Assembly (NCBI RefSeq): GCF_036346105.1 | Contig: NZ_CP107811.1 | Span: 5,785,501 to 5,849,500, forward strand | Direction: 5' to 3' | Origin: Streptomyces sp. NBC_00539 | Lineage (GTDB): Bacteria; Actinomycetota; Actinomycetes; Streptomycetales; Streptomycetaceae | DNA length: 64,000 nt | Shown: in pieces, positions 1 to 64,000 of the stretch | Numbering within the stretch: position 1 is the stretch's first letter | Layout of the letters: the number at the start of each line of letters is the position of its first letter | Notes under the pieces: generated by a model | Told to the model about the DNA's origin: nothing | What the model saw: only the letters and a program-made list of their open reading frames with translations | The model's database searches: none | Made by a program: the position numbers and the translations under genes

Positions 1-25
1 CTCCGGTGACCAGGATCGTGCTCAT
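1..25 (-). CDS. NAD(P)-binding epimerase/SDR-like protein, N-terminal fragment
   Basis: Only the first eight codons are inside the window; they read M-S-T-I-L-V-T-G from an ATG at 25. A start followed at once by a hydrophobic strand and T-G is typical of Rossmann-fold NAD(P)-binding proteins of the NmrA/SDR/epimerase type. A purine-rich ribosome site (GGAAGGAAG on the minus strand) lies just upstream. The gene follows an ECF41 sigma gene by 31 bases, and ECF41 factors are known to sit beside carboxymuconolactone decarboxylase, oxidoreductase or epimerase genes, which supports the reading. The exact family cannot be settled from eight residues. Confidence 0.55.
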
Positions 26-56
26 GATGGGGTCTTCCTTCCCGGTAGAGGTGTGT

Positions 57-974
57 TCACCAGCCAGGACCGGACGGCCTCCCCGGATGTGACAGCTGCC
101 GCCGCAGGAACTCCAGCTTTTCCGGATTCAGCACGGCCCGCATGCCGGTCACCAGCCCGTCCGGCCCGTCCCCGAACTCCACGACCAGCACCCCCAGCTC
201 GCCGAACACGAGCGCGGGCATCCCGTTGACCTCCGCCGGGGCGACCGGCAGGTCCGCCGCGTACTTGTTCAGGACGCCCACCAGGAACCGGGCCACCTTG
301 TCCCGGCCCACGACCGGCCGCCGGGCCGCGCTGACCACCCCGCCGCCGTCCGACACCACCCGGACGTCGGCGCTCAGCAGGGTCTCCAGCCGTGCCACGT
401 CCCCGTCGCGCGCGGCCGCCATGAAGGTGTCCACCAGGCCCTGCCAGCGCTGCGGGTCCGGCCGGAAGCGCGGACGCGGGGCCTCCACCCGCTGGGCCGC
501 ACGCCGGTACAGCTGCCGGGAGTTGGCCTCGGTGATGTCGAGCAGCCCGGCGATCTCCCGGTGCCCGTACGCGAAGGCCTCGCGCAGCACGTACACCGCC
601 CGCTCGACCGGTGTGAGCTGCTCCAGCAGCACCAGCAGGGCCATCGAGACGCTGTCCCGCCGCTCCGCGGAGTCCAGTGGGCCGAGCGTGCCGTCCGAGG
701 TGAGCACCGGTTCCGGGAGCCAGGGGCCGACGTACTCCTCGCGCCGGGCCCGGGCCGAGGTCAGCCGGTTCAGGCACAGGCGGGTCACCGTCTTCGCGAG
801 CCAGGCGCCGGGGTGCTCGACGTCGCCCCGGTCGGCCGCGCTCCAGCGCAGGTACGCGTCCTGGACGGTGTCCTCGGCCTCGTGCGCGGAGCCCAGCATC
901 CGGTAGGCGATGCCGAACATCCGGCCCCGGTGTTCTTCGAAGTCGGCCGCGGAGGCGGCTACAGGCGTGCTCAC
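57..974 (-). CDS. ECF41-family RNA polymerase sigma factor (SigJ type)
   Basis: A 305-residue extracytoplasmic-function sigma factor from a GTG at 974. The region 2 helix (FGIAYRMLGSAHEAEDTVQD) and a region 4 helix-turn-helix are followed by a roughly 100-residue C-terminal SnoaL-like extension. Three ECF41 signature elements are visible: WLPEP in the linker, DGGG in the extension and NPEKL near the end. In ECF41 factors the extension replaces a separate anti-sigma factor and tunes activity. An in-frame GTG at 1037 would add 21 residues but places the chitinase terminator hairpin inside the gene, so 974 is preferred, although no strong ribosome site is visible there. The likely target is the adjoining NAD(P)-binding gene. 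Confidence 0.9.
   Translation of the reverse strand: MSTPVAASAADFEEHRGRMFGIAYRMLGSAHEAEDTVQDAYLRWSAADRGDVEHPGAWLAKTVTRLCLNRLTSARARREEYVGPWLPEPVLTSDGTLGPLDSAERRDSVSMALLVLLEQLTPVERAVYVLREAFAYGHREIAGLLDITEANSRQLYRRAAQRVEAPRPRFRPDPQRWQGLVDTFMAAARDGDVARLETLLSADVRVVSDGGGVVSAARRPVVGRDKVARFLVGVLNKYAADLPVAPAEVNGMPALVFGELGVLVVEFGDGPDGLVTGMRAVLNPEKLEFLRRQLSHPGRPSGPGW
68..94 (-). promoter_or_regulatory. Candidate ECF41-type promoter ahead of the NAD(P)-binding gene
   Basis: On the minus strand, TGTCACA lies at 94-88, inside the last codons of the sigma factor gene. It equals the -35 motif reported for ECF41 promoters. The -10 consensus CGTC occurs at 76-73 but only 11 bases away, while GGTC at 71-68 has a normal 16-base spacer. 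The -35 match is seen directly; the promoter assignment is an inference. Confidence 0.3.
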
Positions 975-996
975 GTCGGCAGCGTACGCGGGAGGA

Positions 997-1020
997 CCCG
1001 GTGGCCGCGGGGCCACCGGG
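997..1020 (-). terminator. Hairpin terminator downstream of the chitinase gene
   Basis: CCCGGTGGCC at 997-1006 pairs perfectly with GGCCACCGGG at 1011-1020 around a four-base loop. It begins 27 bases past the chitinase stop codon. There is no clear T run, as is common for Streptomyces hairpins. Confidence 0.6.
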
Positions 1021-1046
1021 TCCTGACCGTCACTCACCTGCGCGTG

Positions 1047-3404
1047 TCAGCAGGCGCCCTGGTCCCTCCAGACGCCCCAGTCGCCCGTGGTGCCGGGCTC
1101 CTCGTTCTGCGTCCACCACTGGGCCTTCCAGGTGTGGCCCTTGTGGGAGACGAGGTTCCCGCTGTTGTATACCGTGCCCGCGACGTACGCCGGGGCGGTG
1201 CAGGTCCCCCCGGGGGGAGTGGTCGGCGGGGTGGTCGGGGGAGTGGTCGGCGGGGTCGTGGGCGGCGTCGTCGGGGGCTGGGTGCCGCCCGGCTCGACCA
1301 CCGTCGTGCCGCGCGCCAGGTCGCCGGCGAGGGCGTAGGCGGTGCCGGAGATGTTCACCGTCCAGTTGGAGGGTGTGGAGACAGGCAGGTAGTAGTTGAA
1401 CGCCAGGTCCACCGAGGCGCCGGGAGCCAGCGTCTGCCAGGCCGGGAGTTTCAGCGAGACCCGCTGGAAGTCGCCCTTGAGGCCGCCGACGTTGTTGCCG
1501 GTGTGGCCGGCGCTGATCACCTTGGTGCCGAATCCGGACTGGTCGGAGGCGTTGGCCGGGGCCGAGGTCCCGTAGTCGAACTGGAACTCGGTGCCGCCGG
1601 GCAGCGTGGTCTTCGTGTTGTTCGTGATCTTGAGCTTGGGGGTGATCGGGTAGTTGGAGTCGCCCAGCTTGAACTCGGTGAACTCCGTCTTGATGTCCAC
1701 GGCCCGCGCCGGGAGCGCGCTGCCCGCCGTCTTCGCCCCGTAGGGCGCGGCCGACTTGAACTTCTCGTACATCGTCGTGGTGAGCGTGTCACCCATCTCG
1801 TACTGGCCCTTGGCGGCGTTGTAGCCGTAGTCGCCCGCCAGTTCCCAGACCATCGTGCCGCCGATTCCCTTGTCCACCACGTAGTCGGCCTTGGCTGCGA
1901 CGGACTGTTCGTCCTCCGTCGACAGGAAGACCTTCTTCTGGTCGTTCCACAGCCACGGAGCCACCAGCGTGGAGTCGTACTTGCGGACGTAGGTGCCGGT
2001 CAGCGAGGTGTTCGCGGGGAAGCCGTACTTCGTGACGTAGTCGCCGACGACGCCCTTCTCCAGGTTCTTCGCGTGCCACATCGGGTTGGAGCCGGCCGGG
2101 GATTCCTTGCCCGCCGTGTCCAGGTCGTGCCAGAGGTTGTCGATGCCGACCGCGCCGTCACCGCACTTGGTCAGTCCCGCACCTGCCGGACAGCTCGTGG
2201 CCGGGGCCCTGCCCCACAGGCCGTCCGTGCCGCCCTGCACGTTCTTGAAGCCGCGGGTGTAGTACGGCAGGCCCATGTTGATCCGGCCGGCGGGCATCGA
2301 GCCGCGGAAGTAGTGGTAGGCCCAGTCCGAGTTCAGGTAGCCGATGCCGCCGTACTGGGAGGTGGAGTAGACGCCCGCGGCGGCCAGTTCGCCGTCCTTG
2401 CCGTCGTCGAAGAGGGAGGCGTTGGGGCCGACGTACTCGTTCCAGGCGCCGTGCAGGTCGTAGGACATGATGTTGACGTAGTCCAGGTACTTCTGCATCT
2501 GGAACGTCTCCATGCCCCGCAGCAGGTACCCGGAGGAGGGCGCGGCCACCGAGAGCAGGTAGTGCCTGCCGTCGGCGGCGCCCGCGCGGTCGAGCCTCTC
2601 GCGCAGCGACTTCATCAGCGCGGCGTAGCCCTTGACCAGCCCGGCCCGGCGGGCGTTGGAGAGCTGCCAGTCCAGCGGGTTGCCCGCGTCCTTCATCGTC
2701 GTGGGGTACTCGTAGTCGATGTCGACGCCGTTGAAGCCGTACTTGCGGATGAACGCGACGGAGGAGTCGGCGAAGGTGTCGATGCCCGCCTGGTTGACGG
2801 AGCCGTCGGCGTTGGTGGCCATCGAGTAGAAGCCGCCGGAGGCGACGCGGTTGCCGTCGTCGCCGAAGTAACCGCCGGTCTCCGCCCAGCCGCCCACCGA
2901 GATCAGCGTCTTGACGTTCGGGTACTGCTTCTTGAATTTGTTCAGCAGGTTGAAGTGGCCCTTGTAGGGGAGGGCCGGGTCCATCTCGGCTCCGGCGACG
3001 CCGGGCCAGGTCATCCCGGTAGCGGCATTGGCGGCGCCGTCCGAGCCGACCGAGATCTTGTTGTCGGAACCGACGTGGGCGAAGGCGTAGTTCACGTGGG
3101 TGACCTTGGACCACGGGACGTCGTCGGCGAGGTAGGCGGGGGCGCCGTCCTTGCCGGTACGCCAGCCGGTGAAGTAGCCGATGACGCGCCGCTGGTGGTC
3201 GGCGCCCATCTTCTCGCGGCCTTCGGAGTCGTAGACCGAGCAGTACGGGACGTCGACACCGGGCGTCGTGTACAGCCCGTCGGGGCGGCAGCCCTGGTTG
3301 TCGGCGGCCTGGGAGACGCCCGTCGAGAGCCCGGCCGCCAGGAGTCCGGCGATCGCTGCGCCGGATGCCAGGAGCATCGCTCTCGTACGTGTGGGGGACG
3401 GCAT
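1047..3404 (-). CDS. Secreted family 18 chitinase with C-terminal CBM5/12 chitin-binding domain
   Basis: A 785-residue exported endochitinase that hydrolyses beta-1,4-linked N-acetylglucosamine polymer outside the cell. Residues 1-33 form a signal peptide ending near VSQA. The GH18 barrel spans about residues 70-540, with the catalytic motif GVDIDYE around D228, D230 and E232 (proton donor E232). Next come a chitinase C-type beta-sandwich (about 565-710), a Pro/Thr linker of repeated TPPT units and a short Trp-rich CBM5/12 module bounded by cysteines. The start is an ATG preceded by AGGAGG. Promoter repeats upstream and a hairpin downstream suggest a single-gene unit induced by chitin breakdown products. 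Confidence 0.95.
1205..1285 (-). repeat. In-frame tandem repeat coding for the chitinase Pro/Thr linker
   Basis: Repeated units related to ggtcggcggggtg encode TPPTTPP runs between the catalytic part and the chitin-binding module. Such linkers are flexible and vary in length between strains through slippage. Confidence 0.7.
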
Positions 3405-3535
3405 GGTGCCTCCTGGGGAGGGGAGGATGGCGGGACACGACCTGGGGCAGCGTGGGGCAACGTGCGGAGGAGTGGCGCTGGTTGGCCCGTGGCGTGCGCA
3501 CGCCGACGGACCGCCTCCCGGGGAAGATGAAGGGA

Positions 3536-3577
3536 ACGTTAAGAGGACTAGACCACCGCGTCAATAGGTCTGGACCA
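3536..3577 (-). promoter_or_regulatory. Chitinase promoter with two 12-bp direct repeats (DasR/chi-type operator)
   Basis: Reading the minus strand, TGGTCCAGACCT (3577-3566) and TGGTCTAGTCCT (3555-3544) are spaced 22 bases start to start. TTGACG (3564-3559) lies between them as a -35 box and TAACGT (3541-3536) follows after exactly 17 bases as a -10 box. The first repeat equals the direct repeat described in Streptomyces chitinase promoters, and both resemble the binding site of the GntR regulator DasR. Overlap with the -35/-10 elements fits repression relieved by chitin breakdown products. Confidence 0.8.
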
Positions 3578-3737
3578 AAGTGCCGTCGCGTGCGTGCGCG
3601 GGGTGTACGTACCGTGTGTGCGTGGCGCGTGCCGGGCTGCCGGTGGCGCAATAGCGGCGCTCAAGAACGGCCGGTTTGTGAGCCAGGCCACAGCGCCTCA
3701 CCCGCATGGCCGCAGATCGCCCGTGGCACACTGGCCC

Positions 3738-3743
3738 TAGTAC
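3738..3743 (+). promoter_or_regulatory. Candidate -10 box of the riboflavin operon
   Basis: TAGTAC at 3738-3743 would place the transcript start about eight bases later, right before the first stem of the riboswitch at 3752. No convincing -35 box was found, so this rests on position alone. Confidence 0.3.
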
Positions 3744-3751
3744 CAGTAGCA

Positions 3752-3878
3752 GCGCACTCCGGGGTCGGTGTAATTCCGAACCGGCGGTTATAGTCCGCGA
3801 CCCGTCCGCAGCCAGCGGCCGGTTGACCAGGTGAAATTCCTGGACCGACGGTTAAAGTCCGGATGGGAGGCAGTGCGC
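3752..3878 (+). promoter_or_regulatory. FMN riboswitch (RFN element) controlling the riboflavin operon
   Basis: The closing stem GCGCACT (3752-3758) pairs perfectly with AGTGCGC (3872-3878). Between them are the conserved RFN blocks, including GGGGTCGGTGTAATTCCGAA, GGCGGTTATAGTCCGC, GGTGAAATTCC, GACGGTTAAAGTCC and GGATGGGAGGCAG. The element binds flavin mononucleotide and lowers expression of riboflavin genes. The ribD start lies about 170 bases further on. No U-rich terminator is evident between them, so the mode of control (ribosome access or Rho-type) is open. Confidence 0.93.
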
Positions 3879-4049
3879 GGCGGGCCAGTCACCGGTACGC
3901 CGCCGTCGGCGGTCCATCGGGCGTATCCCTCGGGATACCACCGAGCGGACCCGCTTTTCCGGCCTCGGCGTCCCCGCGTGTGCTTCCCGCTTCATCTGTC
4001 GTATCCCGACAGGCCCCGGAGTCCGTGCCCGATGAGGCAGGAGGACCCG

Positions 4050-5177
4050 GTGGCGACAGACGCCGCGCAGACCGCACCCGAGACGGGTGCCGCCGCCATG
4101 CGCCGGGCGATCGCCCTCGCGGCCCGCGGACTCGGCTCCACCAGCCCCAACCCCGTCGTCGGCTGTGTCATCACCGACGCCGCCGGAACGGTCGTCGGCG
4201 AGGGCTGGCACCAGCGGGCCGGCGGTCCGCACGCGGAGGTCCACGCCCTGCGCGCCGCGGGCCCCGCCGCCCGGGGCGGAACCGCCTACGTCACCCTCGA
4301 ACCCTGCAACCACACCGGACGCACCGGCCCCTGCGCGCAGGCCCTCCTCGAAGCGGGCGTCACCCGCGTCGTCTACGCGGTCCCCGACCCCGACCCGCAG
4401 GCCAGTGGCGGCGCCGCCACCCTGCGCGCGGCCGGCGTCCAGACCGAGGGCGGCTTCCTGGAGGCCGAGGCCGAGGCCGGCAACATCGCGTGGCTGACCT
4501 CCGTACGCCTGGGCCGCCCCCACGTCACCTGGAAGTACGCCGCCACCCTCGACGGCCGCAGCGCCGCCGCCGACGGCAGCAGCCGCTGGATCACCTCCCC
4601 CGAATCCCGCGCCGACGTCCACCGGCTGCGCGCCGAGGCCGACGCCGTCCTCGTGGGCGGCGGAACCCTGCGTGCCGACGACCCGCACCTGGCCGTACGC
4701 GGCGTCGAAGGGGCCACCCAGCCGCTGCGCGTCGCCCTCGACACGCACGCCGCCCTCCTGCCCGGAGCCCGCATCCTCGACGACGCGGCCCCGACCCTGC
4801 TCGTCGTCGCCGAGGACGCCGACACCCGGCACCTGCCCGGCGTCGACCTGCTCCGGCTGCCCCTGCGCGACGGCCGCGTCCCCGTCCCCGAACTCCTCAC
4901 GGCCCTGCACGCCCGGGGGGTGCGCTCCGTGTTCCTCGAAGGCGGTCCCACCCTGGCGGGCGCCTTCCTCGAAGCCGGGGCCGTCGACCGCGTCGTCGGC
5001 TACCTCGCCCCGGCCCTGCTCGGCTCCGGCCCCGCGGCCCTCGCCGACGCCGGCATCACCACCATCGCCCGGGCGGTGCGCCTCGACATCACCGAGGCCG
5101 TCCGCGTCGGCGCCGACCTGCGCATCACCGCCGTCCCCACCACTGCCGTCCCCACCACCGCCCCCAAGGAGCACTGA
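4050..5177 (+). CDS. ribD: Bifunctional riboflavin biosynthesis deaminase/reductase RibD
   Basis: A 375-residue enzyme for the second and third steps of the riboflavin branch: deamination of the pyrimidine ring and reduction of the ribosyl chain. The N-terminal deaminase half shows the zinc motifs HAEVHAL and EPCNHTGRTGPC. The C-terminal reductase half shows KYAATLDG, SSRWITSP and a GGGTLRADDP motif. GTG at 4050 is chosen because AGGAGG lies at 4039-4044. The open frame extends back to 3831, but that part overlaps the FMN riboswitch and has no family similarity. The gene abuts ribE at 5178 with no spacing. Confidence 0.93.
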   Translation: MATDAAQTAPETGAAAMRRAIALAARGLGSTSPNPVVGCVITDAAGTVVGEGWHQRAGGPHAEVHALRAAGPAARGGTAYVTLEPCNHTGRTGPCAQALLEAGVTRVVYAVPDPDPQASGGAATLRAAGVQTEGGFLEAEAEAGNIAWLTSVRLGRPHVTWKYAATLDGRSAAADGSSRWITSPESRADVHRLRAEADAVLVGGGTLRADDPHLAVRGVEGATQPLRVALDTHAALLPGARILDDAAPTLLVVAEDADTRHLPGVDLLRLPLRDGRVPVPELLTALHARGVRSVFLEGGPTLAGAFLEAGAVDRVVGYLAPALLGSGPAALADAGITTIARAVRLDITEAVRVGADLRITAVPTTAVPTTAPKEH

Positions 5178-5801
5178 GTGTTCACCGGAATCGTCGAAGA
5201 ACTGGGCGAGGTCACCGCCGTCGAGCAGCTCGCCGAAGCCTCGCGCTTCCGCCTGCGCGGCCCCCTCGTCACCGAGGGCGCGAAGCACGGCGACTCCATC
5301 GCCGTCAACGGCGTCTGCCTGACCGTCGTGGAGACCGCGGACGGCGAGTTCACCGCCGACGTCATGCAGGAGACCCTGAACCGCTCCAGCCTCGGCGCCC
5401 TGGCCAAGGGCTCGCGGGTCAACCTGGAGCGCCCGATGGCGCTCGGCGGACGCCTCGGGGGCCACCTGGTCCAGGGACACGTGGACGGCACCGGCGAGAT
5501 CCTCTCCCGCACCCCCTCCGAGCACTGGGAGATCGTCAAGGTAGCCCTCCCGGCCCACCTGTCCCGCTACGTCGTGGAGAAGGGCTCCATCACCGTCGAC
5601 GGCGTCAGCCTCACCGTCGTGGAGGCCGCCGCCGACTGGTTCACGGTCAGCCTCATCCCGACGACCCTCGCCCTGACCACGCTCGGCCGCAAGCAGCCCG
5701 GCGACCCGGTCAACCTGGAGGTCGACGTCCTCGCCAAATACGTCGAACGCCTGCTGGCCGCCGGAGTGGACCCGCTGCGCACCGAAGGAGAAGCCCAGTG
5801 A
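5178..5801 (+). CDS. ribE: Riboflavin synthase alpha subunit
   Basis: A 207-residue protein of normal length that dismutates two 6,7-dimethyl-8-ribityllumazines to riboflavin plus the pyrimidine precursor. The start [12 protein letters not shown] is the family hallmark. Two similar lumazine-binding barrel domains follow, with paired motifs VNGVCLTVV (about residue 45) and VDGVSLTVV (about residue 142). The GTG start follows the ribD stop directly, and the stop overlaps the next start (GTGA), so translation is probably coupled. Confidence 0.95.
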
Positions 5802-6451
5802 GCGCCCTGACCTGGCTCAACACCGAGGCCTTCGAGATCGTCGGCCAGAAGGTCATCTGGTCCGACATGATCGGCAACCTGATGGGCCTGGCCGCCCTCG
5901 CGCTCGGCTGGCGCCGCTCCATCTGGACCTGGCCCGCCCAGCTCCTGTCCGGCCTCATCCTCATCGCCGCCTACGCCTCCGCCCACCTCTCCGGCGGTGT
6001 CGGCAAGCAGCTCCTGGTCATCGGCGTGGCCGCATGGGGCTGGCGCGCCTGGCAGCGCGGCAGGCAGCAGGCCCAGGACGGCTCCATCGCCGTCCGCACC
6101 GCCACCTGGCGCGAGCGCGGCCTGCTCCTCGCCGGAGCGGCCCTCGGCACCCTCGCCGTGGGCGGCCTCTTCACCCTGTTCCCGGACCTGTCGTGGAGCC
6201 CCTGGGCCGACGCCTACATCTTCGTCGGCACCATCGTGGCGATGGTCGCCCAGGCCCGCGGCCTGGTCGAGTTCTGGGCGGCCTGGCTCCTCGTCGACCT
6301 CGTCGGCGTCCCGCTCGCCTTCACGGGCGGCCTGGCCTTCTCCGGCCTCGTCTACGTCGTCTACTTCGCACTCGTCCTGTGGGGCGCGTACGACTGGTAC
6401 CAGCGCTCGCGCACCACCACCGCCCCGGCCCTCGAAGGAGCAACGGCATGA
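5798..6451 (+). CDS. ribM: PnuC-like riboflavin transporter RibM
   Basis: A 217-residue integral membrane protein of the PnuC family with about six or seven membrane segments (for example [15 protein letters not shown] and [16 protein letters not shown]) and a Trp-rich core. PnuC proteins carry nicotinamide riboside, thiamine or riboflavin down a gradient. Position inside an FMN-riboswitch operon, between riboflavin synthase and ribBA, points to riboflavin uptake as described for RibM of Streptomyces and Corynebacterium. The GTG start at 5798 overlaps the ribE stop, and the stop overlaps the ribBA start (ATGA). Substrate is inferred from context. Confidence 0.9.
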
Positions 6452-7749
6452 CCCCCCTCAAGCCCGTGCCGGACGTGCCCGAAGACCTCCACGCGCAGAC
6501 GTTCCGCCTCGACCCCGTCGAGCAGGCCATCCGGGACATCGCGGCAGGCCGCCCGGTCGTCGTCGTCGACGACGAGGACCGCGAGAACGAGGGGGACCTC
6601 GTCATCGCAGCCGAGAAGGCCACCCCCGAGATCATCGCGTTCATGATGAGCGAGTGCCGCGGCCTGATCTGCGCCCCCATGGAGGGGCCCGAACTGGACC
6701 GCCTCGAACTTCCCCAGATGGTCCAGCACAACACCGAGTCGATGAAGACCGCCTTCACCGTCTCCGTCGACGCGAGCGCCGCCCACGGCGTCAGCACCGG
6801 CATCTCCGCCGCCGACCGCGCCACCACCCTGCGGCTGCTGGCCGCCGGCACCAGCGAACCCTCGGACTTCGTCCGCCCCGGCCACATCTTCCCGCTGCGC
6901 GCCAAGGCCGGCGGCGTCCTGGTCCGCAACGGCCACACCGAGGCCGCCGTCGACCTCGCCCGCCTCGCGGGCCTGCGCCCGGCCGGCGCCATCGTGGAGA
7001 TCGCCGGCGAGGACGGCGTGATGCTGCGGCTGCCCGAGCTGGTCCCCTTCGCCCGCAAGCACGGTCTGACGATCATCTCCATAGAGGATCTGATCGCCTA
7101 CCGCCGCTCCGCCGAGCCGACCGTGCGCCGGGAGGCCGAGGTCAACCTGCCGACCGCCTTCGGCACGTTCACGGCCTACGGCTACCGCTCCACCGTCGAC
7201 GGGGTCGAGCACGTCGCCCTCGTCCACGGCGAGGTCGGCGACGGCAGCGACATCCTGGTCCGCATGCACTCCGAGTGCCTGACCGGCGACATCTTCCAGT
7301 CCCAGCGCTGCGACTGCGGCCCGCAGCTGCACGCCTCCATGGCCCGCATCCAGGCCGAGGGCCGCGGCGTGGTCGTCTACCTGCGCGGCCACGAGGGCCG
7401 CGGCATCGGGCTGCTGTCCAAGCTGCGCGCGTACGAACTCCAGGAGCGCGGCCGCGACACCCTGGACGCCAACCTGGAGCTCGGCCTGCCCGCCGACGCC
7501 CGCGACTACGGGGCCGGCGCGCAGATCCTCGCCGACCTCGGCGTCCGCAGCGTGCGGCTGCTCACCAACAACCCCGACAAGGCGGACGCCCTCGTCGGCC
7601 ACGGCATCGCCGTCGCCGGCCGGGAGTCGATGCCGATCGAGGCCGGCGAGCACAACCTGCGGTACCTGCGCACCAAGCGCGACCGCATGGGCCACGACCT
7701 GCCCTGGCTGGAAGGGCCCGTGACCACCTCCGCCTGCGGCAACCAGTAA
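6448..7749 (+). CDS. ribBA: Bifunctional DHBP synthase / GTP cyclohydrolase II
   Basis: A 433-residue fusion that makes both riboflavin precursors. The N-terminal half is 3,4-dihydroxy-2-butanone-4-phosphate synthase, with the acidic metal-binding motif [10 protein letters not shown] near residues 35-45. The C-terminal half is GTP cyclohydrolase II, with the zinc ligands in [17 protein letters not shown] and the GHEGRGIGL motif. The ATG at 6448 overlaps the ribM stop. Both catalytic halves look intact; some actinobacterial fusions keep only one activity, which sequence alone cannot exclude here. Confidence 0.95.
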
Positions 7750-7798
7750 CCCCGTCACCACCCCACCCACCTACGCACGACCAACGAGGAGCAGAGCT

Positions 7799-8284
7799 GT
7801 GAGCGGCAAGGGCGCACCCGAACTGAGCGTGAAGAACTGCGGCGACCTGCGGGTCGCCGTGATCGCGGCCCAGTGGCACGAGAAGGTCATGGACGGGCTG
7901 GTCGACGGCGCCCTGCGGGCCCTGCACGAGCTGGGCATCGACGAGCCCACCCTGCTGCGCGTCCCCGGCAGCTTCGAGCTGCCGGTCGTGGCGAAGGTAC
8001 TGGCCGGTCGCGGCTACGATGCCATCGTCGCCCTCGGTGTGGTCATCCGCGGCGGCACCCCGCACTTCGACTACGTCTGCCAGGGCGTCACCCAAGGCCT
8101 GGTACAGGTGTCGATCGACACCGGAGTCCCCGTCGGCTTCGGTGTCCTGACCTGCGACAACGATGAGCAGGCGCTGGACCGCGCCGGGCTTGAGGGGTCG
8201 AACGAGGACAAGGGGCACGAAGCGGTCACCGCCGCCGTCTCCACCGCCATGACCCTGCGGACCGTCAGCGAACCCTGGCGCTGA
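7799..8284 (+). CDS. ribH: 6,7-dimethyl-8-ribityllumazine synthase
   Basis: A 161-residue protein of the length usual for the shell-forming lumazine synthase, which condenses the two riboflavin precursors. The typical motifs [29 protein letters not shown] and PVGFGVLT are present. The GTG start follows a GAGGAGC ribosome site, 49 bases after ribBA. This is the last riboflavin gene; hisE begins only 35 bases after its stop, so the histidine genes may be read through from the same transcript. Confidence 0.96.
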
Positions 8285-8319
8285 GTGGCGGCGGGGGACC
8301 CCTTATTCTGAGGACCATC

Positions 8320-8601
8320 ATGGCGAACAAACCCTCCAAGAGCTTCGAAGAGCTCTTCACCGAGCTCCAGCTCAAGGCCGCCAACGGCGACCCCAGCTCC
8401 TCCCGTACCGCCGAGCTCGTCGGCAAGGGCGTCCATGCCATCGGCAAGAAGGTCGTCGAGGAGGCCGCCGAGGTCTGGATGGCCGCCGAGTACGAGGGCA
8501 AGGAAGCCGCCGCCGAGGAGATCTCCCAGCTGCTCTACCACGTCCAGGTGATGATGGTCGCGCGCGGGATCTCCCTCGACGACGTCTACGCGCACCTCTA
8601 G
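8320..8601 (+). CDS. hisE: Phosphoribosyl-ATP diphosphatase
   Basis: A 93-residue protein of the MazG-like PRA-PH family for the second step of histidine synthesis, removing pyrophosphate from phosphoribosyl-ATP. The helical core has the metal-binding pattern [13 protein letters not shown] followed by [13 protein letters not shown]. HisE stands alone here, as in other actinobacteria, rather than fused to HisI. The gene sits 68 bases before hisG, the preceding step in the pathway. Confidence 0.95.
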
Positions 8602-8669
8602 GCCGGAGCTCTTCACGCGGGCCCCCGCCCGCGCCACTCTTTCGCACCTACGCACCCAAGGAAGCCCCC

Positions 8670-9518
8670 ATGCTGCGCATCGCCGTCCCCAACAAGGGTT
8701 CACTCTCCGGACCGGCGTCGGCGATGCTCCATGAGGCCGGCTACCGGATGCGCAAGGAGTCCAAGGAACTCGTGGTCGTCGACCCCGAGAACGAGGTGGA
8801 GTTCTTCTACCTCCGCCCCAAGGACATCGCGATCTACGTGTCCTCCGGCAAGCTCGACATCGGCATCACCGGCCGGGACCTGCTGCTCGACTCCGGCGCC
8901 AGCGCCGAGGAGATCCTGCCGCTGAACTTCGGCCGGTCCACCTTCCGCTACGCCACCCTGCCCGGCACCGCGAAGGGCCCCGAGGACTTCACCGGGATGA
9001 CGATCGCGACCTCGTACGAGGGAATCGTCGCCAAGCACCTCGCCGAGAAGGGCATCGACGCCTCCGTCGTCCACCTCGACGGCGCGGTCGAGACCGCCAT
9101 CCAGCTCGGCGTCGCCCAGATCATCGCGGACGTCGTGGAGACCGGCACCAGCCTGCGCAACGCCGGCCTGGAAGTCATCGGCGAGCCGATCCTCACCTCC
9201 GAGGCCGTCGTCATCCGCGGCAACGGCACCGACCCGGCCGACCCGCAGGCCCAGCAGTTCCTGCGCCGCCTCCAGGGCGTCCTGGTGGCCCGCAGCTACG
9301 TGATGATGGACTACGACTGCCGCGCCGAGCACCTGGAGCGCGCGGTCGCCCTCACCCCCGGCCTGGAGTCGCCGACCGTCTCCCCGCTGCACAACGAGGG
9401 CTGGGTCGCCGTCCGGGCCATGGTTCCCGCCAAGGAAGCCCAGCGGATCATGGATGACCTGTACGAGCTCGGCGCGCGCGCGATCCTCACCACCTCCATC
9501 CACGCCTGCCGTCTCTGA
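8670..9518 (+). CDS. hisG: ATP phosphoribosyltransferase (long form)
   Basis: A 282-residue enzyme for the first, committed step of histidine synthesis (PRPP plus ATP). The start MLRIAVPNKGSLSGPA, the phosphate-binding motif DVVETGTSLR and a C-terminal regulatory ACT-like domain of the long, HisZ-independent form are visible. The ATG is preceded by AAGGAAG. The long form is normally inhibited by histidine through the C-terminal domain. A decaying tandem repeat follows the stop codon. Confidence 0.95.
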   Translation: MLRIAVPNKGSLSGPASAMLHEAGYRMRKESKELVVVDPENEVEFFYLRPKDIAIYVSSGKLDIGITGRDLLLDSGASAEEILPLNFGRSTFRYATLPGTAKGPEDFTGMTIATSYEGIVAKHLAEKGIDASVVHLDGAVETAIQLGVAQIIADVVETGTSLRNAGLEVIGEPILTSEAVVIRGNGTDPADPQAQQFLRRLQGVLVARSYVMMDYDCRAEHLERAVALTPGLESPTVSPLHNEGWVAVRAMVPAKEAQRIMDDLYELGARAILTTSIHACRL

Positions 9519-9526
9519 CACCCCTG

Positions 9527-9592
9527 CCCGTCACGGACACCAACCCGTCACGGACGCCAGCCGTCACCGACACCACCCGCCACTGACACGAC
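9527..9592 (+). repeat. Four decaying tandem repeats after hisG
   Basis: Units CCCGTCACGGACACCAA (9527-9543), CCCGTCACGGACGCCAG (9544-9560), CCGTCACCGACACCAC (9561-9576) and CCGCCACTGACACGAC (9577-9592) lie head to tail between hisG and the next gene. They encode nothing evident and look like a degenerating minisatellite. Confidence 0.7.
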
Positions 9593-9630
9593 CCGGCACT
9601 GCCGGAACCTCGCAGAACCGAGCGCACACC

Positions 9631-10092
9631 ATGGCCGACGCCGCCGCCCAGCCCGAACCGCCCGCCCTGCCGGTCACCTTCCGCCCGACCCGCACGAGGG
9701 CCGTGCTGCTGGGCGCCGGCCTCGCCGTCTTCGTCACGATCACGGCGATCGCCCTGCTCCTGAACCTGCACCCCGGCGAGCGGATCAGCTTCGTCTTCAC
9801 CGCGGTCCTGCTCAGCTCCGTCCTCGTGCTGCTCAGCCGCCCCAAGGTGGTCGCGGACGAGGCCGGGGTCACCGTCGTCAACCTCACCCGCACCCGCCGC
9901 CTGGAGTGGGCGCAGATCCTGCGGGTGAACCTCCGTCCGGGCGACCCGTGGGTCTTCCTCGACCTGAGCGACGGCACCAGCCTGCCCGTCCTCGGCATCC
10001 AGCCCGGCATCGCCAGGGCCCGGGCCATCGGCGACGCGCGCACCCTGCGCGCGCTGGCCGAAACCCGCGGAACCGGTACAAAGGGCCACTGA
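9631..10092 (+). CDS. PH-domain-containing membrane protein
   Basis: A 153-residue protein. Two hydrophobic helices (about residues 25-45 and 52-70) are followed by a compact beta-rich domain starting at SRPKVVADEAGVTVVN, matching the bacterial PH-like domain found in mycobacterial antigen 6 relatives. The domain probably faces the cytoplasm beside the membrane; its ligand is unknown. The start is the ATG at 9631; an upstream frame extension overlaps hisG and the repeat array and is not credible. No strong ribosome site is visible. The function is not known. Confidence 0.8.
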   Translation: MADAAAQPEPPALPVTFRPTRTRAVLLGAGLAVFVTITAIALLLNLHPGERISFVFTAVLLSSVLVLLSRPKVVADEAGVTVVNLTRTRRLEWAQILRVNLRPGDPWVFLDLSDGTSLPVLGIQPGIARARAIGDARTLRALAETRGTGTKGH

Positions 10093-10289
10093 CCCCGGGC
10101 ATCCCCGCTGCGTCCCATTGCGGCGGCGATCCCAATGACTACCCTGGTGGCGGGGCGCAGCTGTGCGCCCTCCCACCGGCCCCGGGACCCCGTGGCCCGT
10201 GGGCAACTGCGACTTGAGGAGTGACTCCCTCCAGCAATGGACGGATCGTCCGGTAGTACCCGCGCCGCCCTCCCCGTGGAGGCGGCGGC

Positions 10290-11639
10290 ATGACCATCCC
10301 GCTACTCCTTCTCGTGGCGGCATTCGCCCTGATCCTCGCCAACGGCTTCTTCGTGGCGGCCGAGTTCGGCCTCGTCACCGTGGAACGGCCCGAGGCCGAA
10401 CGCGCCGCGGCCGACGGTGACCGCCGTGCCCGCACGGTCGTCAGCGCCCTGCGTGAGCTGTCCTTCCAGCTCTCCGGCACCCAGCTCGGCATCACCATCA
10501 CCTCCCTGGTCGTCGGCATGCTCGCCGAACCGGCCCTCGCGGCCCTGCTGTCCGGTCCGCTCGCCGCCACCGGGCTGCCCGCGGGAGCCGTCTCGGGCGT
10601 CTCCGTCGTCATCGGCATGCTGCTCGCCTCCGCCGTCCAGATGGTCGTCGGCGAACTCGTCCCGAAGAACTGGGCGGTCTCCCGCCCGCTCCAGGTGGCC
10701 CGGTTCGTCGCCGGACCGCAGCAGTCCTTCTCCCGTGCCTTCCGGCCGGTCATCGCGGCCCTCAACGCCGTGGCGAACCGTCTCGTACGGGCGCTCGGCG
10801 TGGAGCCGGCCGAGGAGATGGCCTCCGCCCGCACCCCCGGCGAGCTCGTGTCCCTGGTCCGCCATTCGGCTCAGGCCGGCGCCCTGGAGCAGGACACCGC
10901 CGACCTGTTCGTACGGACCCTGTCCCTGGGCGGGCTCACGGCCCAGCACGTCATGACGCCCCGGGTGAAGGTCAGCGCCCTGATGCACACGGCCACCGCG
11001 GCCGACGTGCTCAACCTGACCCGGGCCACCGGCCTGTCCCGTTTCCCGGTCTACCGCGAGCGCATCGACGAGGTCACCGGCGTCGTCCACCTCAAGGACG
11101 CCCTCGCCGTACCGGAGGCGGAGCGCGCCCGCACCACCGTGACCCGCATCTGCGTCGCCCCGCTGCTGGTGCCCGGCTCGCTGCCGGTGCAGCCGCTGCT
11201 GGAGCGGCTGCGCAGCGAACAGCCGATGGCCGTCGTCGTGGACGAGTACGGCGGCACCGCCGGTGTCGTCACCCTGGAGGACATCGTGGAAGAACTCGTC
11301 GGCGAGGTCCGCGACGAACACGACCTCGCGGAGGACGACAGCCCCGAGCTGGCAGCCGTGCCCGCCGAGGACGGCCGCCCGTCCTGGGAGGCCGACGGAA
11401 GCTGCCGCGTGCACACCCTGCGCCGGATAGGCCTGGAGGTACCCGAAGGCCCGTACGAGACCGTCGCCGGTCTCGTCGCCGATCTGCTCGGCCGGATCCC
11501 CGCCCCCGGGGACCGCGCCGAACTCCCCGGCTGGAGGCTGTCCGTCCGCCAGGTGCGCCGCTACCGGGCCGAACGGGTCCGGCTCGTACGCACCGCCCCG
11601 CTCACCGCTCCCGCCGAACTCGAGGCGGTCGGCCGGTGA
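10290..11639 (+). CDS. CNNM/CorC-type (hemolysin family) membrane protein with CBS domains
   Basis: A 449-residue protein with the usual order: an N-terminal DUF21/CNNM membrane domain (about 1-195, beginning LLLLVAAFALILANGFFVAAEFG), two CBS domains (about 210-335, with DEYGGTAGVVTLEDIVEE) and a C-terminal CorC/HlyC domain (about 350-440). Family members are linked to magnesium or other cation export or homeostasis; the old haemolysin name is misleading. The ATG follows a GTGGAGG ribosome site. The stop overlaps the GTG of a paralogue, so the two are probably co-translated and may act as partners. Confidence 0.9.
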   Translation: MTIPLLLLVAAFALILANGFFVAAEFGLVTVERPEAERAAADGDRRARTVVSALRELSFQLSGTQLGITITSLVVGMLAEPALAALLSGPLAATGLPAGAVSGVSVVIGMLLASAVQMVVGELVPKNWAVSRPLQVARFVAGPQQSFSRAFRPVIAALNAVANRLVRALGVEPAEEMASARTPGELVSLVRHSAQAGALEQDTADLFVRTLSLGGLTAQHVMTPRVKVSALMHTATAADVLNLTRATGLSRFPVYRERIDEVTGVVHLKDALAVPEAERARTTVTRICVAPLLVPGSLPVQPLLERLRSEQPMAVVVDEYGGTAGVVTLEDIVEELVGEVRDEHDLAEDDSPELAAVPAEDGRPSWEADGSCRVHTLRRIGLEVPEGPYETVAGLVADLLGRIPAPGDRAELPGWRLSVRQVRRYRAERVRLVRTAPLTAPAELEAVGR

Positions 11640-12712
11640 ACGCGCTCCAACTGCTCTTCGCCCTGCTGCTCGTGCTGGCCAACGGTTTCTTCGTCGGCGC
11701 CGAGTTCGCCCTGGTCTCCGTACGCCGCAGCCAGATCGAACCCCTCGCGTCCGGTTCCAAGCGGGCCCGCCAGGTGCTGCACGGCCTGGAGAACCTGCCC
11801 CGGATGATGGCTGCCGCGCAGTTCGGCATCACCCTGTGCTCGCTGACGCTCGGCGCGGTCGCCGAACCCACCGTGGCCCGGCTGCTGGAGCCCCTCTTCC
11901 AGGCCGTCCACGTCCCGGAGGGCCTGGTCCATCCGCTCGGCTACGCCGTCGCGCTCGCCGCCGTGGTCTTCCTCCACCTGGTCATCGGCGAGATGGTGCC
12001 CAAGAACCTGGCCATGGCCGCCCCCGAGCGGACCGCCCTGTGGTTCAGCCCCGGCCTGGTCGCCTTCGCCCGCCTGTGCGGGCCGGTCACCACCGCGCTC
12101 GGCGCCTGCGCCACCTTCGTCCTGCGGCTCTTCAAGGTCGAGCCCAAGGACGAGGTCGAAGCCGTGTACACCAGTGCCCAGCTCGGCCGGCTCCTCAAGG
12201 ACTCCCGGCAGGCCGGGCTCCTGGAGCCGGTCGAACAGGAGCGCCTGGAGGACGCCTTGGAGCTGGGCACCCGCCCCGTCACCGACGTCCTCCTCGCCCG
12301 GGACCGGCTCGTCACCGTCGGCCCCGACGTCACACCGCGGCAGATCGAACAGCTGACCGTGCGGACGGGCTACTCGCGGTTCCCCGTCCGCTCCGGCAAC
12401 GGCGCCTTCATGGGCTACCTGCACGTCAAGGACGTACTGGACCTGGAGGAGCGGGAGCGGGCAGTGCCCCAGCGGGTCTGGCGCCGGATGACGACCCTGT
12501 CCTCCACCCTCCCGCTGGACGACGCGCTGACCGTCATGCGCCGCGACGCCACCCACCTGGCGCAGGTCGCCGGCCCGGGCGGCCGGGTGCTGGGCCTGGT
12601 CGCCATGGAGGACGTGCTGGAGATGCTGGTCGGCGAGGTCCGCGACCCCGCCCACCGCACGCCCCCGCCGGCCCGCAGGGCCCCCGCCCCGGAAGACGCC
12701 ATGGCCGGCTGA
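11636..12712 (+). CDS. CNNM-type (hemolysin family) membrane protein with CBS domains, second paralogue
   Basis: A 358-residue relative of the upstream gene. It has the DUF21/CNNM membrane domain (about 1-180, with NGFFVGAEFALVSVRRSQIE) and paired CBS domains (about 200-325, ending MEDVLEMLVGEV) but stops before a CorC/HlyC domain, so it is shorter than its neighbour. The start is a GTG at 11636 overlapping the previous stop (GTGA). Tandem pairs of one long and one short CNNM protein are common in actinobacteria. Cation transport or sensing is inferred from the family. Confidence 0.9.
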   Translation: MNALQLLFALLLVLANGFFVGAEFALVSVRRSQIEPLASGSKRARQVLHGLENLPRMMAAAQFGITLCSLTLGAVAEPTVARLLEPLFQAVHVPEGLVHPLGYAVALAAVVFLHLVIGEMVPKNLAMAAPERTALWFSPGLVAFARLCGPVTTALGACATFVLRLFKVEPKDEVEAVYTSAQLGRLLKDSRQAGLLEPVEQERLEDALELGTRPVTDVLLARDRLVTVGPDVTPRQIEQLTVRTGYSRFPVRSGNGAFMGYLHVKDVLDLEERERAVPQRVWRRMTTLSSTLPLDDALTVMRRDATHLAQVAGPGGRVLGLVAMEDVLEMLVGEVRDPAHRTPPPARRAPAPEDAMAG

Positions 12713-12724
12713 TCCCGACCCCGC

Positions 12725-13705
12725 TCAGGCGTAGCGGTCGAACAGCGCCTGGACGTACTCCTCGAGCCTGCGGGTCAGGACCCCGGCGGCCAGGTCGGTG
12801 CGGCCCAGCTCGCGCCAGGGGACGCCCACCTTCTCGGCATCGGGGGCGAAGCCCAGCGCGTCCAGGAGCCTCCAGTAGAGGTGCTCGGCGCGGTCTTCGG
12901 CCAGGGTCCCTCCGGCGGCGGCGTACCGGTCGGCGAACCGGATGCCCGCGGGAGCGCCGTGGAGCAGGGCGAGGGCCGTAGAGCAGTGCGCCACGTCCAG
13001 GTCGGCCGGCCCCCAGGACGTCTCCACCCAGTCGACGACACCGCTGATCCGAAGACCGTCGCCGCTCCCGGTGAACAGGACGTTGCCGGGATGGAAGTCC
13101 CGGTGCAGGAAGCAGCCCCGGTAGGCGGGCGGCTCGCGGCGGATGACGTCCACGGCCCGCCGCCACAGCCCGGGCCTGTGCGTGTCCGCGGGCGGGACCG
13201 CCCGCTCCGGGGAGGTCCACGCCTGATAGGTGCGGGGCCGCCGTTGCGTGGTGACCGGCAGCCGGTGGATGCCCACCAGTTGCCGGGCCAGCAGTTCGGC
13301 GCGTTCGTCGGCGTCCTGCTCGTCCAGGCGCACGGTCCCCGGCAGCAGGCTCATCAGCAAGGAGGGGTGGTCGCAGTGCCGCGCCGTCGCGTCCACCGCG
13401 GCGAGGGTGGCCGCGGGCACGTCCGTACCGCCGAGCAGGCGCAGGACGGCCGCCTCCCGGGACAGCAGGCCTTCCGCGTGCCGGCGGAAGAACGGCTCGA
13501 CGAAGGACCGCAGGACCAGAGAGCGCGCCCCATCCGGTCCCCGCAGGTCCAGCCTGCGCATCTGTGACGTCCACCCGCCGCGCAGCCGCACGGCCCGTTC
13601 CACGTACTCGCCCTCGGACAGCTGCTTCTGCACCCAGGAGCGGGTGGAACCCCAGTCCTGACCGTCCTGGTCCCCGCCGATGTCCTCGGCCCCCTCCGTC
13701 ACCAT
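12725..13705 (-). CDS. APH-family phosphotransferase
   Basis: A 326-residue protein with the aminoglycoside phosphotransferase/choline kinase fold. The catalytic loop reads CFLHRDFHPGNVLF (Brenner-type HxDxxxxN) and the metal-binding aspartate lies in GVVDWVETSWGPADLD. Most chromosomal members phosphorylate unknown small molecules, so resistance should not be assumed. The start codon is uncertain: the ATG at 13705 has no close ribosome site. The gene converges with the CNNM pair, 12 bases apart, and lies 62 bases downstream of the AAA ATPase on the same strand. Confidence 0.85.
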   Translation of the reverse strand: MVTEGAEDIGGDQDGQDWGSTRSWVQKQLSEGEYVERAVRLRGGWTSQMRRLDLRGPDGARSLVLRSFVEPFFRRHAEGLLSREAAVLRLLGGTDVPAATLAAVDATARHCDHPSLLMSLLPGTVRLDEQDADERAELLARQLVGIHRLPVTTQRRPRTYQAWTSPERAVPPADTHRPGLWRRAVDVIRREPPAYRGCFLHRDFHPGNVLFTGSGDGLRISGVVDWVETSWGPADLDVAHCSTALALLHGAPAGIRFADRYAAAGGTLAEDRAEHLYWRLLDALGFAPDAEKVGVPWRELGRTDLAAGVLTRRLEEYVQALFDRYA

Positions 13706-13767
13706 GCCGGCAGGGTAACCGCCTCCCGCGGAAGGCGCGCCGGGGACCCGGTACGCCGGCTCCGCCG

Positions 13768-15711
13768 CTACAACGGCGGTGGCTCCGGGCGCTCTTGGGG
13801 GCCCCGGCCGGAGAGGACCTCGCCGTACGCCTGCATCAGGTCCGCCAGCCGCAGCGTGGAGAGGTCCTCCCGGGAGGGGTCGCCTGCGAAGCCCGCCAGG
13901 CGCAGGTCCCGGTAGGCGCAGCTCTTCTCGTAGAGGGTGCGCAGGAACCGGCCGTTGCCCAGTTCGTCGATCCAGCCCTGCTCGACCACGTGCCCGCTGA
14001 TGCTGCGCAGCTCCTCCAGCGCCTCCTCGTCCCAGCGGTCGCCGTTGCCGTCCGCCAGCACCTCCCCGATCGAGGTCAGTTCGAGGGGACGGTAGCTCGG
14101 GAAGTCCACTCGGGTCGTGAACCGCGAGGAGAGTCCCGGGTTGGTGCTCAGCAGCCGGTCCATCCCGGCCGGGTAGCCCGCGAGGATCACCACGAGGTGG
14201 TCGCGGTTGTCCTCCGCGCGCTTGAGGAGCACCTGTAAGGCCTCGTCCCCGTATGCGTCACCCTTGCTGTAACCGGAGTTGGACAGGCTGTACGCCTCGT
14301 CCACGAACAGCACCCCGCCGATCGCGGAATCGATCAGCTCGTTCGCCTTCACGGCCGTCTGCCCGAGGAACTCGCCCACCAGATCGGCCCGCTGGGCCTC
14401 CACCAGGTGGTCGCCGCCCAGCAGGCCGAGCGCGTAGAAGACCCGGCCCAGGATCCGGGCCACCGTGGTCTTGCCCGTACCGGAGGGCCCCGAGAAGACG
14501 AAATGCCGCTTGGGCGGCTGCACCGGGAGGCCTTGGCCCGCCCGCAGCCTGGCCATGTGCAACTGCGCCGAGAGGGCTTTCACCTGCCGTTTGACGGGCT
14601 CCAGGCCCACCATCCGCTCCAGCTCCGCCAGCGCCTGCGCCAGCGCCCGCGGGTCGGCGGGCCCGGCCGGAAGGCCCACGGGCGCGCCCTGGGCCGGTAA
14701 CGCCGCCTTGTGCCGCGTCCCGTCCGCCCGGCCCCCGTCCGGAGGACCGAAGCGGGGCTCCGGCGGGTCGGGGAGCAGCGGGTCCGGCTCCGCCTGGCCG
14801 TCCGCCGCGACGTCCTGCGCGGGGGCGCCGCCCCCGCCGCCGAGGGCGACCGCCGCCAGGTCCCCGCCGGCCGGGGCGGGCCCGTGCCCGGCGAACTGCT
14901 CGCCCACGTGCCCGTAGGCCGCGTAACCCGCCATGTCGTCGGGGTCGCTGCTGTCGGCGATCGCCGTCAAGCGGGCCGCGGTGTCCATGAACGCCGGGTC
15001 CACCCGGTGCACCGCCCGGTACAGCGGCAGCGCGGCGGCGCTGCGGCCGGTCCCCTCGTGGGCCCGCGCCAGCCAGTACCGCAGCTCCTTGCGCTGCGGC
15101 TGCTCGCTGCGACAGCGCATCAGCGCCGCCGCCAGCATCGGCTCCGCCTGCCCGTACATCTCCAGCCGGACCCGGGCCATCCCGCCGAACAGGCGTGCCT
15201 CGATGCCCAGTTGCGGATCGTCCACCAGCGGTTCGGTGTGCCGCACCAGCTGCTCCCAGTCCTTGACCAGGTAGGCCCGGCAGGCGTGCAGGAAGCGGAC
15301 CTGCGGATCGGTGTCGACCGGGGGCAGGGCGGCCAGCGCCTGGTCCAGCTCGGGCACGTGGCGGCCGTCCAGCCAGTGCGAGGCGTGGGCCAGCAGCAGG
15401 TCGCGGCGGCTCTCCAGCACCGGCTGCACCCACCAGCCCAGCCAGTACCAGGAGTTCAGCGTCCTGCGGTGCCGGGCGCGCTGCTCCCCGAAGCGGTCCC
15501 GGTGCGCGTACATGCGCAGCAGCGCGTTGGTGGTGTCCGCCCTGAGCGCGTGCAGGCCCAGCCAGGCGTCCGCCATCGCGGGATCGAGCCGCACCGCCGT
15601 GCGGAACTCCTCCTCGGCCTGCGGATAGGCGCCCATGGTGCAGGCGTCGACCCCGCGCAGCCAGGCGAGTTCGGCCGGGGCGTGGGTGCTGCCCGGCATG
15701 CCGAAGTCCAT
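13768..15711 (-). CDS. CbxX/CfqX-type AAA ATPase, EccA-like
   Basis: About 647 residues from the ATG at 15711, chosen because GGGGGA precedes it; a GTG at 15723 would add four residues. The N-terminal half is made of TPR-like helices (for example ACTMGAYPQAEEEFRTAVRLDP). A low-complexity linker (about 280-345) leads to a C-terminal AAA+ domain with Walker A GPSGTGKTT and Walker B GGVLFVDEAYSL. TPR plus CbxX ATPase is the layout of EccA, the cytosolic ATPase of type VII secretion. No EsxA/B, EccB, C or D gene is in the window, so a type VII role is unproven. Confidence 0.85.
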   Translation of the reverse strand: MDFGMPGSTHAPAELAWLRGVDACTMGAYPQAEEEFRTAVRLDPAMADAWLGLHALRADTTNALLRMYAHRDRFGEQRARHRRTLNSWYWLGWWVQPVLESRRDLLLAHASHWLDGRHVPELDQALAALPPVDTDPQVRFLHACRAYLVKDWEQLVRHTEPLVDDPQLGIEARLFGGMARVRLEMYGQAEPMLAAALMRCRSEQPQRKELRYWLARAHEGTGRSAAALPLYRAVHRVDPAFMDTAARLTAIADSSDPDDMAGYAAYGHVGEQFAGHGPAPAGGDLAAVALGGGGGAPAQDVAADGQAEPDPLLPDPPEPRFGPPDGGRADGTRHKAALPAQGAPVGLPAGPADPRALAQALAELERMVGLEPVKRQVKALSAQLHMARLRAGQGLPVQPPKRHFVFSGPSGTGKTTVARILGRVFYALGLLGGDHLVEAQRADLVGEFLGQTAVKANELIDSAIGGVLFVDEAYSLSNSGYSKGDAYGDEALQVLLKRAEDNRDHLVVILAGYPAGMDRLLSTNPGLSSRFTTRVDFPSYRPLELTSIGEVLADGNGDRWDEEALEELRSISGHVVEQGWIDELGNGRFLRTLYEKSCAYRDLRLAGFAGDPSREDLSTLRLADLMQAYGEVLSGRGPQERPEPPPL

Positions 15712-16091
15712 CACATCCCCCACAAGCCTGCCCCCGTGGTGCGCGGCAACCCTCGGATCACTCCCGTGGGTTGTCCACCATGCCGATGAAATCAGGGCTG
15801 CATCGTACCTGCGGTGACGCTCCTTACCCAGGGTGCGGCAGCCGCGGGTCCGGAGGCCCCCGCGGACCCCACTGGTGACTCAGCGTGAAGGAAGTGGAGG
15901 GGATCGCGGTCGCGGCCGGCCGTCCGCGGCCCGCGCCGGGACAGAACGAAGCCCCCGATCACGGGGGAACAATCGGGGGCCTCGCGTCCGCCGCGGTCGC
16001 TGCGGACCGCGCATTCAGAACGTAAGGCCGCCGCGGGGGCGAGGTCAAGCGGCTCGGGGAACCCCCGGCGCAGGGCCGTCGGGGGCGGCGC
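15712..16091. other. Gene-free stretch between the EccA-like and kinase genes
   Basis: This 380-base region should hold the promoter of the EccA-like gene on its left side; no clear -10/-35 pair was found. On the right it holds one hairpin (described separately). Open frames here are short and arginine-rich without family signs. Nothing else is seen. Confidence 0.5.
15951..15980 (-). terminator. Hairpin downstream of the P-loop kinase gene
   Basis: GCCCCCGAT (15951-15959) pairs perfectly with ATCGGGGGC (15972-15980). It lies about 110 bases past the stop of the minus-strand kinase gene and is its likely terminator. Confidence 0.55.
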
Positions 16092-16751
16092 TCAGGCCCG
16101 GGGGAGTCCGTGACGTTGGGTGACCGAAGCCGGGGTTCGCGCAGTCGCAAGAGCCCCGGAAGTCCACTCGTATCCCGTACCGCTCTGGCGTACCAGGGTG
16201 TCGGCGAAGGGGCGCGAAGGGTCGCCCGAGAAGTGCACGAGCTCCGCGCGCTCCCATTCGTCCCAGAAACCGTGAAGTTCACGCCCGTCCCGGCTGCGCC
16301 CGCGCCCCCAGGACACCTCGCGCGGCGTCTCCAACCACAGCAGCCGCGCCAGCCACGGACGCAGGGCCCGCCGGCCCGCCCCGACGCCCTCGACGATCAC
16401 CACCGGGACCGGCTCCAGCACCCGCTCCGGGCCGAACCGGCGCAGCACCCAGTCGTACGGGGCCCAGCGCGCGGGCCGGCCGGCGGCGAGCGGCTCCAGG
16501 ACCTGGGCGCTGAGCCGCCCGAACCAGTCGAACAGTTCCTCGTGCGTGGCCACCTCGTCCAGGTGCAGCACGGGAGCTCCGCCCAGGGTCTCGGCGAGGC
16601 GCTGCGCGAAGGTGCTCTTGCCGGATCCGGCGTGCCCGTCGACGCCGATCAGCCGGACCGGCCCGAGCGAGGGCGACAGGGCGGCGAGCTCCCGCGCGAG
16701 TGGGCCCAGGGGCCGGCCGGGGGAGAGGGGGGACTGCTCGGGCTGCTCCAC
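16092..16751 (-). CDS. Uridine kinase-like P-loop protein
   Basis: A 219-residue nucleoside-kinase-like protein. The P-loop GVDGHAGSGKSTFAQ lies near residues 36-50 and a hydrophobic strand with acidic end (VPVVIVEGVGAG) near residue 115 suits the kinase Walker B position. The Asp-rich segment VLHLDEVATHEELFDW resembles the substrate-binding region of uridine kinase/phosphoribulokinase relatives. The phosphate acceptor is unknown. The gene is transcribed alone, back to back with the C39-type protease gene. Confidence 0.82.
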   Translation of the reverse strand: MEQPEQSPLSPGRPLGPLARELAALSPSLGPVRLIGVDGHAGSGKSTFAQRLAETLGGAPVLHLDEVATHEELFDWFGRLSAQVLEPLAAGRPARWAPYDWVLRRFGPERVLEPVPVVIVEGVGAGRRALRPWLARLLWLETPREVSWGRGRSRDGRELHGFWDEWERAELVHFSGDPSRPFADTLVRQSGTGYEWTSGALATARTPASVTQRHGLPRA

Positions 16752-16874
16752 CCGGCCAGCCTATGACGTGCGTGCCTCCGACACGGTCCCGCGGCTTCCG
16801 TCACCCGTCGCGCGGGAACTGGGAGGGTGGAGCAGCAGCCGATCCCGCCGTACCGACCCCAGGGGGCCACCACC

Positions 16875-18245
16875 ATGACCGCACCCACCCCGCGCAGGGC
16901 CCTGCTCGCCGCAGCCCTCGCGGCCGCCGCCGTGGCCACGGTCCCGGGCGGGAAGGCCACGGCCGCCACCGCGCCCCACCGGGAGCGCGAGCGCGGCGCC
17001 ACCACGCCGACGATCGACAACCGCTTCTGGTACTCGTACGCCCACTGGCAGGCCGGCACCCACCGCGGTACCGGGGCCGTGGCCGGAGACCGCCCGGGCC
17101 TGGAGATCGCGACCCCGGCGGGCCGGACCGAGTACACCGACCCGCACACCGGCAAGACCGCCGCCTGGGACCACGCCACCTGGACCTCCCCCGTGCACCG
17201 CTCCGCCGTCCCCGCCACCGAGGCCGTCGCCTCGTGGAACGCCCGTACCCCGGCCGGTACCTGGATCCAGGTCGAGCTGCGCGCCACCTACGGCGACGGC
17301 ACGGCCACCCCGTGGTACGTGATGGGCCGCTGGGCCTCCGGCGAGGGCGACATCCGCCGCACCTCGGTCGACGGCCAGAGCGACGGCCGCACCACCGTGT
17401 GGACGGACACCCTGGCGGTCGACCCCGCCGCGAAGGCGAGCGGTCTGCGCCTGCGGGACTGGCAACTGCGCCTGACCCTGTACCGCAAGCCGGGCACCGC
17501 CGTCAGCCCCACCGTCTGGCTGGCCGGAGCCATGGCCTCGGACGTCCCGGACCGGTTCACCGTGCCCCCCTCGAAGCCCTCCGGCACGGCCCACGAGCTC
17601 AAGGTCCCGCGCTACTCGCAGGAGATCCACATCGGGCGGTACCCGGAGTACGACAACGGCGGCGAGGCCTGGTGCAGCCCCACGTCCTCCCAGATGATCA
17701 TCGAGTTCTGGGGCCGCAAGCCCACTGCCGCGGACCTGGCCTGGGTGGACCCCTCCTACTCCGACCCGCAGGTCTGCCACGCCGCCCGCTCCACCTACGA
17801 CGCGGCCTACAAGGGGTGCGGCAACTGGCCCTTCAACGCCGCCTACGCCTCGACCTACCGGGACATGGCCGCGGTGGTGACCCGGCTCGCCTCCCTCACT
17901 GACCTGGAAACCCTGATCCGCGCCGGAATCCCGGTCATCACCTCGCAGTCCTTCCTGCCCGAGGAACTCACCGGGGCGGGGTACGGCACCTCCGGCCACA
18001 TCATGACCGTCGTCGGCTTCACCGGGGCCGGGGACGTGATCGCCAACGACCCCAACTCGGCGGACGACGCCGCCGTACGCCGGGTCTACCGGCGCACCGA
18101 ATGGGAGAAGGTCTGGTTGCGCACCAGGCGCCTCAACGCCGCCGGCAAGGAGGTCCAGGCCGCCGGAGGGATCTGCTACCTCTACGTTCCGGCCCGTCCG
18201 GGCGCTGCGCGGCTCGCGGCCCTGCGCGCGGCCGGCGTGCTCTGA
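16875..18245 (+). CDS. Secreted C39-family cysteine peptidase-like protein
   Basis: A 456-residue exported protein from the ATG at 16875 (AGGGGG ribosome site at 16861-16866). The first 32 residues form a signal peptide with two arginines before a long Ala-rich core (PRRALLAAALAAAAVATV), so Sec or Tat export is possible. The C-terminal part is papain-like C39_2: catalytic cysteine in GEAWCSPTSSQMIIEFWG, catalytic histidine in SGHIMTVVGFTG and the acidic residue in VIANDPNSADD. The N-terminal beta-rich half (about 40-240) may bind substrate. Target and role are unknown. The stop codon lies in a short tandem repeat. Confidence 0.85.
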   Translation: MTAPTPRRALLAAALAAAAVATVPGGKATAATAPHRERERGATTPTIDNRFWYSYAHWQAGTHRGTGAVAGDRPGLEIATPAGRTEYTDPHTGKTAAWDHATWTSPVHRSAVPATEAVASWNARTPAGTWIQVELRATYGDGTATPWYVMGRWASGEGDIRRTSVDGQSDGRTTVWTDTLAVDPAAKASGLRLRDWQLRLTLYRKPGTAVSPTVWLAGAMASDVPDRFTVPPSKPSGTAHELKVPRYSQEIHIGRYPEYDNGGEAWCSPTSSQMIIEFWGRKPTAADLAWVDPSYSDPQVCHAARSTYDAAYKGCGNWPFNAAYASTYRDMAAVVTRLASLTDLETLIRAGIPVITSQSFLPEELTGAGYGTSGHIMTVVGFTGAGDVIANDPNSADDAAVRRVYRRTEWEKVWLRTRRLNAAGKEVQAAGGICYLYVPARPGAARLAALRAAGVL

Positions 18246-18285
18246 GGTCCGCCGGTGTGCTCCGACGTCCGTCGGTGTGCTCCGA
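18228..18285 (+). repeat. Tandem repeat across the end of the C39-type gene
   Basis: The last codons (GCGGCCGGCGTGCTCTGA, 18228-18245) are followed by two 20-base copies, GGTCCGCCGGTGTGCTCCGA (18246-18265) and CGTCCGTCGGTGTGCTCCGA (18266-18285). The array appears to have grown from the gene end. Confidence 0.65.
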
Positions 18286-18384
18286 CGCCTGGCGCACCCG
18301 ATTTGCCCACCACCGAATGGGTTGTAAGTGGGACATAAAGGGCAGAGGGGGTGTAGGAGCAGCTTCAACAGGAGGCAGTCCGAC

Positions 18385-18831
18385 ATGACCACGCACTCAA
18401 GCATCGAACACCACCCGGACCTCGCTGAGATGCGCACGCGGTTCGAGCAGGTCACCAGCACACCCCGCGCGCAGGCAGTGGAGGCACTGGCCCTCATCAC
18501 GGGCCTCTACATCGCGGCCTCGCCGTGGATCGCCGGATTCAGCGTGCTGAGCGCGCTGGCCGTCAACAACCTCATCGCAGGCCTGGCCTACTGCCTGTGC
18601 ATGGGCGGCCTGGGTACCGCGTACGAGCGCACCCACGCCATGGCGTGGACCGCCGTCGGCATCGCCGTCTGGACGATCATCGCCCCGTGGGTCATCGCGG
18701 GCAACGTGGACACGACCCGCTCGGTGGTCAGCAACGTCATAGCGGGCGTCGTCGGAACCGTGCTGGCGCTGGCGATGGCCGCCATGGCCGGTCCCGAACG
18801 CCGCGGCGCCGGACGCATGCGCCGCGCCTGA
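18385..18831 (+). CDS. SPW-repeat membrane protein
   Basis: A 148-residue protein with four hydrophobic helices arranged as two pairs. The first pair carries the signature LYIAASPWIAGFS; the second carries the related IIAPWVIAG, so one SPW motif is intact and one is altered. The ATG at 18385 follows a perfect AGGAGG at 18370-18375. SPW proteins are common in actinobacteria and proteobacteria but have no agreed function. A strong hairpin lies 66 bases after the stop, so this looks like a single-gene unit. Confidence 0.85.
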   Translation: MTTHSSIEHHPDLAEMRTRFEQVTSTPRAQAVEALALITGLYIAASPWIAGFSVLSALAVNNLIAGLAYCLCMGGLGTAYERTHAMAWTAVGIAVWTIIAPWVIAGNVDTTRSVVSNVIAGVVGTVLALAMAAMAGPERRGAGRMRRA

Positions 18832-18896
18832 CGGCGACGGCGACCGGACGCACCCGTATCCGCGCACCTGATATCCCACCCCTCCGATGAACCCGA

Positions 18897-18927
18897 TCAC
18901 GCCCGCCGCCTTCCGCGGCGGGCGTGA
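18897..18927 (+). terminator. Strong hairpin after the SPW gene
   Basis: TCACGCCCGCCGC (18897-18909) pairs without mismatch with GCGGCGGGCGTGA (18915-18927) around a five-base loop, 66 bases after the stop codon. Confidence 0.75.
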
Positions 18928-19001
18928 CGCGTGGGCCGGCGCCGCGGGGGCGTCGCGCCGGCGCCGCGCGGGCACGGCGCGCGCAGTGAGGTGCGCCACC
19001 C

Positions 19002-19226
19002 GTGATGCTCGTCTCTACCGCGAAAGCCGCGAAGGCTGCCACATTGGACGGCATGACCGCACGCGCCTCCGCCTTCACCACCGCAGCCCCCGACCTCGCC
19101 GCCCGCCTCCGCCGCCGTGTCGGCACCGGCGGCCCCGACGGGGACACCGCCTGGCTGGAACACGTCCTCGGCTGGACCCTGGTGGTCGTGGTCGCCATGT
19201 TCGTCACCCAGGTCGGCTGGCTCTGA
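19002..19226 (+). CDS. Small single-pass membrane protein, hypothetical
   Basis: A small protein of up to 74 residues. The C-terminal third is one hydrophobic helix (HVLGWTLVVVVAMFVTQVGWL) ending at the stop, so the protein is probably tail-anchored. GTG at 19002 or ATG at 19005 has GAGGTG a suitable distance upstream; ATG at 19053 would give 57 residues but with a weaker ribosome site. It converges with the DUF6114 gene 24 bases away. No family was recognised. A short charged head with a terminal membrane helix suggests an accessory membrane peptide. Confidence 0.5.
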   Translation: MMLVSTAKAAKAATLDGMTARASAFTTAAPDLAARLRRRVGTGGPDGDTAWLEHVLGWTLVVVVAMFVTQVGWL

Positions 19227-19250
19227 CCCTCCCGCGCCGCGCCTGCGCCC

Positions 19251-20186
19251 TCACGACGCTTCCAGCCGCAGCCCGTCCGTGACGATCACGTCCGAGGTGA
19301 CCAGCGCCTGCTCGGCGCTGACCCGCGTCATGAAGACGAACGGGGGAATGACCGGGGGAGCGGGCAGGCCTTCCGGGCTGAACGTGACGCAGAGCAGCCC
19401 CTCGATGCACCCGCTGAACCTGGTCAGGTACAGCGTCACGTTCCCGCGCAGCTCCAGCGACGAGGCGGTCAGCCCGTACTCGTCCCGGCCGTCCCGGGTA
19501 CGCAGCCGGTAGTCGCTGAGCGAGGCGGCCGCCATCCTCAGCACCAGCACCTTGCGCGGTCCGTCGACCGTGGCGACCTCGGTGACCCCGGCGAGGGCGA
19601 AGCCCTGGGGTGCGAAGAGCGAGGTGGTCACGGTGGGCGGAGTGCGGGCCGCGGTCACCGGCGCCTGCGCGGCCCGGGCCTGAGGGGCGCCGGCCGTGGC
19701 CGTCGCCAGCAGCGCGAGCGGCAGCGCGGCGGCCATGACGCGCGGAGCGCCGCGCCGGGGGCGGGGCGCGCCACCCGGCTCCCCGGCCCCTTCCGGGCGC
19801 GGGGTCCACCCGAAGGCCAGCGCGCTGCCCGCGACGCCGAGCAGCATCCCCACCAGGAAGCCGCCGAGGTTGGTCGCCACGAAGGACAGAACCGACAGCA
19901 GCAGGGCGTGGACGCAGACGTACGCCCTCGTCCCGGGCAGGAACCACAGGAACAGCGCCGCCACGATCAGCGCGGTCCCGATCCCGATCGCCGCGACCCC
20001 GCCCAGGCCGAGGCTGACCAGCACCGCCAGCGGGGAGAGCGGGACCAGCAGCAGCTCCGCCCCGCCCAGCAGCACCAGCAGCCCGCCCCAGAAGGGCCGG
20101 GTCCGGCGCCAGGCCCGCAGCCGCCGCCGGGCGCCGTGAAGCGGGAGCCGCCGCCGGCGGGCGGGCCGCGCCCTGCCTAGAAGCAC
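19251..20186 (-). CDS. DUF6114 membrane protein
   Basis: A 311-residue protein recognised as the Streptomyces DUF6114 type. An Arg-rich N-terminus leads into four membrane helices (about residues 33-130), a Pro/Gly/Arg-rich linker, another hydrophobic segment (AAALPLALLATATAGAPQA) that could anchor or be cleaved, and a beta-rich C-terminal half with two cysteines in FSGCIEGLLCVTF. The start overlaps the end of the DUF6230 gene by ten bases, so the pair is co-translated. The two families regularly occur together; their role is unknown. Confidence 0.8.
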   Translation of the reverse strand: MLLGRARPARRRRLPLHGARRRLRAWRRTRPFWGGLLVLLGGAELLLVPLSPLAVLVSLGLGGVAAIGIGTALIVAALFLWFLPGTRAYVCVHALLLSVLSFVATNLGGFLVGMLLGVAGSALAFGWTPRPEGAGEPGGAPRPRRGAPRVMAAALPLALLATATAGAPQARAAQAPVTAARTPPTVTTSLFAPQGFALAGVTEVATVDGPRKVLVLRMAAASLSDYRLRTRDGRDEYGLTASSLELRGNVTLYLTRFSGCIEGLLCVTFSPEGLPAPPVIPPFVFMTRVSAEQALVTSDVIVTDGLRLEAS

Positions 20187-20785
20187 TGCTCGCCGTCCAG
20201 GGTGACGTTCAGCCGCATGCCCTTGAGCCGGAAGTTGCCGCCCGTGGCGGACCAGGCGTGCGATCTCACGTTCAGCACCTCGATGTTCCCCGCCTGGAGC
20301 CCGAACTTGCCCGGCTCGCCCTTGATCCCGTCGACCCGGTCGAGGGTGGAGGCGTCCCGGCCGATCTGGGCGGTGCCGAAGGTCGCGTCACCGTCGAGGT
20401 CCTCGCCGTCGATCACGAGATTGCCGGCGGTCACCTGCCCGGCCGGCCCGCCGGCCGTCAGCTTGAAGACCACCGCGCCCAGCGGGGTGTCCACCCGGGC
20501 GGCCTGGCAGATGTCGGCGAGCGTCGCCTCACCGATTCCGAGCAGCGCCACCGGGTGTCCCTTGCCGTCCGCCGACCGGTCCGTCTGGACGTAGGAGGCG
20601 AGGCCCCGGCTGCTCAACTTGGAGGAGGAGACCTGGAAGCTGGTCCCCGATACGGCGAAGGACGCGGCCGGCGCGCCCTGGGCCATGACCGTCGCCATCA
20701 CGCCGACGGCGACCACCGCGGGCAGCGCCACGGCCGCCGTCCTGCGCCAGTCGACCCGGCCCTCCGGCCTGGTGTCCACGCTCAT
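20177..20785 (-). CDS. DUF6230 exported protein
   Basis: A 202-residue protein with a charged N-terminus and one hydrophobic helix (about residues 15-35, AAVALPAVVAVGVMATVM) acting as signal or anchor, followed by a beta-strand-rich domain with many Gly/Asp turns and two cysteines (DICQA and the terminal EQCF). It matches the DUF6230 family, sometimes labelled cholesterol esterase in old annotations without evidence. It is first in the operon with the DUF6114 gene and is divergent from a TetR-family regulator, which may control it. Confidence 0.8.
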   Translation of the reverse strand: MSVDTRPEGRVDWRRTAAVALPAVVAVGVMATVMAQGAPAASFAVSGTSFQVSSSKLSSRGLASYVQTDRSADGKGHPVALLGIGEATLADICQAARVDTPLGAVVFKLTAGGPAGQVTAGNLVIDGEDLDGDATFGTAQIGRDASTLDRVDGIKGEPGKFGLQAGNIEVLNVRSHAWSATGGNFRLKGMRLNVTLDGEQCF

Positions 20786-20883
20786 GGAAGTGCCTCCCGT
20801 ACGTCGTCCGTGCGCAGGGAAGTGCCGAAGACAGGTCTGCCATACTGCGGGCGTCCTGTGGGAGTTCGAGGCTGGGGCCGAAT

Positions 20884-20898
20884 TTGAATAATAGTCAA
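20884..20898. promoter_or_regulatory. Palindrome at the TetR gene start, candidate operator
   Basis: TTGAATAATAGTCAA is a 15-base palindrome (TTGA-N-TA-N-TA-N-TCAA) with one mismatched pair. It is unusually A/T-rich for this genome and lies between the divergent DUF6230 and TetR genes, overlapping the proposed TTG start of the latter. Size and position suit binding by a TetR-family repressor; the link is inferred. Confidence 0.5.
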
Positions 20899-21636
20899 CA
20901 GCGCGGTGAGGGGCGGGGCCGAGGACGCGGCCGGCAGCCCGGCGCGACCGGCCGTTCGCAGGTCCGCAGGGCCGAACTCATAGCCATCGGCCGCAAGTTG
21001 TTCGCCGACACCCCGTACGACGCGCTCTCCATGGACGACATCGCCAAACAGGCGGGCGTCGCCAAGGGGTTGATCTACTACTACTTCACGAGCAAGCGCG
21101 GCTACTACCTCGCCATCGTCGAGGACTCGGTGGCCGAACTCGTCGCCCGCGCCGGCGCGGACACCGAACTGACCGGTGCCGAGCGTGCCCGCCGGACCAT
21201 CGACGGCTACCTCTTCTACGCCGAACACCACCAGGCCGCCTACCGCACCATCGTCACGGGCGGCGTCGGCTCCGACGCCGAAGTGCTCGCCCTCCGTGAC
21301 GCCGTGCGCGAGGAGCTGGTGGCCACCATCGCCGAGGGCGCGTACGGGCACCGAGCCGTTCCGCCGATCGCCCGCCTGGCCCTCGTCGGCTGGCTCTCCG
21401 GGGTCGAGGGAACCACTCTGGAGTGGGTCGGCGGGCTCGGAGCGGACGGCGGCGAAGGGCTGCCCGGGCTGCCGGGCCGCGAGGAACTGGCGGCGCTGCT
21501 GGTGCGGCAGCTACGGGCCACTTTGGGGGTGATCGAGGAGTTCGTACCGCAATGCCCGGCTCCACCCGTACTCGAGGAAGCCTCGGCCGGGGGCGGGGAT
21601 CTTGACGATCAACTACCGGTGACGGGAAGCCCCTGA
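20884..21636 (+). CDS. TetR/AcrR-family transcriptional regulator
   Basis: Up to 250 residues. After a Gly/Arg-rich N-terminal extension, the helix-turn-helix lies at about residues 28-75 (LFADTPYDALSMDDIAKQAG, then VAKGLIYYYFTSKRGYYLA). The C-terminal ligand domain is helical and the last 40 residues are low-complexity. The only in-frame start is the TTG at 20884, with a weak ribosome site, and it sits inside a palindrome, so the true start or a leaderless transcript needs thought. Targets are probably its own gene and the divergent DUF6230/DUF6114 pair; the downstream acyl-CoA dehydrogenase gene is another candidate. Confidence 0.85.
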   Translation: MNNSQQRGEGRGRGRGRQPGATGRSQVRRAELIAIGRKLFADTPYDALSMDDIAKQAGVAKGLIYYYFTSKRGYYLAIVEDSVAELVARAGADTELTGAERARRTIDGYLFYAEHHQAAYRTIVTGGVGSDAEVLALRDAVREELVATIAEGAYGHRAVPPIARLALVGWLSGVEGTTLEWVGGLGADGGEGLPGLPGREELAALLVRQLRATLGVIEEFVPQCPAPPVLEEASAGGGDLDDQLPVTGSP

Positions 21637-21783
21637 TCGGGCATACTCAAGCCGCCGCAGCCGCTGAACAGGTCCTTCCGTGATCCGGGAGGGCAGTATC
21701 GGCTGTGAGAGCACCGAGACCCGGCGGCGCGTCCCACACCTCACGCGCCGTCGCCGTGCCCGATGAGGGAGGAGAGCGCCGCC

Positions 21784-22956
21784 ATGAACGACCGCGCCCC
21801 GCAGCCGGTGGAACGTCAGCTGCCCACCGAAGAGTCCCGCGATCTGCTCGCGCTCGTACGAGAGATCGCGCAGCGGGAGATCCGCCCCCGGGCCGCCGAA
21901 GAGGAGGACGCCGGCCGCTTCCCCCGCGAGGTCTTCGCCCTGCTGTCCGACTCGGGGCTGCTCGGCCTCCCCTACGACGGTGAGTTCGGCGGCGGCGATC
22001 AGCCGTACGAGGTCTACCTCCAGGTGCTGGAAGAGCTCGCGGCGGCCCGGCTGACCGTCGGCCTCGGCGTCAGCGTGCACTCACTGGCCTGCCACGGGCT
22101 GGCCGGGTACGGCAGCAAGGAGCAGCAGGCGGCCCACCTGCCCGCGATGCTGGGCGGCGGCCTGCTCGGCGCGTACTGCCTCTCCGAGCCGGCCGCCGGT
22201 TCGGACGCGGCCTCGCTGAGCACCAGGGCGGTGCGCGACGGCGACGACTGGGTGATCACCGGCACCAAGGCATGGATCACCCACGGCGGGGTCGCGGACT
22301 TCTACACCGTCCTCGCCCGCACGGGCGGCGAGGGCCCCAAGGGGATCACCGCCTTCCTGGTCCCGGGGGACGCCGCGGGCCTGACGGCGGCCGTTCCGGA
22401 GAAGAAGATGGGCCTCAAGGGCTCGCCCACGGCCCAGCTGCACTTCGACGGGGTCCGCGTGCCCGACGCGCGGCGGATCGGCGAGGAGGGCCAGGGCTTC
22501 ACCATCGCCCTCGCCGCCCTGGACGCGGGCCGGCTGGGCATCGCCGCCTGCGCGATCGGCGTCGCGCAGGCCGCCATGGACGAGGCCCTCGCGTACGCGC
22601 TGGACCGCAAGCAGTTCGGCCACCCGATCGCGGACTTCCAGGGCCTGCGCTTCATGCTGGCCGACATGGCGACGAAGATAGAGGCGGGCCGGGCCCTGTA
22701 CCTGGCGGCGGCGCGCCTGCGGGACGCGGGCAAGCCGTTCTCCCGCCAGGCGGCGATGGCGAAGCTGTTCTGCACCGACGCGGCGATGGCCGTGACGACG
22801 GACGCGGTCCAGGTCCTCGGCGGCTACGGCTACACCGCGGACTTCCCGGTCGAGCGGCTGATGCGCGAGGCGAAGGTCCTCCAGATCGTCGAGGGCACCA
22901 ACCAGATCCAGCGCATGGTCATCGCCCGGCACCTGGCGGGCCCCGAAACACGCTGA
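21784..22956 (+). CDS. Acyl-CoA dehydrogenase
   Basis: A 390-residue FAD-dependent dehydrogenase that introduces the alpha,beta double bond in acyl-CoA esters. All three domains are present: N-terminal helices, a middle beta domain with GAYCLSEPAAGSDAASL and WITHGG, and C-terminal helices with RKQFGHPIADFQ and VQVLGGYGYT. The catalytic base is the glutamate in VLQIVEGTNQIQ. ATG at 21784 follows GGAGG; an in-frame ATG at 21763 is less likely. The substrate class cannot be read from sequence. A hairpin overlaps the stop codon. Confidence 0.93.
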   Translation: MNDRAPQPVERQLPTEESRDLLALVREIAQREIRPRAAEEEDAGRFPREVFALLSDSGLLGLPYDGEFGGGDQPYEVYLQVLEELAAARLTVGLGVSVHSLACHGLAGYGSKEQQAAHLPAMLGGGLLGAYCLSEPAAGSDAASLSTRAVRDGDDWVITGTKAWITHGGVADFYTVLARTGGEGPKGITAFLVPGDAAGLTAAVPEKKMGLKGSPTAQLHFDGVRVPDARRIGEEGQGFTIALAALDAGRLGIAACAIGVAQAAMDEALAYALDRKQFGHPIADFQGLRFMLADMATKIEAGRALYLAAARLRDAGKPFSRQAAMAKLFCTDAAMAVTTDAVQVLGGYGYTADFPVERLMREAKVLQIVEGTNQIQRMVIARHLAGPETR

Positions 22957-22980
22957 CCGCCCCCGCCCCCCGGGGCGGTC
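22955..22980 (+). terminator. Hairpin at the acyl-CoA dehydrogenase stop
   Basis: GACCGCCCC (22955-22963) pairs with GGGGCGGTC (22972-22980). The left arm begins inside the TGA stop codon. Confidence 0.55.
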
Positions 22981-23236
22981 GGCACGACCGCCGCCCCCGG
23001 CCCGCGTGGGGCGCTCCGGGGCGCCGGACGCCCCGGAGGCCGGGTCCCCGGCCCGTCCCCTGCGCGTGGCCCGCGGCAGTCCGCCGGGGGCGGCCGGGGC
23101 AGTCGGAGCGGCCTTTCCCGCTGCCCGGGCGAAGCATCCGGAACACCGGCCCGTGCGGGTGCCCAGAACGAGGTACCGGCTCCGTGCCGGGGTACCGGTA
23201 AGCGGAACGGTTCGCGTGCCGAAGAGGGAGCTCCCC

Positions 23237-23557
23237 GTGGCGACCCCACGGAGGGACAGCGTGGCCATCGTCGTCGACGGCATCCACGACATCGACGGCA
23301 CGACCAGCCGCCTGCGCCGCCATGACGTCGGACTCCTCGGCGAAGCGGCCCGGTACGAGGGCGCCTACCGGCCCTGCGACCTCCGCGGCCCCTCGGGGAT
23401 CATCTGCGCTCCGGCGGAGCGGATCGGCCGGACCTGGGCGCCCACCGCCCGGGCGCGGCGCCCCGCCCTCCCGCCGCGCCCCCGCCCTACCCGTGCAGGC
23501 GGGTCGTGGCGAGGTGGACGGTCAAGGCGCAGGGGACCAAGCCCTCGGGTGTCGTGA
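23237..23557 (+). CDS. Hypothetical small protein, uncertain
   Basis: A GTG at 23237 with GAGGGAG seven bases upstream opens a 106-residue frame. Its first 75 residues have balanced composition and very G/C-rich third positions (for example VAIVVDGIHDIDG and HDVGLLGEAARYEGAYRPC), unlike the arginine-rich shadow frames nearby. The last 30 residues are low-complexity and overlap the end of the convergent methyltransferase gene by about 70 bases, so the real end may differ or the frame may be decayed. No family was recognised. Without it, 22957-23486 holds no gene. Confidence 0.35.
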   Translation: MATPRRDSVAIVVDGIHDIDGTTSRLRRHDVGLLGEAARYEGAYRPCDLRGPSGIICAPAERIGRTWAPTARARRPALPPRPRPTRAGGSWRGGRSRRRGPSPRVS

Positions 23558-24320
23558 GGTCGCGGACCTCGGCGGTGAAGGTCCCTCGCAGTCGTTCCAC
23601 GCTCGCCGCGTCGAGCGGGCCGAGGTCGTAGACGCCGCAGAGGGCGGCCCACACCTGCCCTACCGGGCCGCTGAGGTCGATGGGGACCGTCTCCCATTCC
23701 ACCGCGGCGAAGCCCGCCGGGCGGAGGACCGCGTCGAGCCCGTCCCGGTCGCGCGTCCTGCGGTCCCCCAGCGCCGGGATGCGCCGTGAGGCGGGCAGTT
23801 CCTCGCACGTGCGCCGCAACAGCCCCATGAACCGCTCGCAGGCCTCGCCGCCCACGGCCCCGCCCCCCACCACGCACGCCAGGACCCCTCCGGGGCGCAG
23901 CACCCGGGCGACCTCGGCCGCGACGTCCTCGACGTCGCTCATCAGCATCAGCGCCATGTGGGAGACGCAGGCGTCGAAGCTGTCGTCGGCGAAGGGAAGG
24001 TCCTGGGCCCGGCCCTGTTCCACCCGCGCCCCGGCGAGCGCCGGCCGGCGTCGGGCCAGCGCCACGGAATGCGCGGACAGGTCCACCCCCGCGAGGTGCC
24101 CCCCGTCCCTCCCGTCCGCCCCGGCCAGGAGTTCGAGCAGGAGGCCGTCCCCGCATCCGAGGTCCAGCACCCGTCGGCTCCCGGCCACCCGGTCGCACAG
24201 GATCTCGTAGCTGGACCGGCCGTCCGGAGCCCGGCCGGGGCCGAACGCCTGCGCGGTCACCGCCGGATGTCGGGCGTGGAACGCCCGCAGGAACGCCTCT
24301 TGCTCCGCCGTGGTCGTCAC
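23487..24320 (-). CDS. Class I SAM-dependent methyltransferase
   Basis: A 277-residue methyltransferase. The SAM-binding motif I is RVLDLGCGDGLLLE near residues 50-63, motif II an acidic residue in GVDLSAHSVALA, and a post-motif helix DLPFADDSFDACVSHMAL follows, then VARVLRPGGVLACVV. The C-terminal third may bind substrate and is less conserved. The methylated substrate is unknown. The gene stands alone between the uncertain small frame and the divergent DUF7064-like gene. Confidence 0.88.
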   Translation of the reverse strand: MTTTAEQEAFLRAFHARHPAVTAQAFGPGRAPDGRSSYEILCDRVAGSRRVLDLGCGDGLLLELLAGADGRDGGHLAGVDLSAHSVALARRRPALAGARVEQGRAQDLPFADDSFDACVSHMALMLMSDVEDVAAEVARVLRPGGVLACVVGGGAVGGEACERFMGLLRRTCEELPASRRIPALGDRRTRDRDGLDAVLRPAGFAAVEWETVPIDLSGPVGQVWAALCGVYDLGPLDAASVERLRGTFTAEVRDLTTPEGLVPCALTVHLATTRLHG

Positions 24321-24399
24321 CCGGCCACACTACGTCCTGCGGGGCGGCGTTGCGTGCCGGGGTGTCACGGTGTGTCAGAAGCCTGGTACGCCCGCCAGT

Positions 24400-24415
24400 T
24401 TCTGACGTACCGTCA
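24400..24415. promoter_or_regulatory. Palindromic operator candidate TTCTGACG-N3-CGTCA (copy 1)
   Basis: TTCTGACGTACCGTCA lies 40 bases upstream of the DUF7064-like start; its core TGACG-TAC-CGTCA is an exact inverted repeat. The same arrangement occurs at 58145-58160 ahead of the DUF35/thiolase operon, suggesting a shared TetR-type regulator. Confidence 0.55.
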
Positions 24416-24455
24416 TATCCGCCCGCGGAGCCCGCCCGTACGCAGGAGGTTCGTC

Positions 24456-25589
24456 ATGCCCGCCGACCGGCCCGTCGCCCTGGACGAGTACCCCGTCCAC
24501 CAGGCACCGCTGTCGATGAAGCACCTCGTCAGCGGCGACCGCAACGCCTACGACCGCTGCATCTTCCACGTCTTCGACCACGCCGGCCGGGCCGTCCTCA
24601 TCCTCGGCCTCGGCGTCTACCCCAACGCCGGCGTCATCGACGCCTACGCCACTTTGCGACTCGGCGACGAACTGCTCGCCGTGCGCGCCTCCGACGCCCT
24701 CACCGACGACCGCATGAACCTCTCCGTCGGCCCCCTGCGCATCACCGTCGACCAACCCCTGAGGCGCCTCACCCTCCACTGCGACGCCGACCCCGCCGAC
24801 CCCGGAGGCCTCTCCTACGACCTCACCTGGACCGCCGAGTTCCCCGCGGTCTGGGAACCGCACCACATCCAGCGGCGCGGCGACCGCCTCATGCTGGAGG
24901 GCCGCCGCTTCGTCCAGGCGGGCAACGTCACCGGCACCATCCGCGCCAAGGGCGAGGAACTCACCCCCACCCCCGGCGCCTGGACCGGCACCCGCGACCG
25001 CAGCTGGGGCGTGCGGCCCATCCCCGGCGAGGACGGCGGCCGCGCCGCCGACGAGTACCGCCCCGAGGGCTTCCACTGGCTCTGGGTCCCCGTCCGCTTC
25101 GAGGACCGCTTCCTCATGGTCATCACCCAGGAGGACGCGGACGGCCACCGCACCCTCAGCGAAGCCGTCCAGGTCTTCCCCGAGGGCAGCGGCCGCGGCG
25201 ACGTCCAGCTCGGCTGGCCGCACACCGACGTCCGCTACCGCCCCGGCGGCCGCCACCCCGAGAGCGCCGTCGTCCACCTCACCGACCCGGCCCGCAAACC
25301 CCTCGAACTCGGCGTGGAGATCCTGAACTCCTCCCCGCTGGCCGTCGGCGCCGGCTACCCGCCCGCCGCCGACTGGCAGCACGGCACCTGGCAGGGCCGC
25401 GGATGGACCGACCGACGGGTCTACGACCTCTCCGACCCGGCCGCCCACCCCATGGCCGCCTTCGGCGTCACCGACCACTCGGCCCGCTTCACCCTCGACG
25501 GCCGGGTCGGCCACGGCATCTTCGAACACGGCAGCTTCGGCCGCCACGACCCCAGCGGCTTCGCCGACTACGCCTCCGTCGCACCGTAA
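24456..25589 (+). CDS. DUF7064/DUF7065-like protein
   Basis: A 377-residue soluble protein from the ATG at 24456, preceded by a perfect AGGAGG at 24444-24449. It is beta-rich throughout, with Trp-rich motifs GTRDRSWGVRP (about residue 185) and GFHWLWVPVRFEDRF (about residue 205). These resemble DUF7064/DUF7065 proteins, found in actinobacteria beside phosphotransferase and acyl-CoA genes and distantly like lipocalin-type hydroxyneurosporene synthase folds. No catalytic role is established. It is followed by a phosphotransferase 46 bases later, probably one transcript, with an operator-like palindrome upstream. Confidence 0.7.
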   Translation: MPADRPVALDEYPVHQAPLSMKHLVSGDRNAYDRCIFHVFDHAGRAVLILGLGVYPNAGVIDAYATLRLGDELLAVRASDALTDDRMNLSVGPLRITVDQPLRRLTLHCDADPADPGGLSYDLTWTAEFPAVWEPHHIQRRGDRLMLEGRRFVQAGNVTGTIRAKGEELTPTPGAWTGTRDRSWGVRPIPGEDGGRAADEYRPEGFHWLWVPVRFEDRFLMVITQEDADGHRTLSEAVQVFPEGSGRGDVQLGWPHTDVRYRPGGRHPESAVVHLTDPARKPLELGVEILNSSPLAVGAGYPPAADWQHGTWQGRGWTDRRVYDLSDPAAHPMAAFGVTDHSARFTLDGRVGHGIFEHGSFGRHDPSGFADYASVAP

Positions 25590-25635
25590 CGGCCGAGCCG
25601 AGCCGAAGACCACCCGAAGCAGCAGGAGGGACTCC

Positions 25636-26733
25636 ATGGCAACGGCACCACGTCCGCGCACCTCCACCCGCGAGCCCGAGGAACTCGGCCGGCGCCTGAC
25701 GGCCTGGCTCGACGGCCGCCTCCCCGGCGCGAAGGTCACCAACACCTCCGTACCCGGCTCCAACGGCATGTCCAGCGAGACCCTCCTCTTCGACATCGAG
25801 CACCCGGACGCCGCCGACTGCGCCTGCGCCCTGCGCCTCGCCGCCGACCCGGCCGCCTACACCGTCTTCCCCACCTACGACATGGCCCGCCAGTACCGCG
25901 TCATGCGGCTGGTCGCCGAACACACCGACCTGCCCGTGCCGCGCGTGCGCTGGCTGGAGGAGGATCCGCGACCGCTGGGCGCGCCCTTCTTCGTCATGGC
26001 CCGCGCCGAAGGCCGTGTCCCGCCCGACGTCATGCCCTACACCTACGAGGGCAACTGGCTGCACTCCGCCACCGACGCCGAACGCGCGGCCCTCCAGGAG
26101 GCGAGCATCTCCCTGCTCGCCCGCCTCCACGACCAGTTCCCGGCCGACGAAGCGCAGTTCCTCCTCCCGGCCGGCCCAGGAACCCCGCTGCGCCGGCACG
26201 TCGAGGCCCAACGCGCTTACTACGCCTGGGTGGTGGACGGCCTGGCCCCCTCACCGCTGCTGGAGCGCGCCTTCGACCGGCTGGAGGAACTCTGGCCCGC
26301 CGACGAGGGCGACCCGGTCCTCAACTGGGGTGACGCGCGCATCGGCAACGTGATCTACCAGCCCGACGGCTTCGAACCGGTGGCCGTACTCGACTGGGAG
26401 ATGGCGGCGTACGCCCCGCGCGAGGTGGACCTCGGCTGGACCGTCTACCTCCACCGCTTCTTCCAGGACCTGACCGTCGGCTTCGGCCAGCCGGGCCTGC
26501 CCGACTTCCTGCGCCGCGAGGACCTCGAACGCCGCTACGCCGAACTCACCGGGCACGTCCCGCGCGACATGGAGTTCCACACCCTGTACGCCGCCCTGCG
26601 GCACGGCATCGTCATGCTCCGCATCGCCTACCGCCAGGCGTACTTCGGCGAGGTCGAGGTCCCCGCCGATCCCGACGGCCTCATCCTGCACCACGCCGCT
26701 CTCGCCGCCATGGTGCAGGGAACGTACTGGTAG
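25636..26733 (+). CDS. Phosphotransferase family protein (ACAD10/11-like kinase)
   Basis: A 365-residue APH-fold protein. The catalytic loop reads LNWGDARIGNVIY, with Trp where the common HGD motif has His while Asp and Asn are kept, and the metal-binding aspartate is in AVLDWEMAAYAPREVDLGW. This variant loop is typical of the actinobacterial group related to the kinase domain of ACAD10/11, which phosphorylates 4-hydroxyacyl-CoAs. An acyl-CoA role would suit the DUF7064 partner and the shared operator with the thiolase operon; this is inference. The ATG follows AGGAGGG. Confidence 0.85.
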   Translation: MATAPRPRTSTREPEELGRRLTAWLDGRLPGAKVTNTSVPGSNGMSSETLLFDIEHPDAADCACALRLAADPAAYTVFPTYDMARQYRVMRLVAEHTDLPVPRVRWLEEDPRPLGAPFFVMARAEGRVPPDVMPYTYEGNWLHSATDAERAALQEASISLLARLHDQFPADEAQFLLPAGPGTPLRRHVEAQRAYYAWVVDGLAPSPLLERAFDRLEELWPADEGDPVLNWGDARIGNVIYQPDGFEPVAVLDWEMAAYAPREVDLGWTVYLHRFFQDLTVGFGQPGLPDFLRREDLERRYAELTGHVPRDMEFHTLYAALRHGIVMLRIAYRQAYFGEVEVPADPDGLILHHAALAAMVQGTYW

Positions 26734-26751
26734 GGCCCTCGGCCCGGCCGG

Positions 26752-27195
26752 TCAGGCGGCCTGCGCGTGCTGACGCATCTGGGGCGGCAGCACCGTCGCC
26801 GTCATCCGCACCGGACGCGATCCCGGACCGCCGACGTGCGAGAAGGGCTGCGTCCGCCAGTCCAGTCCCTGCGGCAGCGTCAGCATGACCACCGGGTCCA
26901 GCTCCTGGGCGTCCGGCTGGAACGCGCCCACGGACGCCAGCGCCTCCGAGGCCGGGCGGCCCGTGCCCGCGCACACCGTGAGCCCGAACGGGTTCCACGG
27001 GGTGAGGCAGAGCGCGTGCTCCGGCAGGTACTCCTCGTCCGCGACCAGGGCGATGGACTGACCGCAGTCGGGGCAGACCGCGTGGTGGACCTCGAAGCCG
27101 TCGGCGTCTTCGAGGTACTCCCCGTCGTCCGCGTCCTGTGCGTACTCGCCGTACGCGGCTTCGCTCACGCGGTCGGCACGGTTGGTGTTCAGCAT
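26752..27195 (-). CDS. Small hypothetical protein with a CPDCG motif
   Basis: A 147-residue protein from the ATG at 27195, with AGGGGGAG just upstream. Residues 1-45 are acidic and Tyr/Asp-rich. A single CPDCGQ motif near residue 50, with other cysteines in ALCLTPW and TVCAGTG, could form a small zinc or redox site. The open frame extends 65 codons further upstream, but that part spans the promoter region and looks non-coding. No family was recognised. It converges with the phosphotransferase gene 18 bases away. Confidence 0.7.
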   Translation of the reverse strand: MLNTNRADRVSEAAYGEYAQDADDGEYLEDADGFEVHHAVCPDCGQSIALVADEEYLPEHALCLTPWNPFGLTVCAGTGRPASEALASVGAFQPDAQELDPVVMLTLPQGLDWRTQPFSHVGGPGSRPVRMTATVLPPQMRQHAQAA

Positions 27196-27404
27196 GGATG
27201 TACTCCCCCTTGGGTGGGCCGGGCGGGCAGATTTCTTCGGCCACGGCCACAGCAAGCACTTCCCGTCGCGCGGCACGAGTAACCACGAGAGCCGGGCGTA
27301 CGCATCCATACCCCTGTGGCCTTGGTCACATGCCTGCCGCAGGTGCCGTTTCCCCGTGGACACCGCTGTGCCTGGAGCGGTCCTGGGCAATAGGTTGAGC
27401 GGCT

Positions 27405-27854
27405 ATGAGCGCAATGGAGGAGCTGGACCGCCAGATCGTGGATCTGCTCGTGCGGGACGGGCGGATGAGCTACACGGATCTGGGCAAGGCCACCGGACTG
27501 TCCACGTCGGCAGTCCATCAGCGAGTACGCCGCCTGGAGCAGCGCGGTGTCATCCGCGGGTACGCGGCCGTCGTGGACCCCGAGGCCGTCGGGCTGCCGC
27601 TGACGGCCTTCATCTCGGTCAAACCGTTCGACCCCAGCGCCCCCGACGACATCGCCGAGCGGCTCGCGGGGGTCCCGGAGATCGAGGCGTGCCACAGCGT
27701 CGCGGGCGACGAGAACTACATCCTCAAGGTGCGCGTGGCCACGCCCCTGGAACTCGAAGACCTGCTGGGGCGCCTGCGCGCCCTGGCCCACGTCGCCACC
27801 CGCACGACCGTGGTCCTCTCCACCCCCTACGAAGCCCGCCCGCCCCGCGTGTGA
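27405..27854 (+). CDS. Lrp/AsnC-family transcriptional regulator
   Basis: A 149-residue regulator of standard length. The N-terminal helix-turn-helix (DLLVRDGRMSYTDLGKATG, then STSAVHQRVRRLEQRG) is followed by a RAM domain (about 65-140) with the effector-site pattern VAGDENYILKVRV. Members bind amino acids and assemble into octamers. A -10-like TAGGTT lies eight bases before the ATG with no ribosome site, so the transcript may be leaderless. It is divergent from the CPDCG gene and 125 bases ahead of the amidohydrolase gene; either could be a target. Confidence 0.92.
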   Translation: MSAMEELDRQIVDLLVRDGRMSYTDLGKATGLSTSAVHQRVRRLEQRGVIRGYAAVVDPEAVGLPLTAFISVKPFDPSAPDDIAERLAGVPEIEACHSVAGDENYILKVRVATPLELEDLLGRLRALAHVATRTTVVLSTPYEARPPRV

Positions 27855-27979
27855 GCCGTGGGCCCGGTCCCGGGCGCCCGCGGCACCGCCCGGTGCCGGG
27901 GCGCCCCGTCCCGCGGCGTCTGCGGCCCGGCGAGGGGGCCGTGTCCGGGCGGGGGCGGGCGACCAGCGAAACTGGGGGC

Positions 27980-29602
27980 ATGACTGACCGCACCGCCTCC
28001 GCCACCGCCGCCGGAACCCACCGCACCGTCCTGCTCCGCGGCGGCGAGGTGCACAGCCCCGCCGACCCCTTCGCCACGGCGATGGTGGTCGAGCGGGGGC
28101 ACATCGCGTGGGTCGGCTCCGAAGGCGCCGCCGACGCCTTCGCGCAGGGCGTCGACGAGGTCGTCCACCTCGACGGGGCGCTCGTCACCCCCGCGTTCAC
28201 CGACGCCCACGTCCACACCACCTCCACCGGCCTCGCCCTCACCGGCCTGGACCTCTCCGCGGCCCGTTCCCTCCCCGAGGCCCTCGCCCTCGTCCGCGCC
28301 CACGCCGCCCGCCGCCCCGCCGACCGGGTGCTCCTCGGCCACGGCTGGGACGCCGCCCGCTGGCCCGAGCGGCGCGCCCCGCGCCGCGCGGAACTCGACG
28401 AGGCCACCGGCAACCGCCCGCTCTACCTCAGCCGTGTCGACGTGCACTCCGCCGTCGTCACCACCGCCCTGCTGGACCTCGTACCCGGTGTCCACGCGGC
28501 CGGTGACGAGCCGCTGACCCGCGACGCGCACCACGCGGTCCGCCGGGCCGCGCTCGACGCCGTCACCCCGGCCCAGCGCGCCGAGGCGCAGCGCGCCGCC
28601 CTGGACCGCGCCGCCTCCCTGGGCATCGGCTCCGTCCACGAGTGCGGCGGCCCCGACATCTCCTCCCCGGAGGACTTCAGCTCCCTGCTCGACCTCGCCG
28701 CCCACCACCGTGGCCCGCGCGTCTTCGGCTACTGGGCCGACCGCGACATCGACCGCGCCGTGGAACTCGGCGCGGCCGGCGCGGCGGGCGACCTGTTCGT
28801 GGACGGCTCCCTCGGTTCGCACACCGCCTGCCTGCACGCCCCGTACGCCGACGCGCCCCACACCGGCACCGGCTACCTCGACGCCGCCGACGTCGCCGCG
28901 CACGTCGCCGCCTGCACCGGGGCGGGCCTCCAGGCCGGGTTCCACGCCATCGGCGACGCCGCTCTCGGCGCCGTCGTCGAAGGAGTCCGGGCGGCCGCCG
29001 AGAAGGTCGGCCTCGCCCGCATCCGGGCCGCCCGCCACCGTGTGGAGCACGCCGAGATGATGACCCCGGCCACCATCGCCGCCTTCGCCGAGCTGGGCCT
29101 GACCGCGTCCGTGCAGCCCGCCTTCGACGCCGCCTGGGGCGGCGAGGACGGCATGTACGCCGACCGGCTCGGCGCCGACCGGGCCAGGACCCTCAACCCG
29201 TTCGCCGCCCTCCTCAAGGCGGGTGTGCCGCTCGCCTTCGGCTCGGACGCGCCCGTCACCCCCCTCGACCCCTGGGGCACCGTCCGCGCGGCCGCCTTCC
29301 ACCGGACCCCCGAGCACCGCATCTCCGTACGGGCCGCCTTCGCCGCGCACACCCGCGGCGGGTGGCGGGCACTGGGCCGGGACGACGCGGGCACCCTCGT
29401 GCCGGGCGCTCCCGCCGACTACGCCGTCTGGCGCACGGAGGAACTGGTGGTGCAGGCCCCCGACGACCGGGTCGCCCGCTGGTCGACGGATCCGCGCTCC
29501 GGCACCCCCGGTCTGCCCGACCTGACGCCCGGCGCGGATCTCCCCGTGTGCCTGGCCACGGTCGTGGGTGGCCGGGAGGTATTCGTACGGCCACAGGGGT
29601 GA
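27980..29602 (+). CDS. YtcJ-type amidohydrolase
   Basis: A 540-residue metal-dependent hydrolase of the Amidohydro_3 group. Metal ligands are seen in TPAFTDAHVHTT (HxH, about residue 75), GFHAIGDAAL (about 318), HRVEHAEMM (about 355) and the aspartate of FGSDAPVTPLDPW (about 417). The tail repeats the N-terminal beta-sandwich usual in the family. Relatives cleave N-formyl or amide bonds of diverse small molecules, so the substrate is open. The ATG at 27980 has a GGGGGC ribosome site; the frame upstream of it overlaps the lrp gene and is spurious. Confidence 0.88.
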   Translation: MTDRTASATAAGTHRTVLLRGGEVHSPADPFATAMVVERGHIAWVGSEGAADAFAQGVDEVVHLDGALVTPAFTDAHVHTTSTGLALTGLDLSAARSLPEALALVRAHAARRPADRVLLGHGWDAARWPERRAPRRAELDEATGNRPLYLSRVDVHSAVVTTALLDLVPGVHAAGDEPLTRDAHHAVRRAALDAVTPAQRAEAQRAALDRAASLGIGSVHECGGPDISSPEDFSSLLDLAAHHRGPRVFGYWADRDIDRAVELGAAGAAGDLFVDGSLGSHTACLHAPYADAPHTGTGYLDAADVAAHVAACTGAGLQAGFHAIGDAALGAVVEGVRAAAEKVGLARIRAARHRVEHAEMMTPATIAAFAELGLTASVQPAFDAAWGGEDGMYADRLGADRARTLNPFAALLKAGVPLAFGSDAPVTPLDPWGTVRAAAFHRTPEHRISVRAAFAAHTRGGWRALGRDDAGTLVPGAPADYAVWRTEELVVQAPDDRVARWSTDPRSGTPGLPDLTPGADLPVCLATVVGGREVFVRPQG

Positions 29603-29940
29603 TCCGGCGGGCCTCGGTTCGGTACCGGCGGCCCGACCCGGATAGGTTCGGCCGGGTCCACCACAGGACGTCCCTTCCGGACGGATCCGTCCGCCCAGCG
29701 CGCCCGCGCCTCGGGGGCGAGGGAAGGTTTCGCCGGTGCGGGCGCCCCCAGCGGCAGTTGGGGGAGGGGTGGCCTCAGGTCGGGGCCCGGCGGTCCAGTA
29801 GACAACGGCCAGGGTCACCCGCAGCCAGCGGGAGCCTGGTCGGCCCGAAGGACCGCTGGCCCCGATCCCTGTTCTAAAATCGTCCCGCTGTGACGGGACG
29901 GACGAGGCGGGGCTGGACGAGAAGCATGCAAGGGGACCCA
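29603..29940. other. Gene-free stretch upstream of ppm1
   Basis: It holds a weak hairpin (GACCCGG 29635-29641 with CCGGGTC 29652-29658) that may end the amidohydrolase transcript, a perfect 14-base palindrome GGACGGATCCGTCC at 29679-29692 of unknown role, and the ppm1 promoter region. No coding frame with family signs is present. Confidence 0.5.
29875..29900 (+). promoter_or_regulatory. ppm1 -10 box followed by a 7-bp inverted repeat
   Basis: TAAAAT at 29875-29880 is a good -10 box. Directly after it, CGTCCCG (29881-29887) and CGGGACG (29894-29900) form a perfect inverted repeat with a six-base loop, overlapping the expected transcript start. It could be an operator or a 5-prime stem-loop. 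No clear -35 box was found. Confidence 0.45.
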
Positions 29941-30708
29941 GTGAGCGACGGCGGACAGCGGACCTACGGGCCCCTCGGCACCACCTTGGTGATCATCCCC
30001 ACGTACAACGAGGCGGAGAACATCGGGCTGATCGTCGGCCGGGTCCGCGCCGCGGTGCCCGAGGCGCACGTCCTCGTGGCCGACGACAACAGCCCCGACG
30101 GCACCGGCAAGCTCGCCGACGAGCTGTGCGCCTCCGACGACCACGTCCACGTCCTGCACCGCAAGGGCAAGGAAGGGCTCGGCGCCGCCTACCTCGCGGG
30201 CTTCGCCTGGGGCCTGGAGCACGGCTACGGCGTCCTCGTGGAGATGGACGCCGACGGCTCCCACCAGCCCGAGGAACTGCCCCGGCTGCTGACCGCGCTC
30301 GCCGGCGCCGACCTGGTCCTGGGCTCCCGCTGGGTGCCCGGCGGCCGGGTCGTCAACTGGCCCAAGAGCCGCGAGATCCTCTCCCGGGGCGGCTCCACCT
30401 ACTCCCGGCTGATGCTCGGCGTCCCGATCCGCGACGTGACCGGCGGCTACCGCGCCTTCCGGCGCGAGACCCTGGAGGGGCTGGGCCTGGACGAGGTCGC
30501 CTCCGCGGGCTACTGCTTCCAGGTAGACCTCGCCCGCCGGGCCGTCCGCAAGGGCTTCAAGGTCGTGGAGGTCCCCATCACGTTCGTCGAGCGCGAGTTC
30601 GGCGACAGCAAGATGAGCAAGGACATCGTGGTCGAGGCCCTGTGGCGGGTCACCCAGTGGGGCATCAAGGCCCGCACGGCCAAGCTCACCGGCAGGCCCG
30701 GGGCGTAG
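29941..30708 (+). CDS. ppm1: Polyprenol monophosphomannose synthase
   Basis: A 255-residue GT2 glycosyltransferase that moves mannose from GDP-mannose to polyprenyl phosphate, the donor for protein O-mannosylation and lipoglycans. Motifs [20 protein letters not shown], the DxD metal site in [12 protein letters not shown] and GSRWVPGG are intact. It ends near KARTAKLTG without membrane helices, so it is the stand-alone catalytic form; in mycobacteria the domain is fused to Lnt. GTG at 29941 has AAGGGGA upstream; ATG at 29926 would add five residues. Confidence 0.92.
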
Positions 30709-30792
30709 CGCACGCTGCTCCGGATCCCCTTGGGGGATGTCCGGTACCTCCGACTGAGGCCGCTTTTACGCCATCCCAGGCACACTGGGGTC

Positions 30793-31374
30793 ATGACGAC
30801 CGGCACCTCGACTGCTCCCCGGCGGCGCTCGGCCGCCCGTACCTTCCTCCCCCTGGCGGTCGCCGCCTGGTTCATCCTGGAGATCTGGCTGCTCAGCCTG
30901 GTCGCGGGCGCGGCCGGCGGCTTCACCGTCGCACTGCTCGTCCTCGGCGGGATGCTGCTCGGGGGTGTGGTCATCAAGCGGGCCGGCCGCCGGGCCTTCC
31001 GGAACCTGACGGCCGGCTTCCAGCAGGCGCAGCAGGGCGAGGAGCCCGCGGCTCGGCAGCCCGGGCAGGGCAATGCGCTGGTCATGCTGGCCGGCCTGCT
31101 CCTGATCCTGCCGGGCCTGCTCTCCGACGCCGTCGGCCTGCTCCTGCTGCTGCCCCCCGTGCGGGCGCTGGCCTCGCGCCGGTTCGCCCGTTCCCTGGAG
31201 CGTTCGATGACCTCGGCGGCCTCCGGCGGCTTCGGCGCCGCGTACCAGCAGGTCCGCATCCGCCAGCCCGACGGCAAGGTGGTCCGGGGTGAGGTCATCC
31301 GCGAGGACCGGCCGCAGCCCGGAGCGGGCCCCTCCGGCCCCGACTCGGGGTACCGGCCGCCGCTGGCCTCCTGA
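30793..31374 (+). CDS. fxsA: FxsA-family membrane protein
   Basis: A 193-residue membrane protein with the FxsA core: three to four helices (FLPLAVAAWFILEIWLLSLV, then VALLVLGGMLLGGVVI and VMLAGLLLILPGLLSDAVGL) containing the conserved LLLILPGLLSDAVGLLLLLP. The tail is cytoplasmic and Pro/Gly-rich. E. coli FxsA eases phage T7 exclusion by F plasmid when overproduced; the normal role is unknown. Start is the ATG at 30793. It lies 84 bases after ppm1 on the same strand and ends at a strong bidirectional hairpin shared with rbpA. Confidence 0.85.
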   Translation: MTTGTSTAPRRRSAARTFLPLAVAAWFILEIWLLSLVAGAAGGFTVALLVLGGMLLGGVVIKRAGRRAFRNLTAGFQQAQQGEEPAARQPGQGNALVMLAGLLLILPGLLSDAVGLLLLLPPVRALASRRFARSLERSMTSAASGGFGAAYQQVRIRQPDGKVVRGEVIREDRPQPGAGPSGPDSGYRPPLAS

Positions 31375-31420
31375 GACGGACACGCAGAACCGAGACCCGA
31401 AGACCGGGACGCCGGAACAC

Positions 31421-31461
31421 GCCGAGGGCCCCCGCCACAGGAAGTGGCGGGGGCCCTCGGC
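31421..31461. terminator. Perfect 18-bp bidirectional terminator between fxsA and rbpA
   Basis: GCCGAGGGCCCCCGCCAC (31421-31438) pairs without mismatch with GTGGCGGGGGCCCTCGGC (31444-31461) around AGGAA. It lies between the ends of two convergent genes and serves both. Confidence 0.85.
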
Positions 31462-31480
31462 TTCGTTCTCAGTCCGGGTG

Positions 31481-31855
31481 TCAGGCGGACTTGCGGCTGT
31501 CCCGCGGATGCACGGCAATGTTCATGGCGCCGGAACGCAGGACCGCCAGCCTCTCGGCCAGCACTTCCTCGAGTTCCTCGCGGGTGCGTCGCTCCATGAG
31601 CATGTCCCAGTGCGTTCGCGCGGGCTTGCCCTTCTTCTCTTCGGGCCCGTCCCCGTCGACCAGGAGTGCCATGGCGCCGCACGCCTTGCACTCCCACTCC
31701 GGCGGAATTTCTGCCTCAACCGAGAACGGCATCTCAAATCGATGTCCGTTCTGGCATGCGTACTCCACCGCCTGGCGCGGGGCCAGATCGATGCCGCGGT
31801 CCGTCTCGTAGCTGGTAACCACGAGCCGCGTACCGCGGAGAGCTCGCTCACTCAT
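31481..31855 (-). CDS. rbpA: RNA polymerase-binding protein RbpA
   Basis: A 124-residue actinobacterial transcription factor that binds the principal sigma factor and stabilises the open promoter complex. The zinc ligands of the core are C34, H38, C56 and C59 (ACQNGHRF and WECKACG). The sigma-interaction domain follows at THWDMLMERRTREELEEVLAERL. In S. coelicolor the gene (SCO1421) belongs to the SigR disulphide-stress regulon, and a matching promoter is present here. ATG with GGGAGGCACG upstream. Deletion slows growth and raises rifampicin sensitivity in model strains. Confidence 0.96.
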   Translation of the reverse strand: MSERALRGTRLVVTSYETDRGIDLAPRQAVEYACQNGHRFEMPFSVEAEIPPEWECKACGAMALLVDGDGPEEKKGKPARTHWDMLMERRTREELEEVLAERLAVLRSGAMNIAVHPRDSRKSA

Positions 31856-31916
31856 GAATCGTGCCTCCCGGGCTTGTCGCCCACAGGACAGGTGTCGCTG
31901 TCGTCGTCATCCGGTC

Positions 31917-31942
31917 AACGTCCGGTCGGCGGTATAGATTCC
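31917..31942 (-). promoter_or_regulatory. SigR-type promoter of rbpA
   Basis: On the minus strand GGAAT (31942-31938) and GTT (31919-31917) are separated by exactly 18 bases, the consensus for the thiol-stress sigma factor SigR (GGAAT-N18-GTT). The predicted start lies about 55 bases before the rbpA ATG. This agrees with the SigR control of rbpA known in S. coelicolor. Confidence 0.85.
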
Positions 31943-32162
31943 CGCTCCGGGTCGTGCGTCGCCCGTCGTGCCGCCCCTTGTTGTACCCACCAGTGCCCGG
32001 TTTGTCACATCTGGCAGCAGATGTCACCCAGCGCCCATCCCTCGGGTGCGCGCAGTAACGGTCCGCCTGGCAGGCCAAAGGCGTACACTACCGGCCCTTT
32101 GCTTCAACGTCGAAATTCGTTCCGAATTCGTTCCCGGAGCCGTTGTCCGGAGGCCGTCGGGC
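31943..32162. other. Gene-free remainder between the rbpA promoter and the MFS gene end
   Basis: No gene is seen. Near 32110-32135 is an A/T-rich near-duplication (AAATTCGTTCC then GAATTCGTTCC), and a lone TACACT at 32082-32092 resembles a -10 box pointing right, which would be antisense to the MFS gene. No terminator hairpin is obvious after the MFS gene. Confidence 0.3.
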
Positions 32163-33533
32163 TCAGAGCCGTTCGGGAACAGGATTGCCCGCCGCCTCCA
32201 CCGCGCGCCGCACCGGCACCCGGGCCAGCAGCACGAAACCCAGTGCGAAGAACACCACCAACGAGATGATCGCCGTCCGGTAGCTGCCCGTCACCTGGTA
32301 CGTCAGGCCGAACACCAGCGGCCCCACCCAGCTCAGCCCCCGGTCGCTCATCTCGTACGCGGAGAAGTACTCGGCCTCCTTGCCCGCCGGCACCAGGTGC
32401 GAGAAGAGGGAACGCGACAGCGCCTGGCTGCCGCCGAGCACCAGCCCGATCATCGCGGCCAGGGCGAAGAACCAGACCGGGGTCCGCGCCGGCAGGAAGT
32501 AGCCGGCCGCCAGGGTCAGCGCCCAGGCCGCCAGGGAACCGAGGATCGTGCGCTTGGCGCCGTAGGTGCGCGCCAGCCGGCCCATCCCGAGCGCGCCCGC
32601 CACCGCCAGGACCTGCACCAGGAGCACCGCCACGATCAGCGTCGACTGCTCCAGCCCCAGCTCCTCCGACCCGTAGACCGAGGCCTGCGAGATCACGGTC
32701 TGCACGCCGTCGTTGTAGATCAGGTACGCCAGCAGGAACGACAGCGTCAGCGGGAAGCGGCGCATGTCCCGCAGCGTCGCGACCAGCTGCCGCCAGCCGC
32801 TGACCGGCGGGGCCGCCCCCGCCTCCCGCACCACCGCCCGGTCGCGCAGCCGGCGCAAAGGGATGATCGCGAAGGCGCCCCACCACAGGCCCGCCGAGGC
32901 CAGGCAGATCCGTACCGCCGTGCCCTCGGACACGCCGAAGGAGTCGTGGCCCTGGAACAGCACCAGGTTCAGGACCAGGACGAACGCGCCCGAGGTGTAC
33001 CCGAACGCCCAGCCCCGCGAGGAGACGGTGTCCCGCTCGTCCGGCGTGGCGATCTGCGGCAGGTAGGCGTTGTACAGCACCATCGAGACGGCCAGCGCCG
33101 CGTTCGCGACGACCAGCAGCAGCCCGCCCAGCAGGTAACGGTCCCCGCTGAGGAAGAACATCCCGGTGGTTGCCGCCGCGCCCGTGTAGGCAGCGGCCGC
33201 CAGCAGTGGTTTCTTGCGGCCGCCGCGGTCGGCCACCGCGCCGGCCAGCGGCATGATCAGCACGGCGACGATCACCGACACCGACACCGAGTACGCGAAG
33301 AAGGACCCCGCCCGGACCGGGACGCCCAGCGGGTGCACATAGCCCTCGGCGTCCGCCGCGGCCTTGGCCACCGCCGTCAGGTAGGGGCCGAGGAACACCG
33401 TGAGCACACTCGTCGAGTAGACCGAGCAGGCGAAATCGTAGAAGTACCAGCCGTGCTGTTCGCGCTTGCGGGCGACGGCGGATCTGCCGTCCTCCGCCCC
33501 CGGTTCCGCTTCGTCCGTCGTCTGCGCCGTCAT
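32163..33533 (-). CDS. MFS transporter of the UMF1/Atg22 type
   Basis: A 456-residue permease with 12 predicted membrane helices. The opening motif QHGWYFYDFACSVYSTSVLTVFLGPYL and the signature ADRGGRKKPLL between helices 2 and 3 match the UMF1/Atg22-like branch of the major facilitator superfamily, whose yeast member exports amino acids from the vacuole. Substrate here is unknown. The ATG at 33533 follows GAGGGG. The open frame continues far upstream over the phosphodiesterase gene, which is spurious. It lies 68 bases after the phosphodiesterase gene on the same strand, probably one transcript. Confidence 0.88.
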   Translation of the reverse strand: MTAQTTDEAEPGAEDGRSAVARKREQHGWYFYDFACSVYSTSVLTVFLGPYLTAVAKAAADAEGYVHPLGVPVRAGSFFAYSVSVSVIVAVLIMPLAGAVADRGGRKKPLLAAAAYTGAAATTGMFFLSGDRYLLGGLLLVVANAALAVSMVLYNAYLPQIATPDERDTVSSRGWAFGYTSGAFVLVLNLVLFQGHDSFGVSEGTAVRICLASAGLWWGAFAIIPLRRLRDRAVVREAGAAPPVSGWRQLVATLRDMRRFPLTLSFLLAYLIYNDGVQTVISQASVYGSEELGLEQSTLIVAVLLVQVLAVAGALGMGRLARTYGAKRTILGSLAAWALTLAAGYFLPARTPVWFFALAAMIGLVLGGSQALSRSLFSHLVPAGKEAEYFSAYEMSDRGLSWVGPLVFGLTYQVTGSYRTAIISLVVFFALGFVLLARVPVRRAVEAAGNPVPERL

Positions 33534-33601
33534 CCGGTGTCCCCTCGCTGTTCCCCGTACCGCCGCGGCCGTCCGGGCCCGCGAGCGGGCCCGCCGGGCG
33601 G

Positions 33602-34372
33602 TCAGGCCCAGGCTCCGCGGCGGTCCAGCACCGTGCGCAAGATGTCGATCCGGTCGGTCATGATGCCATCCACACCGAGGTCGAGAAGAGCCTCCATGCG
33701 TTCCGGTTCGTTCACGGTCCAGACGTGCACCTGGAGCCCGCGCGCGTGCGCCGTCCGCACGAAGCGCCGGTCGACCACCCGTACGCCGGCCTGGCTCTCC
33801 GGGACCTGCGCCGCCACCGCTCCCACCCGCAGGGCCGCCGGGATGGCGTACGAGCGCAGCCGCAGCCCGAGCACGCCCAGCACCCCGTACGAGGTCGCCA
33901 GCCGCGGACCCGCGATCCGGTGGGCCCGGGCCACCCGGCTCTCCGAGAACGAACCCACGCACACCCGGTCCCACGCCCCGGCCCGGGCGATCAGGTTGAC
34001 CAGCGGGTACAGCGCGGACTCGGCCTTGATGTCGACGTTCCAGCGGGCTTCGGGAAACTCCTCCAGCAGGTCCTCCAGGAGCGACAGCGGCTCCGTCCCG
34101 GCCACCCGGGCGGCCTTGACCTGCTTCCACGGCAGCTCGGCGATCCGGCCGCGCGCGTCCGTGACCCGGTCCAGGGTGGCGTCGTGGAAGGCGACCAGCT
34201 TGCCGTCGGCGGTGGCGTGCACATCGGTCTCGAAGTACCGGTAGCCCGCCCCGGCGGCCCGCCGGAAGGCGGCCGCGGTGTTCTCCAGGCCGTCGGCCGC
34301 ACCACCCCGGTGCGCGAAGGGGATCGGAGCCGGGTGGTCGAGATACGGATGGCGAAGGCGTACGTGCGTCAC
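33602..34372 (-). CDS. Glycerophosphodiester phosphodiesterase
   Basis: A 256-residue cytosolic GDPD-fold enzyme that cleaves glycerophosphodiesters to glycerol-3-phosphate and an alcohol. The catalytic motifs are FAHRGGA, ENT and ETDVHATADGKLVAFHD near the N-terminus, then WNVDIKAESA and the late VHVWTVNEPERME with DGIMTDR. There is no signal peptide, unlike secreted GlpQ proteins. The start is GTG at 34372 (VTHVRLRHPYL), with no strong ribosome site. It is divergent from a MocR-type regulator across 201 bases, so it could be its target. Confidence 0.92.
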   Translation of the reverse strand: MTHVRLRHPYLDHPAPIPFAHRGGAADGLENTAAAFRRAAGAGYRYFETDVHATADGKLVAFHDATLDRVTDARGRIAELPWKQVKAARVAGTEPLSLLEDLLEEFPEARWNVDIKAESALYPLVNLIARAGAWDRVCVGSFSESRVARAHRIAGPRLATSYGVLGVLGLRLRSYAIPAALRVGAVAAQVPESQAGVRVVDRRFVRTAHARGLQVHVWTVNEPERMEALLDLGVDGIMTDRIDILRTVLDRRGAWA

Positions 34373-34573
34373 GGCGGCAGTATGCCCGTTGTCACCGGTG
34401 GGACGTGAGCGGCCGGACGGACGCACGGTGAACTGCGGGTCCTCCCGGCCCGAGGGACGGGCCCCCTGGCCCGAATGGACCGCTCCATGACACCCTGACC
34501 CGGCAGGAGCAATCCAATACCGGCCCCCGAACCGGCCGGTCGCGGCCAATTCGACGAAGGTGGACCGGACAGC

Positions 34574-36076
34574 ATGGCTCAGTGGACCTCGGCGGTCGGT
34601 GCCGCACAGCTCGCCCGTCTGATCACCTCGCAGCAGGACCGGCCGCCCGTACCCGGCGCCCGCAAGCCCCCCGCCTACCGCCTGCTCGCCGACGGCATCC
34701 GCCTCCTCGTCCTCGAAGGCCGCGTCCCCGTCGCCGCCCGGCTGCCCGCCGAACGCGAGCTGGCCGTCGCGCTCTCCCTCAGCCGCACCACCGTCGCCGC
34801 CGCCTACGAGGCCCTGCGCGGCGAGGGCTTCCTCGAATCCCGGCGCGGGGCCGGCAGCTGGACCGCCGTCCCCGCCGGGAACCCGCTGCCCTCCCGCGGC
34901 CTGGAGCCCCTGCCGCCCGAGTCCCTCGGCTCGATGATCGACCTCGGCTGCGCCGCCCTGCCGGCGCCCGAACCCTGGCTCACCAAGGCCGTCCAGGGCG
35001 CACTGGAGGAACTGCCGCCCTACGCCCACACCCACGGCGACTACCCCGCCGGGCTGCCCGCGCTGCGCCGGATGCTCGCCGACCGCTACACCGAACGCGG
35101 CATCCCCACCATGCCCGAGCAGATCATGGTCACCACCGGCGCGATGGGCGCCATCGACGCCATCTGCAGCCTCTTCGCGGGCCGCGGCGAGCGCATCGCC
35201 GTCGAATCACCCTCCTACGCCAACATCCTCCAGCTCATGCGCGCCGCCGGCGTGCGCCTCGTACCCGTCGCGATGGCCTCCGGGCTCGGCGGCTGGGACA
35301 TGGACGTGTGGCGCCAGGTGCTGCGGGACTCCGCGCCGCGCCTGGCCTACGTCGTCGCCGACTTCCACAACCCGACCGGCGCGCTCGCCTCCGACGAACA
35401 GCGCCGTGCCATGGTCGAGGCGGCCCGCTCCGCCGGCACCGTCCTGGTCGCCGACGAGACGATGGCCGAACTCCGGCTGGACCCCCAGCTCGCCATGCCC
35501 CGCCCGGTCTGCTCCTTCGACCCGGCCGGCTCCACCGTCATCACCGTCGGCTCCGCCAGCAAGGCGTTCTGGGCCGGCATGCGCATCGGGTGGGTCCGCG
35601 CCGCCCCCGACGTCATCCGCAGCCTGGTCGCCGCGCGCGCCTACGCCGACCTCGGCACCCCGGTACTGGAGCAGCTCGCGGTGAACTGGCTGATGCGCAC
35701 CGGCGGCTGGGAGGAGGCCGTCGGGATCCGCCGGGTCCAGGCCCGGGACAACCGTGACGCGCTGGTCGCGGCGGTGCGCCGGGAGCTGCCCGACTGGGAG
35801 TTCCAGGTCCCGCTGGGCGGCCTCACGCTGTGGGCCCGGGCGGGCGGACTGTCCGGGTCACGGCTCGCCGAGGTGGGGGAGAGGGTCGGCGTGCGCGTCC
35901 CCTCGGGCCCCCGGTTCGGGGTGGACGGGGCGTTCGAGGGATACGTCCGGCTGCCGTTCACCGTGGGCGGGCCGGTCGCGGACGAGGCCGCCGCACGGCT
36001 GGCGGCGGCGGCCCGGCTGGTCGGTACGGGAGCGGGCGGCAGCGGGGCGGAGCCGCCGCGCACGTTCGTCGCGTAG
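34574..36076 (+). CDS. MocR-family (GntR-HTH plus aminotransferase) regulator
   Basis: A 500-residue fusion: an N-terminal GntR winged helix (about 40-110, with LPAERELAVALSLSRTTVAAAYEAL) and a class I aminotransferase-like domain binding pyridoxal phosphate. The Schiff-base lysine is in TVGSASKAFWAGMRIGW, and GAMGAIDAI and DFHNPTGALA are cofactor-site motifs. MocR proteins sense PLP or amino acids and usually act on a divergent gene, here the glycerophosphodiesterase. The tail is Ala/Gly-rich. Whether the domain still transaminates is unknown. Confidence 0.92.
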   Translation: MAQWTSAVGAAQLARLITSQQDRPPVPGARKPPAYRLLADGIRLLVLEGRVPVAARLPAERELAVALSLSRTTVAAAYEALRGEGFLESRRGAGSWTAVPAGNPLPSRGLEPLPPESLGSMIDLGCAALPAPEPWLTKAVQGALEELPPYAHTHGDYPAGLPALRRMLADRYTERGIPTMPEQIMVTTGAMGAIDAICSLFAGRGERIAVESPSYANILQLMRAAGVRLVPVAMASGLGGWDMDVWRQVLRDSAPRLAYVVADFHNPTGALASDEQRRAMVEAARSAGTVLVADETMAELRLDPQLAMPRPVCSFDPAGSTVITVGSASKAFWAGMRIGWVRAAPDVIRSLVAARAYADLGTPVLEQLAVNWLMRTGGWEEAVGIRRVQARDNRDALVAAVRRELPDWEFQVPLGGLTLWARAGGLSGSRLAEVGERVGVRVPSGPRFGVDGAFEGYVRLPFTVGGPVADEAAARLAAAARLVGTGAGGSGAEPPRTFVA

Positions 36077-36121
36077 GCCGTCCGGGGGCGTGTGGCGGGG
36101 TGAGAGGGGCCTGTGGCGGGC

Positions 36122-37843
36122 TCAGGGCCCCACGGGCCACGGCCCGCGGGCCTTCGGTGTCTCCGCCGGGACCTCCTCCCGCACCGCCTGAGGCTCCTCC
36201 CGTGCCTCCGTCGCGCCGCTCCCGTCCTCCTCGGCGTCGATCGACGGCGCCTGTGCCTGGGGCGGCGGCTGGACGATGCGCAGCGGGACGGCCGGGGCGG
36301 CGTGCTGCAGCGCCGCGGGCCTCGGCGCACGCCGCTCCGCCCGCTCCGGCAGGAGCTCCGTCACCGCCTGGCGGTGCGCCGGGTACGTGGCGTCGTCGTA
36401 CGGGTCCGGCGTGGCCGGCACCTGGAGGCGCAGGACGGGACCCGCCCCGAGCCGGGCGTACCCGCGGCCCGGCGGTACCTGCGCCGTCGGCGTCGTGTGC
36501 GGAGGCATCCCCAGCACTTCGGCGATCTGCTGGATCCCGGCGGGGCCGAGCACGACCCGGGCCCGGGTGTGCTGCCAGACGGCGTCGCCCAGCAGGTCCA
36601 GCTGGTCGAACTGCTCGGCCACCACCACCGTGACGTGGACGCCGCGCCCGTGCCGCAGCGGCACCTGGAGCCGCCCCAGCGGATCCGGCCCGTCGTCGGC
36701 CGCGGCCAGGTGCGCGAGCACGCTGGGCCGGTCCAGGAGGATCCACAGCGGGCGGCGGGTGTCCTCGGGCATGGCTCCCCCCGACTCCCGGGCCCGTTGG
36801 GCTGCGGTCAGCCGCCGCTCGGTCTCCTGCGCCGCCCACTCCAAGGTGGCCTGCGCCCCGCTCGGACCGCACTCGACCGCGAGCACGCCCGCCCGGCCGG
36901 CGAGGCACGCGTACTCGCCGCTGCCCGCGCCCTCGACGACCAGCACCTCCCCACCGTGCCGCAGCGCCTGCAGGGCGATCGAGCGCAGCAGGGTGGTGGT
37001 GCCGCTGCCGGGCTGGCCGGCCGCCAGCAGGTGCGGCTCCGTGGAGCGGGGCCCGGTGCGCCAGATCACCGGCGGCACGTCGTGCGGCTCGCCGGCCGCC
37101 AGGACGGGCAGCGTGCGCTGCACGCTCCCGGCGTCGGTGAACCCGAGGACGATCTCCCCGGGGGCGGTCACGAACGGCTGGGCGGCGATGCCCGTCGGCA
37201 GCGCCTCCAGCACCCGCAGGTCGAGCTGGTTGCCCTCCTCGTCCCAGTGGAAGAGGTACTCCCGCCCCCGCCCGGACTTGGCGTGCAGCAGTGCCTCGAT
37301 CCGGGCCCGGGCTGCGGGCTCGCCGTCGGTGAAGTAGGCCGGGTAGCGGATGCGCAGGCGGGTGACGCGGCCCGATCCGTCGAACGTGTGGTCGCTGAAC
37401 GCCTGGTCCCAGCTCCCGCCGTGGGTGAACAGGGGACTGGGGTCCTCCGGGACGGAGAAGTACGGCACGAGGGCCTCGTAGAGCGAGCGCAGGCGTTCGG
37501 CCTCGGCCTCGCTCGGGCCGGTCTTCACGGGGGTGCGCGCCCGGCCGTGCCAGGCGGCCGCCGCCATCAGGGTGAGCAGGCCGAGGAGGGGACCGTAGGG
37601 CACGAGGGCCAGGACGAGGACGACGGCGGCCCCCAGGAACAGCGCGGGCCCGCGCTTGTCCTTGGGGGTGTCGGCCCACTTGCGCCGCCCGGCGGCCGCC
37701 AGGACGCGCAGGCCCCGCCCGATGACGATCAGCGGATGGAGGACGTCCGTGGCGCTGTCGGCAGCCGTGCGGGCGAGGTCGCGACCCCGGGTCAGCGACG
37801 TGGTGCCGCCGAGGAGGATGCGGGGGAGTGGGCGCCGGGCCAC
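36122..37843 (-). CDS. sffA: SffA-like SpoIIIE/FtsK-type protein with altered P-loop
   Basis: A 573-residue protein with one or two membrane helices near residues 68-95, then an FtsK/TraB-like domain and a Pro/Glu-rich tail. It follows a 64-residue SmeA-like gene; in S. coelicolor the smeA-sffA pair (SCO1415-1416) acts in sporulation, SmeA guiding the septal SffA. The presumed Walker A reads GQPGSGTTTLLRS, with Thr where the invariant Lys should be, and the Walker B region reads PLWILLDRPS without the usual acidic pair. It may not hydrolyse ATP. The GTG start follows AGGAGA. Confidence 0.8.
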   Translation of the reverse strand: MARRPLPRILLGGTTSLTRGRDLARTAADSATDVLHPLIVIGRGLRVLAAAGRRKWADTPKDKRGPALFLGAAVVLVLALVPYGPLLGLLTLMAAAAWHGRARTPVKTGPSEAEAERLRSLYEALVPYFSVPEDPSPLFTHGGSWDQAFSDHTFDGSGRVTRLRIRYPAYFTDGEPAARARIEALLHAKSGRGREYLFHWDEEGNQLDLRVLEALPTGIAAQPFVTAPGEIVLGFTDAGSVQRTLPVLAAGEPHDVPPVIWRTGPRSTEPHLLAAGQPGSGTTTLLRSIALQALRHGGEVLVVEGAGSGEYACLAGRAGVLAVECGPSGAQATLEWAAQETERRLTAAQRARESGGAMPEDTRRPLWILLDRPSVLAHLAAADDGPDPLGRLQVPLRHGRGVHVTVVVAEQFDQLDLLGDAVWQHTRARVVLGPAGIQQIAEVLGMPPHTTPTAQVPPGRGYARLGAGPVLRLQVPATPDPYDDATYPAHRQAVTELLPERAERRAPRPAALQHAAPAVPLRIVQPPPQAQAPSIDAEEDGSGATEAREEPQAVREEVPAETPKARGPWPVGP

Positions 37844-37971
37844 GGGCGTCTCCTGGAGTTGTGGTGTGGCGGGACGGTGCGGTCGGGGACGGGAGGTGCG
37901 GGGGCGGGCCCGGCGGCGGACGGCCCGTCAGGCCGGCCCGGGCCGGCCGGCCTGAACGGCGGACGGCGGGC

Positions 37972-38166
37972 TCAGAGCTTGATCCCGCCCAGCAGGCTGG
38001 CGAGGCTCGCCGTGCTCGCCGTGATGCTCGGGGCGATGGCGGAGCCGGCGAGGAAGAAGCCGAACAGCGAGCACACGAACGCGTGGGTCAGCTTCATCCC
38101 GTCCTTCTTGAAGAAGAGGAAGCAGATGATGCCGAGCAGAACGACGCCTGAGATGGACAGGACCAT
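37972..38166 (-). CDS. smeA: SmeA-like small membrane protein
   Basis: A 64-residue protein with two hydrophobic helices (VLSISGVVLLGIICFLFF and HAFVCSLFGFFLAGSAIA) joined by a short KKDGMKLT loop, ending in a Ser/Ala-rich tail. Size, layout and position before the sffA-like gene match SmeA of S. coelicolor, which is needed for normal spore chromosome segregation and wall thickening and brings SffA to septa. The ATG at 38166 follows AGGAGA. The open frame upstream is spurious. Developmental control is expected by analogy; no whi-type site was identified. Confidence 0.85.
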   Translation of the reverse strand: MVLSISGVVLLGIICFLFFKKDGMKLTHAFVCSLFGFFLAGSAIAPSITASTASLASLLGGIKL

Positions 38167-38533
38167 GACGACTTCTCCTGGTGGGTGGGGACGTGGGACG
38201 GTCACCATCAGTTCTTCCAGGCTCACAGAAAGTATCAATGCGACAAAAGGTGCATCCGGGTGAATCTCGTCGCCTTTCACTTGACTGGCCGCTCCCGGCT
38301 GGCGCGGCGGCGTCGAAGCGGTCATGGGGGCGTCCGGCGCACGGGCGGACGGGTGAACCGGGCCGGGGTGAACCGGGTCAAGGGTGATCTTTGCCTCAGG
38401 TCGTCCCCGCCATGTGCGGACCCGGGCGCTACTCTGGCGATTCACCCGTACGGACGCAGTTCCGTACGCCCCCCTGCCCTCCCGGCCTGGGGAAACTCTT
38501 GCCGACGACAGTGAGTGAAAGGCGGTACGGACC
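38167..38533. other. Divergent promoter region between smeA and the ankyrin gene
   Basis: This 367-base stretch has no gene. A -10-like TACTCT lies at 38430-38435 toward the ankyrin gene, followed by an 8-bp inverted repeat CGTACGGA (38447-38454) with TCCGTACG (38461-38468). The sequence GGTGAACCGGG occurs twice near 38350-38375. On the smeA side, a GATACT-like box lies in the A/T-rich segment near 38228-38245. All assignments are tentative. Confidence 0.4.
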
Positions 38534-38956
38534 ATGAGCGAGCACACCCCGGAGGGCCCCGGCTCCCAGGACGTTCCCGACGCGGACGTCATCGAGCTGG
38601 CCACCAAGATCTTCGACCTCGCCCGGCAGGGGCAGACCGCCGCGCTGACCGCCTACCTCGACGCCGGGGTCCCGGCGAACCTCACCAACGACCGGGGCGA
38701 CACCCTCGTCATGCTCGCCGCCTACCACGGTCACGCCGAAGCCGTCACCGCCCTGCTGGCCCGGGGCGCCGAGGCCGACCGCGCCAACGACCGCGGGCAG
38801 ACCCCCCTCGCGGGCGCCGTCTTCAAGGGCGAGGAGGCCGTCATCCGCGCCCTGCTCGCCGGCGGGGCCGACCCGTACGCCGGCACCCCCTCCGCCGTGG
38901 ACACGGCGCGCATGTTCGCCAAGGCCGACCTGCTGGAACTTTTCGGAGCCAAGTAA
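38534..38956 (+). CDS. Ankyrin-repeat protein
   Basis: A 140-residue soluble protein made of about three ankyrin repeats (about 37-70, 71-103, 104-136), each with the pattern DRGDTLVMLAAYHGHAEAV then LLARGAEADRAN. Such proteins mediate protein binding; in bacteria small ankyrin proteins often sit beside catalases or other enzymes. No enzyme neighbour is present and the partner is unknown. The ATG follows AAAGGCGG. It stands alone, divergent from smeA. Confidence 0.88.
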   Translation: MSEHTPEGPGSQDVPDADVIELATKIFDLARQGQTAALTAYLDAGVPANLTNDRGDTLVMLAAYHGHAEAVTALLARGAEADRANDRGQTPLAGAVFKGEEAVIRALLAGGADPYAGTPSAVDTARMFAKADLLELFGAK

Positions 38957-39188
38957 TCCGCTTCCGGCCGGTACCGGGCGGGCTCCTACCCCTCCCGGAC
39001 CTCACGGGTTGGTCACGGGAGACGTAAATGTGGTCGCGGCACACAAACCGCCTGGGTCATCATGGCGTCGGATTCGATTCGCGGACATGACGGACGGGCA
39101 GGAGCGGGCTGGACACGAACGCCGTTCCGCCCACCCCCGCCGAACCGGCCGTACTGATCGCGAAGCACCGACGGAGAGTGAGAAGGCA

Positions 39189-39251
39189 ATGGTCTACATC
39201 GAGCGGAACAAGACGGCGAACGTCCTCACATGCTGTTACGCGGCCCTGTGA
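39189..39251 (+). CDS. Possible 20-residue peptide gene upstream of the HEAT-repeat gene
   Basis: An ATG at 39189 with a strong purine-rich ribosome site (GGAGAGTGAGAAGG) opens a frame of only 20 codons, MVYIERNKTANVLTCCYAAL, then TGA. It ends 46 bases before the HEAT-repeat gene. The paired cysteines and hydrophobic end are unlike random G/C-rich sequence, and third positions are less G/C-rich than in long genes. It could be a leader peptide or a small regulatory or modified peptide. The longer in-frame extension from 39009 looks non-coding. Confidence 0.4.
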   Translation: MVYIERNKTANVLTCCYAAL

Positions 39252-39297
39252 ATCCCGATTCCCGGTTGCGTCCCCAGCTTGATTTGAGGCCATTCCC

Positions 39298-40695
39298 ATG
39301 TTCGAACCAGTCATAGCGCCGAGCGGCACCCTGCTCGGACTCCTCCAGCGGGGCCGCGGCGACGGCACGCTGCACGCGCTCGCGGCGCCCAGGGCAGAGG
39401 CCCTCGCGGCCCTCGACCAGTGCGTCATCAGCGATCCGCGCCAGGACTGGCAGGTCGAGAACCGCTCGCTGTACTACGCCCGTCTCTACCTGGACCTCGA
39501 CGGTCCCCTCGGCGCGATCGAAGCCCACCTCTTCGCCGCCGACGACCTCCTCGACGAGGACGAGCACCGCACCGGCCTCGCCCTGTCCGTGCTCGGCCAC
39601 CTCGCCGCCTACGGACGCGACGACGCGCTGATGCTGTTGCGCCGCTACGCCGCCTGCGGCGCGAACTGGTCCTGGGCCCTGGACGAACTCGCCCTGCGCG
39701 ACGACGACGAAGGCCTGCGCTCCCTGGCCGCGCCCGTACTCGCCCGCTTCCCCGCCACGGAGGAAGGCGGGGCGCTGCTGGCCGCCACCGTCCGCGACGC
39801 CTACGAGCCCCGGCCGTGGAGGCTGTGGGAGGAGAGCGCCGCCTACGGGGAGCGGCTGCGCGCCGCCCGGCAGCAGGGCTCCTTCGACCGTTGGCAGCGC
39901 CAGCTCACCCCCAAGGGCCCCCAGCCCGGCTGGGGCGTCGAGGCCGTCTTCGAATGGGCCGCCGACGGACTGCGCCGCGGCACCCCGCTGCACGTGCCGG
40001 CCGCCCGGTGCCTGGCCGCCGTCGCCGCGCCCGAGGACCGCCCGGCCATCCTCGCGGCCGCCGCCGGCGCACACGGGGAGGCCGCCCGGGCCACGGCCCT
40101 GCACCACCTCGTCCTCGCCGAACCGGAGAACCCGGCCGTGCTGGACCTCATCGAAGCCGCCGGGGACGAAGCCGCCGTGGCCGCCTACGAGCGCATGTGC
40201 GGCCCCGCGGCCGTCGAGCGGGCCCGCCAGTGGATCCACCGCCCCGACGCCCTCGGAGCCGCCGCCGGCGCCCTGCTCGCCGCCCGCGGCTCAGCCGAAG
40301 ACGCCCGGCTGGTCCTCGGCGCCCTGCGCTCCACGGTCCGCGGCCACGGCCCCGACACGCAGCGCCTCTTCGCCCTCGTCGACGGCGCCGGCCGCCTGGC
40401 GATCGGCTGCGCGGCGCCGGTGCTGCGCCACATCTACCGCGAAACCTCCTCGTCCCACCTGCGCGGACGCGCGGCCCGGGCCCTGGCCAGCACGGACGCC
40501 TCCTTCGCGGCCGGCTTCGCCGTCGAGTGCCTCTGGGACTGCGAGGAGACCACCCGCGAGGTGGCCGCCCGCCACGCCGAGACGGCCGACGCCCGCGTGG
40601 CCCCCCGCCTGCGCCGCCTGGCGGCCGACCCGGCGGAGGAGGAGGACGTCCAGTCGGCGGTCCGCAGCCGCATCGCCCCGGAGTCGGCGGTGTAG
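39298..40695 (+). CDS. HEAT-repeat protein
   Basis: A 465-residue all-helical soluble protein. Repeated helix pairs such as LALSVLGHLAAYGRDDALMLLRRYA, PVLRHIYRETSSSHLRGRAARALAS and the closing VAARHAETADARVAPRLRRLAAD match HEAT/PBS-lyase-like repeats used for protein binding. No catalytic motif was found. A GAGG ribosome site lies before the ATG. A possible 20-residue peptide gene precedes it and may be co-transcribed. Function unknown. Confidence 0.85.
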   Translation: MFEPVIAPSGTLLGLLQRGRGDGTLHALAAPRAEALAALDQCVISDPRQDWQVENRSLYYARLYLDLDGPLGAIEAHLFAADDLLDEDEHRTGLALSVLGHLAAYGRDDALMLLRRYAACGANWSWALDELALRDDDEGLRSLAAPVLARFPATEEGGALLAATVRDAYEPRPWRLWEESAAYGERLRAARQQGSFDRWQRQLTPKGPQPGWGVEAVFEWAADGLRRGTPLHVPAARCLAAVAAPEDRPAILAAAAGAHGEAARATALHHLVLAEPENPAVLDLIEAAGDEAAVAAYERMCGPAAVERARQWIHRPDALGAAAGALLAARGSAEDARLVLGALRSTVRGHGPDTQRLFALVDGAGRLAIGCAAPVLRHIYRETSSSHLRGRAARALASTDASFAAGFAVECLWDCEETTREVAARHAETADARVAPRLRRLAADPAEEEDVQSAVRSRIAPESAV

Positions 40696-40776
40696 CGGGC
40701 GCGCGGGGGCATGCCGGCTCCGCCTGCGTGCGGGGGCCCGGCGGCTCCGCCTGTGCCGGCGTGCGGGGCCCGCCGG

Positions 40777-41640
40777 CTACGCCCGAACGAACCGGACCTC
40801 CAGGCCCGGTCCCGCCTGGGCCGCCGCGTCCAGCGGGCGGCCCGCAGGGACCACGCCGAGCACCGGGTAGCCGCCCGTTACCGGATGGTCGGCCAGGAAC
40901 AGCACCGGCAGGCCGTCCGGGGGGATCTGCACCGCCCCCAGGACCATGCCCTCGCTCGGGAGTTCCCCGCCCCGCCGACGGGCCAGCCGGGGCCCGCCCT
41001 CCGTCCGGAGACCGATCCGGTTCGACCGGGCCGACACCCGGTACGGCGAACGCAGCAGCCCCGCGATCGAAGCCGCCTCGAACCAGTCGGCCCGCGGCCC
41101 CAGCCGCAGCGGCAGCACCAGCACCGACGGCGGCCCCGGCACCCCCAGGGCGTCCGCCCCGCGGACCGGCCCCGCCCCGGCCGGACCCACCGGCAGCACC
41201 GCGCCGGCCGACAGGACGGCGGGCCCCAGACCGGACAGCAGGTCCGTCGAGCGACTGCCCAGCACCGGCGGGACGGCGAACCCGCCCCGCACCGCGACGT
41301 AGCTCCGCAGCCCGGACTCCGCCCGGCCCACATCGAGCTCCGCCCCCGCCCGCAGCCGGACCGGCGCTCCCCAGGCCGCCGGGCGCCCTGAGACCCGTAC
41401 CGCGCAGGGCGCGCCCGTGACCGCCACCGTGACCGGGGCCCGGGCGCGCAGCGCCACCCCGTCCAGCGTGGTCTCCAGGACGGCGGCGTCCGCCGGGTTG
41501 CCCACGAGGCGGTTGGCCAGCGCGCACGCCCCCGCGTCCAGCGCCCCCGACCGCGGCACACCCAGGTGCGCCAGACCCGGGCGCCCCCGGTCCTGGACGG
41601 TCGTCAACGCCCCCGCCCGCAGCACCAGCAGCCCGCTCAC
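40777..41640 (-). CDS. pxpC: 5-oxoprolinase subunit C (biotin-dependent carboxyltransferase-like)
   Basis: A 287-residue protein of the carboxyltransferase domain family (allophanate hydrolase subunit 2/KipA). Motifs LTTVQDRGRPGLAHLGVPRSGALD, SNRIGLRTEGG, PSEGMVLGAVQIPPDGLPVLFLADHPVTGGYPVLG are typical (shown in parts). With PxpA and PxpB it opens 5-oxoproline to glutamate using ATP. The GTG at 41640 overlaps the pxpB stop (GTGA), so all three genes are translationally coupled. It is last in the operon and converges with the HEAT-repeat gene. Confidence 0.92.
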   Translation of the reverse strand: MSGLLVLRAGALTTVQDRGRPGLAHLGVPRSGALDAGACALANRLVGNPADAAVLETTLDGVALRARAPVTVAVTGAPCAVRVSGRPAAWGAPVRLRAGAELDVGRAESGLRSYVAVRGGFAVPPVLGSRSTDLLSGLGPAVLSAGAVLPVGPAGAGPVRGADALGVPGPPSVLVLPLRLGPRADWFEAASIAGLLRSPYRVSARSNRIGLRTEGGPRLARRRGGELPSEGMVLGAVQIPPDGLPVLFLADHPVTGGYPVLGVVPAGRPLDAAAQAGPGLEVRFVRA

Positions 41641-42248
41641 GAGCCCGCCTCCTCGAACCGCACCCGCACCCCCGGTGCGAACAACGCCGCAGGCTCCCGC
41701 GCGGGGTCCCACACCACCGCGTCCGTCGAGCCGATCAGCTGCCAGCCGCCGGGGGAGGAGCGCGGGTAGACCCCCGCGTACTCACCGGCCAGTGCGAGGG
41801 ACCCCGCCGGGACGGACGTACGGGGCGTCGCCCGCCGGGGCAGGTGGAAGCGGGCCGGAAGCCCCGTCAGGTAGCCGAAGCCGGGGGCGAAGCCGCAGAA
41901 GGCGACCCGGAACACGAGGCCGCCGACGATCCCCGGCACCTCCCGCGCGCCCACGCCCCACAGCGCGGCCACTTCCGCGAGGTCCGGCCCGTCGTAGCGC
42001 ACCGCCACCCGCACCAGCGGCCCCTCGGACCCCGCCAGGGCGGGCACCTCCCAGCGGGCGATCCGGGCGCCCAGCCCGGCCGGGTCCGCCACCCCGTCCA
42101 GCAGTACCGTCCGCGCGGCCGGCACGATGTCCCGTACGCCGCCCAGCTCCCCGCGCCGTCGCAGCAGCTCGGCGTGGAGCGCGGCGACCTCCTCGGCGGA
42201 GTCCGTCTCCAGCAGCAGCGCCCCCGTTCCCACGACGAGCGGCCTCAC
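41637..42248 (-). CDS. pxpB: 5-oxoprolinase subunit B
   Basis: A 203-residue protein of the allophanate hydrolase subunit 1/KipI family. The pattern VRVAVRYDGPDLAEVAALWG, then FCGFAPGFGYLTGLP, PRTSVPAGSLALAGEYAGVYP and PGGWQLIGST is characteristic (residues about 85-180). The GTG at 42248 overlaps the pxpA stop. PxpB pairs with PxpC in the ATP-dependent 5-oxoprolinase. A B. subtilis relative, KipI, inhibits a sporulation kinase, but the complete pxpABC set argues for the metabolic role. Confidence 0.92.
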   Translation of the reverse strand: MRPLVVGTGALLLETDSAEEVAALHAELLRRRGELGGVRDIVPAARTVLLDGVADPAGLGARIARWEVPALAGSEGPLVRVAVRYDGPDLAEVAALWGVGAREVPGIVGGLVFRVAFCGFAPGFGYLTGLPARFHLPRRATPRTSVPAGSLALAGEYAGVYPRSSPGGWQLIGSTDAVVWDPAREPAALFAPGVRVRFEEAGS

Positions 42249-43024
42249 GCGAACGCCTCCACCCGTACCCCGGCCGCGCCCAGCGCCTCCCGGACCCGCA
42301 GCGCGAGGCCCGCGGCGCCCGGGGTGTCCCCGTGCAGGCACAGCGAGCGCGCTCCCACCGGGACCGCCGAGCCGTCCGCCGCCGTCACGACCCCCTCGGC
42401 CGCCATCCCCACCGCCCGGGCCACCACCGCGTCCGGGTCGTGCAGCACCGCCCCCGGCTCGCCCCGCGGCACCAGCGTCCCGGCCGCCGTGTACGCCCGG
42501 TCGGCGAACGCCTCCGGCACCGCGGGCAGCCCCGCCTCCCCGGCGGCCGCCAGCAGCAGCGAACCCGGCAACCCCAGCACGGGCAGCCCGCCGGGGCCGG
42601 CCGCGAGCAGCACCCCGGCGACGACGGCGCCCGCCTGGCCCGCGTCGTGCACGGTGCGGTTGTAGAGCGCGCCGTGCGGCTTCACGTACGAGACGGCGGA
42701 GCCGGCCGCCCGTGCGAACACCTCCAGCGCACCGATCTGGTAGGCCACCTCGTCGGTCAGCTCGCGCGGCGGCACGTCCATCGCCCGCCGCCCGAAACCC
42801 GCCAGGTCCCGGTACGACACCTGCGCCCCGATCCGTACGCCCCGCTCGGCCGCCAGCTCACAGACGCGGCGCATGATCGACGGATCCCCGGCGTGGAAGC
42901 CGCAGGCCACGTTGGCACTGGTGACGACCGACAGCAGCGCCTCGTCGTCCGTCAGCGTCCACCGCCCGAAGCCCTCACCGAGATCGGCGTTGAGGTCGAT
43001 GACGGGTGTGATCACGGGAGCCAT
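42245..43024 (-). CDS. pxpA: 5-oxoprolinase subunit A (LamB/YcsF family)
   Basis: A 259-residue protein with the YcsF hallmark IDLNADLGEGFGRW at the N-terminus, then SANVACGFHAGDP, IGAQVSYRDLAGFGRR and YVKPHGALYN. It is the subunit that acts on 5-oxoproline, a damaged-glutamine/glutamate product. The ATG at 43024 has no ribosome site; TACGCT, a possible -10 box, lies six bases upstream, so the transcript may be leaderless. It is divergent from the condensin-like operon across 119 bases. Confidence 0.93.
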   Translation of the reverse strand: MAPVITPVIDLNADLGEGFGRWTLTDDEALLSVVTSANVACGFHAGDPSIMRRVCELAAERGVRIGAQVSYRDLAGFGRRAMDVPPRELTDEVAYQIGALEVFARAAGSAVSYVKPHGALYNRTVHDAGQAGAVVAGVLLAAGPGGLPVLGLPGSLLLAAAGEAGLPAVPEAFADRAYTAAGTLVPRGEPGAVLHDPDAVVARAVGMAAEGVVTAADGSAVPVGARSLCLHGDTPGAAGLALRVREALGAAGVRVEAFA

Positions 43025-43130
43025 GCGGTGAGCGTAGAACAGGCCCGGCCGAACCGGGCGTCGTGCGGGACGGGCCCTGGGGAGGATCCGGCCGAACCGT
43101 GCCGTTTGGGATGTTGTCCGTGTCAGCGCC

Positions 43131-43144
43131 TAGTCTTTCCGTCG
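43131..43144 (+). promoter_or_regulatory. Leaderless promoter of the condensin-like operon
   Basis: TAGTCT (43131-43136), a common Streptomyces -10 box, is followed by seven bases and then GTG at 43144, so transcription would begin at or beside the start codon. There is no ribosome site. A TTGGGA lies 19 bases upstream as a poor -35 box. Confidence 0.45.
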
Positions 43145-44649
43145 TGACTCTCCCTGCCCCGGCGAAGCCCCTCGTCTCCCCGGCGCCGGGCCCGGCCGCC
43201 GACGAGGGCCTGGCCCGGCGCCTGCGCGCCCTCGCCTGCACCGCCCCGCTGCACGACCTCGACGTCCGCAAGGCCAATCTGGCCGGCGAGTACGGGGTCT
43301 ACGCCATGGCGGAGGTCGCGCTGGCCGCGATCGACCTGGTCACCCTCAACATGGACTTCGACACCGGCGCCGACCACGAGCAGATAGTGGCCCGGCTGCT
43401 GCCGCGCGTCGCCGCCCAGGCCCCCGCCCGGCCCACCGCCGAGCACGAGCGGGTGGCGCGCTGGGTCCTGGAGAACCTGATCAACGTCGGCAGCGTGGAC
43501 CGGGGCTTCCGCGCGATCTACGGCACCTTCGGCCCCGACGGTGTCTACGTCCGCAGGGACTACGACTTCAAGCTGATCGAGGAAGTCCCCGGCTACGGCG
43601 GGGCGGTGTACCTGCGCACCACCGACGAAGCCGTGAACGTGCTCGTCGGCGCCCTGGACACCGACGTGACCAGCGCGCAGATCGCCGCCGAGGTCAAGCT
43701 GGAGGTGCTGATCAGCCGCGGCCGGCTCGCCGATGCCCAACTCGCCGCCGAACAAGCCAGGTACCGCACGGTCCAGTACGCGGAGACCCTGCGCCGGACG
43801 CTGGACGCGACGCGGCGCAACGTACGGGCCGTGGACTGGCTCGAAGCCGTCCCGGACATGATCGCCGAGGCCCTGGAGCACGTCGCCGACCGCTACCGGC
43901 ACGAGAACGCCATCCTCACCAACATCCGCAAGGCCCGCGACGAAGCCGAGGACCCCGACAACAAGCGGCGCGCCGCAGAGCTGGTCGACATCGTCAAGGA
44001 CTGCATCCGCCGGCACACCCAGCTCCAGTCGCGGCTGCTGGACGCCGGCCCGCTCTTCCGCGCCGAGCAGGACCGGCAAGCCTTCGCCGCCCCGGCGCCG
44101 CGCTCGGGAATCGACCTGTACGGGCAGCTGATCGCCCCCGTGCTGCCGTTGCCGCTGGAACGGGCCACCAAGGTCACCGACGCGTTCTTCGCCCGGGGAA
44201 CCGGTCTGCGCACCCCCGTCTCGGTGCGGGTCGCCGACCTGGTGGAGATCCTGCTGACGCCGCCCGTGGAGCGCGAGCACCTGGGCGTGGAGATGCCCGA
44301 GCCCGACCTGATCGCCACCCCGGACGACAGCCGGTTCAGCGAGGAGCAGCTCGCCGCGGCCATGGTGCTCCTGGACCTCCCGCACGACGCCCCGCGCCGG
44401 CTGTCCGGCCTGCTGGCCGAGGCCCGGCGCAGCGACCCCGAACTGCCGTACCTGGTGGCCCTGCTGGCCGTCCACGCGGCGAGCCCGGCGGTGGGTACGG
44501 CGTACCGGCAGGGCGAGGAGCGGCTGCTGTTCGCGGTGGACGACGGCACCGAGCTGGACGACCCGGAGTTCGGCGGCGCCGACCTGATCGTCGGCACGGC
44601 CCTCCTCGACGCCGCCGCCATGACGGCCGCCCGCACGGAGGCATCGTGA
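43144..44649 (+). CDS. MukF/JetA-like (kleisin-type) subunit of a condensin-like system
   Basis: A 501-residue soluble protein. Residues 35-160 look like winged-helix material ending in VYLRTTDEAVNVLVGALD; 165-300 are long charged helices (ISRGRLADAQLAAEQARYRT onward to the DPDNKRRAAELVDIVKDC segment), and the C-terminal 170 residues form a second compact region. This layout and place, first in an operon with a winged-helix protein and a giant SMC-like ATPase, parallels MukF/MksF/JetA. The assignment is by architecture and gene order, not by a search. GTG at 43144 fits a leaderless transcript; in-frame ATG at 43111 is an alternative. The stop overlaps the next GTG. Confidence 0.65.
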   Translation: MTLPAPAKPLVSPAPGPAADEGLARRLRALACTAPLHDLDVRKANLAGEYGVYAMAEVALAAIDLVTLNMDFDTGADHEQIVARLLPRVAAQAPARPTAEHERVARWVLENLINVGSVDRGFRAIYGTFGPDGVYVRRDYDFKLIEEVPGYGGAVYLRTTDEAVNVLVGALDTDVTSAQIAAEVKLEVLISRGRLADAQLAAEQARYRTVQYAETLRRTLDATRRNVRAVDWLEAVPDMIAEALEHVADRYRHENAILTNIRKARDEAEDPDNKRRAAELVDIVKDCIRRHTQLQSRLLDAGPLFRAEQDRQAFAAPAPRSGIDLYGQLIAPVLPLPLERATKVTDAFFARGTGLRTPVSVRVADLVEILLTPPVEREHLGVEMPEPDLIATPDDSRFSEEQLAAAMVLLDLPHDAPRRLSGLLAEARRSDPELPYLVALLAVHAASPAVGTAYRQGEERLLFAVDDGTELDDPEFGGADLIVGTALLDAAAMTAARTEAS

Positions 44650-45353
44650 CCGCCGCGTCCGCCGCGTGGGCCCGGCCGGGGCCCGTGTGCGGGCGGGGCG
44701 GTCTCCTCACCGTGCCGTCGGCCGTCGCCGCCGCTCCCGCTACCGCCGAATCCACCGCTTTGACCGCCCTGTCCGCGGCCGGCGCGTGGACGACGGCCGA
44801 GACCGCCGCGTGGCCCCGGCCGGTGCCCGTGTGTGGGCGGTGTGGTCCGCTCACCGCGTCGCCCCATGCCGTTGCCGCTCCCGCTCCCGCTCCGGTCGAG
44901 ACCGCCGCGTCCGCCGCGGGGGTCCGGCCCGCGCACCCGCGCGGGCGGTGCGGCTCGCACCGCCGAGCGCGCGGGGGCGGGCCACCCACCGGGCCGGGCA
45001 CGGGGTCGCCGGCGGTCACGGGCCCCCGGCCGCGCGCCGCTGCGATGGTCGGCCGGGTTGCCCATGTGCCTTCCGAGACGACCGCCGCGCCGCTCCCGGA
45101 GCGTTCCGCCGCTGCTTGCCCGGTCGGCGGCCGCGCTGCTTTCGGGCCGGTCTCTTCCACGGCCGCGAGCCCCCGCCCGGTGTCCGCCTCGGGGGCCGCC
45201 GGCCCCCCCGACCCGCAACGCCGGCCGCCCGCCGGGCCCGGCCGCCGGGCCGGGTTCCGCCGGGAGCCACGACGGCCGGGGCGGGGTCGGCCGCCGGCCA
45301 TCCCGGCGCCCGCCGCCGAAACCACCGCACCACACGAAAGGCACCACCCGTGA
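44646..45353 (+). CDS. Low-complexity repeat ORF inside the condensin-like operon, uncertain
   Basis: A 235-residue frame starting at GTG 44646, which overlaps the preceding stop, and ending in a TGA overlapping the next GTG at 45350. It contains three degenerate in-frame repeats beginning TAASAAWARPGPVCGRGG, TAETAAWPRPVPVCGRCG and TAASAAGVRPAHPRGRCG, 51 and 33 codons apart. Composition is Ala/Pro/Arg-rich, third positions are less G/C-rich than in neighbours (GCT, GGT, TGT, CAT) and no fold is evident. It may be real and fast-evolving, or a spacer that happens to stay open. Confidence 0.35.
   Translation: MTAASAAWARPGPVCGRGGLLTVPSAVAAAPATAESTALTALSAAGAWTTAETAAWPRPVPVCGRCGPLTASPHAVAAPAPAPVETAASAAGVRPAHPRGRCGSHRRARGGGPPTGPGTGSPAVTGPRPRAAAMVGRVAHVPSETTAAPLPERSAAACPVGGRAAFGPVSSTAASPRPVSASGAAGPPDPQRRPPAGPGRRAGFRREPRRPGRGRPPAIPAPAAETTAPHERHHP
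44648..44965 (+). repeat. Three imperfect repeats between the JetA-like and JetB-like genes
   Basis: Copies begin with GACCGCCGCG at 44648, 44801 and 44900. Each continues with a CCGGCC(C/G)G-rich block, a GTGTGCGGGCGG-like segment and a run of GCTCCCGCT or similar. Spacings (153 and 99 bases) keep the reading frame of the 235-codon ORF. Confidence 0.6.
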
Positions 45354-46252
45354 GCGACCACCACGCCGAAGCCCCCGCGTGGGGCGAGCCCGACGCCGCC
45401 CCGGGCCCGGCGCCGGCGCCCGGCGCCGCGGCCGTGACCCCCGCCGACGCCGCCGACGCGGCCCGGCTCGTCGCCTTCGGGCTCCAGCCCAAGCTGCTCC
45501 CCGCCCGCGACGCCGAGTACGCCGAACTGCTGCGCCGCTACCGCGACGAGCCCGCCTTCGGCCGTCTCGCCGACGCCGTCGCCACCGGCCTCGGCCTCGT
45601 CGTGCTGGAGGTCTCCGCGCGCGCCGGCATGGCGGTGGCCGCCGACGAGGACTCCGTCTTCGCCGTCCGGATGGGCGACTACGCCCGCCGCACCGCCGCC
45701 GACGGCGGCGACCGCTTCCTGCACGGCCTCGCCCACCTCGCCGTCGCCGCCCTGGCCTTCCCCCGCCCCGAGGACCTCGCCGACGACGGCTACATCGGCC
45801 GGATCACCGTCAACGGCGTCGACTCCTTCGTCCGGCAGACCTGCCGCCGCCTGGAGGAGCGCGCCGAGGAACTCGGCGAGAACACCGACCCCGCCTCCGA
45901 CGCCCCCGGCCTGGAGGCCGCCTGGCGCGTGTACGCCCGCCGCAGCGCGACCGGCGCCACCAAGGACGCGCGCCGCCTGGCCGGTTCCACCACCGGCATC
46001 GTCGGCAAGGCCGCCGCCTTCCTCACCGAATCCGGCTTCCTCCAGCGCACCGGCGACGAGTCCGGCGGCACCTACCGCACCACCCCCCGCTACCAGCTCC
46101 AGGTCCGCGACATGGCGGGCAGCGCCGCCATGGCCGAACTCCTGGAGCTCGGCGTGGTCCCCGTCAGCGACGGCTGCGCCACCCTCCTGCCGCCGCCCGA
46201 GGGCGACGACCTGGAGCTCGCCGCCGACGCCGGCCTGCCCTTCCACGCCTGA
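45350..46252 (+). CDS. MukE/JetB-like (KITE-type) subunit of a condensin-like system
   Basis: A 300-residue protein. After a Pro/Ala-rich N-terminus (1-40), helices with AAWRVYARRSATG and a clear winged-helix segment follow: STTGIVGKAAAFLTESGFLQ, then a TYRTTPRYQLQVRDM wing near residues 220-260. Tandem winged helices of this size, between a kleisin-like and an SMC-like gene, characterise MukE/MksE/JetB. The GTG at 45350 overlaps the stop of the repeat ORF. It precedes the SMC-like gene by 54 bases. Assignment rests on context and motif shape. Confidence 0.6.
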   Translation: MSDHHAEAPAWGEPDAAPGPAPAPGAAAVTPADAADAARLVAFGLQPKLLPARDAEYAELLRRYRDEPAFGRLADAVATGLGLVVLEVSARAGMAVAADEDSVFAVRMGDYARRTAADGGDRFLHGLAHLAVAALAFPRPEDLADDGYIGRITVNGVDSFVRQTCRRLEERAEELGENTDPASDAPGLEAAWRVYARRSATGATKDARRLAGSTTGIVGKAAAFLTESGFLQRTGDESGGTYRTTPRYQLQVRDMAGSAAMAELLELGVVPVSDGCATLLPPPEGDDLELAADAGLPFHA

Positions 46253-46306
46253 GCCCCGCGCCCTGATCCCCGTACGCACCACGAGAGACCGCGAGAACCC
46301 GCCGCC

Positions 46307-49300
46307 ATGTACGAGCTGTCCCGGATCCGCCTCTACTCCATCGGGCCCGCCGGCGCACGCTACGCCGACACCGTGCTCGACCTGCGCGGAGTCGGCGAGC
46401 CGGTGCCCCACCCGGCGCCCGCCCAGGCGGAGTTCTTCGAGGACGAGCCGACGGGCCCGCCCCGCCGGCCCGCACCCGCAGGCGTGCTCTTCCTGGAGAA
46501 CGGCGGCGGCAAGTCCGTCCTGCTGAAGCTGATCTTCTCGGTGATGCTGCCCGGCCACCGCAACACCCTCGGCGGGGCCAGCTCCGGCGTGCTGCGCAAG
46601 TTCCTGCTCGCCGACGACTGCGGCCACGTCGCCCTGGAGTGGCAGCACACCCAGACCGGCGAATGCGTCGTCGTCGGCAAGGTCAGCGAATGGCGTGGCC
46701 GGCAGGTCTCCAACGACCCGCGCAAGTTCGCCGAGGCCTGGTACTCCTTCCGCCCCGGCCCGGGCCTGAGCCTCGACAACCTGCCCGTCGCCGAGGCCAC
46801 CACCGTGCGCCCGCCCGTCGAAGGCGCCTCCGGCGCCCAGGGCCGCCGTCGCACCATGAAGGGCTTCCGCGACTCCCTCACCGAGGCCGGCAAGGCGTAC
46901 CCGCACCTGGAGGTGTACTGGGAGGAGATCCACGACCGCTGGAACGAACACCTCACCGATCTCGGCCTCGACCCCGAACTCTTCCGCTACCAGCGCGAGA
47001 TGAACGCCGACGAGGGTGAGGCCGCCGGTCTCTTCGCGGTCAAGAAGGACTCCGACTTCACCGACCTCCTGCTGCGCGCCGTCACCGACACCCGGGACAC
47101 CGACGGCCTCGCCGACCTCGTCCACGGCTTCGGCAACAAGCTCGGCCGCCGCTCCGAGCTGATGGCCGAACGGGACTTCACCGCCGGGTCGGTCGAACTC
47201 CTCACCAAGATCGTCGAGGCCGCCGAGACCCGCTCCCGGCTGCGCGACGTCCACGCGGGCGCCGAACGCCGTACCCGCACCCTCGCCCGGCGCCTGTCCG
47301 CCCGCGCCACCGAGGAACGCGGCCGCGCCGCCGAACTCGCCGAGCGGGTCACCGCGGCCGCCCACGCCGTCACCGCCGCCGAGTCCGCGCGCGAGCGCAG
47401 CGCCGCCATCTCCGCCGAACTCGCCTACCGGCACGCCTCGCTGGCCCTGACCGTCGCCGACAAGGCCGCCGCCGCCCAGCGCCGCGAACTCCTCGAAGCC
47501 CGCACCCTGCACTCCGCCTGGCAGGCCGCCGAGACCGTACTGCGCCACCGCGCCGCCGCCGACCGCTCCGCCAGGGTCGCCGCCGCCATCCTGGAGGCCG
47601 AGCGCGACGCCGCCCCCGCCCTGGCCGCCCGAGCCAGGGCAGCCACCGAACTCGTACGCGCCCTGCACACCGCCGCCGAGCAGGGTGAGGCGCGGGCCAA
47701 CGAGGAGGAGGAGCGTTCCGCCGTCCTCCAGGCCGCTGGCGAGGCCGCCCACCGCGACGCCACCGCCGCCGCCACGGCCGCCCAGCGCGCCCGCAGCGAG
47801 GCCGAACACCTCCGCGCCCGCCTCTCGGAGGTCCAGCAGGAGACCGCCGAAGCGGTACGGGCCGGCTGGCTCGACGACTCGGCGCCAGACGCCGACCCGG
47901 CGCGCGCCGCCCTCGCCGCGAGCGACGCCGAGAAGAGCGCCGTGGCCGCCTGGGACGAGTCCCGCGAGGCCGCACGCGCCGCCGCCGACGCCGCCCGCGA
48001 GGCCGCCGCCACCGAAGCCCGCGCCGAGCTCACCGCCGCCCGTGCCGCCGACGCCGCGGACGCCGCCGAAGCCGCCCACGCCGCGGAGGAGCGCGCGGCC
48101 GCCTCCCTGGCCGCCACCCCCCGCCTGGCGGAGCTGCTGGGCCTGCCCTCGGCCCCCGACACCTTCCTCCCGCGTCCCCGCGCGGGCGCGCAGCCGGTTT
48201 CCTCCCAGGCCGCGGACGCCGGTGCCCCCGGCTCCGCACCCACCGCCCAGGCCTCGGCCGCCCCCGGCCTGACCGTCGCCGACCTCGACCGGGGCTCCGA
48301 CGAACTGCTGCGGATGCTGGCCGATACCGTCGGCTCCGCCGAACGCCAGCTGTTCGAGCTGCGCACCGCAGCCGCCGAGGACGCCCGCATCCTCGGCGCC
48401 CTCGGCGACGGCGGGCTGCTCCCGCCCGGCCCCGACGTGCTCGCCACCGTGGAGTACCTCGGCGAACACGGCATCCCGGCCCTCCCCGGCTGGCGCTACC
48501 TCGCCCAGTCCGTGGACCCCGCCGACCACGCCGCCGTCCTCGCCGCCCGCCCCGAACTGGTCGACGGCGTCGTCATCACCGACCCCGACACCCACTCCCG
48601 TGCCCGGGAGGTCCTCTCCGGCGCCGCCCTGCTGCCCCGCTCCACGGTGGCCGTCGGCACGGCCGCCGCGCTGCTGGCCCCGGTTCCGCCCGCCGACGCG
48701 GATCCGGCCGGCTCCGGCATCTTCATCGTTTTCCCGAACCCGGCCATGCACGACGAACACGCCGCCGACGAGGAACGCCAGGCGCTGCGCACCCGCGCCA
48801 CCGCCCGGGACGCCGAGATCCGCGACCTGGCCGCCCGCCTCTCCGGCGACCGGGAGCTCGCCGCCCGGCTCGCCTCCTGGCGCACCGGCTGCCCGCCCGG
48901 CCGTCTCACCGAGCTCGCCGAACACGCCGCCGCCGCACGGTCGTTCGCCGAGGAATGCGACGCCGAACTCGCAGAGGCCCGTACCGTACGCGCCGAGGCC
49001 GACGAAGCCGCCGCCGACGCCGCCCGGGTCCGCGACGAGCGCCAGGACGCCGCCCAGCGCGCCCGCCGGGCCGCCGACGCCCTCTCCGGCCTCGCCTACC
49101 GCTTGCGCGAGCGCTCCGGCTGGCAGGCCCGGCTGCGGGAACTCGCCGACGAGGCGGCCGAGTCCGAGGCGCGCGCCGAAGCGTGCCTGGACCGCGCCCG
49201 CGCCGCCGACGAGGACCGCCGCGCCGCGCAGCGCGCCGCGGACGACGCCCGCCGCACCGCCCGCGCACTGCGCGCCGAGCGCGCCGACATCGCCGGCGCC

Positions 49301-50995
49301 CCCGACCCCCTCCCCGAGGACGACGGCACGCCCAAGGCGCCCCTCCCCGACCTGCGCGAGGCCTACCGGGCCGCCTCCCGGCTCTACGAGAAGGTCGGCG
49401 TCGGCGCCGACCTGCGCGCCGAACAGGCCCGCGCCGAAAGCGACGAGAGCGCCGCCCTCGCCGAACTCGACCGGCTCACGAACAAGGTGCGCACCCGGGC
49501 CGCCCAGCTCCTCGAAGGCACCGACGGCGCCGACGGCCCCTCCCGGCAGGCCGCGGCGGCGCGCGCCGAGGCCCTCGTACAGATGCTGGAATCCCGGGCG
49601 TCGGCAGCGAGCGAGCAGCTCGGCCGGCTGCGCGGCGAGGCCGAACGGCACGCCCCCGCCGACGGCGAGGCGCACACCGACCTGCCCGAGGAACTCGTCC
49701 CCGGGGACGTCGAGCAGGCCCAGGGCCTGCTGCGCACCGCCACCGCCCAGCTCGCCGCCCACACCGCCGCCGTCGAGAGCGCCCGCGCCGCCCACGGCGA
49801 CCTGCTGCGCTCCCACCGCACCGCGGAGGACGGGGCGGGCGGCTTCGACGAGACCGCCGCCCTCCTGCGGGACCTTCTGCGCGACCACACGCAGCAGGAG
49901 GACGAGCAGGAGCCGGCGCCCCACCGGGGCACTCTGGAGGAGGCCCGCCAGTCCGCCGCCGAGGCCCGCCGTTCCCTGCGCGGCTGCGCCGCCGACCTGT
50001 CGGCCGCCGAGTCGGCCGTCCGTGAGGCGAGCGACGTCCTGGTCCGCCACGCCAACGCCAACCGCTACGAGCAGGTGCGCACCCCCGCACGCCAGCAGAT
50101 CCGCGAACTGCCCGCCTCCGCGCTGCCGGAGCACGCCGCGGCCTGGGCCTCGGCCTTCGCCCCCCGGCTGCGGGTGCTCACCGACGAACTCGCGCAGCTG
50201 GAGCGCAACCGCGACAGCATCGTCGACCGGCTGCGCGGCCTGGTCGAATCCGCCCTGGCCACCCTGCGCTCCGCCCAGCGGCTCTCCCAGCTCCCCGAGG
50301 GCCTGGGGGAGTGGTCGGGCCAGGAGTTCCTGCGGATCCGCTTCGAGGAGCCCGACCAGGCGACCCTCACCGAGCGGCTCGGGGAGGTCATCGACGAGGC
50401 CACCCGCGCGGCCGTCAAGAAGAACAGCACCGCCTCCTTCGGTGAAGGCCGGCGCGACGGCATGTCCCTGCTGCTGCGCGGGGTCCAGGCGGCCCTGGAA
50501 CCCAAGGGGATCTCCGTGGAGATCCTCAAGCCCGACGCGGTACTGCGCGCCGAGCGGGTGCCGGTCGGACAGATGGGCGACGTCTTCTCCGGCGGCCAGC
50601 TGCTCACCGCCGCGATCGCCCTCTACTGCACCATGGCGGCGCTGCGCAGCAACGACCGCGGCCGGGACAAGCACCGCCACGCGGGCACCCTGTTCCTGGA
50701 CAACCCCATCGGCCGCGCGAACGCCACGTACCTGCTGGAACTCCAGCGGGCCGTGTCCGACGCGCTCGGCGTGCAGCTGCTGTACACCACCGGCCTGTTC
50801 GACACCACGGCCCTCGCGGAGTTCCCGCTGGTCATCCGGCTGCGCAACGATGCGGACCTGCGGGCGGGCCTCAAGTACATCAGCGTCGAGGAGCACCTGC
50901 GCCCCGGTCTGCCGCAGCAGTCCCCGGACGGCGAGACCATCCACGGCGAGATCACGGCGACCCGCATGTACCGCCGCTCGACCGCGGGCGCCTGA
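46307..50995 (+). CDS. SMC/MukB/JetC-like ATPase, 1562 residues
   Basis: A giant SMC-like protein. The N-terminal head has Walker A LENGGGKSVLLK (residues 64-70 core). Residues about 290-620 and 830-1400 are Ala/Glu/Arg-rich coiled coil, separated by a globular, hinge-like part (about 640-810) containing GIFIVFPNPAMHDEH. The C-terminal head has the ABC signature FSGGQ (1427-1431) and Walker B GTLFLDNPIGRAN (D1465; the usual Glu after Asp is Asn). This is the plan of MukB, MksB and Wadjet JetC. It ends the operon; no JetD-type nuclease gene follows. Likely partners are the two upstream proteins. ATG with a weak GAGA-type ribosome site. Confidence 0.8.
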   Translation: MYELSRIRLYSIGPAGARYADTVLDLRGVGEPVPHPAPAQAEFFEDEPTGPPRRPAPAGVLFLENGGGKSVLLKLIFSVMLPGHRNTLGGASSGVLRKFLLADDCGHVALEWQHTQTGECVVVGKVSEWRGRQVSNDPRKFAEAWYSFRPGPGLSLDNLPVAEATTVRPPVEGASGAQGRRRTMKGFRDSLTEAGKAYPHLEVYWEEIHDRWNEHLTDLGLDPELFRYQREMNADEGEAAGLFAVKKDSDFTDLLLRAVTDTRDTDGLADLVHGFGNKLGRRSELMAERDFTAGSVELLTKIVEAAETRSRLRDVHAGAERRTRTLARRLSARATEERGRAAELAERVTAAAHAVTAAESARERSAAISAELAYRHASLALTVADKAAAAQRRELLEARTLHSAWQAAETVLRHRAAADRSARVAAAILEAERDAAPALAARARAATELVRALHTAAEQGEARANEEEERSAVLQAAGEAAHRDATAAATAAQRARSEAEHLRARLSEVQQETAEAVRAGWLDDSAPDADPARAALAASDAEKSAVAAWDESREAARAAADAAREAAATEARAELTAARAADAADAAEAAHAAEERAAASLAATPRLAELLGLPSAPDTFLPRPRAGAQPVSSQAADAGAPGSAPTAQASAAPGLTVADLDRGSDELLRMLADTVGSAERQLFELRTAAAEDARILGALGDGGLLPPGPDVLATVEYLGEHGIPALPGWRYLAQSVDPADHAAVLAARPELVDGVVITDPDTHSRAREVLSGAALLPRSTVAVGTAAALLAPVPPADADPAGSGIFIVFPNPAMHDEHAADEERQALRTRATARDAEIRDLAARLSGDRELAARLASWRTGCPPGRLTELAEHAAAARSFAEECDAELAEARTVRAEADEAAADAARVRDERQDAAQRARRAADALSGLAYRLRERSGWQARLRELADEAAESEARAEACLDRARAADEDRRAAQRAADDARRTARALRAERADIAGAPDPLPEDDGTPKAPLPDLREAYRAASRLYEKVGVGADLRAEQARAESDESAALAELDRLTNKVRTRAAQLLEGTDGADGPSRQAAAARAEALVQMLESRASAASEQLGRLRGEAERHAPADGEAHTDLPEELVPGDVEQAQGLLRTATAQLAAHTAAVESARAAHGDLLRSHRTAEDGAGGFDETAALLRDLLRDHTQQEDEQEPAPHRGTLEEARQSAAEARRSLRGCAADLSAAESAVREASDVLVRHANANRYEQVRTPARQQIRELPASALPEHAAAWASAFAPRLRVLTDELAQLERNRDSIVDRLRGLVESALATLRSAQRLSQLPEGLGEWSGQEFLRIRFEEPDQATLTERLGEVIDEATRAAVKKNSTASFGEGRRDGMSLLLRGVQAALEPKGISVEILKPDAVLRAERVPVGQMGDVFSGGQLLTAAIALYCTMAALRSNDRGRDKHRHAGTLFLDNPIGRANATYLLELQRAVSDALGVQLLYTTGLFDTTALAEFPLVIRLRNDADLRAGLKYISVEEHLRPGLPQQSPDGETIHGEITATRMYRRSTAGA

Positions 50996-51050
50996 CGCCC
51001 GGCGGGCGCCCGGCCGGGCAGGGCCGCCCCGTACCGTCAGTCCCGTACCG

Positions 51051-51554
51051 TCAGCCCCGGCCGTGGGCAGCCAGTCGGCCGCCCTCGGCCGGGCGTATGC
51101 GGGGCACCCGGCCGGGCGCCCCCGAGCGGGCCTCCCGGCCGGTCCGGCGCTCCTCCCGGCCGCCATCGCGCGCCGTGCTGCTCGGCCGGGACAGGACCCC
51201 GTGACGCTGGTTCCACATCTGCCGGGTGATCAGCACGTCCAGCACGGCCCAGGTGGCCACCACCGTCCCGGCTATCGCACCGAGCCCCATCGGCAGGGCG
51301 AGCCACGAGCCGGTCAGGGTCAGGAAGAAGCTCACCGTCGCCTGCATCAGGGTCAGGGCCACTATCAGCACCGCCCGCACCGCCGAAGCCCTCACCGGAT
51401 CGGGCATGCGGTACCTGCGTGCGGGCTCCTCCACCCACAGCGACCGCCTCGTGGCCGTCGCCCCGGCCCCGCCGTGGTCCCCGTACCCCGATCCGTCCGC
51501 CACCGCGTCGCCCGTCACCGCGTCGCCCGTCACCGCGTCGTCCCTCGTGCTCAT
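51051..51554 (-). CDS. Small two-helix membrane protein, hypothetical
   Basis: A 167-residue protein from the ATG at 51554 (GGGGAG upstream). The N-terminus has a VTGDA repeat, followed by an RRYRMPDPVRASAVRA stretch, two membrane helices (VLIVALTLMQATVSFFLTL and LPMGLGAIAGTVVATWAVLDV) and an Arg-rich cytoplasmic tail. It converges with the SMC-like gene and is divergent from the cvn operon. Its function is unknown; a link to either neighbour is unproven. The longer open frame upstream covers the intergenic region and is not credible. Confidence 0.7.
   Translation of the reverse strand: MSTRDDAVTGDAVTGDAVADGSGYGDHGGAGATATRRSLWVEEPARRYRMPDPVRASAVRAVLIVALTLMQATVSFFLTLTGSWLALPMGLGAIAGTVVATWAVLDVLITRQMWNQRHGVLSRPSSTARDGGREERRTGREARSGAPGRVPRIRPAEGGRLAAHGRG
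51505..51545 (-). repeat. 15-bp tandem repeat in the small membrane protein gene
   Basis: The unit caccgcgtcgcccgt is repeated almost three times and encodes VTGDA-VTGDA-VADG. Being a multiple of three, changes in copy number would keep the frame. Confidence 0.7.
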
Positions 51555-51948
51555 GGTCCACTCACTCCCCACCGCACGGTCCGCATTGCCTACCCACACC
51601 TCATACCCCCTTGTGCGGTTTCGACCGTCTTCCCCGTCAGACGATCGGAGACGACGGGAGATTCCCGGATCCCGGAACGGGTTCACGCGCCCCGAGAGGC
51701 CCGGAGGAAGAATTCCAGCCATCCCTCCGATTGCGGGAACCGACACCCCACGAGGTGCCATGTGCCACATAACGGGCCGGACTTGCCAGGACCTAACGGA
51801 CAACTCATGATCTTCACAAGGGCAGCAGGCCGAAAACGTCCGGACACGCCTTCGAAGCTTCTCCCCGGCAGTAGTAGGCTCACGCCGTTTAAAAGACGGA
51901 ACACCGAGCCCCGGCAACGGGGTTGACCTGGGGGAGGCTGGGGAGGCC
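51555..51948. other. Divergent promoter region ahead of cvnA
   Basis: This 394-base stretch holds no gene with family signs. TAGGCT at 51875-51880 is a plausible -10 box toward cvnA. A TTCGAAGCTTC segment (51851-51861) and CCCCGGCAACGGGG (51910-51923) are short inverted repeats. The lower G/C content of 51590-51900 fits regulatory DNA. Confidence 0.4.
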
Positions 51949-54786
51949 ATGCGCTTTCGCGGGAAGTCCGTCCGCCGGAAGATCGTGGCGTTGCTCCTTG
52001 TGCCGCTCGTCTCCCTCACCGCCCTCTGGGCCTTCGCGACCGTCATCACCGGCCGCCAGGCCGTGCAGCTCCTCGGCGTCGCGCCCGTCATCGCCAAGGT
52101 GGGCTACCCCATCGAGGACGTCGTCCGCGTCCTGCAGAAGGAACGCCGGCAGACCCTCGTCGTCATCGGCGACCCCCGCGCATCGTCCGCCATCGCCGAA
52201 CTCGCCAGGAGCCGTACCGCCACCGACACGGCCGTCCAGGACATCACCGCCGACGCCTCCAACCCCAAGGTCGTCGACCAGCTCAGCCCCGCCAACGCAC
52301 AGCGGCTGCGCTCCATCCTCGACGCGTTCCACGGCATCGCGGCCCTGCGCCACTCCGTCGACCAGAACAGCCTCGCCCCCGACCAGGCCCTCGACCTCTA
52401 CAGCCGGCTGGTCGACCCCTGCTACGAGTTCCTCATGAACCTCCACGCCCTGGAGGACGTGGAGATGGACAAGGAGGGCCGGGCCCTCGTCGGCGTCACC
52501 CGCGCCCGGGAGACGCTCTCCCGCGAGGACGCCGTCATCGCCTCCGCCCTCGCCGCCCGCAACATCGGCGCCGCCGACATCCGGCACGTCTCCGACTACA
52601 CCGCCAACCGCGCGCTGCTCTACGAGTTCAACCTCGCGATCCTCCCCGCCGCCGACCGCGACGTCTTCGAGCAGTACTGGGCCGGTCCCGAGACCAAGGC
52701 GCTGCGCGACGCAGAGGAACGATTCATCTCCGCGGGCGCCGCCAAGCCCCCGCGCACCCTCACCGCCGCCCAGTGGGACGAAGCCGCCGGCAAGGTGCTC
52801 GGCGACCTCGCCGACATGAACACCGCCGCCGGAGACCGCTACCAGGAGCGCGTCAAGCCCGTCGCCATGAACGTGCTGGTCCAGGCAGCCGTCGCGGGCA
52901 TCCTCGGCTTCATCGCCCTGATCGTCTCCCTCGTGATGTCCGTGCGCATCGGCCGCGACCTCATCCGCGACCTGTCCCGGCTCCGCAAGGACGCCCACGA
53001 GGCGTCCGGCGTCCGGCTGCCCAGCGTGATGCGCCGCCTCGCCGCCGGCGAGAACATCGACGTGGAGACCGAGGCGCCCCGGCTGGAATTCGAGAAGGAC
53101 GAGGTCGGCCAGGTCGCCCTCGCCCTCAACAGCCTCCAGCGCGCCGCCGTCGAAGCCGCCGTCAAGCAGGCCGAACTGCGCCGGGGCGTCTCCGAGGTCT
53201 TCGTCAACCTGGCGCGCCGCAACCAGGTGCTGCTGCACCGCCAGCTGACCCTGCTCGACACCATGGAGCGGCGCACCGAGGACACCGAGGAACTGGCCGA
53301 CCTGTTCCGCCTCGACCACATGACCACCCGCATGCGCCGGCACGCCGAGGGCCTGGTGATCCTCTCCGGCGCCGCGCCCTCGCGCCAATGGCGCAAGCCG
53401 GTCCAGCTGATGGACGTCGTACGGGCGGCCGTCGCCGAGGTCGAGGACTACGAGCGCATCGAGGTCCGCAGGCTCCCGCGCATCGGCATCGAGGGCCCCG
53501 CCGTCGCCGACGTCACCCACCTCGTCGCCGAACTGCTGGAGAACGCCACCGTGTTCTCCCCGCCGCACACCGCGGTCCAGGTCCACGGCGAGCGCGTGGC
53601 CAACGGCTTCACCCTGGAGATCCACGACCGGGGCCTGGGCATGACCCCCGAGGCGCTGCTCGACGCGAACCTCCGGCTCGCCGAGACCCCCGACTTCGAG
53701 CTCTCCGACACCGACCGGCTCGGCCTGTTCGTCGTCAGCCGCCTCGCCCGCCGCCACAGCGTCAAGGTGGTCCTCCAGCCCAGCCCGTACGGGGGCACCA
53801 CCGCGGTGGTCTTCCTCCCGGCGGAACTGCTCACGGACGCACCCGACACCAACGGCACCGGGATCCGCCTCGAAGGCCTCAAGAACGCCAAGACCGGCAA
53901 GACCGGCAAGGCCGCAAGGCCCGTGCCGACGGGCAGGGGCGGCTCCGCCACGGTCGGCGCCGCCCCGGCCGGCCGGCCGCTGCCCGCCGGGGTGCTGGGC
54001 GGCCCCGTAGAGCTGGAGGGCCCGCTCGGCGTCCTCGGCCTGGACGGCGCCGACGGCCTGGACGACGACCCCGCGGCCCTGGACGAGGCCGCCCCAGGTC
54101 TCGCCGGCCTCACCGGAGCCGGCGGCCGCCCCCCGATGGCCACCCTCGACGACGAGACACCGCCCGGCGGCATCCCGGGCGCCGTCCTCGGCCTGCGCCC
54201 CTCGGGCAGGCCGGGCACCGGCCGGCACCCGGAGCGCTCCGGCCCCTGGAAGGGCGACCGGCTCGGCGAACGCCACCGCGAGCGCGGCACGGGCCCGGCC
54301 GGCGAGTCCGTCGCCCCGTCCGGCCCGGTCCGCATGGAGCGTTCCCGCCCGGACCCCGAAGGCCCCCGCGCCCCGGGAGCCATCCCGCTGCCCCGCCGGC
54401 GCCCGACCCCGACGCTGGTCGCCGACCACGGCCGCCGCGTCGAGCCCCGCCCCGTGCCGGTGGCCGGCCGGGCCGGGCAGACCGAGGAGGCGGCCCGCGC
54501 CGAGAACCCCGGCACGCCCGATCCGGGCCCCGCCGGCCTGCCCCGCAGGGTCCGCCAGGCCAACCTGGCACCCCAGCTCAAGAACACCCCGGCCCCCGCA
54601 CCGGCCGACACCACCGCGAAGGCGGTCACCGACCGCGACGCGGAGGACGTACGTACGCGCATGTCCGCCCTCCAGCGCGGCTGGACGGCGGGCCGCAACC
54701 AGCACGCACCGCAGCAGTCCGAAGCCGAGGCCGGCACCCCCGCCACCCCGACTCCCGGATCCGAGAACGAAGGGGACGGTCGATGA
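51949..54786 (+). CDS. cvnA: Conservon sensor kinase-like protein CvnA (nitrate/nitrite-sensor type)
   Basis: A 945-residue membrane protein. Helix 1 (about 10-32) and helix 2 (about 305-330) bracket an extracellular helical domain of the NIT sensor type. A HAMP-like linker leads to an ATPase domain with N box LVAELLENATVFSPPHTAVQV, G1 DRGLGM and G2 RLGLFVVSRLARR; the dimer helix has RNQVLLHRQLTLLD. The last 300 residues are Pro/Gly/Arg-rich. CvnA starts the conservon signalling set, likened to a G-protein-coupled receptor unit. The ATG follows GGGGAGG; the stop overlaps the cvnB start (ATGA). Confidence 0.92.
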   Translation: MRFRGKSVRRKIVALLLVPLVSLTALWAFATVITGRQAVQLLGVAPVIAKVGYPIEDVVRVLQKERRQTLVVIGDPRASSAIAELARSRTATDTAVQDITADASNPKVVDQLSPANAQRLRSILDAFHGIAALRHSVDQNSLAPDQALDLYSRLVDPCYEFLMNLHALEDVEMDKEGRALVGVTRARETLSREDAVIASALAARNIGAADIRHVSDYTANRALLYEFNLAILPAADRDVFEQYWAGPETKALRDAEERFISAGAAKPPRTLTAAQWDEAAGKVLGDLADMNTAAGDRYQERVKPVAMNVLVQAAVAGILGFIALIVSLVMSVRIGRDLIRDLSRLRKDAHEASGVRLPSVMRRLAAGENIDVETEAPRLEFEKDEVGQVALALNSLQRAAVEAAVKQAELRRGVSEVFVNLARRNQVLLHRQLTLLDTMERRTEDTEELADLFRLDHMTTRMRRHAEGLVILSGAAPSRQWRKPVQLMDVVRAAVAEVEDYERIEVRRLPRIGIEGPAVADVTHLVAELLENATVFSPPHTAVQVHGERVANGFTLEIHDRGLGMTPEALLDANLRLAETPDFELSDTDRLGLFVVSRLARRHSVKVVLQPSPYGGTTAVVFLPAELLTDAPDTNGTGIRLEGLKNAKTGKTGKAARPVPTGRGGSATVGAAPAGRPLPAGVLGGPVELEGPLGVLGLDGADGLDDDPAALDEAAPGLAGLTGAGGRPPMATLDDETPPGGIPGAVLGLRPSGRPGTGRHPERSGPWKGDRLGERHRERGTGPAGESVAPSGPVRMERSRPDPEGPRAPGAIPLPRRRPTPTLVADHGRRVEPRPVPVAGRAGQTEEAARAENPGTPDPGPAGLPRRVRQANLAPQLKNTPAPAPADTTAKAVTDRDAEDVRTRMSALQRGWTAGRNQHAPQQSEAEAGTPATPTPGSENEGDGR

Positions 54787-55220
54787 CCGCACCGCAGACC
54801 GGCAACGACACCAGGGGCCGCGGCTCCGGCCCGCTCAACTGGCTCCTCGACGAGCTCGTCGACAAGGTCGGCAGCATCCGCAAGGCGGTCGTCCTCTCCG
54901 GCGACGGACTGCCCACCGGCAGCTCCAAGGACCTGACCCGGGAGGACAGCGAGCACCTGGCGGCCGTCGCCTCCGGCTTCCACAGCCTGGCCAAGGGCGT
55001 CGGCCGGCACTTCGACTCCGGCAGCGTCCGCCAGACCGTGGTCGAGCTGGACGAGGCCTTCCTCTTCGTGATGGCGGCCGGCGACGGAAGCTGCCTGGCC
55101 GTGCTGGCCGACGCCGAATCCGATGTGGGCCAGGTCGCGTACGAGATGACCCTCATGGTCAAGCGCGTCGGCGACCACCTGGCGACCGCCCCGCGCTCCG
55201 GGCTGCCAGCCGGAGGGTGA
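54783..55220 (+). CDS. cvnB: Roadblock/LC7 protein CvnB
   Basis: A 145-residue roadblock/LC7-fold protein: LNWLLDELVDKVGSIRKAVVLSGDGLPTGSS at the start, a helical part (HLAAVASGFHSLAKGVGRHF) and the late strand pattern FLFVMAAGDGSCLAVLAD. Such proteins act as regulators of small GTPases; here the partner is CvnD three genes on. The ATG at 54783 overlaps the cvnA stop, indicating coupled translation. Confidence 0.94.
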   Translation: MTAPQTGNDTRGRGSGPLNWLLDELVDKVGSIRKAVVLSGDGLPTGSSKDLTREDSEHLAAVASGFHSLAKGVGRHFDSGSVRQTVVELDEAFLFVMAAGDGSCLAVLADAESDVGQVAYEMTLMVKRVGDHLATAPRSGLPAGG

Positions 55221-55230
55221 GACGGACGGC

Positions 55231-55665
55231 ATGAGCGATTCAGGCCGGTACCACCCCGAGCAGACCCCGGGCGGCGCGGAGGACCCCGCGCACCCGCACT
55301 GGTTCGACGACGAGGCGGGCCCCGTCGTGCGCCCGTACGCCATGACCCGCGGCCGCACCAGCCACGCGGGCCAGCACCGCCTCGACCTGATCGCGCTCGT
55401 CGTCGCCGAACCGGCGGCCGACGATCCGGTCTGGGACCTGACCCTGTCCCCGGAACACGCCCACATCCTGGGAAGGTGCCGGGAACGCCCCCAGTCCGTC
55501 GCGGAACTCGCGGCCGACCTCGACCTCGCGGTCGGGGTCGTCCGTGTCCTGATCGGCGACCTCGTCGACGACGAACTGGTCCACGTGACCCGGCCGGTAC
55601 CACCGGCCGAACTGCCCGACGAATCCATTCTGCGTGAGGTGATCGATGGCCTTCGGGCGCTCTAG
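55231..55665 (+). CDS. cvnC: DUF742 protein CvnC
   Basis: A 144-residue DUF742 protein with a winged-helix-like core (EHAHILGRCRERPQSVAELAADLDLAVGVVRVLIGDLVDDELVHV) following VVRPYAMTRGRTSHAGQHRLDLIALV. DUF742 proteins are the third member of every conservon and are thought to bridge sensor and GTPase or bind DNA. Its end overlaps the start of cvnD by 20 bases. Confidence 0.94.
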   Translation: MSDSGRYHPEQTPGGAEDPAHPHWFDDEAGPVVRPYAMTRGRTSHAGQHRLDLIALVVAEPAADDPVWDLTLSPEHAHILGRCRERPQSVAELAADLDLAVGVVRVLIGDLVDDELVHVTRPVPPAELPDESILREVIDGLRAL

Positions 55666-56272
55666 CCGCACCGGCGCCATGCATGCCGTGTCGCCGGTCG
55701 AGCCGCTGACCCTCAAGATCCTGGTCGCGGGCGGTTTCGGGGTGGGCAAGACCACCCTGGTCAGTGCGGTGAGTGAGATCAGACCGCTCCGGACGGAGGA
55801 ACGTCTGTCCGAGCCGGGCATCGGCATCGACGACACCGGGGGAGTGGAGGGCAAGAGCACCACGACCGTGGCGATGGACTTCGGCCGCATCACCCTCCGC
55901 GAAGACCTCGTGCTCTACCTCTTCGGCACGCCCGGACAGGACCGCTTCTGGTTCCTGTGGGACGAGCTGGCCCAGGGGGCGCTGGGCGCCGTGGTCCTCG
56001 CCGACACCCGCCGCCTCGCGGACTGCTTCGCCGCCGTGGACTACTTCGAGCGGCGCGGCATCCCCTTCGTGGTCGCGGTCAACTGCTTCGACGGCGCCGA
56101 CCGGCACCCGGTGGTGACCGTACGGGAGGCCCTCGACCTCGACCCCGACGTACCGGTGCTGCTGACCGACGCGCGTGACCGCGAGTCGGTCAAGGACGTA
56201 CTGGTCGGCGTGGTGGAACACGCCATGTCGCAGGCCAGGGCCCGCCGCCACAGCCTGTCGGCCGGGGCCTGA
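55646..56272 (+). CDS. cvnD: Conservon GTPase CvnD
   Basis: A 208-residue Ras-like GTP-binding protein. G1 is AGGFGVGKTTLV (about residue 32), the switch II region FGTPGQDRFWF, and the G4-like motif VAVNCFDGA. It is the output switch of the conservon. The ATG at 55646 lies inside the end of cvnC. A strong hairpin 23 bases after the stop ends the operon, so no cvnE or cytochrome P450 gene belongs to it. Confidence 0.94.
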   Translation: MAFGRSSRTGAMHAVSPVEPLTLKILVAGGFGVGKTTLVSAVSEIRPLRTEERLSEPGIGIDDTGGVEGKSTTTVAMDFGRITLREDLVLYLFGTPGQDRFWFLWDELAQGALGAVVLADTRRLADCFAAVDYFERRGIPFVVAVNCFDGADRHPVVTVREALDLDPDVPVLLTDARDRESVKDVLVGVVEHAMSQARARRHSLSAGA

Positions 56273-56294
56273 GCGGGCGGCCCCGCACGCGGAG

Positions 56295-56330
56295 GCGGCC
56301 CGTACCCCCGCCGACTGGGGTACGGGCCGC
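56295..56330 (+). terminator. Terminator of the cvn operon
   Basis: GCGGCCCGTACCCC (56295-56308) pairs perfectly with GGGGTACGGGCCGC (56317-56330) around an eight-base loop, 23 bases after the cvnD stop. Confidence 0.8.
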
Positions 56331-56464
56331 AGCTCTCATGGGGGGTTCGGGGATCCCGGTCGTGCGCGGGACCGTGGAGCGAGTGTGAACCCGCCACCGT
56401 GGGCCGTCAAGCATTCGGACAGCACCCGCCGGTCAAGAGTGCGGTCGACGGGCGTCCCAGGGGC

Positions 56465-57661
56465 CTACCGCACCACGACGACCGCCGAACCGTGCCCGAA
56501 CAGGCCCTGGTTGGCGGTGATCCCGGCCCGCGCCCCGGCGACCTGCCGGTCCCCGGCGGTGCCCCGCAGCTGCCACGTCAGCTCGCACACCTGGGCGATC
56601 GCCTGCGCCGGGACCGCTTCCCCGAACGAGGCCAGTCCGCCGCTGGTGTTCACCGGGACCCGTCCGCCGAGCGCGGTCGCCCCCTCCCGCACGAGCTTGG
56701 CCCCCTCACCCTCGCCGCACAGCCCGATGTCCTCGTACCACTGGAGCTCCAGCGCCGTGGACAGGTCGTACACCTCCGCGAGGGACAGGTCGTCCGGCCC
56801 CAGCCCCGACTCCTCGTACGCGGCCCGCGCGATCGAGGCCCGGAACGAGCCCCCGGCCGGGGCGGAGGCGGAGGCGGTCACCGCGTCGGTGGCGATGTCC
56901 GGCAGGTCCAGCAGCGTACGGGGGTAGGTGGGGGTCACCGTCGACACGGCGCGGATCCGCACCGGGTCCGCGACCCCGCGCGAGCGTGCGAAGTCCATGC
57001 TGGTCAGCACGAGGGCCGCGCCCCCGTCCGAGGTCGCGCAGATGTCCAGCAGCCGCAGCGGATCGGCCACGACCGCCGAGGCCGCCACCTCCTGGGCGGT
57101 GACCGTCTTGCGGTAGCGGGCGTACGGGTTGAGCGCCCCCGCCGCCGCGTTCTTCACCTTCACCTCCGCGAAATCCTCCGGGGTCTCCCCGTACAGCGCC
57201 ATCCGGCGGCGCGCGTACAGCGCGAAGTACGCCGGGTTGGTGGCCCCCAGCACCCGGAACCGCAGCCAGTCCGGATCGTCCGGCCGCTCCCCGCCCGCCG
57301 GGGCGAAGAACCCCTTGGGCGCCGCGTCGGCCCCCACGACCAGCACCACCTCGGCCAGCCCCGCCAGGATCTGCGCCCGGGCCGCCCCGATGGCCTGGGC
57401 GCCGGACGCGCAGGCCGCGTACACGCTGGTCACCCTCGCGCCCTGCCAGCCGAGCGCCTGCGCGAAGGTGGCGCCGGCCACGTAGCCGGGATACCCCGAA
57501 CGCACGGTGTCGGCGCCGACGATGGACCGTACGTCCGTCCACTCCAGTCCCGCGTCGGCCAGCGCGGCCTTCGCGGCAGCCCGCCCGTACGCGACGAAGC
57601 TGCGGCCCCACTTGCCCCACGGGTGCATGCCGGCCCCGAGCACGGCTATGTCGGCGCTCAC
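56465..57661 (-). CDS. Thiolase-domain acyltransferase / lipid-transfer-type protein
   Basis: A 398-residue thiolase-fold protein. The nucleophile region reads SVYAACASGAQAIGAARA (Cys about residue 82), with the late motif VNTSGGLASFGEAVPAQAI. The other histidine-type motifs of classic thiolases are modified, as in SCP2/lipid-transfer-like thiolases that work with a DUF35 partner. The GTG at 57661 overlaps the stop of the DUF35 gene (GTGA), giving a coupled pair. Retro-aldol or thiolytic chain shortening in steroid or fatty acid breakdown is known for such pairs; the substrate here is open. Confidence 0.87.
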   Translation of the reverse strand: MSADIAVLGAGMHPWGKWGRSFVAYGRAAAKAALADAGLEWTDVRSIVGADTVRSGYPGYVAGATFAQALGWQGARVTSVYAACASGAQAIGAARAQILAGLAEVVLVVGADAAPKGFFAPAGGERPDDPDWLRFRVLGATNPAYFALYARRRMALYGETPEDFAEVKVKNAAAGALNPYARYRKTVTAQEVAASAVVADPLRLLDICATSDGGAALVLTSMDFARSRGVADPVRIRAVSTVTPTYPRTLLDLPDIATDAVTASASAPAGGSFRASIARAAYEESGLGPDDLSLAEVYDLSTALELQWYEDIGLCGEGEGAKLVREGATALGGRVPVNTSGGLASFGEAVPAQAIAQVCELTWQLRGTAGDRQVAGARAGITANQGLFGHGSAVVVVR

Positions 57662-58143
57662 GCGGCCGCCCCCGCCGGGGTCACGGGCCGGAACCGCCAG
57701 GTGGTCCACACCGTCCCCGCGTCCTCGTTCAGCACGCCGCCGATCACCTCGACCTCCATCCCGACCGCCAGATCGGCGACCGTCACGCCGGGCGCGCCCT
57801 GACCCAGGACGACCATCCCCTCGGCCTCCAGCTCCACCGCGATCAGGGTGTACGGCTCCCAGGGCGCGTCCGGGTCGGACACGTACGGCGCGGGCGGCCG
57901 GTAGCGGCCGTCGGTGTAGGACCAGATCCGCCCGCGCGGTGACAGCGGCGCCTCGACGAGTTCGCCGCCGCCCGGGCAGCGCGGGTTGCGGCAGTACGCG
58001 TCCTCGCGCGGGAAGAACACGGCGGCGCAGGCGGAACACCGGGTGCCGAGCAGCCGGAAGTCCCCGTCCTCCTGCGAACCGGTGAACCACCCGCTCACGA
58101 CGGGCGTGCGGTTGCGTTCCAAAGCCCCTCCCTCACTCGTCAC
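57658..58143 (-). CDS. Zn-ribbon OB-fold protein (DUF35), thiolase partner
   Basis: About 161 residues from the GTG at 58143; a TTG at 58122 behind GAGGGAGGGG would give 154. The rubredoxin-like zinc ribbon has cysteines in GTRCSACAAVFFP and AYCRNPRCPG, followed by an OB fold (GRIWSYTDGRY to IGGVLNEDAGTVWTTWRF). DUF35 proteins bind acyl-CoA and complete the active site of their thiolase partner, here the overlapping downstream gene. A perfect palindrome lies immediately before the GTG. Confidence 0.88.
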   Translation of the reverse strand: MTSEGGALERNRTPVVSGWFTGSQEDGDFRLLGTRCSACAAVFFPREDAYCRNPRCPGGGELVEAPLSPRGRIWSYTDGRYRPPAPYVSDPDAPWEPYTLIAVELEAEGMVVLGQGAPGVTVADLAVGMEVEVIGGVLNEDAGTVWTTWRFRPVTPAGAAA

Positions 58144-58160
58144 CTGACGACTCGTCAGAA
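58144..58160. promoter_or_regulatory. Palindromic operator candidate TTCTGACG-N3-CGTCA (copy 2)
   Basis: CTGACGACTCGTCAG at 58144-58158 is a perfect 7+1+7 palindrome directly upstream of the DUF35 gene. Read on the minus strand with its flank it is TTCTGACGAGTCGTCA, the same arrangement as at 24400-24415. A TetR-type repressor site is inferred. Confidence 0.6.
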
Positions 58161-58215
58161 TGTGAGTGTGGCACGAGCGGCTCGCCGCGGTCACCGGTTC
58201 CCGCAGCCTGCCCGC

Positions 58216-58887
58216 TCAGCGGCCGACGGACGAGGAGGAGACCGGAAAGTCGAAGTACGTGTCCGGGAAGGCCTCGGGCCGGTACGTGAAGTGCCACCAC
58301 TCCTCGGGCAGGTTGACGAACCCCTGCGCGGCGAGCGCCCGCCCCAGCAGCTCCCGGTTCGTGTGTGCCCGTACACCCACCCGCGGATCATCCGTGTGGG
58401 AGAGCGGGTCGAAGAAGTCGAACGCCGTCCCCATGTCGAGCACCCTGCCGCCCGGCAGGGCCACCAGCGTCACGTCCAGCGTGCTGCCCCGGCTGTGCCC
58501 CGACTTCGGCGCGATGTACCCCTCGCGGATCAGCCGGGCCTTGTCCACGCGCGGATAGAACTCCGCCTTGGTCGACTGGTCCCCCTCGTCCCCCGCCCAC
58601 CGCACGAACGCGTCCACCGCCCGCTGCGGCCGGTAGCAGTCGTACACCAGCAGCCCGTACCCGCGCCGCAACAGCTGCCGCTGCGCCCGGCGCAAGGCCT
58701 CCGCGGCGGGGCGGGCGAGCAGACAGACCGGCTCCTCGTACCCGGCCACCGGACGGCCGGTGAAGTTGTGCGCCGACGCGTACCGCACGTCCTGCGCGAT
58801 CGTCGGATCGACGTCCGACAGCGCCACGAAACCGGGCCCCGCCGACCCGCCGAGCAGCGCCCCCAACAAGGCCACGACGGCCGACAT
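58216..58887 (-). CDS. VanX-like D-Ala-D-Ala dipeptidase (M15D), exported
   Basis: A 223-residue zinc peptidase. An N-terminal hydrophobic segment (SAVVALLGALLGGSAGPGF) is a signal or anchor. VanX-type residues are all visible: YDCYRPQRAV, the zinc ligands of SGHSRGSTLDVTL, DMGTAFDFFD, and the Glu/His of EEWWHFTY. The start at 58887 is chosen because AAGGGGA lies six bases upstream. No vanH/vanA genes are nearby and the protein is exported, so a cell-wall peptide role (D-Ala-D-Ala release or recycling) is more likely than glycopeptide resistance. Confidence 0.9.
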   Translation of the reverse strand: MSAVVALLGALLGGSAGPGFVALSDVDPTIAQDVRYASAHNFTGRPVAGYEEPVCLLARPAAEALRRAQRQLLRRGYGLLVYDCYRPQRAVDAFVRWAGDEGDQSTKAEFYPRVDKARLIREGYIAPKSGHSRGSTLDVTLVALPGGRVLDMGTAFDFFDPLSHTDDPRVGVRAHTNRELLGRALAAQGFVNLPEEWWHFTYRPEAFPDTYFDFPVSSSSVGR

Positions 58888-58916
58888 CCTCATTCCCCTT
58901 GGCATACCATCGCCGG

Positions 58917-59426
58917 ATGCCGGGACACCTGAGGGACTCGCACTGCTCCACCTGCGGAGCTCCGTTCGACACGGCCGACTGGCCCCGTACGTGCACCGCG
59001 TGCGGAACCACCACCTACCGCAACCCGCTCCCCGTGGCGGTGGCCCTCCTGCCCGTCGAGGACGAGCAGGGCACCGGCCTGGTGGTCGTCACCCGCACCA
59101 TCGAACCGGCCCGCGGCGAGATCGCCCTGCCCGGCGGCTTCGTCGACTTCGCCGAAGCCTGGCAGGACGCGGTCGTACGGGAACTCCGGGAGGAGACCGG
59201 CATCGAAGAGCCCGCCTCCGGAGTCGTCCTGGCCGATGCCCTCAGCTCCCGGGCCGGGCACCTGCTCCTGTTCGGCCTCCTCCCCACCCGCCCGGCGGAC
59301 TCCCTCCCGCCCTCCGTACCGACCGACGAGACGGACGGCTGGCACATCCTGCGGGCCCCGGCGGAACTGGCCTTCCCCCTCCACACCCGGGCGGCCGGCG
59401 CCTGGTTCGCCGGCCAGTACGCCTGA
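58917..59426 (+). CDS. NUDIX hydrolase with N-terminal zinc ribbon
   Basis: A 169-residue protein. The N-terminal ribbon has CSTCG and CTACG pairs (about residues 9 and 24). The NUDIX box is GGFVDFAEAWQDAVVRELRE followed by ETGI and is complete (G-x5-E-x7-REUxEExGU). A zinc ribbon before the NUDIX domain recalls NudC-type NAD pyrophosphatases, but the protein is shorter and the substrate is unknown. It is divergent from the VanX-like gene by 29 bases. Confidence 0.9.
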   Translation: MPGHLRDSHCSTCGAPFDTADWPRTCTACGTTTYRNPLPVAVALLPVEDEQGTGLVVVTRTIEPARGEIALPGGFVDFAEAWQDAVVRELREETGIEEPASGVVLADALSSRAGHLLLFGLLPTRPADSLPPSVPTDETDGWHILRAPAELAFPLHTRAAGAWFAGQYA

Positions 59427-59476
59427 GCCGCCCGCCCCGCCGTATGCCTCGAGGCCCCCTCGGGCCCCTCCCGAAG

Positions 59477-59547
59477 CCCCCGCACCACCACCCCGGGAGC
59501 GCGGCGGCGGGGCGGCCCTTCTCACAGCCCCCGCACCACCACCCCGG
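59477..59547. repeat. 21-bp direct repeat at the end of the GH31 gene
   Basis: GCCCCCGCACCACCACCCCGG occurs near 59478 in the intergenic DNA and again near 59527, where it is the last coding part of the GH31 gene (VVVRG). The duplicated gene end suggests slippage or unequal exchange. Confidence 0.6.
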
Positions 59548-61867
59548 CCACCGGCTCGCCCGCCTCGTCCTCCACCACCACCGTCTCCCCGGCCCACCGG
59601 ACGGCGTACCGCTCCACCCGGCCCGCCTCGAAACCCGGCCCCGGATCCCGCACCACCACCCCGCCGCCGGTCCGCCCCCGCGCCGGGGCCCACACCTCCA
59701 GCGTCACCGCGCCGTCCTCCCCGCGCACCGGCAGCACCGACCCCGCCCTGGCCAGCACCGGGGTCCGCCCCAGCGGAGCGTCCAGCAGCACCTGCGCCGG
59801 TCCCTCGTGCGCCGCCCCCGTCGCCGTGTCGTACCACCGCCCCCTCGGCAGCCGCACCGCCCGCCGGTCCGCCCCGCACTCCAGCACCGGCGCCACCAGC
59901 AGCGCGTCCCCCAGTAGGAACGCGTCCTCACAGTCCCGCAGCCGCCGGTCCTCCGGCGCCCCCCACCACAGCGGCCGCACGTACGGAGCCCCCGACCGCC
60001 GTGCCAGATGGGCCAGCGTCACGAAGTAGGGCCGCAGCCGCTCCCGCTCCGCCAGCACGGCCCGAGCCGCCTCCTCGACCTGCGGCCCGAACTCCCACGG
60101 CTCCCGCCGGCCCGCCCATATCGCCGCGTGCGTACGGAACAACGGCAGGTACGACCCCAGCTGGAACCACCTCAGGAACAGCTCCGGCGACGGCGACCCG
60201 CCAAAACCCCCCACGTCCGGGCCCGAGTACGGCACCCCGCACAGACCCAGCCCCAGCACCAGCGCCAGGGAGGCCCGCATCCCGTCCCAGCTGCTCTCCA
60301 CATCGCCGGACCACGTGCCCCCGTACCGCTGCATCCCCGCCCACCCCGACCGGGAGAACAGGAACGGCCGTTCGTCCGGCCGCAGCCGCACCAGCCCCTC
60401 CCACCCGGCCCGCGCCATGCCCAGCGCGTACACGTTGTGCGCGGCCCGGTGGTCCCCGCCCGCTCCCTCCAGCACGTGCCGCGCCGAGCGGGGCAGCGTC
60501 GCGTCGCCGAACGCCGCGAACGCCACCGGCTCGTTCATGTCGTGCCAGAAACCGGCGAAGCCCTGCGCGAGGCGCTCCTCGTACAGACCGCCCCACCACG
60601 CGCGCACCGCCGGATCCGTGAAGTCCGGGTACGCGCACTCGCCCGGCCACACCTCTCCCCGGACCTCTTGTCCCCGCGCGTCCCGCACGAACGCCCCCCG
60701 CTCGCCGACCGCCAGCCCGGCGGTGTGCAGGGGGTCGCCGGCCATCACGGCCGGGTCGACGATCGACACCAGCCGCACCCCGTCCGCCGCCAGTTCCCGT
60801 GCCAGGCCGGGCAGGTCCGGGAACTGCTGCCGGTCCACCGTGAACACCCGGTGCCCGTCGTAGTGGTCGATGTCCAGGTGCAGCGCCGCCAGGGGCAGCC
60901 CCCGCGACGCGTACCCCGCCACCACCCGCCGCACCTCCGCCTCGCTGCCGAAGCCCCAGCGCGCGTGCTGGTAGCCCAGCGCCCACTGCGGCGGCACAGC
61001 GGCCCCTCCCGTCAGCGCGGACCAGCCCTGGAGCACCCGGGCCGGCGTCCCCACCAGCACCCAGCAGCGCAGCGGACCGCCCTGCGCGCGCAGCTCCGCC
61101 GTCCCGGGCCGGTCCGCCCCCGAACCCGCCCCCTCCTCGCCCTCACGCAGCACCACCCGCCCGTCCCAGGTGTTGTCGTGGAACATCAGGTGCGTCCCCG
61201 CGTCCGCGACCACCCACTGCACCGGCATCGTCAGGTACAGCGGGTCGTCACCCGGCCCGAAACCACCTTTCGGGTCGGTGTTCCACAGCCGGTACGAGCC
61301 GTCCCGCAGCCGCGGCCCCGCCGCCCGGCCGCCCAGCCCGAAGAACCGCGCGTCCGCCGGGACCTCCCCGCGCACCTGCCACCGGGCGCCGTCCCGGCCC
61401 GGCTCCACCGGCTCCCACCAGCGCGGCGGCGACTCCCGGCGCAGCACCGTTCCGCCCGGCGTGCGCACCTCCACCGCCCCGTGCCGGGACACCGCCACCG
61501 TCACCCGCTCCGACACCACCCGCCAGCCGCCCCCGGTGTCCGGTTCCAGCACGGCACGCGGATCCGGTTCGGGGCCGTTGCCCACCACCGCGTACGAGGG
61601 CGTCGGCTCCGCCCCGTCCCAGCCCCAGAACACCGCGCCGCCCGCCGTCACCCGCACCACGAGCTCCGAGCGCGCGAAGCGCAGCACACCCCCGCCCGGC
61701 CTCGGCTCCGTACCCGTCAGCAGTCCCGGCACCCGCGCCCGCTCCGCTCCCCGGGGCGGCAGCCCCTCGGCGTCCGCCCGCCGGCGCCGCCACGCCGCGC
61801 GCCAGGCGCGCCGTCCGCGCGCCGTACCGATCTCCCACACCCCGCGCACCAGATCACGACCGTCCAT
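59522..61867 (-). CDS. Glycoside hydrolase family 31 alpha-glucosidase/alpha-xylosidase
   Basis: A 781-residue cytosolic GH31 enzyme. The nucleophile aspartate is in GFWHDMNEPVAF, the acid/base region in GTWSGDVESSWDGMRAS and the substrate-loop motif in YSGPDVGGFGGSPSPELFLRW. The N-terminal beta domain and the C-terminal beta domain (ending EDEAGEPVAGVVVRGL) flank the barrel. There is no signal peptide, so it acts on imported alpha-linked oligosaccharides; glucosyl or xylosyl preference cannot be read. ATG at 61867 with GGCAGGG upstream. No sugar transporter or regulator gene adjoins it. Confidence 0.92.
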   Translation of the reverse strand: MDGRDLVRGVWEIGTARGRRAWRAAWRRRRADAEGLPPRGAERARVPGLLTGTEPRPGGGVLRFARSELVVRVTAGGAVFWGWDGAEPTPSYAVVGNGPEPDPRAVLEPDTGGGWRVVSERVTVAVSRHGAVEVRTPGGTVLRRESPPRWWEPVEPGRDGARWQVRGEVPADARFFGLGGRAAGPRLRDGSYRLWNTDPKGGFGPGDDPLYLTMPVQWVVADAGTHLMFHDNTWDGRVVLREGEEGAGSGADRPGTAELRAQGGPLRCWVLVGTPARVLQGWSALTGGAAVPPQWALGYQHARWGFGSEAEVRRVVAGYASRGLPLAALHLDIDHYDGHRVFTVDRQQFPDLPGLARELAADGVRLVSIVDPAVMAGDPLHTAGLAVGERGAFVRDARGQEVRGEVWPGECAYPDFTDPAVRAWWGGLYEERLAQGFAGFWHDMNEPVAFAAFGDATLPRSARHVLEGAGGDHRAAHNVYALGMARAGWEGLVRLRPDERPFLFSRSGWAGMQRYGGTWSGDVESSWDGMRASLALVLGLGLCGVPYSGPDVGGFGGSPSPELFLRWFQLGSYLPLFRTHAAIWAGRREPWEFGPQVEEAARAVLAERERLRPYFVTLAHLARRSGAPYVRPLWWGAPEDRRLRDCEDAFLLGDALLVAPVLECGADRRAVRLPRGRWYDTATGAAHEGPAQVLLDAPLGRTPVLARAGSVLPVRGEDGAVTLEVWAPARGRTGGGVVVRDPGPGFEAGRVERYAVRWAGETVVVEDEAGEPVAGVVVRGL

Positions 61868-62088
61868 GGCGTCACCCTGCCACCGCCCCCCGGCCGAGCG
61901 GGCTGCGTTCAGCTGCCGTTCACCCGCCGACGGCGCCCGGCGGACGATCACACCGCCGCCCCGGGCCGCTCTGGTGCGGATGTCGATCACATGGCATCGT
62001 CCCTGTGAGCCGCCGCGCGCGCACCGATCGCGCGATGGCAACGTACGCACACGAAGCGCGAGCCACACAGTCGACCGGGAGCCGACCC

Positions 62089-64000
62089 ATGACCTCAGCC
62101 ACCCCGCCGGAACCCCTCTGGACCCCGGGCCCCGAACGGATCGCGGCGGCCCGGATCACCGCATTCCAGGCCTGGGCCGCCGAGCACCACGGCGCGCCCG
62201 TCGAAGGCGGCTACCCCGCCCTCCACAGCTGGTCCGTCGACGAACTCGACACCTTCTGGCAGGCCGTCGCCGAGTGGTTCGACGTCCGCTTCACCACCCC
62301 CTACGAGTCGGTCCTCGCCGACCGCTCCATGCCGGGCGCCCGCTGGTTCACCGGCGCCACCCTCAATTACGCCGAGCACGCCCTGCGCGCCGCCGAAGAC
62401 CCGGCCCGTGCCGGGGAGCCGGCCCTGATCTGCGTCGACGAGACCCACCAGCCGGTCCCCGTCACCTGGGCGGAGCTCCGCCGCCAGGTTGGGGCGCTCG
62501 CCGCCGAACTGCGCGCGCTCGGCGTGCGCCCCGGCGACCGGGTCAGCGGGTACCTCCCCAACATCGCCGAAGCCGCGGTGGCCCTCCTCGCGACCGCCGC
62601 CGTCGGCGGGGTGTGGACCTCCTGCGCCCCGGACTTCGGCGCCCGCAGCGTCCTCGACCGCTTCCAGCAGGTCGAGCCCGTCGTGCTGTTCACCGTCGAC
62701 GGCTACCGCTACGGCGGCAAGGAGCACGACCGCCGCGAGACCGTCGCCGAACTGCGCGCCGAGCTCCCCTCGCTGCGCGCCGTCGTCCACATCCCGTTGC
62801 TCGGCACCCCGGCCCCCGAGGGGGCGCTCGCCTGGCCGGAGCTGGTCGCGGGCGACGCGGAACCGGTCTTCGAACAGGTCCCCTTCGACCACCCGCTCTG
62901 GGTCCTCTACTCCTCCGGCACCACCGGCCTGCCCAAGGCCATCGTCCAGTCGCAGGGCGGCATCCTCCTCGAACACCTCAAGCAGCTGGGTCTGCACAGC
63001 GACCTCGGCCCGCAGGACCGGTTCTTCTGGTTCACCTCCACCGGCTGGATGATGTGGAACCTGCTCGTCTCCGGCCTGCTCACCGGAACGACGGTCGTCC
63101 TCTACGACGGCAGCCCCGGTTTCCCCGACACGGGCGCCCAGTGGCGCATCGCCGAACTGACGCGGGCGACGTTGTACGGCACGTCGGCCGCGTACGTGAT
63201 GGCCTGCCGCAAGGCCGAGGTCCACCCCTCGCGCGACTACGACCTGTCCGCCGTCAAGTGCGTCGCCACGACCGGCTCGCCGCTGCCTCCCGACGGCTTC
63301 CGCTGGCTGCACGACGAGGTCGCCGAAGACCTGTGGATCACCTCCGTCAGCGGCGGCACCGACGTCTGCAGCTGCTTCGCGGGCGCCGTGGCCACCCTGC
63401 CCGTCCACATCGGCGAACTCCAGGCGCCTTCACTGGGCACCGACCTCCAGTCCTGGGACCCGTCCGGCAAACCGCTCATCGGGGAGGTCGGCGAACTCGT
63501 CGTCACCAACCCCATGCCCTCCATGCCGATCCACTTCTGGAACGACCCCGACGGCAGCCGCTACCGCGAGAGCTACTTCGAGATGTTCCCCGGGGTGTGG
63601 CGGCACGGCGACTGGATCACGATTACCGACCGCGGCTCGGTGGTGATCCACGGCCGATCGGACTCCACCCTCAACCGGCAGGGCGTCCGGATGGGCTCCG
63701 CCGACATCTACGAAGCCGTCGAGCGCCTCCCCGAAATCAAGGAGTCCCTGGTCATCGGCCTGGAGGAACCGAACGGCGGCTACTGGATGCCGCTGTTCGT
63801 GCACCTGGCCCCCGGAGCCACCCTCGACGACGACCTCCGCGCGCGCATCAAGGCGACGATCCGCGAGGAGCTCTCCCCGCGCCACGTGCCCGACGAGATC
63901 ATCGAGGTCCCGGCAGTCCCGCACACCCTCACCGGCAAGCGCATCGAGGTCCCCGTCAAGCGCCTCCTCCAGGGCACTCCTCTGGACAAGGCGGTCAACG
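62089..64000 (+). CDS. Acetoacetate-CoA ligase (acetoacetyl-CoA synthetase), 3-prime end cut by window
   Basis: About 637 residues are visible of an expected 650-660. The start MTSATPPEPLWTPGPERI and the ACS-type N-terminal segment RWFTGATLNYAEH are followed by the AMP-binding motif VLYSSGTTGLPKAIVQSQGG, the SGGTDVCSCF motif, the hinge HGDWITITDRGSVVIHGRSD, the STLNRQGVRMGSADIYE motif and the catalytic lysine in HTLTGKRIEVPVK. It activates acetoacetate for sterol, polyketide or fatty acid use. A GGGAG ribosome site precedes the ATG. It is divergent from the GH31 gene across 221 bases. Confidence 0.93.
   Translation, partial: MTSATPPEPLWTPGPERIAAARITAFQAWAAEHHGAPVEGGYPALHSWSVDELDTFWQAVAEWFDVRFTTPYESVLADRSMPGARWFTGATLNYAEHALRAAEDPARAGEPALICVDETHQPVPVTWAELRRQVGALAAELRALGVRPGDRVSGYLPNIAEAAVALLATAAVGGVWTSCAPDFGARSVLDRFQQVEPVVLFTVDGYRYGGKEHDRRETVAELRAELPSLRAVVHIPLLGTPAPEGALAWPELVAGDAEPVFEQVPFDHPLWVLYSSGTTGLPKAIVQSQGGILLEHLKQLGLHSDLGPQDRFFWFTSTGWMMWNLLVSGLLTGTTVVLYDGSPGFPDTGAQWRIAELTRATLYGTSAAYVMACRKAEVHPSRDYDLSAVKCVATTGSPLPPDGFRWLHDEVAEDLWITSVSGGTDVCSCFAGAVATLPVHIGELQAPSLGTDLQSWDPSGKPLIGEVGELVVTNPMPSMPIHFWNDPDGSRYRESYFEMFPGVWRHGDWITITDRGSVVIHGRSDSTLNRQGVRMGSADIYEAVERLPEIKESLVIGLEEPNGGYWMPLFVHLAPGATLDDDLRARIKATIREELSPRHVPDEIIEVPAVPHTLTGKRIEVPVKRLLQGTPLDKAVN

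What the first reader, a model, noticed from the sequence alone, without database searches (positions are those of the whole stretch)
43144..50995. Condensin-like operon with Wadjet/Mks gene order but no JetD nuclease
A kleisin-like protein, a winged-helix protein and a 1562-residue SMC-like ATPase (Walker A at 64-70, FSGGQ at 1427-1431, Walker B at 1465) are arranged as in JetA-JetB-JetC or MksF-MksE-MksB. Wadjet defence needs the toprim nuclease JetD, which is absent: the next gene is a convergent two-helix membrane protein. It may be a chromosome-organising condensin beside SMC-ScpAB, or a defence system with a different effector. Gene order and motifs are seen; homology is inferred.
Basis: partly seen in the sequence, partly recalled or inferred. 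Interest (0 to 1): 0.8.

Follow-up and report, generated by a model that had tools for sequence, protein, structure and literature searches.

The report
Nuclease-free Wadjet complex, core in Streptomyces
Nearly every Streptomyces genome examined carries, mostly at one conserved chromosomal place, the DNA-handling half of an anti-plasmid defence machine without its DNA-cutting subunit, which suggests that a weapon was turned into a second, unstudied chromosome-organising motor.

Summary
The operon is real. It encodes JetA (MukF-like kleisin), JetB (KITE protein) and JetC (SMC-type ATPase) of type III Wadjet: JetA and JetC match PADLOC JetA3/JetC3; model matches support kleisin and KITE folds. 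JetD is absent next door and not detected in the whole genome. The operon is core: JetA or the JetC head was found in 197 of 199 sampled genomes of the genus, inferred to be Streptomyces. ATPase motifs are intact and all three genes are under purifying selection. Full JetABCD also occurs in the genus, but as rare divergent second copies (JetA about 30-57% identical), on chromosomes or plasmids. A second JetD-less clade occurs in Frankiaceae (19 of 35 genomes carry such a JetA). Trees place both among JetD-bearing copies, so JetD was probably lost once or twice. Likely function, untested: a condensin-like loop extruder beside SMC-ScpAB, derived from defence. Side discovery: jetA and jetB are linked by a hypervariable ORF of 12-235 codons, in phase at 37 of 38 loci, probably a translational-coupling relay. 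New variant of a known kind.

The parts
43144..44649 (+). jetA: kleisin, type III Wadjet family (501 aa)
44646..45353 (+). hypervariable relay ORF (235 codons): starts at GTGA on the jetA stop, ends in TGA inside the GTGA of the jetB start
   Evidence: in phase at 37 of 38 core loci, NTGA coupling at both ends in 36 of 38, 36 distinct lengths of 12-235 codons; no coding-like codon-position G+C pattern
45350..46252 (+). jetB: KITE (tandem winged-helix) protein (300 aa)
45350..45457 (+). N-terminal tail of JetB (36 residues), conserved V[ST][DE]H...AWSEP-like start, then variable Ala/Pro stretch
   Evidence: 28-57 residues in 10 core rows against 9-12 in 13 JetD-bearing rows; N-terminal sequences
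46307..50995 (+). jetC: SMC-type ATPase (1562 aa)
   Evidence: PADLOC JetC3 E=0
46496..46516 (+). Walker A, ENGGGKS (residues 64-70)
   Evidence: identical in the core copies aligned
50585..50599 (+). ABC signature FSGGQ (residues 1427-1431)
50690..50713 (+). Walker B, LFLDNPIG (residues 1462-1469); Asn in place of the usual Glu
   Evidence: LDNPIG also in the JetD-bearing JetC rows aligned

Best explanation
This is a type III JetABC complex that has permanently lost the JetD nuclease. JetC dimers bridged by the JetA kleisin and JetB KITE subunits probably load on DNA and extrude loops with ATP, as Wadjet and MukBEF do, but nothing cuts when extrusion ends. In Streptomyces it is a core chromosomal complex, probably a second condensin beside SMC-ScpAB that helps fold or compact the linear chromosome. 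Shown here: homology, absence of JetD, near-universal presence, purifying selection, conserved locus. Inferred: complex formation, loop extrusion, a chromosomal role, and descent from a JetABCD defence system.
For: Family and fold. JetD not detected in the genome. Core: JetA in 193 of 199 genus genomes, JetC head in 4 of the 6 others, the last two being 78% and 81% complete; in an overlapping order-level sample 133 of 133 same-genus genomes have a copy 85-100% identical. JetD follows the accessory copies instead: 6 of 6 readable second copies fetched by their JetA have jetD next to jetC (L073, L077, L078, L080-L082); 5 of 5 plasmid records with a JetA also have a JetD. dN/dS 0.075-0.273. Locus: conservon kinase downstream in 10 of 11 core loci, LamB/YcsF gene upstream in 9 of 11; 14 of 18 contigs over 5 Mb place it 10-22% from one end (coordinates). 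JetD-less copies are nested among JetD-bearing ones. Precedent: the review PMC10586767 says P. [quoted passage not shown] S. venezuelae smc mutants, even smc hupS, have mild phenotypes (PMC8410768, passages), which leaves room for a second condensin.
Against: No expression, binding or phenotype data. The concatenated tree does not recover one JetD-less clade (1 change in 4% of bootstrap trees), though one clade is not rejected (p-AU 0.302). PADLOC calls JetA and JetC defence proteins. JetC has Asn where most SMC proteins have the catalytic Glu, so hydrolysis is assumed from its presence in the whole type III family. No cofactor linking it to the chromosome is identified.
Confidence: 0.68

Rival explanations
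1. It is still a defence sensor: JetABC recognises small circular or invading DNA, and an unrelated effector encoded elsewhere, or loop-based silencing, acts on it.
For: Sequence kinship to Wadjet. JetB has gained a longer N-terminal tail with a conserved start; in type I Wadjet the JetB N-terminus contacts JetD (PMC10586767), so the tail could bind another partner.
Against: No conserved effector gene lies beside it: flanking genes are metabolic or signalling (5-oxoprolinase-like genes, MFS and GntR genes, conservon). Near-universal presence and high conservation are unlike defence genes. A distant trans-acting effector was not searched for.
Confidence: 0.17
2. It borrows JetD in trans from accessory JetABCD copies or other JetD-like nucleases.
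For: Type III JetD occurs in some genomes of the genus: 19 of 199 have a match, 14 of them strong.
Against: 180 of 199 genomes, the window's included, have no type III JetD match and 175 of 199 no JetD_C match, yet nearly all keep the core operon.
Confidence: 0.04
3. A decaying remnant of Wadjet without function.
For: JetD is missing.
Against: Motifs intact, dN/dS 0.075-0.273, open jetC frames, near-universal presence.
Confidence: 0.01
4. A chromosomal role other than bulk compaction: for example control of integrative elements or copy control of the large linear plasmids, by loop extrusion without cleavage.
For: C. glutamicum MksB (with MksG) controls plasmid copy number (PMC10123090, passages); this genome has a 437 kb second contig.
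Against: No direct evidence here; the operon is present whatever the number of contigs.
Confidence: 0.1

Closest known systems
Wadjet type III (JetABCD)
   Same: JetA3 and JetC3 families, gene order jetA-jetB-jetC, ATPase motifs; jetABCD paralogues occur in the same genus
   Different: no jetD beside it or detected in the genome; near-universal chromosomal gene set of a genus instead of a patchy defence locus; longer JetB N-terminus; relay ORF between jetA and jetB
MksBEF without MksG (P. aeruginosa)
   Different: different Wadjet lineage as far as known (recalled, not compared by sequence here); here the JetD-less state is fixed across a genus and recurs in Frankiaceae
MukBEF
   Same: kleisin and KITE model matches
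   Different: no recognisable sequence similarity in PDB searches; MukBEF replaces SMC-ScpAB, whereas Streptomyces also has SMC-ScpAB (PMC4255298, passage)
MksBEFG of Corynebacterium glutamicum
   Same: actinobacterial Mks/Wadjet complex
   Different: has the JetD homologue MksG and acts on plasmids (PMC10123090, passages); its genome rings with JetD_C in the control

Membership tests
Wadjet defence system (JetABCD) | JetA kleisin homologue | tested here: met
   JetA3 PDLC00567 E=1.2e-187
Wadjet defence system (JetABCD) | JetB KITE homologue | tested here: met
Wadjet defence system (JetABCD) | JetC SMC ATPase with Walker A, signature and Walker B | tested here: met
   JetC3 PDLC00588 E=0; motifs
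Wadjet defence system (JetABCD) | JetD toprim nuclease | tested here: not met
   no JetD_C match and no type III JetD match at E<=10 in the whole genome; positive control
Wadjet defence system (JetABCD) | restricts small circular plasmids | not testable with these tools
   experiment needed
MukBEF/MksBEF-type condensin | kleisin with MukF-like fold | tested here: met
MukBEF/MksBEF-type condensin | KITE partner with MukE-like fold | tested here: met
MukBEF/MksBEF-type condensin | acts on chromosome structure or segregation | not testable with these tools
   experiment needed
SMC-ScpAB | prokaryotic SMC or ScpAB family match | tested here: not met
   no Pfam or NCBIfam SMC/ScpA/ScpB match for the three proteins at E<=1

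The most novel reading that the evidence does not exclude
All Streptomyces, and many Frankiaceae, use a second condensin that was domesticated from an anti-plasmid weapon by losing its nuclease, once or twice; in Streptomyces its kleisin and KITE genes are translated through a hypervariable relay ORF, and the JetB tail has become a docking site for a chromosomal partner.
Probability: 0.45. Interest if true: 0.85.

Novelty: new variant of a known kind. Interest (0 to 1): 0.72.

Why it matters
Streptomyces chromosome folding has been studied with SMC-ScpAB as the condensin; the mild smc phenotype (PMC8410768, passages) is unexplained. A near-universal, conserved SMC-kleisin-KITE complex that the papers I opened do not mention would be an obvious candidate for the missing activity and can be deleted in S. 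venezuelae. It also gives a dated, testable case of a defence machine turned housekeeping motor, with JetD-bearing paralogues in the same cells as controls, and warns that PADLOC-type models count core JetA and JetC genes as defence proteins.

Tried and rejected
Effector next door: rejected for the loci seen; upstream inserts in other species are an MFS transporter and a GntR-type regulator (assigned by my reading of the sequences), and in this window the neighbours are LamB/YcsF and CT_A_B/CT_C_D genes and a conservon.

ATPase-dead relic: the Asn after the Walker B Asp looked like a lost catalytic Glu, but it is shared by the JetD-bearing JetCs aligned.

Exceptions to the pairing of JetD with second JetA copies: one search shows 16 genomes with two or more JetA matches; 13 of them have a strong type III JetD. 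The other three (G119, G128, G171) show one JetC-head locus each (G119 in two adjoining pieces), so the extra JetA match may be a fragment; this was not examined. A fourteenth JetD genome, G191, has its accessory jetA cut by a contig end (L049).

Selection bias to note: L041-L049 were fetched around JetD_C hits, so their having jetD is by construction; the unbiased set is L073, L077, L078, L080, L081, L082 (6 of 6), while L076 ends before jetD would appear and the accessory JetAs of G273 (two), G307 (fragment), G210 and G217 were not looked at. L088 and L091 were fetched knowing of a JetD on the same contig.

One JetD-less clade: supported by the JetA tree (94/92, without L088), not recovered in the concatenated tree. 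Dropped before building: L047, L091 (very distant), L075, L090, L092, L093, L094 (cut). L022 was dropped from the relay-ORF count because jetB lies outside the locus.

PDB sequence searches gave no credible relative. Papers found but not opened: the three, and nine of the ten.
Full report

No JetD. Pfam JetD_C finds nothing in the whole genome, nor does a profile of nine type III JetDs even at E<=10. These JetDs are PADLOC JetD3: five of five tested, besides L088, where the E-values run from 4.4e-123 to 7.1e-79. The same profile matches 19 of 199 genomes of the genus. JetD_C matches 24 of 199.

The genus. The genome collection is unnamed. I infer Streptomyces: DNA of this genome's 437 kb second contig matches plasmids labelled Streptomyces in 37 of 42 and 120 of 131 records, and the size and the conservon beside the operon fit.

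Core gene set. JetA is found in 193 of 199 genus genomes (192 of 194 of good quality). In the six without, the JetC head is found in four (86-95% identical); the last two, G079 and G198, are 78% and 81% complete. So JetA or JetC is seen in 197 of 199. In an order-level sample, which overlaps the first, all 133 same-genus genomes have a JetA 85-100% identical, and outside the genus only 2 of 15 have any, at 33% and 44%. Between the window and four relatives dN/dS is 0.075-0.141 for jetA, 0.141-0.273 for jetB and 0.164-0.253 for jetC. Among 11 core loci, the conservon kinase lies downstream in 10 and the LamB/YcsF gene upstream in 9; L060 shows neither. On 18 contigs over 5 Mb, the gene lies 10-22% from one end in 14 and 33-50% in 4 (my arithmetic; contigs may be rotated).

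Accessory copies are the ones with JetD. Regions fetched around nine weak JetD_C hits all proved to be second jetABC operons, JetA 33-50%, JetB 35-58% and JetC 30-38% identical to the window's, with jetD following jetC (jetC and jetD overlap as NTGA in 8 of 9). That set was chosen for JetD. Of second copies fetched by their JetA alone, all six that could be read to the end of jetC and beyond also have jetD. Of 16 genomes with two or more JetA matches, 13 have a strong type III JetD. G090 and G151 have three JetA and two JetD matches, the JetDs near both chromosome ends. In 72,556 plasmid records, five have a JetA (three Streptomyces, all under 60% identical) and the same five have a JetD. By contrast, JetD is missing in all 12 core loci examined (window and 11 others with 2.9 kb or more after jetC).

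A second JetD-less clade. In 35 genomes of that family, 19 have JetA, each with a copy about 61-63% identical, and 6 of 35 have a type III JetD match. Eleven Frankiaceae loci with at least 5 kb after jetC have no JetD (L064-L070, L072, L083, L089, L095). But L088, from one Frankiaceae genome that also has a JetD-less copy, is a 62% identical jetABC with jetD. So identity alone does not tell the two kinds apart.

Trees. In the JetA tree the 24 JetD-less rows form one side of a branch (94/92). In a concatenated tree of 42 rows with L088, the Streptomyces core (100/100) and the Frankiaceae set (100/100) are each a clade, but a group of JetD-bearing copies joins the Frankiaceae set (93/90). A single JetD-less clade appears in 4% of bootstrap trees but is not rejected (p-AU 0.302). 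With JetD-bearing copies outside and inside, one or two losses of JetD are the simplest history; the root is by midpoint, so this is inference.

What changed with the loss. In 13 JetD-bearing rows JetB has 9-12 residues before its first conserved helix. In 10 core rows it has 28-57, and in 10 Frankiaceae rows 8-65, three of them 18 or fewer; some starts were chosen by script. The core tails begin with a conserved short stretch, V[ST][DE]H...AWSEP or similar, followed by variable Ala/Pro sequence. In type I Wadjet, the JetB N-terminus contacts JetD (PMC10586767, passage). A new partner docking there is a guess worth testing.

The relay ORF. In this window 0.7 kb separates jetA and jetB. It is filled by an ORF of 235 codons that starts at a GTGA on the jetA stop and ends with TGA inside the GTGA of the jetB start. 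In 38 core loci with both genes in view (the 30 best JetA hits less one whose jetB is out of view, plus nine others), the phase is kept in 37 and both ends are coupled by NTGA (N-TG including TTG and CTG starts) in 36, although the ORFs have 36 distinct lengths from 12 to 235 codons. L028 breaks the phase; L021 starts with GTAG. A third would be expected without selection on the frame; the loci are related, so no probability is given. The ORFs show G+C by codon position of 0.78/0.76/0.84 against 0.78/0.46/0.95 for jetA, so the peptide itself seems unconstrained. In JetD-bearing operons jetA and jetB overlap directly as NTGA in 12 of 14, by script-chosen starts, and in 8 of 12 Frankiaceae loci. 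The likeliest reading is that translation must run from jetA into jetB, and a spacer that arose in Streptomyces is tolerated only if it keeps ribosomes running. Whether such relays are common elsewhere in Streptomyces genomes was not tested.

Mechanism. From the anatomy and established knowledge of Wadjet and MukBEF (PMC10586767, section 7 read), JetABC should form a dimer of SMC motors that extrude DNA loops. In Wadjet, JetD cuts when extrusion of a small circle is complete. Without JetD the complex would be a loop extruder. The review states that P. aeruginosa MksBEF likely arose by loss of JetD and contributes to chromosome organisation (passage). In S. venezuelae loss of smc, and even of smc with hupS, gives a rather mild phenotype (PMC8410768, passages). 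I therefore put a chromosomal condensin first at 0.68. No step of this was tested here.

Print status. A survey of Actinobacteria with DefenseFinder reports Wadjet enriched in the phylum and towards the ends of Streptomyces chromosomes, with no word of JetD in its text (PMC10482375, passages). That fits the accessory copies; the core copy is not discussed in the passages seen. Passages of two Streptomyces SMC papers and of a Streptomyces orphan-protein paper hold no Wadjet. Searches listed no paper whose title or abstract start describes this complex in Streptomyces. The library holds open-licence papers only and most listed papers were not opened, so a prior description is possible.

Noticed in passing
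window 44646-45353 and 37 other core loci: Hypervariable ORF of 12-235 codons coupled by NTGA overlaps to jetA and jetB; phase kept in 37 of 38 loci. May be a general translational-coupling device.
   Followed up: partly
jetC residues 1462-1469 (window 50690-50713) and homologues: LDNPIG at Walker B: Asn in place of the usual catalytic Glu in the type III JetC sequences aligned, with or without JetD. How they hydrolyse ATP is an open question.
   Followed up: no
G090 and G151: Accessory JetD copies lie near both chromosome ends, in pairs, as expected of terminal inverted repeats of linear chromosomes; anti-plasmid systems sitting in telomere-near repeats.
   Followed up: no
L088 (unnamed Frankiaceae genome G599): A jetABCD operon whose JetA is 62% identical to the core JetA, in a genome that also has a JetD-less copy (L089) and two more JetA matches.
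   Followed up: partly
window 51949-56272: Conservon-like genes (NIT-HATPase kinase, DUF742, ATP_bind) lie downstream of the operon; the kinase is there in 10 of 11 core loci.
   Followed up: partly
window 38534-38956: Small ankyrin-repeat protein.
   Followed up: no
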